Origin: Eriocheir sinensis
Lineage: Eukaryota > Arthropoda > Malacostraca > Decapoda > Varunidae
Reading direction: 5' to 3'
DNA length: 64,000 nucleotides
Assembly (NCBI RefSeq): GCF_024679095.1
Contig: NW_026110571.1
Coordinates: forward strand, 23,501-87,500
Made by a program: the position numbers and the translations under genes. Shown in pieces: positions 1 to 64,000 of this stretch (position 1 is its first letter; each line of letters begins with the position of its first letter). Under the pieces are notes generated by a model. That model saw only the letters and a list, made by a program, of their open reading frames with translations, was not told where the DNA came from and made no database searches.

Positions 1-165
1 ACCAGTAGTGTAAGATAAGGGTAGTCATTTCCTCTTATTTATCTATTTACTGTAAAATTTCCATGTCCCTTTCTTCCTCAAAGGTACATGGTGTTCTCTT
101 CTACCTATTTCCTGCCGGCACGTTGCCGGAGGGAGAGGTGGGTGGAGAGGAGCCTTCATCTTTGC

Positions 166-383
<218 letters not shown>

Positions 384-604
384 AACCTGTCACAAGGAGG
401 AGGGAAAGAGGGAGAGAGGGAGAGAGGGAGGTGGACGGTATATAAGAGGGCGTGGAGGCCTGGATGATCATCAGTCACCCGCGCCGCGTCATCACGGAGG
501 GGAGTCACGTGTTGTCTCCTCCTCATCCGTCACTTATTTAGTCACGAGCAATTGGCATCCAATAAAGTTAACTGGCAGGTGGGCAGCGGTAATTGTTTGT
601 GAGC

Positions 605-1125
605 GGCAGCTTGTGTATGAAGGAGGGGGGAGAGGAGGGGGGTGCTAAAGGAAGGTGGGGAGGAAGGGTAATGGGGGGAGGAAAGTTACTGAAGGGAGTT
701 AACAGGGGAGTGAAGAAGGAGAGAGAAGACGAAGGAGGGAGACGGAGGAGAGGAGAAAGAAAGATCAGGTGTATGGAGAGGGGGAGGGGGGGAGTAAAGG
801 GAGGGAGGGAAAGGGAGGAGGAGGGATAGAGAAACACGTGTGCTCAGATGTATGGAAGGGGAAAGGGGAGAGAGAAAAAAGGGAGGTGAGGGGGTGAGGG
901 AAAGTGAAGAAGGGAGGGAAAGGGAGGAGGAAGTGAAAAAGACGTGTGCTCAGATATATGGAGGGGGAAAGTGGGGAGAGAAGAAGGGGATATGAGGAGG
1001 TGAGGGAAAGTGAGGAAGGGAGGGAAAGGGAGGAAGGGAGTGAGGAAGATAGAATGGGGAGGGAAGATGAGTGGGAGGGAGAGGGAAGGGCGAGTAAGAG
1101 GGAAGGGGAAAGGGGTTATAGGTTC
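605..1125. repeat. Purine-rich low-complexity tract with a ~109 bp tandem duplication
   Basis: The plus strand is almost entirely A and G (GGGAGGGAAAGG-like). Two tandem units are recognisable near 833-941 and 942-1050; each starts with an ACGTGTGCTCAGAT-like block followed by purine runs. No protein homology is seen. Confidence 0.75.
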
Positions 1126-1127
1126 TC

Positions 1128-2320
1128 TCTCTCATTAATTGGGGATTCACAACATGGCTTCCGTAACAAAAGATCCTGCCTGTCAAACCTACTGACCTTT
1201 TAAAACGATCTCTTCTCAATTTATGACGAAAGCAAATCAGTGGACGTAGTCTATCTTGATTTCCAGAAAGCGTTTGATAAAGTCCCACATCATAAATTAC
1301 TTTATAAATTAAAGCAAATAGGCATTGACGGTCAAGTAAACCAATGGATCGCGAATTGGTTGAGCAACAGACAACAAAGAGTTGTGATTGACGGATTTAA
1401 CTCAGAGTGGGCGCCGGTCACTAGTGGCGTCCCTCAGGGCTAGGTTCTTGGCCCAGTGCTCTTCATTATTTACATCAACGACGTGGATGTTTGACTCAGT
1501 AATCGCATTAGTAGTAGAGATGCCCTTTAACGTAGACAAGTGCCAGGTCCTTCAAGTTGGAACGAGTAATAAGAAGTTCGATTACGAAATACGCGGCGTT
1601 AAACTCACAAGCGATCAATGCGTTAAGGACCTGGGGATTAAAATCGCGTCAAACCTCAAATTCTCACATCAATGCATCGATGCAGCAAATAAAGCGAACA
1701 GAATGTTGGGCTTCATTAAAATAAACTTTTTATTCAAGAATAAAGATGTAATACTTCCGCTCTACAATAGTTTAGTCAGACCCCCCTTGGAATATGCGGT
1801 ACAGTTTTGGTCTCCCCACCATGCAAAGGACATTGCTAAACTAGAAGGTGTTCAGCGTCGGGCAACAAAAATGATCCCTTCCTTGCGCAACAAATCCTAC
1901 GAAGAAAAGCTTTGCACCCTTAACATGTTCTCTCTTGAGAAACGTCGCCTCCGAGGAAAACTGATCGAATGTTTTAAAATACTTAATGGTTTCACGAATG
2001 TAGACAGAACAAAATTGTTTATGATCGATGACACTTTGCGAACGAGGAACACTGGCACAAAACTCAAATGTAGACAAGTAAATTCAGACTGCACCAAATT
2101 TTTCTTCACCAACGTTGTAGTGCGAGAATGGAATAAGCTCCCACCATCAGTGGTCCAGTGTAACACGATTGACCTCTTTAAAAACAAGCTCGACCGTCAC
2201 TTCCTTGAGCTTAATATTAACTAGAGTATAAAAGCAACGTTTTGGAGCCATCTGATTAACGTAAAATCACTTAGGTTTAAGGACAGACCACCTAGTCTGG
2301 ACCATGGGGTCTGTGTGGTT
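1128..2320 (+). mobile_element. LINE A copy 1: CR1-like reverse transcriptase relic with an internal deletion
   Basis: A 5'-truncated non-LTR retrotransposon. The frame begins in the RT finger region (GDSQHGFRNKRSC), continues through YLDFQKAFDKVPHH and SGVPQG, and meets an in-frame TAG immediately after SGVPQG. It then reaches FIIYINDVDV followed by a TGA. Compared with the copies at 35.5-39.5 kb and 57.7-59.7 kb, roughly 36 codons that should include the catalytic FADD box are missing, and the frame resumes at EMPFNVDKCQ. The C-terminal region then reads openly to a stop at 2222-2224. The 3' UTR (about 2225-2320) matches the other two copies in reverse complement. The 5' edge touches a short (TC)n. 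It cannot encode an active RT. Confidence 0.92.
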
Positions 2321-3155
2321 GTGTGTTGGAGGTAGAAGGAAGGGGACCAGTTGGTCGACCTAGCAAAACGTGGAGAAGGTGAGGCGGTGAATACCATGAT
2401 ACAAGACATTACTAAGTGAAGGGCGGCATGTTCTCAGTCGACATCTGACCAACGATCACCGCAAACCAAAGATTCCGGAGCTGAATCCATTATAAGGACA
2501 AGTCTTCCAAGCTCAAAAATACTTGCTTCAGGATAAATGGTTTGAAGTATTAACACTACATATTTTATTCCTGCAAACGTGTGGAAACAGTGACCTAACA
2601 AAGAAATTTACGGATACTATGAACTTTACGTTTGGAATAATGTCTTTTGCCTGTTAAAAAAAAATATTCTGGAGATCATGAATCACAAACAAATTATACA
2701 TTAAGACCTCTATTTTTTTCCTTTTATAAATACAGATACAATTGCCCCCGGCTGAGGCGCATCTGACGCGGCCGCAATTACCCGTCCGTCGCGGGGCAGC
2801 GAGGTAGAAGGCGCCGCTTGTGAGGTCTTCGTAGAATGTTTCTCGTCCACAGGAATGAGAGGAAAGACGGCCAGAAGGTGATAGCGAGGCGTCGTGTGCT
2901 CTTCACATTCCCTTCCCAGCCACAAACTCACACCCAAGAGTTGAACCTCGTATCGGTACTCCACACCCATCAGACGCCTGTCTCATAAAACTGTATAGTC
3001 AAAGACACCGCTGCACAATTACCGGTACCTTGTGAGTCCGACACTCAGTTCGTGAAACGGATGGTAAGCAGTCCAAACGCCGACATTATTTCTTTAGGGT
3101 GAGCAGAGGGTCACAGACACATAGTTATGGAAAGATTCTCCGGACACGGTCATAG

Positions 3156-3158
<3 letters not shown>
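2321..3158. other. No gene recognised
   Basis: Ordinary mixed-composition DNA. I see no protein motif, tRNA-like fold or repeated unit. An 86-codon open frame on the minus strand (2710-2970) has no recognisable domain. Confidence 0.5.

Positions 3159-3250
<92 letters not shown>
3159..3250. repeat. (TC)n microsatellite
   Basis: About 46 uninterrupted TC units. Confidence 0.97.
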
Positions 3251-3254
<4 letters not shown>

Positions 3255-3299
3255 AAAATAGCCTATTCCTTCATAACTCAAGCTTCTGTTGCCATTGGC

Positions 3300-3830
3300 T
3301 CTTCGTGTCTTATTTCTCATTTTCTATTTTCTCACGGTCCTGTTTCGTCTTTTTGTTGTTGTTGTTTCTTGATTATTTATTCATATTCCTTTTCTTATTA
3401 TATTTGTTCCGGTTTCTCATTGTTTTCTTTAATTTATTTCATGATTTATTTTTGTTTTCTTTCTCATTTGGTTCCGGTTCATCCATGTTCTTTCTTTTTT
3501 TTCTTTTTCGTATTCATTTTTGTTCTTCTCTCTTTCCTTTGCTTCAATTTGTTCTAATATGGTACCGTATTATTCTTTGTCTTTGTTTCTCCTCCTTTCA
3601 TTACGTTTTCTTTTCATTTTTTTTATTGTTTCTATGTTTAATTTCCTATAGTTTATTTGATCTCTACATGATTCAGCTTTCTCTTTTTTTTTTTCATGTT
3701 TTGCTTCGTTGGAACGTGGTATTAATTGCCGGGCTTCCCTTCAAACACCAAAAGCATTTAACTCCCTATTTCTTTATAGTTGTGGAGACAGCTCAAGGGC
3801 AAAGAGGAAGAACCAAAGCCCAGTAATAAC
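3300..3830. other. T-rich low-complexity stretch
   Basis: A pyrimidine-dominated region that translates as Phe/Leu/Ser-rich peptide in several frames. The 173-codon open frame on the plus strand is best explained by lack of A-containing stops, not by a gene. Confidence 0.6.
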
Positions 3831-3978
3831 GGTGCCCATTTTTTTGTGTCCTGTGTCTCTGAGAACTGTTTCTTGTTTTTAGTGTAACTTGTTGGTGAAA
3901 GTTGGTTATGTTGGTTAATCGGGATTGAAAGTAATTAAATAGCAAAATTAAGGCACGTCGCAGAGCAGACTTACACAC

Positions 3979-4156
3979 CATCATCATCATATCATTACCA
4001 TCATCATCATCATCATCAACCACCACAACTACGGTGCTAAACGTTGAGAATGGCCTTCATCCTCTAGTGAACTCGTAATGGTTATGGTGATGATGATAAT
4101 GATGATGATGATGATGATTATGATTATGATGATGATGGTGATGATGATGATGATGG
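3979..4156. repeat. Inverted trinucleotide arrays: (CAT)n then (ATG)n
   Basis: A (CAT)n-rich array at 3979-4018 is followed by an (ATG)n-rich array at 4087-4156. CAT and ATG are reverse complements, so the arrays can pair as the arms of a hairpin with a loop of about 70 bp. Both arrays carry interruptions. Confidence 0.8.
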
Positions 4157-4241
4157 CCTCCCTGCCATTTATTCAAACGCCTAAGTACGTCTGCTCCCAT
4201 TCAGACAACAACCTTTTCTTCCATCAGAGAGCCTTTAGTGT

Positions 4242-4632
4242 CTCGTGTGCTCATTTTTTCTCGTCAGATGGTCGTTTAGGTCTCGTGTTCAACAATACAT
4301 AATTAACAGCCTAATTACTCCGCAGTCCGTTTAAAAAACAAGCTCTCCACGCGTCAGAGAATTTCTCGTGTGCTCGTTTATTCTCATTAGAAGGCCGTTA
4401 CCGAGAGCCGTTTAGGCCTGCTTTGTAGCATTACTTAATTAACACCCTAATTACTCCGCCGCCCATTTAAACAACAAGCCTTTCACGCGTCTAGAGACTT
4501 CTTGTGTGTTCGTTTATTCTCATTGAAAGGTCGTTACTGAGAGCCGTTTAGGCCTGCTATGTAATATTACTTAATTAACAGCCTAATTACGCCTCCGCCC
4601 GTTTAAACAACAAGCCTTTCACGCGTCTTATC
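4242..4632. repeat. Three-copy ~123-136 bp tandem repeat
   Basis: Units start near 4242, 4365 and 4501. Each carries a CTCGTGTGCTCGTTTATTCTC-like head, a TTAATTAACA-CCTAATTACTCCGC middle and an ACAAGCCTTTCACGCGTC-like end. Spacing is 123 then 136 bp, and the last two copies are most alike. No open frame persists across units. Confidence 0.85.
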
Positions 4633-5027
4633 TGTTACTGAGAACGGGAACTCAGAGGTCTAATTAGTTTCATACTTTAATAACGTGTTTTAAACTCCCC
4701 CTTTTCTCCATGGCATAGGAGGCGGAACAAGGGTTCAGGAAAATAGATAAACATACTTGCCACACGCCGCTGGCCTCGCGTCTTCCTTCCCTCTGTTGGA
4801 AAAGGGCACATCACAGGAGGCCAGAACGGTAACACTGTATTGGAATTTATAACATTTATTTATTTTTATTTCTTATTTTTCACTTTATTATTCTTTCTGG
4901 CACTTCGCTTAACTTTTCTTTCTCATTTTCTTTACACCACTTATACCAAGGTAAATATAGTCTACCGACAGGTAAAATCAACCCCCCTCCCTCGCACAGG
5001 CAAGGTACCAAACTCTGCCCATACCCG

Positions 5028-5523
<496 letters not shown>

Positions 5524-5607
5524 CACACACCCGCACTCAGAAGTGCAAATTTAGAGCCAGCGTTTGGGGGGGACAATTTCACCTGTCGGTAGACTATATT
5601 TACCTTG

Positions 5608-6309
5608 ACTTCTACTTACACCGCTCTTTATTACGTTTTTTTTTTCTTTTTTTCTTTATTTTCCTGAACACCACTTTTGTTTACACACGTTTTTCTCTGT
5701 TTTGCTTTGCGCCAAGTGCTTTAAACCTTTTCCTTAATACTCTTTAACCTCACATTCTTATCTTTTTTTTATCACTTCTTTTCACCACATTACGTCACTT
5801 TATTTTTTCTTTCCATCACTCGTTCTTAATTTCCCTTTAATTCTTTGTGTTCTTTCGTATTTTTTTGTTTTCTTTTCTCGTCTTCGCACCAGTCTTCTCA
5901 ACACCATTTTCCTTCACACCTTTGGCATTTTTTGTTTCGTTTTGTGATCCTGTCACTGGGAACGGTTTTTGTTTATTTTTCCTGGACACTTTGTTAATTG
6001 ACTCGTGCGTTTCCCGTGCTAACGACGCACCATTATTTTGTTTTTTCTTTAGTAGAATCCGTCAGGGAGTTGTTGCTCTCTCGTCGTTTGTGTCACTTAG
6101 TTAACTGTCTGATTTAGTTGCTGTTTTGCTCTTTGTAATTGATTGTCTGCTCTTTGTCTCCTTTTTTTGTTCATGCGTTTTTTCTTCTTGCTTCGTTTCT
6201 TTTTTCTCTCGTTTCTTATTTCTTTTCATCACATATTAATTAACTAAAGTATTAATACCAGACCTCTTCAAACATTAGTTTTGTCCTCTGTTTCTTGTTT
6301 TGTCCTTGT
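5608..6309. other. T-rich intergenic DNA, no gene recognised
   Basis: Strongly T-rich on the plus strand, with Phe/Leu/Ser-rich open frames in more than one frame and no domain motif. Confidence 0.5.
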
Positions 6310-6764
6310 TTGAAGTGTAGAAGTCTTCCCAAAATTTCTATTATATTTTTCGCCTTTATTCTTCAACAGTAAAAGTGCATTACTCGTGGATTGTTTTTCA
6401 TAAACCTCCGCCATCTTTAAACTTTTGTTCATACGTTTGTTTGTATGTGTTGTAGATAATTCTTTTAAAACGTTGTGTTATATATTTTTGTATTTTCTTG
6501 TTCTACGCGTCACTTTTGTTTTATTTCATAAACTTCCGCCAACTTCATGCTTTTTCTCGCAGGCTTCACGGGTTTGTTTGTTTGTCTGTTTGGTGTGGAG
6601 AGGTCTTCCAAAACGAGATCTTCCAAAACGTTCCAGTATATTTTTCTGTCTTTTCTTCTATTCTACATAGTAAAAGCGCGTCACTTAAGTATTTTTTTTC
6701 CAAACTTTCACCAACTTCAAACTATTTTGCTCAAAGGACTCAAAAAGTTTGTTTATTTGTTCGG
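6310..6764. repeat. Imperfect tandem repeat, about three units of 130-180 bp
   Basis: Three diverged units share, in order, a GTCTTCCAAAA-type block, a TATATTTTT block, a TAGTAAAAGCGCGTCACTT-type block, a CATAAACTTCCGCCAACTTC-type block and a GGTTTGTTTGTTTGT-type block. Length variation between units is large. The last unit borders the LINE G 3' fragment, so part of it may be retrotransposon tail. Confidence 0.55.
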
Positions 6765-6869
6765 ATGAATAATGCTTAGGGCACCCCGGCGTACAGGTGC
6801 ATAACACGCATATTTGTGGTAGCTGTTGGGGGGACGGGGGAGCCGGGTGTGCAGGGGAGGTAAGTGAAT
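6765..6869 (-). mobile_element. LINE G: 3'-end fragment displaced by the DNA transposon
   Basis: On the minus strand this continues, in frame, the interrupted C-terminal part of the LINE whose body lies at 17193-19089. Joining the sequence that ends at about 17195 to the sequence starting at about 6867 restores a reading frame without a stop at the junction. The homology of this piece to LINE 3' ends is inferred from the join, not from a second copy in the window. Confidence 0.5.
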
Positions 6870-6955
6870 CAATGGCGCAAATCACTAAATCAGTTTGAGC
6901 TGCCAGATTCACCAGATAAAATAATTTTTCAGAGAAAATGGGGAGAACTTGATCT
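6870..6955. repeat. Left terminal inverted repeat (candidate)
   Basis: A 16-bp block at 6870-6885, TCACCAG at 6909-6915 and GGGGAGAA at 6940-6947 match the reverse complement of the right end in order; the first spacing is identical. Sequence between the blocks is poorly conserved, so the repeat is old or only patchily constrained. Confidence 0.6.
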
Positions 6956-7692
6956 CATTTTTCTATGTACATTTTGTTGTCATTAAACTGAAATATAGAA
7001 TTATTACAACATTCCCACACATTAATATATGACATAAAGACTAAAATAATGAAAATCATTGTAAAAACATATCCTGTCTCCTTGGACTGTCTGTTTTCCC
7101 GGGACAAATTATTATTTTATGTATTGAAGAGTTTAACTCAATGTTTGATTATTTTTTTCTTAATATACATTTTTATAAGATAATTTATTTACACAAAACC
7201 GACAAATACTTTTTTTTTTACCATTAATGGTATTTGATAACAAGGATGAGATTGTCCACCGTACCCACCAAAACAATAACAAATCGTACGCAAAGGCTTA
7301 TCCCACGCCTACTACTGGACTAGACTGGACGCGTTCTACTTGCTGTACCTTACCTGTATTGCTGCTCTTCACTTGCTGTTTCATTTTGCTGATATCAAAC
7401 CCCAGGTACGTAAACTTAACTTCCTCTTACTAGGCTGTTATCGTAGGTCCAGTGGCACTCATTAATAGTACCGTGAACTCTTCAGTAGGTCCCAATGTAA
7501 TCTCTATATATAAACTGTGGTCACATATCCTTATTTCTCTTTCATTCAACATCTTGCATGGGTCTTTGGAGACCAACAGTGGAGAACCTGCTCACAAGCC
7601 CTAATGTTACCTGTGTACTCTTCCAGGTTCCAATCCACGACCGAACTAGCCCCCTAAGGCACACCAGCTGACACTCAAGCAGTCCCGAGGTC

Positions 7693-10559
7693 ATGGAGGT
7701 CAGTGCTGACATCAGCAAATGGACAGTGCAGACGTTAAACACGTTTTTAAAGTCGAAAGGCATACCATGTTCTGGGTATGGCAAAAGCCAGTTGAAGGAC
7801 ATGGTACTGATGGCACTGCAGCAACCTCATTTAGTGGAAGATGTCCTGCCTCTGAAGGAAGATGATCACACAGAGGAGATCTATTAAATTATCTGGGACA
7901 CAAGTCTTGCTTCCAGATCCAAGGACTCTCACTGAGTGGCAGGAGGACTTGAGTACAATGCCCTATATTACTCAAGCCCATGTACTCATGTATCTGGTCT
8001 TAAAACAGGGATGGCCAGCAGAACGCATCCAAGCCTATGAAAAGGAATGTGGCTACCAGCTTTATCAGGAGAGACACATCCAGCATGTTCAAGTAAAAAA
8101 GCTGGATTATGATGTGTCGTGCATTAAAGGTACCTGTGTGCGCCAAACCAACCAGAATGAGACCCCTTACCAAGTTTGGATGTTTGCCTCTTCTAATGGT
8201 GACATCCATGCAGCTGGCTGCCAGTGTATAGGGTAAGTAGTAGTTTAGTATTTTTTCAATAATTTTTATAGTATCTTGATGCTTTGCCCTGTTCATTTAC
8301 CTATATTTTTTTTCATCGTCGTTATACATAACATGCACCGCTTTACCTCCCATTAATGGTTATCAGCCTAACCTATACATTTTTGTGATGCCCCAGAGTG
8401 GCAGATAAGCATGCCTACAGCCTTTCACTGTGTGGTAGCTCTTTAGCGAGATGCATAGAGTGCTGGCCTGGTAAGCCGGAGGTCGGGAATTCAAATCCCG
8501 GTTGAGTGAGAAAGTTATTTATCTCACAACGGATCAATTTCTCATATGTTTACGAGTTGGCCTGATGCAAGGAAGCATCAGGGTCATGGAAAAAAGACAG
8601 TATATTTCTGTTATCCTTGATCCTCCAATTTATTAGTTTATTAGAGAGGATAATAGCTTCTAGCTGCATGAAAAAGAATAATGTTTATTATCTAAACTTG
8701 ATTTTTTTATTTCATAATTGGTTGTTTGTGATTCATATTATTTAAAAAAAGCTGGCTAAGCTAACTTTGACTTGATTCTAGATACATTAGTAAAGACAAA
8801 TCTATTATTCTATTATAGAGATGATGGGGGATGCAAGCACGTCTTTGCATTCATCTTCGCCGTATCAGATTTTGTGCAGCGTTGTGGGGTGCAGCCGGGA
8901 AGTGCACAGCGTACCTGCACAGACGTGACTTGCACCTGGGACAAGCCTCGCAGGCAAAATAAGTGTAACTTTAACCTTGTCACCATTGCGAGCAGGTAGG
9001 TGCAATACATTTTGTAGAAAACAGTTTGACACCCAAGGACAATAATAACATGTCACCTAGGAGCTACACTCACCATGTCTTGCCTCCATGTCTACTCTTA
9101 TGCAGGTTTTCTTTTAATTTGTTTATACATTTAGCTGGATTTGGTTTCTATAATCCTACTCATACTTTACAAATCTTTAACAATCCTCCACTTCTAGCTT
9201 CTTTCTATTCTTTCCACTCTCCATAACATAAATCCCTTATTTTAGGGTTTATCTTTTTCCAGCTTTCTAAATTTTTCACCATAAAAATTGCCTTCTTCAT
9301 TCTTTGTTAAATGAAAATTTCTTAGAATACAAAGAAACAGGTAGATTGAAATGAGGACGGGAGTGTTTAATTTCCTGAGTTAGGTGTGTGGGTGGATGTG
9401 GCAGAGAACAAGAGTTAATGTGCTTCAACAAATGTGAGTGGTTTGGTGTTACTGAAGACAGGAATGTAGATGTAGTGCAGCAGATTTGTGGGTGGGTATA
9501 GTTGAGAACAGGAATGAATGTTTCTTTGAGGCAAGCAGGCTGCCTTTTGACTGCTGTTCACTCCATATATATTGTTTTCTAACATCTCTTACATTAATTT
9601 TACAGCACAGGTGCAGGGAACAGCAGATCCAGTACTCAAAAACCTTATAGTTCTGGTAGTTATAAGGCAATATCAGAGTTATATTCCCCTTATACTCCCG
9701 ACAAAGTTGCAGACGACATTGCAACCACTCTCCAGCATGTACCGGATGCAGCACTGTGGGGTATTGTTCCAGGAAGACCAGCCTCCTCTTTACCCTCTAT
9801 TACAGGATTAGCAAAATGTTTCTTTTCACAGGACAATCAAGGTGAAAGTTTCATCAATTTTTTAAAGAGTAAGTATACTAATACAGTTATTTCAGAAATT
9901 TTGAAAAAACCAAGCGACAACATTTGTGTCCCATATGGAAACAACAGAGAGTGGGGGCAATAACTGCAAGTGTGATACACAAAGCTGCCAGATATAAAAA
10001 GAATGATCCTGATAATTACATAGTAAAAGGAATTATGGGGGAGTCTTCCTTTATAGGGAATAGTGCCACTTCTTATGGGCTAAAGTATGAGGCACTTGCA
10101 AGAAAACTTTACGAGACTCAAATGCGTAAGAAGCATAATGGTTTCAAAGTAAAACGTTCAGGTCTTATCATCAGTAAAAATTGCCCCCTCATACGAGCCA
10201 GCCCAGATGGTATTGTTTCATGTAGGTGCTGTGGAACTGGGATTTTAGAAATTAAGTGCCCTTTTAAACTTCAATTTCAAACCATGACTGGAGAAGATAT
10301 TGCTAGGGATGGCTCTTACCATATAAAAATAGGAGAAAAGAATAAAGTTACATTGAAGGAAGAGTCTCAGTGGTATACTCAAATACAAACACAGCTAGGT
10401 GCCGGCAACTATTCCTGGTGTGACTTCATTATTTTCACAAAAGCAACACCACACCTAACCATTCAAAGAATTTGCTTTGATGAGGAGAGGTTTAATAGAG
10501 AGGTGCAAAAAAGTTTAATTTTTCATGAAAAATTTGTAATGCCAAAATTGCGGGGATGA
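7693..10559 (+). pseudogene. SAP-SWIM-YqaJ nuclease gene of the DNA transposon (frameshifted)
   Basis: Inferred coding exons are 7693-8232, 8819-8995 and 9606-10559, with GTAAGT and GTAGGT donors and polypyrimidine-AG acceptors. Residues 1-50 fit a SAP DNA-binding helix pair (LNTFLKSKGI..GYGKSQLKDM). A SWIM zinc finger is split by the first intron; splicing gives CQC-x6-CKH. The last exon carries the YqaJ/lambda-exonuclease PD-(D/E)xK fold: ITAS, YGLKYEALARKLYE, SPDGIV and LEIKCPF, then QWYTQIQTQL. All visible catalytic residues (E, D, ExK) are kept. Two frame breaks exist: one extra base near 7880 between the SAP part and PDPRTLTEWQ, and one near 9885-9893 in a T/A run just before the nuclease domain. 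The start ATG at 7693 has a purine at -3. An AATAAA at about 13499 may be its original poly(A) signal, now separated by LINE F. The role in transposition is inferred: a 5'-3' exonuclease or end-processing partner of the transposase. Confidence 0.85.
8432..8600 (+). mobile_element. tRNA-derived SINE in the first intron of the nuclease gene
   Basis: The head resembles a tRNA: an A-box-like TTTAGCGAGATGCATAGAGT, an anticodon-arm-like GCTGGC..GCCGG stem, and a T-arm CGGGA-ATTCAAA-TCCCG (7-nt loop). The acceptor stem is not closed. A non-tRNA body follows. This is more likely a SINE head or tRNA pseudogene than a functional tRNA. Confidence 0.6.
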
Positions 10560-10599
10560 AGAACTTATTTAGAGGGAACTGACAAGATACTGTTCCATG

Positions 10600-10790
<191 letters not shown>

Positions 10791-10918
10791 TTTATGGACT
10801 GTGGTGATACGAAAAATTGTTTTGTATGAGATTTGTATTTGTTCATGTTTAAGATTTCTTTGGGTACCTTACTTGCCCTTTGGGGGCAAAGAAGATTGCT
10901 GTCACACAAACAAACAAA

Positions 10919-10921
<3 letters not shown>

Positions 10922-10961
<40 letters not shown>
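10922..10961. repeat. (CA)n tract at the 5' edge of LINE F
   Basis: Twenty CA units preceded by (CAAA)n. A second (CA)n piece follows the 3' end of LINE F at about 13446-13460, suggesting the LINE inserted within one (CA)n tract. Confidence 0.9.
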
Positions 10962-13445
10962 GTAGTAAATTTCCCCACACACGGCACAAACACACTGGAT
11001 TTAATCCTCACTGACCTCACTTCCCACTACCTTCCCCCTAAGCCCCTCCCTCCCATGGGACGCAGCACACACCTGTCAGTTCTTTGGACACCTGCACCTA
11101 CCACATCCAACAAAACCCCGCCAGCCACCAAGACCTACAGGCCTGTTACGGACTCAGCCATCCGCGCGTTCGGCCAATGGATAACACGCCACCGCTGGGT
11201 TGAAGTCCTTACAGTGGATGACGTACACCAAAAATGGAGCAACTACACCAGCACAATTACCGCAGCTTACCACCACTTCTTCCCGCTAAAATCAAGACGA
11301 GTGCACCCTTCAGACACCCCGTGGATTACACCCAGAATAAAACGTCTCATTGAACAGAGAAATGACGCCTTCCACACCAACCCTACACTCTACAAGCCCC
11401 TCCGCAACAAAGTTATCCGGGAAATCAAACGAGCCAAGGCCACATACTACCCCCAAAAGATCCACAGCCTCAAGCAAGCTAACATTGGGAAATGGTTTTC
11501 AAAAATTAAGGCCTTGTGTGGCCTCAACAACAGCGCCCCCTCCATCCCGGGCGTATCTCACCTCCCGCCACCTGAAGCAGCCGAGGCCATCAATCTCCAC
11601 TTCTCGGCCATCTGTCAGTCCCTCCCCAGCCTGGACCTGACCTCACTCCCAGCTTACCTGCCCGCCCCATCACCACTCCCCACGGTTGAGGCCTATGAGG
11701 TCGCCAGGTCACTAAGCCAACTTAAAACAAAGCGGTCCACCACGCCCACTGATCTCCCCATCAAACTGTACCAGGAGTTTGCCCCCGAGCTGGCCACCCC
11801 CCTCGCCTCTATTTTTAACGCTTCCTTCCGTCAAAGCCAGTGTCCTGCTGACTGGAAAACAGCGTATGTCACTCCGATTCCCAAGACCACCCCTCAATCA
11901 CTGAGTGACTTGAGGCCGAGTTCTATCACCCCCCGTCCCAGCCTCCTGTGTGAAGCCTTCATTTTCAAGTGGACTTACACTCATCTTGCTCCCCTCATAG
12001 ACCCACAACAGTACGGCAATATCAAGTCAACCTCCACCACACACTGCCTAATTAATCTCCTGGACTTTGCCTACAGAAATCTTGAAAAACGCAAAACATC
12101 AGTTTCTCTCGCTTTTATTGATTTCCGAAAGGCTTTTGACCTAGTTCACCATACCACAGTCATCAACAAAGCAATAAACCTCGGGCTTCCACCTAACCTG
12201 GTCTCCTGGCTGGCTGATTTACTGCACCAGCGTAAACAGGTGGTGAGATTTCAGGAGTGGCCTCCCCTCCTCTACACCTTACTTGCGGGGTACCTCAGGG
12301 GTCCAAAATGGGCCCTTTGTGCTTCCTTATCCTAATTAATGACGCCCTGACCCACACACCCCACCGCTGGAAGTACGTGGACGACACCACAGTGGGAGTA
12401 ACAGTTGACAACAGCAACCCAGATTATTCCCACCTCCAGGAAACACTACACAACCTACACACATGGACAACACAAAACATGGTCACCATCAACGACACCA
12501 AAACTACGCTCCTACACATCAACACCTCCTCTGCCCCTGTTGCCCCCCCTGTGGTGTCCATCAACGACACTCCCCTCCGGGTAGTTACATCAGCAAAACT
12601 ACTTGGAGTCACCCTGGACAACAAGCTCACATGGAAGGAGCACGTCTCCCAGCTCACCAGATCTGCCACCTATAAACTGTACCTGCTGAGGAGACTCAAA
12701 ACGCTGGGGGCCCCTGAGTGTGCGCTGGCGAGCGTGTACTCCTCGTTCATCCTCCCCAAACTGACATACGCTTCCCCAGCGTGGTCTTCCTCCATCAACA
12801 TCACGCAGCGCCGCCAACTTGAACGCGTCCAGAAGCGAGCCTGCAAAATCATCCTGGGCCCTCACTACACCAGCTATCAGGACGCCCTCGACTCCCTCCA
12901 TCTCACCAGCCTACAACACCGTCACGAGACCCTACTACACCGGTTCGCAACCAAGCTTCTCAACCAGCCCAGACACAGACACATCCTCCCACCCGCAGTG
13001 AACCGCCCTCAGCACTCAGTGCGACACCACAACATTATTGCCCCGATACGGGCACGGACTGACCGCTATAAGAACAGCGCAGTGCCCGTGATGGTCAAAT
13101 ATATCAACAATGCAAATTAAGAGCAGCACAATTTGTATGTTTTGTAAATATTTTTCATTAGGACTTATTGTTGTTGTTATTATGATTATTATTATGATTA
13201 TTATTATTATTATTATGATTACTATTATTATTATCATTATTATTATTATGATTATTATTATTATCTTTACTATGATTATTGCTATTATTGTTATTTCTAT
13301 TTTCCTTTTTATTTTCGATCATACTACTTTGTTCATTTGTCTCATTCATTTCATTTAATCTTCCATTGATGTATATTTTCAGCTCTAGGGCTGCCTGGTA
13401 CTTCATGAAATAAACCGTTTATTATTATTATTATTATTATTATTA
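10962..13445 (+). mobile_element. LINE F: CR1/L2-group non-LTR retrotransposon nested in the DNA transposon
   Basis: 5'-truncated. It opens in the endonuclease C-terminus (TLDLILTD), then a linker and the RT: VTPIPK, LAFIDFRKAFDLVHH, GVPQGSKMGP, YVDDTTV and KLLGVTLD. A single frameshift near 12260-12300, just before GVPQG, splits the RT into two open frames (about 10960-12335 and 12257-13120). The catalytic aspartates (FIDF and YVDD) are preserved. The 3' end has a TTA-rich internal tract (13165-13270) and terminates in (ATT)n at 13420-13445. Both flanks are (CA)n. Base composition is C-rich compared with the host transposon, consistent with a separate origin. Confidence 0.88.
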
Positions 13446-14681
13446 CACACACACAAACACAGAGCATGTAACTTTATATGATGAATCTCAGATGATGTAA
13501 TAAAATATTTGGAAACAAAAGTAGTTTTATTCACACCTTCATTGACTTATTCATATCCGATAAACCTAATCCAAATTCATAAACAAAATAGTGTACCATA
13601 ACATTACATAATTATGTGAATTCAGAGCCCTTAAGTATATAATGATATTTGTAAATATAGACATGAACATTGACATTTGTGTCAACATTTAGTTGCACAG
13701 AGAGGGCATTAAATTGCAGAAAACAGCAACTATTACTGAAATTTGATGCAAAAGGGGCCAAAGCTTATTATCGAGCTGTCCTGATAAAATTTTGAAATTC
13801 TTCATTCTTTCAATAGCACGTTCAACATGCACCCTCAATGAAGCAACCTCCCTTGTTCTGATTCTTTCTTGTGCATTTAGTGCCCTTCCTGAACCATCCT
13901 CTTTCTTGCGAGTTAAGGTGGCATGTGCAGTTTTGCACCACGTTGCAGCAGTAGGTCTCCAATATTGAACCCTCTATCCACCATGACAGCATCTCCTGGT
14001 TCAATTTTGTCTATCAGTTCAACCTCTGCAATGTGCCTATCAGATGTGTTACCACCATATGGAGTTGACACAAATGTAATAATTCCTGTTGGTGTTATGC
14101 CAACAAGAACTTTGGCAGTGTTGTGATGCTTATACATGGAGTATGTCATTGCTTGAGCAGAGCAGTTTGCTGGTTTGTTGATATAAATCTCTGTGCAATC
14201 CAAAATTACCCTTGTATCTGCATACTTTACTGGATACCAATCAGGAAGGTTGTCCCTAACTTGCTGAGCTGAAGGCCACAATAGCCACGGTTGCAGTACC
14301 TCATACAATACATTTATCCAGGTATTAGTGATGCATGAAACTGAAGCTTGTGAGACTGCAAATAAGTCGCCTAAAACCAGCCGGAAAACCTTGACGGATG
14401 TACACAAGTGTAATTAAATACTCATCAAAAGTATCTAGTATTTTCTTACGGCCACGTGCCCCTTTCTTTAAATTTTCCTTTATGCTTTTTGGCCTTTTCC
14501 AGTAATTAATTGTTTTTACTCTCTTTTTAATGGTCTGATAAATAGAAATCAAAACACTTTTGTTAGGAAGACCTGTATAGCGCTGAACACTCTTGTCACT
14601 AGCAAGAATCCTTCCTCTGGTCCGGGCTCTCTGATCAGTAGGTGCTTCTGTTAGATCTGCCTCCTGAAAAGCATAAAAAGA

Positions 14682-14871
<190 letters not shown>

Positions 14872-15083
14872 ACTTTCAACAGTTTTCCTTAATTTACTCC
14901 AACTTCCTTTTGCCTCAGCGAAAGCGGACACATACCAAAAGAAGCGCAATGAAATTATCTATCTAATGGTGTATAGCGTCACCTTTCCGTTCACTCAAAA
15001 TTTTGAGATATAGGCCTTTGAAAAAATATAAGATTTTATACACGGCGGGGCAAGCCGCTATGACAAGATAAAACGCGCTGGCT

Positions 15084-15316
<233 letters not shown>

Positions 15317-15501
15317 CGGCTTCGCTCGTACATCGCCTTCTGAGGCGTTTTACTTGTTTATATATGTATAACTAACCCTTTCAACTTGTACTCCAACATC
15401 CTTGGGCTCAGCTGCTGAAGTAGTAGCAATGGCTGATGCTGAATAGGTGTGATCCTGTGGTTCCGGCACTACCTCTATCTGGAGAAACTGTTCAGCATCA
15501 A

Positions 15502-16205
15502 CTGTGGGAAAATGAAATATAAAGTTCAGATATATGTATCATTCAAAAGACATTTCTACACAATGTCACATATAGGAGCACACAGCCTGCTGCTAGCTCA
15601 GTGGCAGAGCAATTAAACTAAAACCCCTAACTTACGGCCTCTGCCCCCCTCGACTAGAGTAATTCTTACATGTTTCAGGAATGATTTGTGAATGTCATTT
15701 TATAGAAGGAAATATCTTAGAGTAATTAATACTTTCAACTTCTACAATCCTGTCAGCTACATGTTTCCAACTTATAAAATAGTAATAAACTTTTACAAGT
15801 TGAAACAGTAATGATTAACCTGAAATTCTAAAGTGAATGAGCTGTTTTAAAGTAAATAAACACTAATTTGGCTTCCTTGGCAATGCTTAAGTTTTTTTCC
15901 ATTACTCTAGTAAGTTTGCTATGCTTAGGTAAAGAAATGCAGGCAATTACTTCATTCATCAGTGTAGGTACAAGTGGTGAATGTTTTCAAGTCGGCTACA
16001 TGGCACCGATTTATAGAATAACACAATTTCCCTAGACAAAACTCACGTAATAAGTTATTTCTTACACGATTTCTACATTCTAGACCTTCTAAAAGGGATA
16101 ATAAACCTAATCTGATGTAAAGCAACCCACTTGTAAATTTGTGCCATAAATTTACCATAAAAGATGTTCAAATCAACACTAAAACTGCATGGTATAGTAA
16201 CATAC
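15502..16205 (-). other. Transposase intron 1
   Basis: Bounded by GTATGT (at 16205) and a pyrimidine-rich ..CCCACAG acceptor (at 15502), 704 bp long. No coding sequence or repeat is recognised inside. Confidence 0.65.
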
Positions 16206-17111
16206 CTTGAACTGATGCATTGTGAGCCCATGTCTCGACTTCAATATGGACATCAGTTTGTACTTCTTCGTCAGTTTCCTTTATGAAGTCAATGTTGACT
16301 GGCAAGGCAGGGGCAGTGTGAAGAGGGCAGTGACTGGGTTAGTGGTTCTTGATCGCCTCTGTCAGCCGCTGGTGTTCGTGCTCCAAGCCCACTGATGGCA
16401 CCAGCGTTGTTTTTCGGCCTCCATTGATTGTAGCCGAACAACTCTGGATCAGGATGCGATGGTGACGGCCCGTTGTTCCAGTCTATAAAGTGATTTGAGC
16501 ACAGTGCATGGTGTCGGGTGGCTTTCCATGTAGGTCCCCTCTTACATCTGGTCACCCACAAACGTCTTCGGGCAGCCTCTTTTTTCTTTGGAAAACGAGC
16601 CCAGCCCTTCACCTCAGGATCCTTCTTCTGCGAAGAGGATTTGCAGTCGGCAACAGCACATATGTAGACTGTCATGTTCGAGGACAGTAGCAGCAACAAG
16701 TAAATAAGCGCGCGGGATGTTTGTTTTGGTTCTGGCAGGAGGGTTCGTCAATTTCGATTTCGGCGTCAACTGAGCAGATCATTTCGGCTTCGGCCACACA
16801 TTTTCGTTTTTTTCGCAAAAAACACGTAACGGTTATGTGTTCCATACTTACTGTGCGAAGAATAATCTCTAGAAAGGCGATACAAATTATTTTTTTTGTA
16901 ATATTCGCTTTGGTTCACTCGTGAAAAATGATGTAGCTGCAACACCCCTTCGATCACTGTTTCGCCTCTAAAAAGATATTTACATTATGTACTTGAGTTG
17001 ACATCATAAATTATTATAGACAAATAACATTGTGTTTATATTAGTAAGAATATTGGTATTGAAAATTAATATGTATGGTAAATAAGATTTTTTTCAGGAT
17101 GCCACTTGGCT

Positions 17112-17192
17112 GAGCGAGACAAATTCTCCCCGCGTAATTAAGCGTGCTGGTGACTCATGACAACTATTGACTATTGGTGATTTGCGCCATTG
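17112..17192. repeat. Right terminal inverted repeat (candidate)
   Basis: GTGATTTGCGCCATTG at 17177-17192, CTGGTGA at 17147-17153 and TTCTCCCC at 17124-17131 are reverse complements of the left-end blocks in the expected order. The terminal bases read through from LINE G in frame for ten codons before a stop, which could mislead an annotator into calling them LINE coding sequence. Confidence 0.58.
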
Positions 17193-19089
17193 TAATTGAG
17201 AGTGTTGGTGTGTTGTGGTGACAAGTGAGTGTGTATTTGTTTTCTGAATGCGTCTATTGTGCCGTAGTCTAAAATCTGATGAGGGAGGCTGTTCCAGTCA
17301 CGTATGGTGCGTGGAAAGTATGGGTGCTTGTATGCGTCAGTGTTAGTGTGATATGTTTGGTATTTATGGATGTGTGTGTTACAACTTACGAGTACGTTGA
17401 CTGTTTGCCTTGTTTAATGTCACGTCGGTCAAGTAGCCTCGTAATATCGTGATATGTAGTAATGAGTTGCTATTCACATGAGCGTTTAGGTCGAAAGCCG
17501 TGTTGTGAGTCAATAAGGATGTTGTTTGCGTCAAGGTGACTCATTATGTGTTTGTGTATTGTGTTCGAAAATTTTACATGGAGTCGAAATTAGTGAGATG
17601 GGGCGATAATTGGCTGGGTCAGTCCGGTCACCTGTCTTGAATAAAGGATTAATGTTTGCCAAAAGCCAGTCAGAGGGTAATGAGCTGGATGATAAGAACT
17701 GGGTGAATATGGCCTGAAGGATAGGGGCAAAGGATTTAAGGATGAAGGCGGGAATGTTGTCGGGGCCAGTGGATTTGGTTGTGTCGAGTCCTTCCAGTAA
17801 TTTCTGTATTCCGTTAGTCGTGATGTCGAGAGGGGAATGGGGGGGAAGGGCCTGTGTGGCATGGCACCGATTGGGACTGTGTGTTGAGTATTTGTGCTTT
17901 GTGTTGTGGGCTTGTTACTAATGTGTTAGTGTTGTCTTTAAGTGATGTAATCGTGTTAGTGTCATGTTTGCGCGTCTTAAAGAACATGAAAAAAGTTTAT
18001 TTTGTTATTTCTTACGTTGTCTGCCAGGTAAGTTGCTATGTGTTTGCGTTCCGCTACTTTTATGTTTTTGGCAAATGTTTTTTGGTGGTTTTTGTAGGCG
18101 GTCCAATTATCTGTGCTGTTGTATGTCTGCGCGAGTCTTTGTTTCTTGCGATGTTGTCTGCGTAGATCCCTGGAAAACCAGGGGAGTGTGTACCTGCTAG
18201 AAACTGTTTTTTGTAGTATGTGTCTGTTCATTGAGGCGTGTATGGTGTGTTTCAGGTTGTTCCAGTTGGTGGAAGGAGGTCTTGTGTTTGGGTCTGTCGC
18301 AAAAAAGTCAGTGCTGAAGGCAGTTAGGTCTTGTTTGATCATGTCTAAGTCAGCCCTTGAAAAAAGGAAAATCTGTCTGGGTCTCTGTTTATGTGTAATC
18401 GGTCGGAGGTCAACGTCAACGATGAGTATGTCATGGTCACTAAGTCCTGGAACAACCTGAGTGTTTGTTATTTTAAGAATGTTGTCGGTGAGAAAAAGGT
18501 CAAGTGTGTGTGCTGTGGTCAAAGGGCCACCGTGGCCAGCGGGGCGTGTTACAGTATGTGTTCCTGTTGGCAGGAGTACTGTTTGTGGGAGTGAAAATGT
18601 AATTATGATGTCAACGAATGTGTCGTGTAGTTGGCGTCTGTTTGTGTGGGGAATAATGGGATTGGGGGCGTCAGCATCGGGAGGGTCAAATGGGGATATT
18701 GCAGTCCAGTCAATGTCAGGGAGGTTGAAATCACCCGTGATCCAGATGTGTTTGTCTGCCTGTATGCGTGAAAGTGAAATTTGAAGGTTGTGTAAATAGT
18801 CTGTATTAGTAGAAGGCGGTCTGTAAAAAGCAGCAATAAGAAGAGATTTACAGTTGAAGGTTTGTAACTGGACCCAGGTAATTTTGAAGGCTGTGTCAAG
18901 GTCAGGCCTATGCTTAACACAAAGACCCGGATTGGTGGCGATGATAACACCGCCACCTTTGCCGAGGTCTGTCGGGCGGTCTTTACGGAATACTGTCATG
19001 CTAAAAGGGAGAGGGAAAAACTCACTTTTGTCAACGTTCCTGGCAGCGTTACTTTGATTTACGAGTAAGCTCATTCTGTTACTATTCAA
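17193..19089 (-). mobile_element. LINE G: endonuclease plus deleted RT, interrupted by the DNA transposon
   Basis: The minus-strand frame 19089-17977 is an apurinic-endonuclease-like domain: GKGGGVII, AAFYRPPSTN, WITGDFNLPDIDW, TLDLFLTD and GLSDHDILIVDVDL. After a frameshift near 17980 the RT fingers follow (PANYRPISL, QHGFRPKRS), but the palm with the FADD box is absent: sequence jumps near 17390 to the C-terminal FPRTIRDWNSLP. Several further stops are present. The 5' end is truncated before the first endonuclease motifs. The 3' end is broken at 17193 by the transposon and appears to continue at 6765-6869. Confidence 0.85.
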
Positions 19090-19392
19090 GAACTGGCGGA
19101 AATTGTGACATTTATAGCAAGAGTGCGAGGAGGAATGGGTGGCTGTGAGGGGGAGAAGAGAGAGCTCCTAAGGACACGAAGAACGAGTAGCGAGCTCATC
19201 ACTCGTCTTTCTCAGATGCACCTTATGCAGTGATGCGCGATGGATCCTTAGCAGGTGCAGCAAAGAGAAGATCCAGCCATAAACATGTATTTTAATTACG
19301 GCACATGATGGACGCAGTATTATTATTTCATTGAGCGAGCGACTTAAAGCGAAACGAAGTGTGTGAACATGAGCATGTGCTGACCCAGAGTA

Positions 19393-19393
19393 A

Positions 19394-19447
<54 letters not shown>

Positions 19448-19452
19448 CAGCA
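19393..19452. repeat. (TAG)n trinucleotide repeat
   Basis: About 20 units, degenerating into CAGTAGCAGCAG at the right edge. Confidence 0.93.
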
Positions 19453-19991
19453 GTAGCAGCAGCAGTAGCAATAACAGCTGACGACCAGGGTTGTTTTCAT
19501 CGCTCATCTTGGGATCTGTTAAATAATGTAAACGTGACGTAATGTGTCCGTAGAGCTTTCTAAGCCACTACCTGTAACGAACTCTTTGCCTTTTAATCAT
19601 TGGAAAGTTGTGGGTCTGGTGAACATCTTGCCGAGAAACCTTCGGCTGATCAGTCTGCTCGTGATACATCAACAGATTTCTCACTGGCCGCCTCGCACAT
19701 TTAAAGTGATCCAATAAGATGGTTATTGGCTATGGAATAAAAAAAAATAATTTTCTTTTTCGCTAACACTTGACGGAATATAACGAATAAATTGAATATC
19801 ATGAATCATTTGAAAATTAAAATAAAGAAGAAGGAAAGAAAGGACTCACACTCCACCGCGCATATCTATCACTCCTTTTCTTACCAAACGTTTATCAGTG
19901 AGTCAGTGAGTCAATCAGTCAGTCAGTCAGTCGTCAATAAAAAGACTGATTTAATTCAACGGTCACTTGCAACATATCAGCGCCTCCACGT

Positions 19992-20113
<122 letters not shown>

Positions 20114-20275
20114 AGAAATTGCTTCTCAGTAAGCTAATTAGCTTGACTGGGAGGCAATTACAAACGACGATGAACCTGTCCTCACCGGTCGCCGAGGGTC
20201 TTTGCACCGAGATACGTATCAGTTAAGGGAGCAACAAATTATCCACACTCCGGCTCCTCATCCCTTCATCTATTA

Positions 20276-20386
20276 TGTCCTGTCCTGCCACACGTAGATT
20301 ACTAGTAGTAGCGGTAGTTAACAGACACCCTCACCATAGATTGATAGGTCTTCTGGTGTCTGTTCTTCCTATGTATTCCTATGTAT
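20276..20386. repeat. Dispersed repeat, copy 2 of 2 (111 bp)
   Basis: Matches 166-276 in the same orientation with about five differences. No microsatellite follows this copy. Confidence 0.8.
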
Positions 20387-20734
20387 CCCTCCCGTGTGAG
20401 GGTCGTGTACGAGAATTGCATTTATCGGAGATCACTTCATCTGATCTGTAATTAGTGGCTGCGTTGCGTGTAGGTGAGGGTGTGCGAGGGGCGGGGTGCG
20501 GTGGAGGCCGGCCAGATGGGCCGCCCCCCACGCGGCCAAATGCCAACTCGAGAAACCGGAAAGTAAATGCGGATGAAAAGAAATCCTCTTACTAAATATT
20601 CAAACCAGTGTTCCGAGGTTTTGAGAGACTTCAGCTCTACGAAACTGAAAAAAAAAGAAAAAAAAATTATGTTTCAACTGTATACTGATATGTATGACGA
20701 CAAGCAAAAAAAAAAAAAAATAAAAAAAAAAAAA

Positions 20735-20739
<5 letters not shown>

Positions 20740-20808
<69 letters not shown>

Positions 20809-20841
20809 ATATAGATAGATATATATATATATATATATATT
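20740..20841. repeat. (TA)n microsatellite after an A-rich run
   Basis: TA units with a GATAGATA interruption, preceded by poly(A)-like runs at 20646-20736. Confidence 0.93.
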
Positions 20842-21539
20842 TCATGATCACTAATTAGATATATTCATAAGTTACCGCATATAATTCTAATATATTTATT
20901 GAAAATGTACATTATTAATACTGAATGGACATAACCGTTTTACAGACTAAATAAAAACAATACAATTGTGGAGTGTATTGATAATCTTTACTCACGATAT
21001 TTAAATTTATATATTTTTTTTTTTCATGTTAAACAAGCGAAAGGCAAAGAAATACAAGAGCATCAGCGTTGAACTTTTGGGGTAATTATTTTATCAATAT
21101 AAATCAATCAGGTTCAAACTTTTCCCCAGAATTTAAAAAATTATAAACACGCAAAACGTTCTTAGCAGTAGTCAGGCTGCTCTAACAAGTGGATATTAGA
21201 GGCGAATTTCGTATCAGGTTCCAAAGGGAGTTGGAAGCCTTGAGTTACGACAACAAAGTGTGGGGCAGGCGGTGTTCAGGCCGTGGATTAATAACAAGGT
21301 GCAAACGAGGAGTGGCGGGGGCGTCATGACGCTTACTGCAGGGCTGGAGATTAAAAGGAGGCTGGAGTTGGAAACTAACGATCAAACTGAAGGACGATGG
21401 TCGAGGATGAGGAGATCAAAGAAACTCACGGTGGTGTGATAGAGGAGAGAGGCAGCCAAGGAGTGTTCGTGGAGACTTTATACCGAAGGACAATAAATGG
21501 ACTGACAAAAGTGTTAAAGGAATGCTGAAGGAGGCAGAA
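20842..21539. other. No gene recognised
   Basis: AT-rich then mixed DNA. No domain, tRNA fold or tandem unit is seen. Confidence 0.5.
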
Positions 21540-21830
21540 AAAGTGACTGATGAAGAGAGGAAGTACGTAGAAAGGGAGTGAGGGAGGAGGAAGACTGAAG
21601 AAGGAGGAAAAAAGGACTGATGAAGGGAGGCAGAAGAGAGAGTGTGGCAGGAAGAAGACTGAAGAAGGAGGAAAAAATGACTAATGAAGGGAGGCAGAAG
21701 AGAAAGTGTGGCAGGAAGACAAGAAAGAGGAAAAACAGGACTAATGAAGAGAGGCAGAGGAGACAGAGAGAGCGAGTGTGTGGGAGGAGGAAGACTGAAG
21801 GAGGACGTAGCAAATGACTGATGGAGAGAG
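21540..21830. repeat. ~60-64 bp purine-rich minisatellite
   Basis: Units begin near 21614, 21678 and 21738 with a GACTGATGAAGGGAGGCAG-type block. The surrounding 21500-22230 is also AG-rich, producing Leu/Ser/Phe-rich minus-strand open frames that are artefacts. Confidence 0.75.
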
Positions 21831-22637
21831 GAAGTAGAAAGTGATTGTGAGGAAAGTTAAGAAGGAATGAATGACATGAAGGAAGGAAGGAAGGAAAGAA
21901 AAGTTAAGAAGGAGATTAGACAAGGCGGACGGTGGAAAGAAGTAGAAAAGGAGAAACGGAGGGAGGAGTACGTAGAGAAGGAACACAGAGTAGAAAGCGT
22001 TAAAAATGATCCATAAAGGAGTCTATAAAGGGGATGAAAAAGTGACTGGTAGACGACGAAAGCAGACGAGGAGGGATGGAGAACGGGGGAAAGAAGACTG
22101 CAGGTAAAAAACATAATAGAAGAGACTTAAAAAAAATATATAAGACTGGAGACAGACGGAATGTGACAAAAGTGAGAGCTATGTAGATGTTCTGGAGAAG
22201 TATAGGACGAAGAAAGCCCGAAGGAGGCGATGAAGAAGGAGATTTAAGCAGAGGTTAGTTGGGGTAGAGGAAGGGTACAGAGGAAACACAGAAAGAAGAT
22301 GACATACGTAAGGGATTGGTATGTGGGGCTGGAGAGGGAGGGGGGGACGAAAAAAGAAGTGTTGGAAGAGAAGGTACGGTACTAGGGTTGGTATTAAGCA
22401 GTGACAGGTAAAGAGAGGGGAAGGTTGCCCATCTCGAGATATACAAGACTGGAAGCAAATAAGAGAGAAAGAAACGTCGCGGAGGGGTCGTCCAGGGCAA
22501 TGTAGAGCCTCTTCCCGGTCAGTCGGTCTCATAAATTTGGCGACTTAATAGAGACGTTAATTTCAAAAGAAGATAAACGTCACCATACAACCCTCGTTCC
22601 CTGTGACACGTCGCTTACACACCTTATACCTGATGTT

Positions 22638-22779
<142 letters not shown>

Positions 22780-22829
22780 ATTGTGGTAGTCTTACTGTTA
22801 GTGATATATGACACTACGATATCTTAACT

Positions 22830-23460
22830 TGATGAGATCTTAACCACTTTACATAACAATACCGGTAGTTTAGTGTAAATATTACCTTTCAATTACGGAG
22901 CACAAGTGTATTGCATATTTCACAATGCAAACAGTAAGGTGCATCCCATATCGTACCTGGGCATGTACTGGCTATATCGCTTCTTGTTAACTATACCACT
23001 GAAGAGGTAAGAAGAAAATATTGGATCACTGTCGGCATTTATTCACTTTATCAGTCGGTAAAAGTCTTGCAAACAAACTTGTGGCCAATCCCTTTGATCA
23101 CACGCTGGGTAAGATCAGTCTCCTGCCGCTCTGCCTTACCTCCCTCAGCCTTGTGTGCTTGATATTTTTTTCTTATCGAACAGTAGAAAGTAAAAAAAAA
23201 ATAACAAGGGCCGAAAAGGGTAGGGAAAGGACAAGCAGGATCGCGATACTACTCAACGTGTGGCCAAAGGTAACACATTTAGTCGTAAAATCCCTACCGC
23301 TAGAAAAAAGTAAATAAATGCATACAACACTTTTGGGATGCTTCCTTCACTTGTTCACCTTCACCATAAACAGAAATCCACCACCTTATTAGGTACGCAT
23401 TAGAAATCTTAACAATAGGACCCTGTTTAAATATTCTTTTTAGAGTAAAGGAAATAGCTC
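22830..23460. other. No gene recognised
   Basis: Mixed sequence without recognisable domains. A 98-codon plus-strand frame (23021-23317) has no motif and no close repeat in the window. Confidence 0.45.
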
Positions 23461-23462
23461 AA

Positions 23463-23464
<2 letters not shown>

Positions 23465-23525
<61 letters not shown>

Positions 23526-23978
23526 GGAGCAAACAATAATGACAAAAAAAAAAACGCAAATCACTCCTATAAAAAAAAGAGATGAGGAGTGATGACCTAT
23601 ACCCTTACAGCTTTCACATTCCCTGCGATCATGATATATTTACAGAGTTCACCTTCACCTGCCTCATGACACTGCCACTTTGATAACGTCTTACTTAGTT
23701 CAGAGTTTGCAAGTGATGCACGGCGCCCTCCACTACTTGATGATATGCCTCCGTCCGTGCCGCCTTCTCGCTCAATGTTAAGCTAACCACTGGACTGTCA
23801 CACGCTACTCATGTGTCGCGTAACGTTCCTCATGCTCATAGCTGTCGAGTTTCTTTCTTTTTTTAAGTTATGGTACCAACAACCGCTTTAACAAGAATAA
23901 CGACGGCAACAACAATAAAAAAAAAAAAAACGTCACCGCCTATACGACAGACAGATTAACAGTTGACATAAATCTTAC

Positions 23979-24046
<68 letters not shown>
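23465..24046. repeat. (CA)n and (GT)n microsatellites
   Basis: (CA)n at 23465-23523 and (GT)n at 23981-24046 are reverse complements about 450 bp apart. The intervening sequence shows no gene. Confidence 0.95.
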
Positions 24047-24047
<1 letters not shown>

Positions 24048-24699
24048 TTAGCCATTATCGCCATGGTTTGATGTCTATACTCATAAGAATAATTACAGCA
24101 CTAACAACAATAATAATATAAAAACACTGCTTACTTGACATAAATCTTACTTGCGTTTATCTTAGGCATTATATAAAAGCATTCGTGTCAGATGTAATAT
24201 TATCTGAATGCTGAAATGGCAGGTACTGAAACGCCTTTTTGTCATATACGGCAGTAACAACAACGACGGTAAGAACGAAGTAAAAGAAAAGGAAAAATAT
24301 AAAGACTGGCGCCACGATATTCAGTGAGGGAGCGGAAGACAATTACACACTTTGCCGAGGCGAAAATCAGTGTATCGGAGGAGGAAACTCACAGACAAAG
24401 AATAACAACAAAAAAATATGGAGGAATGTCAAATATTTTCCAGGTCGTCGAGAAAATAATGTATGTATCAGCGCGACGGGCACCTCCAGGCCCGGCATGA
24501 CTTACAGCAGGAACTCGCCGCCCTGCCCCGCCTGCCGCCTCTCTGCGTCCCGGGATTCACGGGAAAAATATGTAAATCCGGTCCGGTAGCGACGATAAAT
24601 CCCTGGCCCGGGTGTGAAGAGTCCCTGTGCGGGGAAGTACTGCCGGCCCGAGCCCCTGACTGTCCTTGGAACTCCAATGCACTCCCTGCCGTGTAATTT

Positions 24700-24946
24700 A
24701 TCCACGGCCTGATCACGAGCTAGACTCGTCATCGCCAGCAAGTACCCTCCCGATCTGAGCAAGGCTCATTAGTCGATCTCTGAGTACTGGTGGGACCTTC
24801 ACACACCACACACCCGATCCCCTTTGCTCAAGGGAGGATAGTAATCACTCTTCGTCAGTGGAAAGATCCCGTTTTGAGCGGGGCTCGAACCTCCCTCTGC
24901 CAGGCCACGAAGCCAGGCAGCACACAGCTTTATCCCTAAGCTACTG
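24700..24946 (-). mobile_element. tRNA-derived SINE
   Basis: On the minus strand the head (24946 to about 24865) reads CAGTAGCTTAGGGATAAAGC (A-box region), a GCCTGGC..GCCAGG-like arm, and GGTTCGAGCCCC (near-perfect B box). Internal Pol III promoter elements and a non-tRNA body downstream indicate a SINE. Its 5' edge abuts the (GT)n(GA)n microsatellite at 24951-25082. Confidence 0.72.
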
Positions 24947-24950
24947 GGGG

Positions 24951-25085
<135 letters not shown>

Positions 25086-25229
25086 CGGATGGGGGGGCTC
25101 TTTTTCTAGTTTGTCCGGCAGCCTATTCTTGTCTCTTCGTATGATTACGTCGAGATAACTGTCTTTTTGCCTGTCAGCGTCTCCGTCTACTTCCTTGCTC
25201 ATTAATCAGTCTCTCTCTCTCTCTCTATC

Positions 25230-26380
25230 ACTACTGAAGTTTCCACCGTACATTCTTCTGAGAGCAAAACAATATTAAAGCAGCAAACCTTATATTTTCA
25301 GAAGTCATTTTAGTTGGTGAGTCTAAGGTCCGATGCTGTCATTCACGGTTAAAGTAAACCCTTACGCCACCGCGCGAAGAAACAAAACTATCCTGTGACG
25401 GCCGCTGCTAGACGCTGTTGGTATTCTGAGACGAATTATAATATCCGCAGAAATGTGATTGTTATTTCGAGTTCTTATAGTCTGTAATTTTCAAACGTGG
25501 GCATCAAATGAATGTTCCTGCTGCCATTGGTCGAGGCCAACACTGTTATCGTCGGCTCTATAAGGAACGGTGTATCTCTACCTCTGTGGGCTGGAAAAGG
25601 CGGCTGATGTTGCATTTTTTTTAGGGTATAGCAAATAAGAGCATTATTAGCACCTTTCACCGCTACATCGTCCCTCACTGGTCTTATGCGTGTCAAGGTC
25701 ACATCGGCCTACACCAACCACCGGCTGCTGCGTGGCCCACACCCTCCCTGGGCATCACACCACCGAGGCTGCCGTCAAGATCCTCGGTGTGCAGCAGAAT
25801 CAATGAGCACGCCGCCTCGCTCACCCAGACGGAACCACTCATCCGTTAAGACCAGACGCGGAGACCTTCCCACTCCAGCTGATCACCCATCACATTAGCC
25901 ATCAGCATGATCGATTGACTGGTTTGGCCTTGAAATTAGTGACCGTTTCACTGATCTGTCCCGCTAATAACTGCCTTTTAAAGAGACAGTAAGATAGATT
26001 TATGTCATATATTTAGCATCGCAATCTCAAATATCCTGGAATTTCTTACAGTAAAGCTAGAAATGGCGAGTAAAGCTTAGGGCAATTTCAGTATACAGGG
26101 TTTGTCTGTCATTGGATAATTATCTAAAAGCTGAAACTTTAATCGATACGTTCAGGTTCTTTTCAGTTTTCATGACCCTCAACATAGATAACAGCATAAA
26201 TACCACGGCAGTGAGGTGCTCTTAGTGTTCACCAAGTTTATCTAAAGGACAAAAAAATAAGTTACATATACGACTATAGTGTGAGAAACAAAATTCTTGG
26301 TCCCACTACTGGCTGTGTCGTCATGACCTCTCGCAAACTGGCTTGATGAACGCATGGATATATCCATCTGATAATAACTA
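25230..26380. other. No gene recognised
   Basis: Mixed composition, no domains seen. A Pro/Arg-rich 70-codon plus-strand frame (25686-25898) is unsupported. Confidence 0.45.
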
Positions 26381-26718
<338 letters not shown>

Positions 26719-26825
26719 TATGTATACACCCACTTGACAATTTTGCAATTTTTTTTATAATTTATCTTCTTGCATGATCATAAGATTATATTTACCTAGT
26801 CAGTTAGTTAATTTATATGTGCTGT

Positions 26826-27185
26826 TGACAAAAATAGTCATAATCTGCCAGGCTACCAGAATGCAGCGGTGATGAACGCCTTTTTCCATATCATTACCAG
26901 AATTCCCATCTTATAAATCTGCGCTAACAGGCAGCGAAATCTCAATCCAAACAAATTTCTCCAGTAGAAAAATGTCAAGAATGACATCTTAATTTATGTT
27001 TTATCAACACCATAAACTTGAACCATATTGGCGAGTCTAGGATCTGTTTGGACACCTGTCTCTGAGCGCCCGAGGCCGTGTAGAGACAAGCCTACGCATC
27101 GCGGGGCGTGGGGCAAGGGACGAGAGGAGCAGAGCCACACGAGCTGCCAGGCCCACCAGGCCGGGCGCCGCCACGTTGTAATCGT
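26826..27185 (+). repeat. Unnamed ~350 bp dispersed repeat, forward copy
   Basis: Aligns over its whole length with the reverse complement of 28970-29346. Shared landmarks in order: TCTGCCAGGCTACCAG, ATGCAGCGGTGAT.AACGCC, GCAGGCAGCGAAATCT, ATCAACACC, TTGGCGAGTC, GTAAGCCTACG.ATCGCGGG-like and GGCGCCGCCACG. Identity is moderate with small indels. No coding, tRNA-like or LTR-like feature is visible. Confidence 0.82.
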
Positions 27186-27345
27186 TTCCATACTTAACTA
27201 ATATAATAATTTATACTTTATATTAAAACTAATAAAGGTTATAAATGATATCTTAAATAAGTTTTCAAATTAGTCTGTGATAGATATGTGTGCGTGGGTT
27301 ATTGTTTTATAGAAAAAAATTCAAACGAAAACTGCATAACAATCA

Positions 27346-27502
<157 letters not shown>

Positions 27503-27639
27503 GTGTCAGCTGTTAAGTTATATACATAACAATTACCACCTCTTGAATCTTGCATTTCCCTTCCGGCGCGTGCTGATGTTGCGTTTAAGAAGTGGCACGT
27601 GACAGGAGGCCTCGGCCAGCGATCTGCTGACGGCCGTAA

Positions 27640-27957
27640 TTATAACTGTTCGGCAGAGAAATAACAGGTACAGGTGGAGGCACATGCTGCAGCTGCGCGT
27701 GGCGTCGGTGCTCGTCTCTCTCTCGCTGGCCAAAGAGCACGTGGCGGGTGCTGCCCGGGTACAGGTCCGGTGTCATGTGCGAGGCACCACAATTTATAAT
27801 CTCCACGTTTCCCCAGGTGCCCATTTATTGACGAGCCCGAAAGGGAGGATGAACTGCTGGGTGCGCTGCGTGCCGACTGCCCTGGCCGTAATTCAAACCC
27901 GGACCTGCAGATTCGAGTTTAGCGTGCTAACCACTTCCCCACGAAAGAGCCGAGGTA
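27640..27957 (-). mobile_element. tRNA-derived SINE
   Basis: On the minus strand, starting near 27957: TTTCGTGGGGAAGTGGTTAG (A-box-like), then CAGGTCCGGGTTTGAATTAC (B-box-like with a one-base change), then a ~240 bp body with GGGCAGTCGGCACGCAGCGC and a CACCTGGGGAAAC segment. A related body with a similar layout occurs at 62110-62352. Confidence 0.72.
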
Positions 27958-27959
27958 GT

Positions 27960-28780
27960 AGACAAGCACTCACATTATGTATCAAGAGCTGCGCCCAACC
28001 AGGCCTACATCTATGTCTTTATCAAAACCCTGATCTATTCTTTTCACTGCATCTACAAGCACTGTCTGAATGCCTCTTGAAAAGAGCTATCTAGGCCTAC
28101 ACTCACTTCCCTGTAGTGGGGGAGATTTTTATCACTTCCTTATTAGAAATACTTTCTCCTCACCTGAGCGGCGTGACCGTAACCATGCACACATTCCTCA
28201 GAGACTCTCCTAAACTGAGGACATCACCTCAACATGCCGTCTGCTGTCTCCTGCTGGACGCGTCGGAGTTGAAGAAATTTGCGTCCCTTCAAGATCTTTG
28301 AAACTCATTATTCGGTTTACTGAGAGGTGACCCAGCGTTAAGGTTTACTTCTCCCGACACAACTTTGGTAAACTGGACTTAAACTAGAATGAAATTAAAC
28401 ATCGGCTGACCCTCACCGAGTAAAGGGTGTTTCTTGAAGAAGGCAATGTCTCGTTGGTGCCGCATCTGTCTCGCTAATGGGAAGAGCAGCCATAATGTAG
28501 TGCCGAGAAGATTTAGCTTTATGATTATCTCCTTTAATGTTTTTTTTTTTTTTTTATGAATGCCTGCTTCAGTCTGCCCTTCCACGTGTTTATTTCGTTG
28601 TTGGTTGATAGGACGGCCATTCATCAGGGGAAGACAAAGGGCGGGATGGTACGCACGGCCTGACAGCACTGAGGGCCGCCCGCCTGTGTGTCTGTGCGTC
28701 TGATGCGTTCTTATTTTATGTCTCTCTCTCTGTTTGTCTACCTGTCTCACTAAGACAGACAGACAAACAGACGGATACAT
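27960..28780. other. No gene recognised
   Basis: Mixed sequence. A minus-strand open frame (28379-28888) is driven by the adjacent (CA)n and has no domain. Confidence 0.45.
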
Positions 28781-28784
28781 ATAC

Positions 28785-28789
28785 AGTGT

Positions 28790-28883
<94 letters not shown>
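28785..28883. repeat. (GT)n microsatellite
   Basis: About 45 GT units with one CTGT interruption near the left edge. Confidence 0.97.
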
Positions 28884-28885
<2 letters not shown>

Positions 28886-28969
28886 CATAAGAGCCTGTCA
28901 ACATTTTAATTATACCAAGAAAAAGTAGGAGCAGATAAGTGAGAGTAAGCCAAGAAGACTTGCATCGAG

Positions 28970-29346
28970 GGCCCGAGGGCTGGCGTGGCGGCGCCTGGGT
29001 TGGTGGACCCGGCGCCTTGGCCGGCTCTGCTCCTTTCGTCTCCTTCCCTCACACCCGCGATACGTAGGCTTACTTCTACACAGTCTTGGTCCCTCAAAGA
29101 CAGGTTTCCAAACAGTTCCTTGACTCGCCAAAATGGTACCGGTTTTCGGTGTTGATGAAATACGAATCAAGATCTCATTACGGACATTTTTTTTCGTCTG
29201 GAGAAATCTGTGAATTAAGATTTCGCTGCCTGCTATCGTAGATTAAGAGACTGAAATTCTAGTAATGATCTGGATAAAGGCGTTGATCACCGCTGCATAC
29301 TGGTGGCTTGGCAGACTATGATTGCATACTTGTCATAAGCGCAAAG
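28970..29346 (-). repeat. Unnamed ~350 bp dispersed repeat, inverted copy
   Basis: Reverse-complement partner of 26826-27185, about 1.8 kb away. The two copies differ by scattered substitutions and short indels, so the pair is not a recent duplication. Confidence 0.82.
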
Positions 29347-29489
29347 TCGATAACTGTGGGATTGAATAGGTATTATTTTTTTTTCTTGTAAGAAGGTAAC
29401 TGATAAAAATGTAGCAAAGCAAAGTAAAAAGTTGCATGCATTATAAATGTATTATATTAATTATAACATGAAGGAAAAAGCTACTTTCT

Positions 29490-29925
29490 TTTAGGAGGAT
29501 GTAGAAATCAATGAGTTACCCAGAGTGAAGCACTTGCATTCTCTAGAAAGGCGAAGAGTACGAGACATGATCGAGGTTTATAAATGGATGAAGTCCTTTA
29601 ATAGCGGAGATATTCATGAGGTTATGTTGGTAAGAGAACCAGGTAGGACACGTAGTAATGGTTCAAACTGGATAAATTCAGATACAACAGGGACGTGGGC
29701 AAAAATTGGTTAACTAACAGAGTGGTAGACGAGTGAAACAGGCTGAGCAGTCATGTGGTGAGTGCCAATACAATTGTCACATTCGAAAATAGATTAGATA
29801 TATTAATGGTCAGTGATATCCGGTGGGGTTAGATTCACAGGAGCTTACGTTCAAAGGAGCTGCCTTGATCAGGCCTACCGGCATCTTGCAGACTCCTACG
29901 TTCGTATGTTCGTATGTTCTACTCG
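29490..29925 (+). mobile_element. LINE B fragment: CR1-like 3' end
   Basis: The translation HSLERRRVRDMIEVYKWMK, then LVREPGRTRSNGSN, matches the C-terminus of the LINE at 49.1-50.0 kb, with later stops. The 3' end repeats GTTCGTAT and corresponds to the GTTCTTAT octamers of the other copy. An 8-bp repeat tail is typical of CR1 retrotransposons. Heavily 5'-truncated. Confidence 0.85.
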
Positions 29926-29964
29926 AATAATAATAATAATATAGGAATATAAATAGTAGATTAT

Positions 29965-30168
<204 letters not shown>

Positions 30169-30172
30169 AGTT

Positions 30173-30173
<1 letters not shown>

Positions 30174-30248
<75 letters not shown>
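30174..30248. repeat. (CA)n microsatellite
   Basis: About 37 units, separated from the preceding GA array by a short unique spacer. Confidence 0.96.
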
Positions 30249-30250
<2 letters not shown>

Positions 30251-30479
30251 CTGCCTCCCCCTCTCTCCTCCTCCTCCCCCCTTCGTGTTCCCGCCAATAT
30301 CGACGAGGTAAATTTGATTAAATTATTATTTAATTTATTTATTATTATTGTTTATTTTTCTTTACTTCTCTTTCTTTCTCCGTCTCATCTCCATTTGTTT
30401 TCTTTCTTCTTTCCTTCCTTCCTTCATTTATTTATTCGTTCATTCATTCATTCATTCTTTACTTTGACCTTCCTTTAGG

Positions 30480-30875
30480 CGAAAGGGAAGGGAATGAAGG
30501 GAAGAAAAGGAAAGGAAAAGGAAGGGAAGGGAAGCGAAGGGAAAGGAAAGGAAGGAAATTAAATGAAAGGAAGGGAAAGGAAAGGAAAAATAAGGGAAGG
30601 AAAGGAAAGGAAAGGAAAGGGTTAGGGAAGGAAAGGAAAGGAAAGGAAAGGAAAGGGTTAGGGAAGGAAAGGAAAGGAAAGGAAAGGAAAGGGTTAGGGA
30701 AGGAAAGGAAAGGAAAGGAAAGGGAAGGGAAGGGAAGGGAAGGGAAGGAAAGGAAAGGAAAGGAAAGGAAAGGAAAGGAAAGGAAAGGGAAGGGAAGGGA
30801 AGGGAAGGAAAGGAAAGGAAAGGAAAGGAAAGGAAAGGAAAGGAAAGGAAGGGAAAGAAAAGGAAAGGAAATTAA
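30480..30875. repeat. GGAAA/GGGAA purine array with a higher-order GGGTTAGGG unit
   Basis: Tandem GGAAA and GGGAA pentamers. Three ~36-bp higher-order units near 30618, 30655 and 30690 each contain GGGTTAGGG. Pro/Phe/Leu-rich minus-strand frames are artefacts. A (GGA)n stretch follows at about 30990-31055. Confidence 0.9.
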
Positions 30876-31156
30876 AATAAATAAATAAAAAGGGAAGGGG
30901 AACGAAGAGGGGGGAGAGGGTTCGGAGAGGGAGGAGAAGAGGAGGAGGAAGACAAGCGATATAATAAAATTAAATGAGGCCGGTAATGGAGGAGGAGGAG
31001 AAGGAGGAGGAGGAGGAGGAGGAGGAGGAGGAGGACGAGGAGGAAGAGGGAGGGGGGAGGAGAGGAAACATGGAAACATGGAAATGCAGGCAACATAAAG
31101 TCTATTGGCTCTTATGAGGTTGCACACTCTTGTGATTTAATCTGCAATACAGCTAC

Positions 31157-32004
31157 TTGAGCTTGAGGAGCAGGTGAAAGAACCTCGATATTGAGGAGCA
31201 GATGAAAGCACATCGATATTGAGGAGCAGGTGAAAGCACCTCGATAGTGAGGAGCAGATGAAAGCACATCGATATTGAGGAGCAGATGAAAGCACCTCGG
31301 TATTGAGGAGCAGATGAAAGCACCTCGATTTTGAGGAGCAGATGAAAGCACCTCGATAGTGAGGAGCAGATGAAAGCATCTTGATATTGAGGAGCAGTAA
31401 AAAGCACCTTGTTACTGAGGAGCAAATGAAAGCACCTCGATATTGAGGAGCAGATGAAAGCACCTCGATATTGAGGAGTAGATGAAAGCACCTCGATATT
31501 AAGGAGCAGATGAAAGCACCTCGATATTGTGGAGCAGGTGAAAGCACCTCGATATTGAGAAGCAGATGTAAGCACCTCGATATTGAGGACCAGATGAAAG
31601 CACCTCGATATTGAGGAGTAGATGAAAGCACCTCGATATTGAGGAGCAGGTGAAAGCACCTCGATATTGTGGAGCAGGTGAAAGCACCTCGATATTGAGA
31701 AGCAGATGTAAGCACCTCGATATTGAGGAGCAGATGAAAGCACCTCGATATTGAGGAGCAGATGAAAGCACCTCGATATTGAGGAGCAGATGAAAGCACC
31801 TCGATATTGAAGAGCAGATGAAAGCACCTCGATATTGAAGAGCAGATGAAAGCACCTCGATATTGAGGAGCAGATGAAAGCACCTCGATATTAAGGAGCA
31901 GATGAAAGCACCTCGATATTGAGGAGCATATGAAAACACTTCGATTTTGAAGAGCAGATGAAAGCACCTCGATATTGAAGAGCAGATGAAAGCACCTCGA
32001 TATT
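31157..32004. repeat. 28-bp minisatellite, about 30 copies
   Basis: The unit is GAGGAGCAGATGAAAGCACC plus TCGATATT, with period exactly 28. Because 28 is not a multiple of three and the unit lacks minus-strand stops, long repetitive minus-strand frames (up to 276 codons) arise. Nothing suggests a gene. The array starts immediately after the 3' end of LINE H. Confidence 0.96.
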
Positions 32005-32009
32005 CAGTT

Positions 32010-32470
32010 TGCTCCCGACGCAGCGAAATGACATTCGATTCTATATTTGAAGGAGTTGACGGTATTCGAATTTACAATTTCTGATGGAAGATTGATCCAG
32101 TGGGGGATGACTCGGTTCGAAAAGAAACTCCTTCCAATGTCTATTACATCGACTCGACTGAATGGGTAAACCGTTATTTATAGTTCTTGAGTTGGTTTGC
32201 AGTTCAAAGAATTGGAGTAGTCGACGTTATTGAACTTTTTCAGGTACTTGAAGACTTGAATCATATTCCCAAGTAGACGTCTTTTCTCCAGTATAAAGAG
32301 ATTGAGTCGCTTGAGTTGTTCCTCGTACGGATAGGCCCTTAAGGTTGGAATCATCTTCTTGGCGCGTTGTTGAATCCTTTCCAGTAAAACAATGTCCTTT
32401 CTGTAATTAGGAGACCAGAACTGTACTGCGTACTCGAGGTGCGGTCTTACCATGGAATTATAAAATTATA
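32010..32470 (-). mobile_element. LINE H fragment: CR1-like RT C-terminus
   Basis: Minus-strand frame 32453-32178 contains VRPHLEYAVQFWSP, IQQRAKKMIP, YEEQLKRLNL and LEKRRLLGNM, typical of the region after the RT palm in CR1-like LINEs. After a stop or frameshift, FFSNRVIPHWINLPSEIV completes the C-terminus. Related to but distinct from LINE A and LINE B. 5'-truncated. Confidence 0.86.
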
Positions 32471-32751
32471 GCATCACGTCTGGCGCTTTGCACTCTCTAG
32501 TATTGATGAGGAAAAAGGAAACGGTTAGTGAGGACATGGGAAGGGTCTTTGAAGGACTTCAGCACCCTCCTCGCTTCCCATATATCCTCACCGGGAGTAG
32601 CTCACGTCCGTTCGGTAGGTGTCTTCCTACCTACTCCTGCTTCCCAGATAATTTGTGTGTATTTTACTTTGCCGAAAATATCTCACTATATGTGCATGCA
32701 GAAGCATCAGTTCAGCTTCCTTGGTAATGGGACTTGTTATATGCTTGCTTA
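32471..32751. other. No gene recognised between two LINEs
   Basis: Short open frames on the plus strand show no domain. Confidence 0.4.
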
Positions 32752-33943
32752 GTTCACGCCTGGCAAGTCAACAACTGATCGTATCCTAGCGCTTCGCGTA
32801 CTGGAGAAGCGCCGACGTGAGTTTCGACATGGGATGCTTGCAGCCTATGCCGATCTCAAGAAGGCGTTTGATTCAGTGCATCGTGAGACACTCTGGGATC
32901 TTTTGCGACTCCGTGGGATTCCTGCGATGACTATCGTTCTGCTGAATGGCCTGTATTCTGGGAGAGAGTGCTGTGAAGTGTAGGGGAGGGGCTTGTCTAG
33001 CCTCTCTCCCGTGAATGCGGGATTGAGGCATGTCCATGCCCCATCGCTTTTCAACACTTGTATGGACTGGGTACTGGGCAGAGTTGTGGGCCAGAGTCAT
33101 TGCGGAGCATCCATTGGCAATACCAGGGTCACTGACCTTGTTTTTGCTGATGATGCAGTAATCCCGGCGGAGTCGCTGGAGATCTTGGTGATGGCCCTCA
33201 AGGCACTGCTCGAAGACGCAAAGCCCTTGGGACTCCAGGTCTCCTGGGCCAAGACCAAGGTACAGGTGTGTGGAGGCTTGCTGGATGACAGTACAGTCTG
33301 TTCATGCGTGTGGCGAGGACGTTGAGACCTCAGAAAGTTTCACGTATCTTGGTAGCGTAGTTCATAACAACGGTGAGTGTGGCCAGGAAGTCTTACGGTG
33401 GACTGTTCTGGCACGGTGTTATGGACTCGCTCAGCACGAGTAAATACCGTTGTCGATACCTGTGCAGAAGGACAGAGATCCCTGTCTTACTCTATGGTTG
33501 TGAGACATGGACACTAAACGGGGACTTGGAGAGGCGGAGAGATGCCTTTGGTAAGTGTCTACGCAGAATCATGGGATATCGCTGGAATGACTTTGTGTCA
33601 AACCGGCGACTACTCCATGAGGCTGATTCGACATATATTACCTGCATAGTCCGTCAACGCAAACTCCGGCTATACGGGCACGTGGCACGTTTTCCGGAAG
33701 CTGATCCTGCTCATCGGGTTGTCTCTGTAAGAGACAATCCTGAGTGGAGGAGGCCAAGGGGACCCCCACGAAGTTCGTGGCTGGAGCAAGTCGATAGATC
33801 TTGCCGGGAGGTACTCAGGTTGAGAAGGGGGCCTGCATGGAAACTCGCCCGGAGGGACCCCCGGGCTTGTCGTCGTAGGGTGGGCGAGGCGAAGCGCCTC
33901 CCGACCTTACTATTATTTCCGATTGGGGCAAGAGGAACCTGGT
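32752..33943 (+). mobile_element. LINE D fragment: RTE-like reverse transcriptase relic
   Basis: It opens in TPGKSTTDRI and contains YADLKKAFDSVHRE, LVFADDAVI, IPVLLYGCETW, RQRKLRLYGHVAR and RRPRGPPRSSW. LLYGCETW plus the RLxxxGHVAR tail suggests an RTE-related clade; this is tentative. Damage: a stop after RECCEV, a degraded GVRQG motif, a frameshift near 33300 and a small deletion before IPVLLYG. At about 33943 it is fused directly to LINE C. Confidence 0.82.
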
Positions 33944-34780
33944 GTCCTTCAAAGCCTCAAAAACACAGTTTCTCCACCTATCCACTCGACACAATCTTCC
34001 AAACAACTATCCCCTATTCTTTGACAACACCCAGCTATCACCTTCCTCTACACTAAACATCCTCGGTCTATCCTAAACTCAAAATCTCAACTGGAAACTT
34101 CATATCTCATCTCTTACTAAATCAGCTTCCTCGAGGCTGGGCGTTCTGTACCGTCTCCGCCAGTTCTTCTCCCCCGCACAGTTGCTGTCCATTTACAGGG
34201 GCCTTGTCCGCCCTCGTATGGAGTATGCATCTCATGTGTGTGTGTGTGTGTGGGGTGGGGGGTCCACTCACACAGCTCTCCTTGAGAGATTGGAATCAAA
34301 GGCTCTTCGTCTCATCAGCTCTCCTCCTCATACTGATAGTCTTCTACCTCTCAAATTCCTCCGCCATGTTGCCTCTCTTTCTATCTTCTATCGATATTTT
34401 CATGCTGACTGCTCTTCTGAACTTGCTAACTGCATGTCTCCCCTCCTCCCGCGGCCGCGCTGCACAAGACTTTCTACTCATGCTCATCCCTATACTCTCC
34501 ACACCCCTTATGCAATAGTTAACCAGCATCTTCACTCTTTCATCCCTCACGCTGGTAAACTCTGGAACAATCTTCCTTTATCTGTATTTCCTCCTGCCTA
34601 TGACTTGAACTCTTTCAAGAGGAGAGTATCAGGACACCTCTCCTCCCGAAATTGACCTCTGATTTTGAACACTCCTTTAACCTCTGTTCTGGAGCAGTAA
34701 GTAGCGGGCCTTTTTTTTTTTTTTTTAATTTTGCCCTTGAGCTGTCTCCGTAGCTGTAACAAAAAAAAAAAAAAATGAGC
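33944..34780 (+). mobile_element. LINE C fragment: non-LTR retrotransposon C-terminus and 3' tail
   Basis: Joined to LINE D at ACCTTACTATTATTTCCGA. The frames encode LLSIYRGLVRPRMEYASHV, ALRLISSP, SIFYRYFHADCSSELANCM and LWNNLP..NSFKRRVSGHLSS. An expanded GTGTGTGTG run near 34237 breaks the frame. The 3' part has TAGCGGGCC, poly(T), GCCCTTGAGCTGTCTCC and poly(A). A close copy lies at 48236-48880. Confidence 0.83.
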
Positions 34781-34827
34781 CCACTGATTGATTGATTGAT
34801 TGACTCCTGTTTCAAGTGGACACCAAC

Positions 34828-35386
34828 CTTCTTCTTGATTCTGATGAAGGCGAAAAGGTCACAGATGCTTCCCTCCATGGAGTAGATCCCCTCCACCACG
34901 ACCAGCGCGTCCTTGGATGGCCGTGGATTAGGGCCTTGCGCACCTTTCTCTCAAGGTCGCTTGTGCTGTTGTGTTGGAAAACCTGAGGTACGGAAATGTT
35001 GAAAATGTGTTAGTGTGAATATATTTGACTTTACAAGTACATGTGGAGCCTATGGAAGGCAAGTCTTGTGTTAGAAAACCAGACGTACTTTCAAAATGGG
35101 CCCAGAGAAATGCATTCCAAGGACACATGGTCCCCACTAGTGTATTAAGGAATCTACGAGAGGTCAGTCAGTAAAGCATTATCAGATGTACTTTCACAGT
35201 GGCTCCGGATCAGAGAGGCATGGCTGAACTCATCCGAGAGCACCAGATAGCCCGGGCCAAGCAGCGAGGGCAGGTTGAGCACATTGGTGGTGAAGCCCAT
35301 GCAGAAGGTGATGACGTCCTCCACCCCAAGGAACTCCGCCACCAGCGCCTCCAATTTTTTTGTGAATTTCAAGAGTTCCAGTTGAA
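34828..35386 (-). pseudogene. Serine palmitoyltransferase long-chain subunit 2-like relic (two exons)
   Basis: On the minus strand, 35386-35208 encodes LEALVAEFLGVEDVITFCMG, then NLPSLLGPG and LVLSDEFSHASLI. Positions 34982-34828 encode VFQHNSTSDLERKVRKAL and VVVEGIYSMEGSICDL. These match, in order, consecutive parts of the PLP-dependent SPTLC2/LCB2 subunit, which condenses serine with palmitoyl-CoA in the ER. The second exon has an acceptor (CAG at 34983-34985) and a GT donor after KKK. The first has one extra A in a poly(A) run (LEIHKK to LEAL frame), and the second a frameshifting deletion after GHPRT. No catalytic-lysine exon is found downstream in the window. A distant functional remainder is possible, but the frame breaks argue for a pseudogene. 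Confidence 0.85.
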
Positions 35387-35406
35387 CAAAAAGGAAGGTA
35401 ATTTCT

Positions 35407-35408
<2 letters not shown>

Positions 35409-35498
<90 letters not shown>
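35409..35498. repeat. (GT)n(GA)n microsatellite at the 3' edge of LINE A copy 2
   Basis: GT units to about 35438, then GA to 35498, abutting the last conserved bases of the LINE (CACAGACCCCATGG). Confidence 0.96.
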
Positions 35499-35501
<3 letters not shown>

Positions 35502-35589
35502 AGACCCCATGGTCCAGACTTGGTGGTCTGTCCTTAAACCTAAGTGATTTTACATTAATCAGAAGACTCCAAAACGTTGCATTTCTACT

Positions 35590-38436
35590 CTAGTTGATAT
35601 TAAGTTGAAGGAAGTGACGGTCGAGCTTATTTTGAAGGAGTCAATCGTGTTACACTGGACCACTGACGGTGGAAGCTTATTCCATTCTCGCACTACAACG
35701 TTGGTGAAGAAAAATTTGGTGCAGTCTGAATTTACTTGTCTACATCTGAGTTTTACGCCATTGTTCCTCGTGCGCAAAGTGTCATCGATCATAAACAATG
35801 TTGATCTGTCTACATTCGTGAAACCATTAAGTATTTTAAAACATTCGATCAGTTTTCCTCGGAGGCGACGTTTCTCAAGAGAACATGTTAAGGGTAGAAA
35901 TCCTTTCTTCGTAGGATTTGTTGCGCAAGGAAGGATCATTTTCGTTGCCCGACGCTGAACACCTTCTAATTTAGCAATATCCTTTGCATGGTGGGGAGAC
36001 CAAAACTGTACCGCATATTCCAAGTGGGGTCTGACTAAACTGTTGTAGAGCGAGTATTACATCTTTATTCTTGAATGCAAAGTTTCTTTTAATGAAGCCC
36101 AACATTCTGTTCGCTTTATTTGCTGCATCGATGCATTGCTGTGAGAATTTGAGGTTTGACGCGATTTTGACCCCAAGTCTTTGACGCATTGAACGCTTTT
36201 GAGTTTAACGCCGCGCATTTCGTATTCGAACTTCTTATTCCTCGTTCCAACTTGAAGGACCTGGCACTTGTCTACGTTAAAGGGCATCTCCCATCTATCC
36301 GACCAAGCTGAAATTTTGTGCAAATCCTCTTGGAGGCTTTGCCTGTCTTCGTCAGTGAGAACCGAGTTGCCAATCTTTGTGTCGTCTGCAAATTTACTAA
36401 TGCGGTTATTGAGTCCAACATCCACGTCGTTGATGTAAATAATGAAGAGCACTGGGCCAAGGACCGAGCCCTGAGGGACGCCACTAGTGACAGGCGCCCA
36501 CTCTGAGTTAAATCCGTCGATCACTACTCTTTGTTGTCTGTTGCTCAACCAATTCGCGATCCATTGGTTTACTTGACCGTCAATACCTATTTGCTTTAAT
36601 TTGTAAAGTAATTTATGATGCGGGACTTTATCAAACGCTTTCTGGAAATCAAGATAGACTACGTCCAGTGATTTGGTTACGTCATAAACAGTGAAGAGGT
36701 CGTTATAAAGGTTAATAGGTTTGATAGGCAGGATCTTTTGTTTCGGAAGCCATGTTGTGAGTCCCCAATCAATGAGTGGCTTTCAAGGTAATTCACAATT
36801 TTGTCTCTAATTATGCCCTCCAGTAGCTTACCTACAACCGAAGTTAGACTAATGGGCCTGTAATTACCTGGTACTTTTTTGTCTCCTTTCTTGAAAATCG
36901 GTGTCACGTTAGCCTTTTTCCAATCTGAAGGGACGATGCCTTGTCGCAAGGACATATTGAATACGGTTGTGAGGAGGAGAGTATTTCGCTCTTTGTTTCT
37001 TTCAGCAGAGTTGGATATACTTTGTCAGGTCCAGGACTTTTATTTGTTTTAAGTGAATGGAGAGCTTTAAGGACTTCATCGGTTGTTATTTCAAAATTAG
37101 GCAATGCATGCTCGAGATTTACAATAGTACTGGTGTTGGTGGTAGCGAGAGGAAGACTGTTAGTATTAAACACCGAGGAAAAGTAATTGTTTAAGAGGTT
37201 TGCAATGTGTTGGCTGTCAGTCACTAGTGCACCGTCGCTGTTTGTTAAAGGTCCAATACCACTTTTGATCGCCTTTCTGTTGTTTATGTAACTGAAGAAA
37301 GATTTCGGATTATTTTTACAGTTGGCTGCAATATTTTCTTCGTATCTACGCTTTGCCTGACCTACTAGTCTTTTTACTCGTCGCCTGGCATCATTATAAA
37401 GTCTAATGTTTTCGGGCGTGCTTTGTTCTTTCTTTAACCTGTAAAATAATTTTCTCTCATTGACTGATTGTTTAATTTCGCTATTAAACCACGGTGGGCT
37501 TTTATTAGTGTTAATTCGCTTCTCGCACAAGGGGACGAATGTGTTCTGCTGAGTGAGTAAGTGATTTTCAAAGTATAGCCAGGCTTCCTCTACGTTGCCG
37601 TCATCTGATAGTTGTATTTCTGTTAGTTTTTGTCGGATTTCTACGAAGTTAGCTCTTTTGAAATTGGGCACCTTTACTTTATTTTCAGTCACTGATGATT
37701 GAGCTTTAATGTCGACGCGCACTAATTTATGATCGCAAGAACCGAGGTGTTCTCCTACCGTGACACTACTGACTAGGTTATCTTGGGTTGTTATAACAAG
37801 GTCGAGTATAATTATTATTTTGTCGAGTTGGCTCAGAAACCATTTGGCTTAGATAATTTTCTTCTAGAAATTCGATCATTCTATGTGACTCGCCTTCTGT
37901 ACCTGACAGTGTCGCCCAGTCGATATGGGGGAGGTTAAAGTCTCCTAATATCAGTGAGTCGCTGTTATTAAGTGACTGCCTTAAGACGCTGTACATTTCA
38001 AGGTCGTCATCGAGTGATTGCCCGGGAGGTCTGTAGGTGACAGATATATTTAAGTTGACTTTTGCAATGTTTACTCGCACGCACAAATGTTCAACGTTAC
38101 TGTTTCCCGGTGTTTTGTCAGTGGGTTGCAAATAGCTTTTGACATAAAGGGCGACGCCACCGCCTCTACGGTTTACACGATCTTTGTTGAAGAGTCTGTA
38201 GCCATCTATGTTGTATTCGGAACTTAAATCAATATTTGTGGTGTCGATAAATGTTTCGGTTATAGCAATTATGTCAAAATTTTCTGTTAAAGCAAGACAT
38301 CTCAGTTCATCAAATTTGTTTCTTAGGCTACGCGCATTGAAACTAAGGATTTTTAAGTTATCTAGAGGCCTGGTAATAGAGGTGGTGGTACTTGCGGGAT
38401 CACGGTTACGGGTTTGTTGTGATGCACGGCGTCTAT
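35590..38436 (-). pseudogene. LINE A ORF2: endonuclease-reverse transcriptase (frameshifted)
   Basis: Domains in order. Endonuclease: LSFNARSLRNK, IITETF-like ITETFIDTTN, RRGGGVALYVK, VTYRPPGQS, LILGDFNLPHIDW and CDHKLV. A linker with PPWFNSEIK and RRRVKRLVGQAKRRYEE. RT: ANVTPIFKKGDK, NYRPISLTSVVGK, QHGFRNKRSC, VYLDFQKAFDKVPHH, SGVPQGSVLGP, KFADDTKIGNS and VKDLG. C-terminal: LEYAVQFWSPHH and VVREWNKLPPS. The catalytic FADD is intact. One-base frame breaks are evident near 37810, 36690, 36190-36200 (two), 36050 and 35620; the stop corresponds to 35590-35592. The product would nick target DNA and prime reverse transcription on it. Confidence 0.88.
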
Positions 38437-39490
38437 TTACACGGGCGGGGTGGAGGGACGTGGCCGTGACTCGTTTTTTGTTCGGATGACACGCACTGCT
38501 TCGTTGAGGAGCCTTCCGAGTCTGGCTGCCCCGATGGGAGAAAGGTGCAATCCGTCCCTGTGAAAGAGTTCATTTTGTCCATAGAAATTGTCCCATGCGT
38601 TTAGGAACTCCACGTCAAGCTCCCTACAAAGAGTCTGTAAGCGGTTGTTTAGGCTGAAGGCCTTACTGAAAAAGTCGCTCTCCGCCCAAGTCCGTGGTAG
38701 AATTCCTGAAATCAAAATGTTAGGGGATTTAGTCTTATACTGCTGGATGAGCCTACGGTACTTCTCCAGGAGTTCCTCAGACCGGGTCGTGGTGACGTCG
38801 TTCGTACCTGTGTGAATAACAAACAGTGAATCATTAGTAGCCTGGTGGGAGATCTCCTCAAGAGCAGCAGTTATGTCGTCGATCCCAGCACCAGGATAGC
38901 AATAGTTCCGTCTTCGACGAGGAACTCTGCCGCAGAACTCAACGACCTGCTGGCGAATCATGGAGTCACCCACCAGGAAGGTGCTCTCCTGCTCGTCCTC
39001 CTCCTCCAGAATGGCAAACCTGTTGAAGCAATGAACAGGATAAATCGCTTGTCTGGCTGGCTTGGCTCCTCCATTCACGACGGTGAAGCCATCATGGTCG
39101 GTGCCACTAGTATCCTCCCGTTGCGTGGTGTTGTCCGCTGGTGTCGACGGTACCGCTGAGGGCAAGGGGGCGGTTGGAGAAGGGTTTGGCACCACAGCAA
39201 CGTTAGCCTGGATGAATTCCTGCAAGGAGGCAACAGTGCGAAAGCTCTATTATTTTATTCTGACCTGCTTCCATCTTCTCTTCTTGCTCCTGCAGTCTTG
39301 TCTCGAGATGCTGCCTGGTGAGAGAAAGCTCTATTATTTTATTCTGGCCTTCTTCCATCTTCTCTTCCTGCTCCTGCAGTCTTGTCTCGAGATGCTGCCT
39401 GGACAGACACAGTCGACAGACAGCAGAACGCCCTGTAAAAAAGTGAGCTGAGAAGCTACCGTTACAAGTACTGCACTTCTTAGGCGCCAT
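38437..39490 (-). pseudogene. LINE A ORF1: Cys-rich head, coiled coil and GDSL/SGNH esterase
   Basis: The protein starts MAPKKCSTCNGSF and has C-x2-C...C-x2-C pairs (CSTC and CRLC) suggesting a zinc-binding or degenerate PHD-like head. Two tandem 28-residue coiled-coil units (RQHLETRLQEQEEKM) are encoded by an 84-bp direct repeat (39241 and 39325). After one surplus base near 39238 the frame continues into an SGNH hydrolase: FLVGDSMIRQQ (block I Ser), YPGAGIDD (Gly), VIHTGTNDV (Asn) and HRDGLHLSPIG (Asp-x-x-His). All four SGNH residues are present. CR1-like ORF1 esterases are known; the substrate is unknown. A single frameshift breaks the ORF. Confidence 0.88.
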
Positions 39491-39544
39491 CTTAGCTGAA
39501 ATGAAAGAGATAAAAACACAGAGTGCAGGGGATTAGGAAAGGGG

Positions 39545-40085
39545 GTGAGGTGTGTTAGAGGTAGTTTAGTAATGGAGGAAAAGTGAGAGAGAGGAGGAGT
39601 AGGAAGGGATGTGAGGTGAGTAAAAAGGGGGAAAGAGAGGTGTGTGATATCAAGGAGGGTTAGGAAATAGGTGAGGTGGGAGAGAGGAGGAGTAGGAAGG
39701 GATGTGAGGTGAGTAAAGAAGGGGAAAGGGAGGCGGTGAGTGAGGTGTGTGAGATCAAGGAGGGTTAGGAAATAGGTGAGGTGGGAGAGAGGAGGAGTAG
39801 GAAGAGATGTGAGGTGAGTAAAGAGGGGAAGAGAGGCGGTGAGTGAGGTGTGTGAGATCAAGGAGGGTTAGGAAATAGGTGAGGTGGGAGAGGAGGAGTA
39901 GGAAGGGATGTGAGGTGAGTAAAGAGGGGGAAAGGGAGGCGGTGAGTGAGGTGTGTGAGATCAAGGAGGATTAGGAAATAGGTGAGATGAGTGAGAGGGA
40001 GTTTGGGAAAGGAGGTAAGTGGGAGAGGGGAGGAGTAGGAAGGGATGTGAGGTGAGTGAGGTGTGTGAGAACAAGAAAGGTTAAG
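39545..40085. repeat. ~103-105 bp minisatellite upstream of LINE A ORF1
   Basis: About five units; starts near 39673, 39778, 39881 and 39983 give periods of 105, 103 and 102. The unit contains GAGGTGGGAGAGAGGAGGAG and GAGATCAAGGAGGGTTAGGA. In LINE orientation the array lies immediately 5' of ORF1. It may be LINE 5' UTR monomers or an unrelated tandem repeat. Confidence 0.85.
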
Positions 40086-40328
40086 AAAGAGGCGAGGTAA
40101 GGTGGGTGAAAGGATGGGTAAATAGGATGTGAGGTAAGGTGAGTGAGGGGGGAAGGGCTTAGAAATATGTGGAGGTGAGGGAGGAGTAGGAAGGGCTAAT
40201 CCTCTAGGGGATGAGGAGGAGCAAAAGGGATGTGAGGTGAGCGAGGGTGGGGGGGGGGGCTTAGGTGAGGTGAGGAAAAGGGGTGTAGGAAGTGTTAATC
40301 CTCTAGGGGATTTAAAGAGGGTGTAATG

Positions 40329-41190
40329 AGGAGGAGCAGATTGAATCCTCAGGGAATTCAAAGGGTGGGTTGTCGACACACCCAAATCACGCGTGAGACA
40401 CTCGGGAATTCCTCAGGGAATTCAAAGGGTGGGTTGTCGACACACCCAAATCACGCGTGAGACACTCGGGAACACAAAGTCACACTCGGGACACACGAAA
40501 CACTCAGAAACCCAAGCACAAGCACGACTAAACACCCTCAAGTCACTCGCAAAAACACCGGAAGTACAACAGCACACTCAAAACACTCTGAAACCCACGC
40601 AGAGCACTATACACATCCAAATCACACGTAAAAGCACTGGAAACACAACACACTCGAAACGCAGAACACTCGAAAACAGCCAAATCACACGCAAAAACAC
40701 CGGAAACAAAACAGCACACTCAAAACGCTCTGAAACCCACGCAGTACACTTAGAAGCAGCCAAATCACACGCAAAAACACCGGAAACACAACACACTTGA
40801 ATCACTCTGAAACCCACGCAGAACACCCGGAAACAGCCAGATCACACGCAAAAACACCGGAAACACAACACACTTGAATCACTCTGAAACCCACGCAGAA
40901 CACCCGGAAACAGCCAGATCACACGCAAAAACACCGGAAACACAACACACTTGAATCACTCTGAAACACACTTGAATCACTCTGAAACCCACGCAGAACA
41001 CCCGGAAACAGCCAGATCACATGCAAAAACACCGGGAACACAACACACTTGAATCACTCTGAAACCCACAGAACACACTGAAACAGCCAGATCACACGCA
41101 AAAACACCGGAAACACAACACACTTGAATCACTCTGAAACCCACGCAGAACACCCGGAGACAGCCAGATCACACGCAAAAACACCGGAAA
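40329..41190. repeat. ~68 bp duplication and ~77 bp minisatellite
   Basis: A ~68-bp unit (TCAGGGAATTCAAAGGGTGG...) is duplicated at 40350-40470. About ten units of ~77 bp follow, each with ACACGCAAAAACACCGGAAA and CACTTGAATCACTCTGAAAC. Unit starts at 40841 and 40918 give the period. One unit contains an extra partial duplication of ~21 bp (near 40970). Confidence 0.9.
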
Positions 41191-41386
41191 CACAGAGGCA
41201 ACCACAGGCAGAAACCACAAGCGAACACACACCAAACACGTGTCGGGAAATCACAGGCAACACACAAGGTCCACAAGCGAGAACACACAAACGCCCAAGA
41301 GCACGACGAAAACACAGGGCAAGCGATGTTGTGGGACGCAGCAGGGTGAGGTCACGACCTTCTCTCAGCAGAGGTCGGGTGTGAAT

Positions 41387-41389
<3 letters not shown>

Positions 41390-41473
<84 letters not shown>

Positions 41474-41519
41474 TAAAACTTAATGAAATAAAATAGCCTA
41501 CTGGCACTATGAGCAAGTA

Positions 41520-41582
<63 letters not shown>
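41390..41582. repeat. (GA)n and (CA)n microsatellites
   Basis: (GA)n at 41390-41470 and (CA)n at 41520-41582, with 49 bp of unique sequence between. Confidence 0.96.
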
Positions 41583-41584
<2 letters not shown>

Positions 41585-41639
41585 CGTAAATGGGAAGTAA
41601 AAAGAAATGAAGGAGTGGAAAGGCTAAAAGAAAAAAAAT

Positions 41640-42850
41640 GTATTTTACAAAAAGGACGAAGAAATTGCAGAAATATTAAACAAAAATTTTCAGAGTGTTT
41701 ACGAAAGAAACCGACTTTGACTGGGGCTCGAAAATTGCAATGAAGGGAAACTAAATTATGTAAAGGTTGAGAAAGGGGAGCTGATGCAGCTGATGAAAAC
41801 CTTAGACGGAAGGAAAGCTATGGGACCGGATCAAATTTCCAGTCAAGTGCCATAACTGTAAAAATTAATTATTGGAACAACTTTATGACATAATAACATG
41901 CTCTATAAATACAGGAAAAGTGCCCTTAGAGTGGAAGCGAGCGAACATTGTACCAATTTATAAAAGTGGAGATAAAACTGAGCCACTAAATTATACACAA
42001 GTCTCTTTGACAAGTGTAATGTGCAAGATTTGTGAAAGTATAATAAAAAAACAATGGGTCGAACATTTAGAAAAGGAAAACATAAAAATGAAGGACAGTT
42101 TGGATCTAGAAAAGGGAAATCGTGTGTCACCACCTTACTATATTTCTACTCAAGAGCAATAGACAGGGCGCAAGAGAGAGAAGGGTCGGCTGATTGTTTA
42201 TATCTCGATTTGAAAAAAAGCTTTGGACAAGGTTCCTCACAAAAGGTTAATCTGGACACTATAGCAGTGGGGAGGAATGGGCGGAAAGGTTAGAGAGTGG
42301 ATGAAGGATTACTTCACAGAAAGAGAAATGAGGACAGTGATTAGGGAAGATAAATCAAATTGAGTGGAGTTCCTCAAGGCTCAGTTCTGGCACCAATGAT
42401 GTTCATAATATATACAAATGATATGCCGATGGGTATAAAAAGTTACACTATAAGCTTTTTTGCAGACGATGCAAAGTTCATAAGAAAAGTGAGGACAGAG
42501 GAAGACTGTGAAGAACTGCAAAAAGACCTGGATAAAGTGTATAGATGGAGCCAGTTATGGGAGATGGAATTCAATGCAAACAAATGCCATGTTATGGAAA
42601 TGGGGAACAGTAAAAATGACCAAGGAAAGCATACAGGATGGGAGAAGAAAACTTAAAGGTGGTACATGAAAAAAATAGATTTAGGAGTGATGATACATGA
42701 CACACCATCCCCAGAATAGCATATAAACAAGCTATTTGGAGAACCCTACAGGATGATGCAAAAGATAAGGGTATTATTCCATTTTATGGAAAAAGAAATG
42801 ATAAAGAAAATAATAACATGTCCAGCTACTCCAGTACACAAGGTGCACAT
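41640..42850 (+). mobile_element. LINE E: diverged non-LTR reverse transcriptase relic
   Basis: Pieces in order across frames: EIAEILNKNFQSVYE, LDGRKAMGPDQISSQV, VPLEWKRANIVPIYKSGDK, VSLTSVMCKICESIIKKQW, GQFGSRKGKSCVTTLLYFY, DCLYLDLKKSFG, SGVPQGSVLAPMMFIIYTND, FFADDAKFIRKV and EFNANKCHVMEMG. FADD is present. At least five stops or frameshifts occur. AT-rich compared with LINE F. Clade uncertain within CR1/Jockey-like LINEs. Confidence 0.85.
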
Positions 42851-43411
42851 GCTTAAAGACTATATGTACACAGACAATGCCATGATAACCTAATGTCTGC
42901 CTAACCGAACCTGCCAAACCACACACTAATTAGCTAACAGCCTAGCCTAGTCTGCCTGTCACTAATGCAATACAAAGGGCACTTGAAGATCACACCTGCC
43001 CTTACACTAATCCACTGCTTGCTTACTCAAACTGTAATACAAGGAGGAAGTGCATGTCTATTGTAACCGTAATACAAGGGAGCACATGTTAAAAAACACA
43101 CCTGACCCCACACTGCCCAATCTTCAAACCAAATGAAACTGCTTGCCAGGACCTAACCATACGCTAACCTGTTTTCAAACTCATCAATAAAACCTGCCTG
43201 CTTAACCTAACTCGGTACACTTTCACCAGCAAATAATAGGCCAAAAGATGACCCAGCTGACCTTAACAAGCTTGTGTATTCCTTTCCATCTTCAAGTCAA
43301 CAGAGTATGCAGTAATGTTAAAAAGCTTCCACTGACTCTGTTCCTTGTTCCTCTCCTCCCGGTCCTCTATCTGAGCATGGGCACCAAGGGCTGGCTCACC
43401 ACCTCCGTCAG
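42851..43411. other. No gene recognised
   Basis: Only a weak partial duplication of a TAATACAAGG..GCACATGT-like block (about 43030-43090) is visible. Confidence 0.45.
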
Positions 43412-43741
43412 TGTGAGGCTGATTCGACATATATTACCTGCATAGTCCGTCAACGCAAACTCCGGCTATACGGGCACGTGGCACGTTTTCCGGAAGCTGA
43501 TCCTCCTCATCGGGTTGTCTCTGTAAGAGACAATCCTGAGTGGAGGAGGCCAAGGGGACCCCCACGAAGTTCGTGGATGGAGCAAGTCGATAGATCTTGC
43601 CGGGAGGTACTCAGGTTGAGAAGGGGGCCTGCATGGAAACTCGCCCGGAGGGACCCCCGGGCTTGTCGTCGTAGGGTGGGCGAGGCGAAGCGCCACCCGA
43701 CCTTACTATTATTTCCGATTGGGGCAAGAGGAACCTGGTGT
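43412..43741 (+). mobile_element. Copy of the chimeric LINE D/LINE C junction
   Basis: Nearly identical to 33619-33954, with only a few substitutions. It includes both the LINE D tail (RLYGHVARFPEAD, RRPRGPPRSSW) and the first ~40 bases of LINE C after the fusion point (CTTACTATTATTTCCGATTG). Sharing the fusion point means one copy derives from the other, or both come from a chimeric source. The copy ends where the 36-bp minisatellite begins. Confidence 0.88.
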
Positions 43742-46700
43742 CGAGGGAAAGGAGTAGGCGGTGGCGGGGATGGCGTGCTAGGGGAAGGAGGAGGCGGTGG
43801 TGGGGGTGGCGTGCGAGGGGCAATAGGAGGCGGTGGCGGGGGTGGCGTGCTAGGGACAGCAGGACGTGGTGGCGGCGTTCGATAGATAGAGGAGGTGGTG
43901 GCGGGGGTGGCGTGCGAGAGACAGGAGGAAGCAGTGGCTGGGTTGGCGTACGAGGGACAGGAGGAGGCGGTTACGGGGGTGACGTTCGAGGGACAGTAGG
44001 AGGCGTTGTCGGGGGTGGCGTGCGAGAGAAAGGAGAAGGTGGTTGCGGGGATAACGTGCATTAGAAAGGAGTAGGCGGTGGCATGGGTGGCGTGCGAGGG
44101 AAAGGAGGAGGCGCCGGCGGGGGTGTCGTGCGAGGGAAAGGAGGAGGCGGCGGCGGGGGTGTCGTGGGAGGGAAACGAGGAAGCGGCGGAGGGGGGGTTG
44201 TGCGAGGGAAAGGAGGAGGCGGCGGCGATGGTGGCGTGCAATGGACTGGAGGGGGCGGTGGAGGGTTTGCCGTCCGAGAAACAGGAGGAATCGGTGACTG
44301 GGGTGGCGTACGAAGGACAGGAGGAAGCGGTGGCCGGGGAGGCGTTCGAGTAACAGGAGGAAGCGTTGGGGGGGGTGGCGTGCGAATGACAGTAGGAGGC
44401 GGTGGCGGGGGTGGCGTACGAGGGAAAGGAAGAGGCGGTGGCGGAGGATCGTGCAAGGGAAAGGAGGATGCGATAACGTGGGTGGCGTGCGAGGGACAGA
44501 AGGAGGCGGTGGCGTGGGTGGCGTGAGAGGGACAGGAGGAGGTGGTAGCGCGGGTGGCGTGCGAGAGAAAGGAGGAGTCGGTGTCGGGGTTGGCGTGCGA
44601 GGGACAGGAGGAGGCAGTGGCGGGGGTGGAGTGCGAAGGACAGGATGAGGCGGTGGCGGGGGTTGCGTTCGAGGGACAGGAGGAGGCGGTGGCGTGGGTG
44701 GTGTGCGAGGGACAGGAGGAGGCGGTGGCATGGGTGGGACAGGAGGAGGCGGTGGCGTGGGTGGCGTGCGAGGGACAGGAGGAGGCGGTTGCCTGGGTGG
44801 CGTGCGATGGACAGGAGGAGGCGGTGGCGTGGGTTATGTGCGAGGGACGGAGGAGGCGGTAGTGGGGTTGCCGTGCGATGGAAAGGAGGAGTCTTTGGCG
44901 GGGGTGGCGTGCGAGGGACAGGAGGAAGCGGTTGCTAGGATGGCGTGCGAGAGACAGGAGGAGGTGATGGCGGGGTGGCGTGTAAGGGGCAGAAGGAGGC
45001 GGTGGTGGGGTTTGCGTGCGAGGGACAGGAGGAGGCGGTGACGGGGTTAGCTTTCGAAAGACAGGAGCAAGCGATAGCGGGGCTGGAGTGCGAGGGACAG
45101 GAGGAGGCAGTTGTGGGGAGGGCGTGCGAGGGACAGGAGGAGGCGGTGGCGGGGATGGCGTGCGATGGACAGGAGGAGGCGGTGGCGGGTGTGGCGTGCG
45201 AGGAACAGGAGGAGGCGGTTGTGGGGATGGCGTGCGAGGGACAAGAGGAGGTGGTGGCGGGGGTGGCATGCAAGGGACAGGAGGAGGCGGTGGCGGGTGT
45301 GGCGTGCGAAGGACAATAAGAGGCGGCGGCGGGGATTGCATGCGAAAGATCAGGAGGAGGCGGTGGCGTGGGTGGCGTTCGAGGGACAGGAGGAGGCGGT
45401 GGCGTGGGTGGCGTGCGAGGGACAGGAGGAGGCGGTGGCGTGGGTGGCGTGCGAGGGACAGGATGAGGCGGTGGCGTGGGTGGCGTGCGAGGGACAGGAG
45501 GAGGCGGTGGCCTGGGTGGCCTGCGATGGACAGGAGGAGGCGGTGGCGTGGGTTATGTGCGAGGGACGGAGGAGGCGGTAGCGGGGTTGCCGCGCGATGG
45601 AAAGGAGGAGTCTTTGGCGGGGGTGGCGTGCGAGGGACAGGAGGAGGCGGTGGCGGGGGTGGAGTGCGAGGGACAAGAGGAGGCGGTAGCAGGATAGCGT
45701 GCGAGGGACAGGAGGAGGCGGTGGCGGGGGTGGAGAGCGAGGGAAAGGAGGAGGCAGCGGTGGTGGTGGCGTGGAAAAAGACAGAAGGAGGCGGCGGCGG
45801 GGATGGTGTGCGGGGGACAGGAGGAGGCGGTGGCGGGGTGGCGTGCGTGGGACAGGAGGAGGCGGTGGCGCGGGTGGCGTGCGAGGGACAGAAGGATGTG
45901 GTGGTGTGGGTGACATTCGAGGGACAGGAGGAGGGTGTGACGTGGGTGGCGTGCGAGGGACAGGAGGAGGCGGTGGCGTGGGTGGCGTGCGAGGGACAGG
46001 AGGAGCCGGTGTCGTAGGTGGCGTGCGAGAGACAGAAGGAGGGTGTGACGTGGGTGGCGTGCGAGGGACAGGAGGAGGCGGTGGCGTGGGTGGCGTGCGA
46101 GAGACAGGAGGAGGCGGTGGCGTAGGTGGCGTGCGAGGGACAGGAGGAGGCGGTGGCGTAGGTGGCGTGCGAGAGACAGGAGGAGGGTGTGACGTGGGTG
46201 GCGTGCGAGGGACAGAAGGAGGCGGTGGCGTTGGGTGGCGTGGGAGGGACAGGAGGAAGCGGTGGCGGGGGTGGCGTGCGAGGGACAGTAGGAGGCGGTG
46301 GCGGGGATGGCGTTCGATAGATAGGAGGAGGCGGTGTCCGGGTTGGCGTGCGAGGGACAGGAGGAGGCGGTGGCGAGGTTGGCGTTCGAGGGACAGGAGG
46401 AGGCGGTGGCGAGGTTTACGTTCGAGGGACAGGAGGAGGCGGTGGCGTAGGTGGCGTGCGAGAGACAGGAGGAGGCGGTGGTTAGGGTGGCGTGCGAGGG
46501 ACAGGAGGAAGCGGTGGTTAGGGTGGCGTGCGAGAGACAGGAGGAGGCGGTGGAGTGGGTGGCGTGCAAGGGACAGGAGGAGGCGGTCGCGGGGGTAGCG
46601 TTCGAAAGAGAGGGGCAAGCGAAAGTGGGGGTGGAGTGCGAGGGACAGGCGGAGGCGGTGGCGGGTGTGGCGTTCGAGGAACAGGAGGAGGCGGTTGTGG

Positions 46701-47097
46701 GGATGGCGTGCGAGGGACAAGAGGAGGTGGTGGCGGGGGTGGCATGCAAGGGACAGGAGGAGGCGGTGGCGGGGGTGGCGTGCGAAGGAATATAAGAGGC
46801 GGCGGCGGGGATGGCGTCCGGGGGACAGGAGGATGTGGTGGCGTGGGTGACATTCGAGGGACAGGAGGAGGCGGTGGCGTGGATGGCGTGCGAGGGACAG
46901 GAGGAGGCCGTGGCGTGGGTGGCGTTCGAGGGACAGGAGGAGGCGGTGGCGTAGGTGGCGTGCGAGAGACAGGAGGAGGCGGTAACGTGGGTGGCGTGCG
47001 AGGGACAGGAGGAGGCGGTGGCGTGGGTGGCGTGCGAGGGGCAGGAGGAGGCGGTGGCGGGGGTGGCGTTCGAGGGACAGTAGGAGGCGGTGGCGTT
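43742..47097. repeat. 36-bp GC-rich minisatellite, about 93 copies, with higher-order structure
   Basis: Consensus unit GTGCGAGGGACAGGAGGAGG plus CGGTGGCGTGGGTGGC, period 36 (for example repeated at 46861 and 46897). Being 12 codons long and poor in stops, it yields long frames of Gly-, Arg/Trp-, Glu/Ala/Val- and Pro-rich repeats on both strands (up to 456 codons); none looks like a real protein. Distinct variant blocks recur about 719 bp apart (GTTATGTGCGAGGG at 44833 and 45552) and about 1476 bp apart (AGGAACAGG at 45201 and 46677), near multiples of 36. Confidence 0.96.
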
Positions 47098-47440
47098 GGG
47101 TTCCTACCTGGCTCTTTTACTTTTAAAATTTTATTGACATCCCCTTTATTAAATCCTTTCATCCATTTTTAGACTTCGATCAAGTCTCCTCGCAACCTTC
47201 GCCTTTCTAGAGAGTGTAGATTTAACTGCTTCAGCCTGTCTTCATAAGGCAAGTTTCTCACCCCCTGAATCATCTTTGTCATCCTCCTCTGTACAGATTC
47301 TAACATCTTGATATCCATTCTATAGTAGGGGGACCAAAACTGAACTGCATAATCGAGATGACGTCTAACTAGTGCTAAGTAAAGTTTGATGATGTCTTCA
47401 GCGCTCCTATTGCTCACGCTTAAGTAGTTTATGTGCTGGA
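47098..47440 (-). mobile_element. LINE B fragment truncated by the minisatellite
   Basis: The minus strand encodes LDYAVQFWSPYYRMDIKML, SVQRRMTKMIQGVRNLPYED, LERRRLRGDLIEV, a stop, then KWMKGFNKGDVNKILKVKEP. It matches LINE B at 49.1-50.0 kb and ends inside EPGR, exactly where the 36-bp array starts. The expected downstream part is not found at the far side of the array. Confidence 0.86.
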
Positions 47441-47499
47441 GAAGTGCTCCAGAGGGAGTGTTTATGGAAGGGAAACACTGCATACCAGACATACTGTAG

Positions 47500-47954
47500 C
47501 CAGGCCTCCTTGCTGACTAAAATGATGTAGCAAAACCTTCTCTAATTTGTCTCGAGTCTAAAAGGTTGATCAAAGCAAGCCGTGGCCAGACAAGGCACAT
47601 AATTAACCAAGATTGTCGTGGCTGACTTGTCCTCTAAGATGTAGTTCGGGGACTTGCTGCCTCGAGGAACTGTGGGGGAGCAAGATTTTTACGTGAACTG
47701 AAGACTGGGGGATATACAACACTAATTATTGGTGGAGAAAATTACCTAGAAATGTCATGGCAAGCTTGTTATGTTGTTGTATTAGCTACTGGCTGAAGGA
47801 ACTGTGGGAGAGCAAGATTTGTACGTGATTTATACGTGAACTAAACACTGGGGAGTATAGGTCACAAATGATGCAGTTAGAGAGTATAATGAAGTCAGGA
47901 GTAAAGGGGTAGCTTGTTAACTGATGAACCTACTGTGCTGTGACGAGATAAAGG
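47500..47954. other. No gene recognised
   Basis: Contains a short local repeat (GAACTGTGG.GAGCAAGATTT at about 47668 and 47798) with GTGAACT..ACTGGGG downstream in both. Confidence 0.45.
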
Positions 47955-48215
47955 AACATTTTTTTTTTTTTTAATTGCGTGTTCGCCTATAGCTCCCATG
48001 GGTTTTCTTCAGGGGCCTGTTGGTCGGCCCAAGCCCGCCATGGCGCAGGCTATTTCCATAGTGGCACCATTTATTCTTGGCTCATGCTGTCCCCCGGAAC
48101 TCATTCTTGATTCACTTGGACAGTTTTTTCTAGAGTCCGGGTTGATGGGTGGTTCAGGACAGCATGTGGGTAGTCTTAGGCCACTCGCCGGTGACTAAAA
48201 AATCCCAAGTGGTAG
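47955..48215. repeat. Dispersed repeat R60, copy 1
   Basis: Shares GGTCGGCCCA, GCGCAGGC, CTCATGCTGTCCCCCGGAAC, TCTAGAGTCCGGGTTGATGG and GACAGCATGTGGGTAG with copies at 60122-60390 and 60690-60868. It begins after a T-run, suggesting a SINE-like A-tailed element on the minus strand. No Pol III boxes were located. Confidence 0.78.
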
Positions 48216-48235
48216 CGTGGGGATTCGCTTAGCCT

Positions 48236-48880
48236 CAGACCTTACTATTATTTCCGACTGGGGCAAGAGGAGCCTGGTATCCTTCAACGCCTTAAAAACA
48301 CAGTTTCTCCACTTATCCACTCGACACAATCTTCCAAACACCTATCCCTATTCTTTGACAACACTCAGCTATCACCTTCTTCAACACTAAACATCCTCGG
48401 TCTATTCTTAACTCAAAATCTCAACTGGAAACTTCATATCTCATCTCTTACTAAATCAGCTTCCTCTAGGCTGGGCGTTCTATACCGTCTCCGCCAGTTT
48501 TTCTCCCCCGCACAGTTGCTATCCATTTACAGGGGCCTTGTCCGCTCTCGTATGGAGTATGCATCTCATATGTGGGGGGGCTCCACTCATACAGCTTTCC
48601 TTGACAGAGTGGAGTCAAAGGCTCTTCGTCTCATCAGTTCTCCTCCTCCTACTGATAGTCTTCTACCTCTCAAATTCCGCCGCCATATTGCCTCTCTTTC
48701 CATCTTCTATCGATATTTTCATGCTGACTGCTCTTCTGAACTTGCTAACTGCATGCCTCCCCCATCCCGCGGCCCCGCTGCACACGACTTTCTACTCATG
48801 CTCATCCCTATACTGTCGAAACTCCTTTGCAAAAGAGTATTTTTCTTTGCGCCCTTGAACTGTCTCCTAAGCTGTAAAAA
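48236..48880 (+). mobile_element. LINE C fragment, second copy
   Basis: Starts at the same sequence (ACCTTACTATTATTTCCGA) as the LINE C part of the 33.9 kb chimera and encodes LLSIYRGLVRSRMEYASHM, ALRLISSP and SIFYRYFHADCSSELANCM. Ends in a CCTTGAACTGTCTCC..poly(A) tail after an internal deletion of the C-terminus. Here no LINE D sequence precedes it. Confidence 0.84.
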
Positions 48881-48892
48881 AACAAAAAAACG

Positions 48893-48955
48893 CGTTGTCC
48901 AGCACGCGGTGAATGCTGGGCCCGCACGCTAACCACTCAGCCACCGCCTACCTTT
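48893..48955 (-). repeat. tRNA-like sequence
   Basis: On the minus strand TAGGCGGTGGCTGAGTGGTTAG resembles a tRNA 5' half with an A box, but no B box is present. Likely a truncated SINE head. Confidence 0.45.
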
Positions 48956-49087
48956 GTGAGAGTAATATAAGAAGGACTTGGGTTAGTTTACATAGAAGAG
49001 AATAGTGAGGAGGTAAGATTACTTCGAGAACTGTCTGGCTGGCTTGTTAGTGGATCTGCTATGCTCTGACTAGCTAACATTCTAAGG

Positions 49088-50012
49088 GTTAAGAACATAA
49101 GAACATAAGAACGCAGGAGTCTGCAAGAGGCCGGTAGGCCTGTACGAGGCAGCTCCTTAGACCCTAAGCTCCCGTGTATCTAACCCCACCTAATATCGCT
49201 GTCCATGAATTTATCTAGTCTATTTTTGAATGTGACAATTGTATTGGCACTCACCACATGACTGCTAAGCCTATTCCACTCATCCACCACCCTGTTAGTA
49301 AACCAATTTTTGCCTATGTCCCTGTTGAATCTGAATTTATCCAGTTTAAACCCGTTACTTCGTGTCCTACCCGGTTCTCTTACCAACAAAACCTTATGAA
49401 TGTCTCCCTTATTAAAGCCCTTCATCCATTTATAAACCTCGATCATGTCTCCACGCACCCTTCGCCTTTCTAGAGAATGCAAGTTTAACTGTTTGAGTCT
49501 TTCCTCGTATGGCAAGTTTCTCAACCCATGAATCATCTTAGTCATCCTCCTCTGCACCGATTCTAACATTTTGATATCCATTCTATAGTAGGGTGACCAG
49601 AACTGAACCGCATAGTCAAGATGAGGTCTAACTAATGCTAAATATAGTTTGAGGAAGACTTCGGGGCTTCTGTTGCTTACGCTCCTTGAAATAAATCCCA
49701 GTACCCTATTAGCTCGATTTCTAGCTTGAATGCATTGTGCCCTTGGACGGAGATCAGAGCTCACTAAGACCCCTAAATCCCTCTCGCACCCAGACCTACT
49801 TATGAGAGTGTCATTTAAGCAATAGTTATGTGAGGGGTTGTTCCTACCTACACTCAGAATACTGCACTTCCCTACATTGAACTCCATCTGCCATTTATCC
49901 GCCCAGTCATATAATCTGTTGAGTTCACCTTGGAGAATACTAGCGTCCTGATCCGACTCAATTACTCTACCGATCTTGGTATCATCTGCAAATTTACTAA
50001 CATCACTACTAC
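49088..50012 (-). mobile_element. LINE B: best CR1-like copy, with octamer tail
   Basis: The minus-strand frame is open from about 50012 (KFADDTKIGRVIESD) through EFNVGKCSILSVG, RPHLDYAVQFWSPYYRMDIK, LHSLERRRVRGDMIEVYKW, LVREPGRTRSNGF and FTNRVVDEWNRLSSHVVSA to DSDIRWG and a stop near 49177. The 3' UTR ends in GTTCTTAT octamers (49088-49110), the CR1-type tail. It is truncated just upstream of the FADD box, but the remaining 270-odd codons are uninterrupted, so this is the youngest LINE B copy here. Confidence 0.92.
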
Positions 50013-50046
50013 ATTAATACTACATTAACTACTACATTTAATTATA

Positions 50047-51143
50047 AAACACAACAATGGAGCAGGGAGTCTGGTTATTTGAGAGCAGTCTGATCATGGT
50101 TTTGTTATGCTGTGACTACTAGCTGCATAAGGGAAGAACACACAGCCAAGATATATGTATGTACGTTCTCCTGGCATGGCACCACAGTCCTGTCCCAGCC
50201 CCTAGCTGTAGAGGGACTTGGACCCCCGCCAGCGTGTGTGTGTTTGAAGTGAAAACTGAGCTTTACAACAAAGGGGAATGAAAGTACAGCACACAGCTTG
50301 TTTTAAGTGTCAAGTAGGTGTCAGAAGGCATGAGATGGCTTCCTTCAATCCTATCTTGAGCTGAACACTCAGGCAAAGATATATACTGAGTAAAACCTGA
50401 GGTATGTAAACAAAGGGGAAGGAAACACCAAGACCTTGTTTGTGTGGGAAGTAGGTGTTAGTATTGACTTCCCACAACATCAACTCCATCATAGAGGGAT
50501 TTATATGAAGTCATAACAACAAAAGGGAAAGAATATAAACCACACAGAGCTAGTGTTAAGAGTCCTGTGTACTGTTGTGCTGAGGAAGTATCAGCTGCAT
50601 GAGCTCCCTCCCTTCCGTTAAAACATTCAAGCAGAACACACAGGCATGGATTGCTTCTCTGCATCAGGGGCTTCAGAATGCACTCAGTAACCTCATACCT
50701 AGCCAGTGACCTCAGAGCTGTGGTATGAAGGCAGTGAGCAGCATCTGTGTGTGATTTGGTATCGTCTGGCTCAGCTTAACGTGCGGGTGTGGGGGGGTTC
50801 AGCGTAGGGGTCCCCTTGTACGGCATTGCCGCGTGTCTCCTAGCCATCGATGTAGAAATTTTATAATATAAGTAAAACCGTGGTAAATATGATCAGCAAA
50901 TATGCATACATATTTAATCTTAGTATTATAACATATGAAAGAACAGTTAACTTATTATGGATAAGATATTGATAAGCATACAAAGAAATGTGGCATACAT
51001 TTTTTACAGTGTTGCAAAAAAAAAATGCTATACTTGTTATTTAGTTTCCCTTACGTTTTGGGATGTGTAAGTAGTTTCACAATTATATTTAGATTATATC
51101 GTGAAGGAATGTACGTTAATAAGCTGACCTAAGTAAGAACAAA
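50047..51143. other. No gene recognised
   Basis: AT-balanced DNA with short open frames only. It forms the left flank of the Ty3/Gypsy insertion. Confidence 0.5.
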
Positions 51144-51147
51144 ATAC

Positions 51148-51550
51148 TGTTATACCGGACGTGTTACTTGGGTTCCGCGTCGCCGTCAGGAGACTCCGTG
51201 GGAGGGAGATATGTAAACACCTTGCAGAGCTTCTGTAGTTTAATATTCTTCCTTAGTAGTACACTTCACTCTGACGCTTCACTGACCACTAGCTTACTAT
51301 GACTGGAACTGTCTCCTCTCGCCCTCTTCTCCTATATATATCCAGAACAGTACAGTCTAGAATGTTACAGTATATTTTAGATCATACAAGAACATGTAGC
51401 AGATATATGTGCGAGTTGGCAACACTTCCCGCCTGGCGTCTGGCCGCGCCCCGCGGGGCGCAGACGAGGCATTGCTCACCACCCCCCTGCTCGCTCCTCC
51501 CGGAGCCTTCTAGGGGCCCATATACGCCGGGGGAAGCTTCCAGCACAACA
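51148..51550 (-). repeat. 3' LTR (403 bp)
   Basis: In element orientation starts TGTTGTGCTGG and ends GGTATAACA. It carries a 62-bp segment missing from the 5' LTR, lying between two AGCTT repeats; a TATATATA run occurs inside. Otherwise the LTRs are highly similar. Confidence 0.96.
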
Positions 51551-51575
51551 CTATCCCCCCTCTTAATTGTGATCG
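51551..51575 (-). other. Polypurine tract
   Basis: Immediately upstream of the 3' LTR in element orientation: AAGAGGGGGGATAG. Expected priming site for plus-strand DNA. Confidence 0.85.
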
Positions 51576-51810
51576 TCCCGATCACACACTTAACTATCTA
51601 CAAACATAAGAGAATTAGTCAAAAAACATAATAATCGTCGTATCGCTGTGGACGCCTGCGTTGTCTCTGTCTTCTGTTCGGTTCTTCCTGCGCGTCTGTC
51701 TCCTGGTACGCCTCGTCGTCGTCCGCATCTTGGGGTGTCCCTGGAAAATCTGCCGAAGCCGGGAGGTTATCTCCCTCGGCTGAAAGGTCCATGTCGTCGT
51801 CGGTCTCCTC

Positions 51811-54800
51811 TCAGTCCTGGACGTCCTTTGCGTTTTCGTCGGCTGCTGGTTGTCTGTAGTTGTTCCAGGTGTAGTTTCCCGGACCGTGGTACCTCCATAG
51901 CCGGTTGACGTGGTCAACTTTCGGCTTGGTCCTTTCCGTTCTCCGGATTCGGTAAGTCACGTCGGAGAGGCGTTCTAGCACAGTATAAGGGCCTTCCCAG
52001 GGGCTTTGTAACTTCGGAGACTTCCTCTCCGGGTTGTAAAGCCAGACTTGGTCTCCTTCCTTGAAACTTGTAACCGCGCTTCATGGCCTCCCCGGAGAAC
52101 TTCAAGGCACCACGGACTTGATGGTGCACCTCTTCCAGCCGTTCCTCTAGTTGACGGGCAAGACTGGAGGCGTCCCTTGGAAGGCTTTCCCCAGGAGGCC
52201 TTCCTGTCAGTAGGTCTACCGGCAATCGCAGCTCACGTCCAAATATCAGCTTTGCCGGTGAATACCCCGTAGTCTCGTGGGCGGCAGATCTGTAGGCCAT
52301 GAGGAGCGCAGGCAGCTTCTGATCCCATGAAGACTGATCAATGTTGCCCTGCTTGGCCAACTCCTGGCCCAACGTCCAATTAAACCTCTCCACCATTCCA
52401 TCTGACTGTGGGTGCAGAGGGGTGGTCCGGGTCTTCTTGGTACCCAGGAACTTGCAGCACTCAGCCAGGACTGTTGACTCAAAATTCCTTCCCTGGTCGG
52501 AATGGAGCTCGTTAGGCACACCGAAGCGACAGAAGAACTCCTCCACCAATACCTTAGCGATGGTAGTGGCTTCCTGGTCAGGGATGGCGTAGGCTTCCGG
52601 CCACTTGGTGAAGTAATCCATTGTGACACAGATGTACCTATTTCCGTTCGTCGTCAGAGGCAAGGGTCCTGCTATATCCACTGCCACCCATTCCATGGGG
52701 GTTCCAACCTGGTATAGTTGCAATGGGGCACGGTGACGCTTCTTGGGGCCCTTCTTTGCACAGCACACCTCACACGCATGACACCATTCATCCACGTCCT
52801 TCCTCATGCCAACGCAGTAGAACCTTTGGCGCAGGCGATTCAGTGTCTTCTTTACCCCAAGGTGTCCGCTGGTGATGCTGTCGTGCATTTCTTTCAAGAC
52901 ACCTTCCAGGGACTTCATAGGTAGCACCGTGGACCAGTAGTGGTCAAGACCATCATGAGAGACCCAGCGTCGCTGCAACACCCCGTTGTCCATCCGAGGA
53001 GTGTCCCACTGAGTCCAGTAATTCTTGGTGGTAGGGCTTTCTCTCGAGATTACTTCCCACCCAGGTCGCGTTGACGATTGACTCAGCCACTCCATAATTG
53101 GTCTCAGATCTCGGTCCTCCTGCTGCAGTTTTCCCAAGTCTTCCCATGGCACTTCCGCTGCCTGTTCCACTGTAGTGCGGCGGCACATATTCTGGACGCT
53201 TTCCCTCTGGAGGCAATGTTGACACTCAGGTAGGCAGGGGCGCCGGCTCAAGCTGTCCGCGTTACCGTGTGTTAGCCCAGATCGGTGAACAATAGTGTAG
53301 TGATGCTGCTCTAGTTTACCTATCCAGCGAGCAAGCTGGCCCTCAGGGTTTTTCAGTGACTTCAACCACCGCAATGCAGCGTGATCCGTGCGGATGGTGA
53401 AAGTTGCACCGTACAGGTAAGCATGGAAAAAGTCAAGGCTCTTGACTATTGCCAGGAGTTCTTTCCTGGTCAGGCAATAGTTTTTCTCGGCTGGGGTGAG
53501 CTTCTTGCTGAAGTAGGCCACAACCCGTTCCATGTCGGCACATGCCTAGGACAGCACTCCACCAATCCCCTCATCACTGGCATCACAATCCAGTATAAAA
53601 GGCTTAGAGGGGTCTGGGTAAGTGAGTACGGGCGAGCTGATGAGTGCCTCCTTGAGCTTCTCAAAGGCAACCTGAGTTTCCGCTGTTCACTCAAACTTGC
53701 CCCCCCTCTTCGTCAGGAGGTGCAGTGGTGCAGCAATCGTAGCGAAGCCTTTTACAAACCTGCGGTAGTATGAGCACAACCCGAGGAAGCTCCGCAGCTC
53801 CTTCACGTTGGTGGGTGTCGGCCAGTCCCTTACCGCAGCCACCTTCTCAGGATCAGTGCGTACTCCAGGCTCGCTCACGATGTGTCCCAAGTATTGGACC
53901 TCCTTTTGGAATAGGCAGCATTTCTTCGGGCTGAGCTTAAGGTGTGCAGCTCTAAACCGGGCGAAAACCTCTGATAGCCTTTCCCTCTCCTGCTTGAAGG
54001 TCTTGCCAAAGACAATCACGTCGTCGAGGTAGATGAGTGCCGTCTTCCAGTGAAGTCCCTCCAGCACCCTCTCCATCAGCCGCTCGAACGTGGCCGGCGC
54101 GTTGCAGATGCCAAAGGGCATAACCTTAAACTGCCACAGGCCTTGACCGTAGGAGAAGGCTGTTTTCTCTTTGTCCTGCTCCGCCATTTTGACTTGGTGA
54201 TACCCAAACTTCATATGCAGTGTTGAAAACCACTTGGAGCCAACCAAAGCGTCGAGCGTTTCGTCGATCCGTGGGAGTGGGTATGAATCCTTGATGGTGA
54301 GATCGTTGAGGGCTCGGTAGTCCACGCAGCACCTGAGGGAACCGTCCTTTTTCCTGACGAGCACTGCAGCAAACGCCCACGGGCTGCTGGACCGCTCGAT
54401 TAACCCCTGTTGCCGGAGATCATCCATTACCTCATCCATCTCTTTGCGACTGGCTGATACCATCCTTCGAGGAGCTTGCTTCACTGGGCGGTGGCTACCT
54501 GTGTCGATGTGGTGCTTTACCAGGTCCGTACACCCCAAGTCCAGGTCTCCTGTGGAAAACACATCTACATTCCTCACGAGAAGCTCCCTGAGCTGTTCCA
54601 CTTGGTGCTCCTCTAGACACTTGGAGCTCCTGTCAAACAGGTCGCGCAGGTAGTCGGGCAGCTCCTCCTGGGGCTTCGTCAGGGTTCTCCTGCAGACACA
54701 GGTTCTCGGTTACTGGTCAATCTCTTGGCACAACCCCAGAATGGTCCCTTGCTCTCTTTTCTTTGGGCTGAAGGAGACATTGGCCACGACGACAGGCACT

Positions 54801-55358
54801 TCCGCTGCAGCAGGGTCTACCAAAGTACTGCCTACACTCAGGAATAATAGTGGTGAGCTTGACCGTCACTGGCAGGTCTTCCTTGTTCACAGTCGTCAGT
54901 GCCACCCTCCTTCCTCCTACAGTGAGCTGCTTAACGCGGAATTCCAGCTCGCACCTGTGGGAGACAAGATAATCCATACCTAGGATGCAAGGGTCGTCCA
55001 TGTCAGCCGCGTAGACAGAGAGGAAGTCTTCCTTTCCTCCGAGCTCAAACTTCACGTCCACTGGGCCTCTGAGCTCTGCGTAGTGTCCTGTGACTCCGCA
55101 GAGTCGATGCGGCGTCTTAGGAAGCCGACGATGACTCACCACGTCAGGCCGCACCAATGTGCGTTCCGAGCCTGTGTCGACGACCACAGGCCACAACACT
55201 CCGTCAGCCTTGCCCTCCACTTGGCAGCTTGTCATGGTGGTTCTCCTGCACACTGATATCCTCGGGACATGTACAGGACAGACTGGTCGTTGCCCCCGTG
55301 AACCAGTCCTTAGTTTCCCGAGTGGTGGTCCCTCGTTGGGGGCACATTTTTCCGACAC
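51811..55358 (-). pseudogene. Gypsy pol: protease, RT, RNase H and integrase (broken)
   Basis: Protease has VVDTGSERTLV and CILGMDYL. RT has WAFAAVLVRKKDGSLRCCVD, MPFGICNAPATF and LIYLDDVIVF. RNase H has FILDCDASDEG and TDHAALRWL. Integrase has an H2C2 finger (HDSITSGHLG...CHACEVC) and a D,D,E core (VAVDIAG, LHSDQGRNF, MVERFN). A GPY/F-like module (PWEGPYTV) lies at the C-terminus. Pol is in the -1 frame relative to gag. Damage: a frameshift near 54835 and a TAA near 54713 between protease and RT; TGA near 53686 (Trp position) and TAG near 53547 (Gln position) in RNase H; a frameshift near 52060 before GPY/F; and His replacing the first RT catalytic Asp (STLHMKFGYHQ). Confidence 0.92.
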
Positions 55359-57140
55359 TCATTATTCCAGTGCCCCTTTTCTCCACAGGTCCATCATTTG
55401 GGTCCTTCCCTGGGTTTTTTCCTAGAGCCACCTTCATATTCGTTCTTCCTCTTATAGCATTCGTTCTCCTTGTGCCCAACCTTCTCGCAGAACCAGCACG
55501 TTCCTTGGAACCTGTCTTTGTCGCTGACAGCGCCCTTTCGTGCCCTAAAGCCAGAAGTCGAGTCGTCCCTGAAGCTTGACAAGCTAGACCTCACAAAGGA
55601 CTCAAACTCCATGGCACGTGCCAGAGCTTCCTGCATTGATGTTGGCTTAGCTTGGTTCACGTGTATCTTCAGCTGAGGGCTGTTCAGGGCATCGATGAAT
55701 TGATCACGCAGCATAACCGTCAGCAGGTCAGGGGTGGCACCTGGGTATGCCTTGTGCGCCATGCTCTCAAGGTCCTGAGCGAGTTCCTGAAGAGACTCGC
55801 CGCGCCTCCTGTTGCGGGTTCTGAACCTAACCCTGAAGAGCTCGTTCTGATGTTTGGTCCCATATCGTTGCTCCAGCGCCTGTGCCAGCCCGCTGTAGCT
55901 GCCCTTTGTCGCATTGTCGAGCTGGGCAAGGACCTCCAGCGCCGCCCCTTTCAGGGTAGTGGCCAGCTGTACCGCGCACTCTTGGTTATCCCATCCGTTC
56001 CGAGCTGCCAACAGCTCAAAATGAGCGCGGTAAGCCTCCCAGGAGACCTTGCCATCAAACTCCTGAGGCTTCTTTCTAACAGGCGAACCCAGCAGACTCA
56101 TGGGGCTGGCGGAACTTCTTGCGGGGATAACTCAGGCGAAACAGGGCTCAGACTACCCCGGACTTGCGTAGGAGAAGCATCTTGGGTACAACTAGCCCCT
56201 GCAGGCACTAGCTGTCCGTTTCCAGCCAAGTAGTCTTCAAGGGCCTTCACTCTGTCACTTACTTCTAATATTTCTTTGTGTGTCGTCTCCCGTACCACCT
56301 CCATCTCTTGTTGATGATTTGTGTGTTCTTTCTCCACTTCTATCAGGCGTTGTCCCAAGTTCGTGGTCACATCAGTCATTTCTCTTCGCACTGACTCACT
56401 TCCATCTTGTAATGCTTTTAGCTGTAGCTGTAATCCTGTGAAGCGATCTTCTAGCTGTTCTTTGAGTTCTTGGAGTGTTCCTTCTTGTTGTTGCTGTGTT
56501 CTTTCTTGTTGTTCTTTGAGTTCCTGGAGTGTTCCTTCTTGTTGTTGCTGTGCTCTTTCTTGTAGTTCTTTGAGTTCCTGGAGTGTTCCTCCTTGTTGTT
56601 GCTGTGCTCTTTCTTGTTGTTCTTTGAGTTCCTGGAGTGTTCCTTCTTGTTGTTGCTGTGCTCTTTCTTGTAGTTCTTTGAGTTCCTGGAGTGTTCCTTC
56701 TTGTTGTTGCTGTGCTCTTTCTTGTTGTTCTTTGAGTTATTGGTGTGCTCTCTCTTGTTGTTCTTTGAGTTCTTGGAGTGTTCTTTCTTGTTGCTGCTGT
56801 GCTCTTTCTTGTTGTTCTTTGAGTTCTTGGTGTGCTCTTTCTTGTTGTTCTTTGAGTTCTTGGAGTGTTCTTTCTTGTTGCTGCTGTGCTCTTTCTTGTT
56901 GTTCTTTGAGTTCTTGGTGTGCTCTTTCTTGTTGTTCTTTGAGTTCTTGGTGTGCTCTTTCTTGTTGTTCTTTGAGTTCTTGGAGTGTTTTTCTTGTTGT
57001 TGCTGTGCTCTTTCTTGTTGTTGCTGTGCTCTTTCTTGTTGTTGCTGTGCTCTTTCTTGTTTCTCCCCCTGTAGTCTCAAAGCTTCCAAGAGTTCAGTCA
57101 ACACGTCGTCCCTCTGGGCACCTTGGGAACGAGTCTCCAT
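55340..57140 (-). pseudogene. Gypsy gag with expanded coiled-coil repeats (broken)
   Basis: The start ATG is at 57140 (METRSQGAQRDD). An N-terminal region rich in Gln/Glu is encoded by a variable tandem repeat with 54-bp (18-codon) units at 56440-57060, predicted coiled coil. A second coiled segment, a capsid-like region (WEAYRAHFELLA, ALEQRYG, RVRFRTRNRR) and a CCHC zinc knuckle (CWFCEKVGHKENEC) follow. A second knuckle (WTCGEKGHWNNEC) follows in frame, but the codon at its first Cys is TGA (near 55394). One-base deletions shift the frame near 56988 (inside the repeat) and 56101. Confidence 0.88.
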
Positions 57141-57162
57141 GGCGAAAAAAAACAAATGCCTA

Positions 57163-57176
57163 CACTCCTGACACCA
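57163..57176 (-). other. Primer-binding site, tRNA-Leu type
   Basis: One base inside the 5' LTR, TGGTGTCAGGAGTG in element orientation. It is complementary to CACTCCTGACA plus CCA, which I recall as the 3' end of a metazoan tRNA-Leu (CAG). The assignment is from memory. Confidence 0.75.
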
Positions 57177-57177
57177 G

Positions 57178-57518
57178 TGTTATACCGGACGTGTTACTTG
57201 GGTTCCGCGTCGCCGTCAGGAGACTCCGTGGGAGGGAGATATGTAAACACCTTGCACAGCTTATTATGACTGGGACTGTCTCCTCTCGCCCTCTTCTCCA
57301 ATATATATCCAGAACAGTACAGTCTATAATATTACAGTATATTTTAGATCATACAAGAACATGTAGCAAAAAATATGTGCGAGTTGGCAACACTTCCCGC
57401 CTGGCGTCTGGCCGCGCCCCGAGGGGCGCGGACGAGGCTTTGCTCCCCGCTCCCCTGCTCGTTCCTCCCGGAGCCTTCTAGAGGCCCATAGACGCCGGGG
57501 GAAGCTTCCAGCACAACA
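57178..57518 (-). repeat. 5' LTR (341 bp, internally deleted)
   Basis: Same termini as the 3' LTR. A 62-bp deletion relative to the 3' LTR is flanked by AGCTT repeats, consistent with replication slippage or recombination after insertion. Confidence 0.95.
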
Positions 57519-57547
57519 ATACATATAAATCCTTGTGTAGGTAATGC

Positions 57548-59864
<2,317 letters not shown>

Positions 59865-60121
59865 CACCTGGCATCTTACAACTGCACTTTAAGATGAGTC
59901 TTATTATAGTGTTGCTAAGATGAACCATATGTTAGAAGCTGTGTGGGTTAGTGAGATCATGAATGTCTTTAGTGTTGTCAGAAAACCTTCAGAGGGAGGG
60001 AGGAATACCAGGTAATCTTACTCCAGACTTTCATTTAGGTGTTTTGTGGCCGTGAAAAGCTGTGTGGGGAAATGAGATCATGAATTAGTTTGGTTTAGTT
60101 ATAAATACCTTCAGGGGAAGA

Positions 60122-60390
60122 TTTTTTTTTTTTTCTCGTCGCTGCCTATTGCGCCGGTAGCCATCTTCCCGGTGGGCCTGATGGTCGGCCCAAGGCTTCT
60201 TCCCGGTGGGGTCTGATGACCGGCCCAGCCCGTTCTGGCGCAGGCGAGTGTTTTATAGTGGCGCCATCTTGCATTGGCTCATGCTACCCCCCGGAACTCG
60301 TTCTTGATTCGCTTGGACGGCTTCCTCTAGAGTCCGGGTTGATGGGTGGTCTTCAGGACAGCATGTGGGTAGTTTTAAGCAATGTTAAAC
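60122..60390. repeat. Dispersed repeat R60, copy 2
   Basis: Starts at a T-run and contains GCCTATTGCGCCGG, GGTCGGCCCAAGGC, GGCGCAGGCGAGTG, TAGTGGCGCCATCTTGCATT, CTAGAGTCCGGGTTGATGGG and GACAGCATGTGGGTAG. A partial internal duplication of the TCTTCCCGGTGGG block is present. Confidence 0.8.
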
Positions 60391-60689
60391 TTCTTCCAAA
60401 CTCATTTAGGTGTCTTGTGGCCGTGAAGAGCAGTGTGGGGAATGAGATAAGTGCCTTTTTTTTTTTTTACAGCTAAGGAAATAGCTTTGTAATACCTTTT
60501 GGGGAATGAAAATAATGCAGTGATAACTTTATTCCACTCCTGCATTTAGGTGAAGCTGTGAGGGAAGCTGTGATCATTGCAAGGTTCATTCGAGTGTGTG
60601 TCTGTGAAGTGGCGGGACCCTTACACTGTAATTGGGGGCAGGGCGTGGCGGGTGTGTCCGGGGCGTGGCGGGGCTGGAGTTTATTTATT

Positions 60690-60868
60690 TTTATTTTTTT
60701 TATTTTTTTTACGTTGTTGCCTATTGCGCCGGAAGGCATCTTCCCGGTGGGGCCTGATGGTCGGCCCAAGGCTTCTTCCAGGTGGGGCCTGATGGTCGGC
60801 CCAGCCCGTTCTAGCGCAGGCGAGTGTTTATAGTGGCGCCATCTTGCATTGGATCATGCTGCCCCCCG
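60690..60868. repeat. Dispersed repeat R60, copy 3 (truncated)
   Basis: Same head as copy 2 after a T-rich run, ending abruptly after GCCCCCCGGA, where copies 1 and 2 continue with ACTCGTTCTTGA or a close variant. The truncation point coincides with the perfect hairpin at 60869-60901. Confidence 0.8.
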
Positions 60869-60901
60869 GAAGAGTGATGCCCCTGCGGGGCATCACTCTT
60901 C
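60869..60901. repeat. Perfect 15-bp hairpin with 3-bp loop
   Basis: Arm GAAGAGTGATGCCCC, loop TGC, arm GGGGCATCACTCTTC, with no mismatch. It sits at the break of the R60 repeat. Confidence 0.9.
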
Positions 60902-61077
60902 ATGGAGGAGGTTGGGGACTTTTATGAGGTTGGAGATCTGGATGTAGGACTCCCGACACGCTGGCGGGTGGGGGTCCGGGGCTCCTTTTTTTGGGGGGGG
61001 GCTAGCAGGCAAGGTGATCCATCCTGCCGGGGGACTTGGGAGGGGTAGCTCGGGGCGGACTGTCAGGAGTGGAGGAA

Positions 61078-61260
61078 AGGATAGGAAAGGAAGGGAAGGG
61101 ACAGGAAAGGAAAGGGAAAGGAAGGAAAGGAAAGGAAATGAAAGTAAAGGAAAGGAAAGGAAGTTAAAAGAAAGGAAGATAAAGGAAAGGAAAGGAAAGG
61201 AAAGGAAAGGAAAGGAGGAGAAGGGAAGGAAAGGGAAGGGAAGGGAAAGGAAAGGAAAGT
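61078..61260. repeat. GGAAA purine array
   Basis: Imperfect GGAAA/GGGAA pentamers, followed by ~260 bp of unique sequence and a second such array at 61521-61710. Confidence 0.9.
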
Positions 61261-61261
61261 G

Positions 61262-61520
61262 GAACAAGTTAACTATAGCCGTTAGTTAGTCTTAGAATAT
61301 TGTTACGAGCTAGTTACTTCACTACGTCACAACTGCCCCTGAACCATTATATGAAGCATAAACGTATGTGAGATGGAGCCACACCGCTACCTACCAGGCA
61401 GTCACTCCAGGGCAAGCTCGCTGTACACTTAACCTTGCACCTGTTCCCTTCGCACTTGTAAATATAAACACTGCTGCACTGCTGCTACGTATCTCTACAC
61501 CAAGCTAACCAGAAAGTAGA
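61262..61520. other. Unique insert between two GGAAA arrays (possible solo LTR)
   Basis: About 260 bp of balanced composition interrupts an otherwise continuous purine array. It contains TGTTACGAGCTAG at 61301 and AACCA near 61511, compatible with TG..CA LTR ends, but I see no matching target duplication and no second copy. Weak. Confidence 0.25.
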
Positions 61521-61710
61521 GGAAATCAAAGGGAAGGAAAGGAAAGGAAAGGAGGGTAAAGGAAAGGAAAGGAAAGGAAGGGAAGGGAAGGAAATGACAG
61601 CAAAGGAATGGAAAGGAGGGTAAAGGAGAGGTAGATAAAGGAAAGGAAGGTAAAGGAAATGAAAGGAAAGGGAAGGAGAGGAAAGCAAAGGGAAGGGAAG
61701 GGAAGTAAAA
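61521..61710. repeat. GGAAA purine array
   Basis: Same repeat type as 61078-61260, with T interruptions; ends in a poly(A) stretch near 61709-61719. Confidence 0.9.
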
Positions 61711-62109
61711 AAAAAAAAATACCAGAATTGGAAAGGGGATATAGGAAGGAAGGAGGAGAGAGAAAAGAGGATAAAGAGAGGAACTGGAAGGAACGAAAGC
61801 GAATAGGATAGAATAATGATAAAAATAATAATAATAATAGTATTGAGTCAATAGGTATATTAATGAATGTCTTTGTCCACAGCTCCGAGAAATGAAGAAA
61901 GGAAGGAAGGAAGGAAGATAATCTCAGAAGACCCATACAGTCCCTTACATGTCCTTCATGTTATGTTACTACATTCCTGTACTCCCAAAGCCCGGCTCGG
62001 GGGGTCCAGCCGCAACACTCACAAGGTCCAGATGCAGACTGCGGCCACCACTTGAGCAGCCCGGCTGCTGTACGCCAATCCTTATTTACTTGTGTTCTTG
62101 TATCCTTAG

Positions 62110-62352
62110 GCCAGGTCAAAAGTAAAGTTTGGTGTGCATGGCCTCATTGCTCATCTCTGTTACACTGCCTGTGGAGGCAGGAATCCAGCACCCCAGGACA
62201 CAGGGAGACACTCAGACTACCACAGGGTGCCTCCCCAGGGGTCTCCAGGTCACCCAGACACAAAGAATGACCTGCATACTGACTGCCCAGGCCGGGATTC
62301 AAACCCTGGTCAGCGGATTGGTAGGTAGGCATGCCAGCCACAGCACCATGGA
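62110..62352 (-). mobile_element. tRNA-derived SINE
   Basis: On the minus strand: GGTGCTGTGGCTGGCATGCC (A-box-like), CCAGGGTTTGAATCCCGGCC (B box), then a body with GGGCAGTCAGTATGCAGG and CCTGGGGAGGCACCC. Layout parallels the SINE at 27640-27957. Confidence 0.65.
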
Positions 62353-62579
62353 GCCATGTATTATACTAGGACTTGGCACTGGTATCTTATGCTATTTATT
62401 CCTGGCTAGCTGGACACCAGAGAGATTTCCTGTATTAGTTAAATGGGTTTTCTGTTACATATTCCTTTCTTAGGTGTATCTTTTTATTGTTATTTAGTGA
62501 AGCAGCTCAAGGGAAACTGTTGTTGTTCTCGATGTTTTCTTCCTCTCTCTATTGTCATCTTTTTACCTCCCGTCCTCCC

Positions 62580-62582
<3 letters not shown>

Positions 62583-62637
<55 letters not shown>
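62583..62637. repeat. (CT)n microsatellite
   Basis: About 27 units. Confidence 0.96.
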
Positions 62638-62638
<1 letters not shown>

Positions 62639-62774
62639 ACCTTCCCATAAGCTAGGAAGGGAAGGGACAGAAAGGGTCACTTTGGCACTGTAAGCAGGCA
62701 CTCACTGGCACTAAAATAACATGAACAATACTTAGGGGACCTTAACTGCTAAGACTGGACTCTGGAAACTTGGA

Positions 62775-63019
62775 ATGTTTCGTTTAGTCGGCGCAACATA
62801 TGTGGTCATATGCCAGAGAGAGACAGGAGGGAAGGAATTTTAGGAGAAGGGAACAGATCCCAGGAGATGGGACACAACCCCCGATTCATATCTGGTACCC
62901 ATTCACTGTTGGGTGGACATGGGCGTAGGTTATCGGAAAAGCCGCCCACATTTTCCACTCCGGCCGGGAATTGAACCCGGGCTCCCCGAGTGTGCTAACC
63001 ACTGTACCACGAAGGCCCC
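62775..63019 (-). mobile_element. tRNA-derived SINE with a well-preserved head
   Basis: Minus strand from 63019: GGGGCCTTCGTGGTACAGTG, GGTTAGCACACTCGGGGAGC, then CCCGGGTTCAATTCCCGGCC. A box and B box (GGTTCAATTCC) are both near consensus; the anticodon arm is deleted. The body continues with GGAAAATGTGGGCGGC and TGAATGGGTACCAGATATG to about 62775. The clearest Pol III promoter pair in the window. Confidence 0.8.
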
Positions 63020-63299
63020 GACTGGACTCTGGAGCTGTCCCTAAGAGCTGATGGACTGGGTGTAATGAAAGACTATGTTCCCTGTTGTAAACCTTGCAGA
63101 GTAGAGTGGGACAGATATATTAAGCTATCTTTTTCCTCTCCCATCTCTCCAGTCTCTCTCTTTCTTCATTCTTTTCCATTGCCTTGAGCTTTCTAATTTA
63201 CTGTTGAAATAATGAAAAGAAAAAAAAAATGAACTGAAACAGATATAGTACATGACTTTTTGGAATGGACGAAAATGGTGTTAAGTCTTGCATATGGAG

Positions 63300-63775
63300 T
63301 TGAGGCATGTTTCACCTCCACCACACAACACCACTATAGACACTATTTTTTCATCACCACTGCCTTCAACACTGCCACACCACTAAAGATGCATATTTCC
63401 AACACCATTAGGTATAGAGATCATCACCACCACGGCTATCAACACCAATTTTCATCACCACCAACACGAGTACCCCCACCATCAACACAGAACCTCTAGA
63501 AAGGCCTATATTTCATCACCACTGCCTTCACCACCACCACAAAGGCTATCAAGTCCAATTTTCATCACCACCAGTGCAATCAACACCACACATGCTATTT
63601 ATTTTTAGTACAGCTACACCGTTCACCACTCATCTTTCATCACCATTTAAAAGAGGCTAATTCTCGACACCACCACAGACTGACATCACCACCACTTCAT
63701 CACTACACACTAGCACCCCTAACAATGCTTCTCATCACTGTCATTAACACTTTTAACACCACCACCACCACCTCT
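63300..63775. repeat. Degenerate CACCA/CATCAC-rich low-complexity DNA
   Basis: Repeated CATCACCACC and CAACACCA motifs with no fixed period. The window ends at 64000 with no further gene visible. Confidence 0.7.
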
Positions 63776-64000
63776 CAGGACTGTAATTTTGGCAGATATT
63801 TTGGGGGTCTAGAAGGCATCCTCAGGTGGGGGAAATTTTTGAAAACCCAGCACTCTTCGGTGCATTTTTAGGCCAATGCAGAAAATATTTGGGAATCTCT
63901 ATCCAGCCCCCAGGAATTATAACACTGCCACTGAAAACACCGCGGGCCCACCACCAGGCCACTGACCAAAGCCTGCCGCTGCTATAGGCTAGGACATAAC

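Follow-up and report, generated by a model that had tools for sequence, protein, structure and literature searches.

The element and its ends

A gene for a THAP-DDE transposase lying convergent to a gene for a YqaJ-type nuclease raises the question of whether the two belong to one mobile element and, if so, what an exonuclease might do beside a DDE transposase. We met this arrangement in a 64,000-nucleotide stretch of the genome of the mitten crab Eriocheir sinensis (hereafter the window), where a sequence-only reading had proposed a two-gene DNA transposon at 6870..17192. The copies, ends and target sites described below bear out that proposal, and the locus is very probably a recently mobile DNA transposon of the ISL2EU group (PHIS superfamily), whose nuclease may process DNA ends around transposition.

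The transposon spans window positions 6874-17188, so that the limits first proposed were right to within 4 bases, and it is flanked by AT duplications on both sides (6872..6873, context A|AT, and 17189..17190, context AT|T). Its terminal inverted repeat, GGCGCAAATCAC, consists of 12 bases that are identical at the two ends (left, 6874..6885, plus strand; right, 17177..17188, minus strand). An exact-pattern search of the 1.77-Gb assembly with the 14-base end ATGGCGCAAATCAC gave 21 occurrences, 14 of which form seven inverted pairs spaced 7.5-10.3 kb apart (the window and six others), and the reversed control pattern gave none in the same assembly; together these results exclude chance as the origin of the element ends. 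The search, which covers exact ends only, returned no short internally deleted derivative.

Eight of the 11 copies with both ends seen (the window, L009-L014 and L021) lie in the context AAT-element-ATT, a count to be read with the design of the search, whose 14-base pattern included AT and so favoured AT-flanked copies, the outer A and T lying outside the pattern. L015, of which one end was seen, reads ATT. Two copies were found without the pattern: C567 has AAT at its sole surviving end, and C70, with both ends seen, is flanked by the dinucleotides TG and AA, with AT at neither end. Since L019 and L020, whose flanks are the same, have AA at one end and AT at the opposite one, and C70 is likewise unequally flanked, a clean duplication is not found in every copy. 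L021, C567 (L047) and C70 (L049) have in common a variant left end in which GAGCC replaces GGCGC, the left end beginning GA in L021 and C567 and GAGCC in C70; the copies that carry it are a possible subfamily.

The transposon is inserted within a minus-strand LINE-like repeat (6794-6873 and 17191-19167), which contains an endonuclease-type open reading frame at 17980-19167. When the window flanks are joined, they align without a break to a LINE-like repeat in L016 (306 bases, 90.9%), where the junction holds a single dinucleotide, AG and not AT; as a paralogue of the site without the element, this repeat speaks for a duplication of 2 bp. We rejected the reading of 6870-17192 as one unbroken element. 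A nested non-LTR retrotransposon, which had been overlooked when the interval was first read, lies at about 10961..13444 on the plus strand between the nuclease and transposase genes, in a CA repeat and with TTA repeats at its end. Its reverse transcriptase (RVT_1) scores 31.4 bits. None of the ten other copies contains it, and the length of the element without it is about 7.5 kb.

The two genes

The transposase gene lies on the minus strand in three exons. The first (16206..16675) encodes the THAP domain, which scores 37.5 bits in the window (Pfam cut-off 23.9), and its frame is broken downstream of that domain in the window copy. A middle exon (15377..15501) is predicted from splice signals and frame, and the last (13689..14663) encodes an HTH_Tnp_4-like segment followed by the DDE_Tnp_4 core. 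In the window copy this last exon is interrupted by frame breaks, and two pieces of the one exon region match DDE_Tnp_4 at 87.6 and 44.1 bits (cut-off 24.8); HTH_Tnp_4 scores 23.1 bits, just below its cut-off of 27. In L011 the exon is open for 325 residues and the core reads D73D51E.

The search with the transposase gave 815 protein matches, and relatives were taken from the best 120 of the 815. The best match, the Eriocheir sinensis protein P0018, is 100% identical over 74% of the query and has DDE, HTH and THAP, all three as precomputed Pfam domains. With the transposase exon as query, phmmer found no match in the PDB. In a 29-row tree of decapod and other animal relatives, which has long branches and contains no labelled Repbase references, the transposase falls with Portunus, Scylla, Petrolisthes and two other YqaJ-linked crab lineages in a clade supported at 100/100, and metagenome proteins are interspersed in this decapod clade. 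Two proteins labelled Aquifex sp. MAG, P0020 and P0040, are 68-69% identical to the crab transposase, P0020 being placed inside the decapod clade; the labels probably reflect animal DNA in a bacterial bin.

The nuclease gene lies on the plus strand, with predicted exon limits, those of exon 1 resting on splice signals and frame. Exon 1 (7693..8232) encodes a SAP-like domain, a linker and the first half (CxC) of a SWIM-type motif, exon 2 (8819..8995) the second half (CxH), and exon 3 (9606..10559) a YqaJ or lambda-exonuclease-type nuclease that keeps the conserved D...ExK (HMM match at about 9936-10400). The motif CxCx6CxH is thus present and interrupted by an intron, as the sequence-only reading had it. 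YqaJ scores 65.4 bits on the single window exon and 63.2 bits on the spliced nuclease of the sister copy L012 (Pfam cut-off 22). On the same spliced product SAP scores 19.7 bits, below its cut-off of 23.9, and SWIM was not reported by Pfam, so the SAP and SWIM labels are putative, sub-threshold assignments. The earlier claim of a full set of recognizable domains therefore holds for YqaJ, DDE_Tnp_4 and THAP, which exceed the Pfam cut-offs, and not for HTH_Tnp_4, SAP and SWIM, which fall below them; the HMM support for YqaJ and DDE_Tnp_4 on which that reading had been staked beforehand is present. In the window copy exon 1 is broken in frame and exon 3 has one frame break, upstream of the YqaJ match. 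Exon 1 is open in L010, L011, L012 and L015, and in L012 the nuclease reading frame is intact. No gene for an annealing protein was recognized within the element.

Among 4564 candidate proteins the nuclease has 16 matches, the best being proteins from the mud crab Scylla (42% over 98%) and the acorn worm Ptychodera (33% over 99%). The residues D441, E455 and K457 (L012 numbering) are the same in all 16 aligned YqaJ proteins. The nuclease profile matches the solved exonuclease 3syy at 1.3E-21 and lambda exonuclease (1avq) at 4E-10; the match to ZSWIM8, at 0.21, is insignificant. By profile, the core fold is shared with the lambda exonuclease/YqaJ nucleases (1avq, 3syy, the mimivirus-type R354 5yeu and ORF 37 3fhd), as is the ASPDG...ExK active site. 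Unlike these enzymes, the crab nuclease domain is fused behind SAP/SWIM-like segments and is carried by an animal transposon.

Copies in the genome

Six other end pairs and seven single end sites were examined, and the element was found in ten of the 13 fetched stretches and was absent from L016, L017 and L018. The Eriocheir sinensis genome holds ten further full or near-full copies, all with both genes, and with the window included the two genes occur together in 11 of 11 copies; the outcome that would have refuted the sequence-only reading, other copies in which the genes are never linked, was thus not observed. L015 is without its first 0.7 kb, and the transposase exon of L021 is rearranged. 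L019 and L020, both on C69 and 45 kb apart, share flanks, which points to a local duplication or an assembly duplicate. Two extra members, on C567 and C70, were met via the Pfam searches and entered the comparison in partial sequence.

Over 11 segments the copies differ pairwise by 0.23-1.25% in substitutions (mean 0.71%), which argues for recent movement. Scored against the majority sequence, the exons of the 11 copies show 125 substitutions, 99 deletion events and 2 insertion events, and the non-coding segments 152 substitutions, 76 deletion events and 13 insertion events, so that over all segments there are 175 deletions to 15 insertions. The exon deletions are of 1-3 bases and nearly as common as substitutions, insertions being rare, and several deletions recur at identical positions across copies. 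In this assembly both genes of the window copy have frame breaks, and among the copies examined none has both genes free of them. Given the excess of deletions over insertions, some of the frame breaks may be assembly error; the recurrent deletions would fit either long-read assembly errors in repeats this young or deletions inherited in common.

A convergent DDE_Tnp_4 gene lies within about 6 kb of 13 of the 20 YqaJ matches in the genome, namely those in the window, on C1694, C44, C626, C8, C567, C1906, C70, C1478, C69 and C30, and at two places on C64. The two C64 pairs may be one duplicated locus because their spacing is nearly equal (5355 and 5359 bases). Around the other seven matches (one each on C10 and C7, and five on C23) the sequence covered shows no DDE gene; it took in about 4.5 kb downstream at C10, at C7 and at one of the C23 places, and 1.5 kb to either side at the remaining four. 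These DDE-less matches (L031, L032, L034, L035 and L037-L039) may be nucleases that stand alone or have been domesticated, or they may belong to other elements. The frames on C10 and C7 are open for about 190-210 residues.

Group membership

Could the two genes be neighbours by chance, a DDE element having landed beside a host or viral YqaJ gene? The seven YqaJ matches without a DDE gene in the sequence covered speak for it, but the copies contradict it: low-divergence copies at different sites hold both genes within the same inverted repeats, the convergent pair recurs in diverged lineages (C1906, C1478 and the two places on C64), and the same pair is reported in published ISL2EU families (PMC4482050). 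We have rejected chance neighbourhood and give it practically no credence. A PIF/Harbinger or Spy element in place of ISL2EU is very unlikely. DDE_Tnp_4-like transposases are common to all of these groups, and the transposase tree carries no labelled Repbase reference that would separate them; PIF/Harbinger also resembles the crab element in having a related DDE transposase and a second open reading frame for a DNA-binding protein (PMC9179366). However, the PIF/Harbinger partner is a Myb/SANT protein and its duplication is a 3-bp TWA (PMC9179366), and Spy has a single open reading frame, an AAATTT target and no duplication, whereas the crab element has a YqaJ partner and duplicates AT. On the duplication and the partner protein, both identities were rejected.

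According to the description of Han et al. 2015 (PMC4482050), ISL2EU elements of the PHIS superfamily have one open reading frame with THAP, HTH and DDE domains and another with YqaJ, insert at A|AT|T, have terminal inverted repeats of 6-259 bp that usually begin with GG, and reside in animals. Every one of these features that could be tested is found in this decapod crustacean, as the choice of ISL2EU for the nearest group had anticipated: a DDE, HTH and THAP reading frame (the HTH just below cut-off on the window exon), a second frame with a YqaJ exonuclease domain in 11 of 11 copies, a duplicated AT within A|AT|T, outer A and T included, in 8 of the 11 copies with both ends seen, and a repeat that starts with GG and has 12 identical bases. 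The assignment is by such structural features. The crab element differs in its size, about 7.5 kb without the LINE versus an average of about 4.8 kb for autonomous ISL2EU elements in the same source, in its SAP- and SWIM-like segments, neither term occurring in the accessible text of PMC4482050, and in the variant left end of some copies.

Among crustaceans, ISL2EU has already been listed for Daphnia magna, in whose mutation-accumulation lines a single gain and a single loss were recorded. A domain set outside the known range is not supported, the pairing of THAP-HTH-DDE and YqaJ reading frames being that of published ISL2EU and SWIM-YqaJ being found in distant homologues. As a discovery the element is modest: ISL2EU, its pair of genes and its target site had all been described before.

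Possible role of the nuclease

Han et al. state that the function of the additional reading frames, the YqaJ frame included, is unknown (PMC4482050). An exonuclease beside a DDE transposase was first taken to suggest a mechanism other than simple cut-and-paste, and this is possible; the short inverted repeats, the 2-bp duplications and the empty site look like ordinary DDE integration. We envision that the THAP domain would bind the element ends, and that the DDE transposase would excise the element and insert it at A|AT|T by cuts staggered by 2 bases, in a cut-and-paste manner. The second protein would be a DNA-binding (SAP/SWIM-like), metal-dependent 5'-3' exonuclease of lambda-exonuclease fold, its active site presumably kept by selection. 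The role that we prefer for it is the processing of DNA ends around transposition; in the simplest form, the nuclease would resect the broken donor site and homologous repair would restore a copy there. Spy, given as the sister clade, transposes when its transposase is supplied, so a YqaJ partner need not be a requirement of the PHIS chemistry as such.

A serious rival is that the YqaJ protein acts mainly as the DNA-binding and nuclear-import partner of the transposase, in the manner of the Harbinger Myb-like protein, with any nuclease activity secondary; we consider this a real possibility, if a somewhat doubtful one. Other PHIS groups place a Myb/SANT DNA-binding protein beside the DDE frame, in the same position (PMC4482050), the Myb-like protein of Harbinger reportedly binds both the transposase and the terminal inverted repeats (PMC9179366), and the crab partner has SAP- and SWIM-like segments of its own. 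A pure binding protein, however, would have no need of the invariant nuclease residues. Binding and end resection are compatible and can both be true. A stronger form of the end-processing role, in which the SAP-SWIM-YqaJ protein would be a dedicated end-resection enzyme that makes a cut-and-paste element net-copying through homologous repair at the donor site, is in our view unlikely. If true, the element would come equipped with a eukaryotic counterpart of the phage Red exonuclease and would constitute a natural bias on repair-pathway choice. Because its copies have diverged little and the nuclease frame is intact in at least one of them (L012), the family offers a workable subject for the function of the YqaJ reading frame.

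Distribution of the nuclease architecture

The partner protein gains a fuller layout here (SAP-like, SWIM-type and YqaJ), one that recurs in distant animals. A CxCx6CxH-type motif is present in 9 of the 16 rows of the homologue alignment, the mud-crab, acorn-worm and abalone proteins among them, and the 7 rows without it are mostly partial. Pfam gives weak matches below cut-off to SAP in 2 of the 16 members (the window element and the mud crab only) and to SWIM likewise in 2 of the 16. As the SWIM-YqaJ layout is common to distant homologues, the architecture is not peculiar to the mitten-crab element. Our literature search found no paper describing a SAP/SWIM-YqaJ architecture; the exact-phrase search for SWIM with YqaJ returned nothing, and the matches to YqaJ, swim and transposon were unrelated by title. 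Two of the YqaJ homologues, P0012 and P0015, have a C-terminal PHD finger, a different chromatin-reader addition to the same nuclease.
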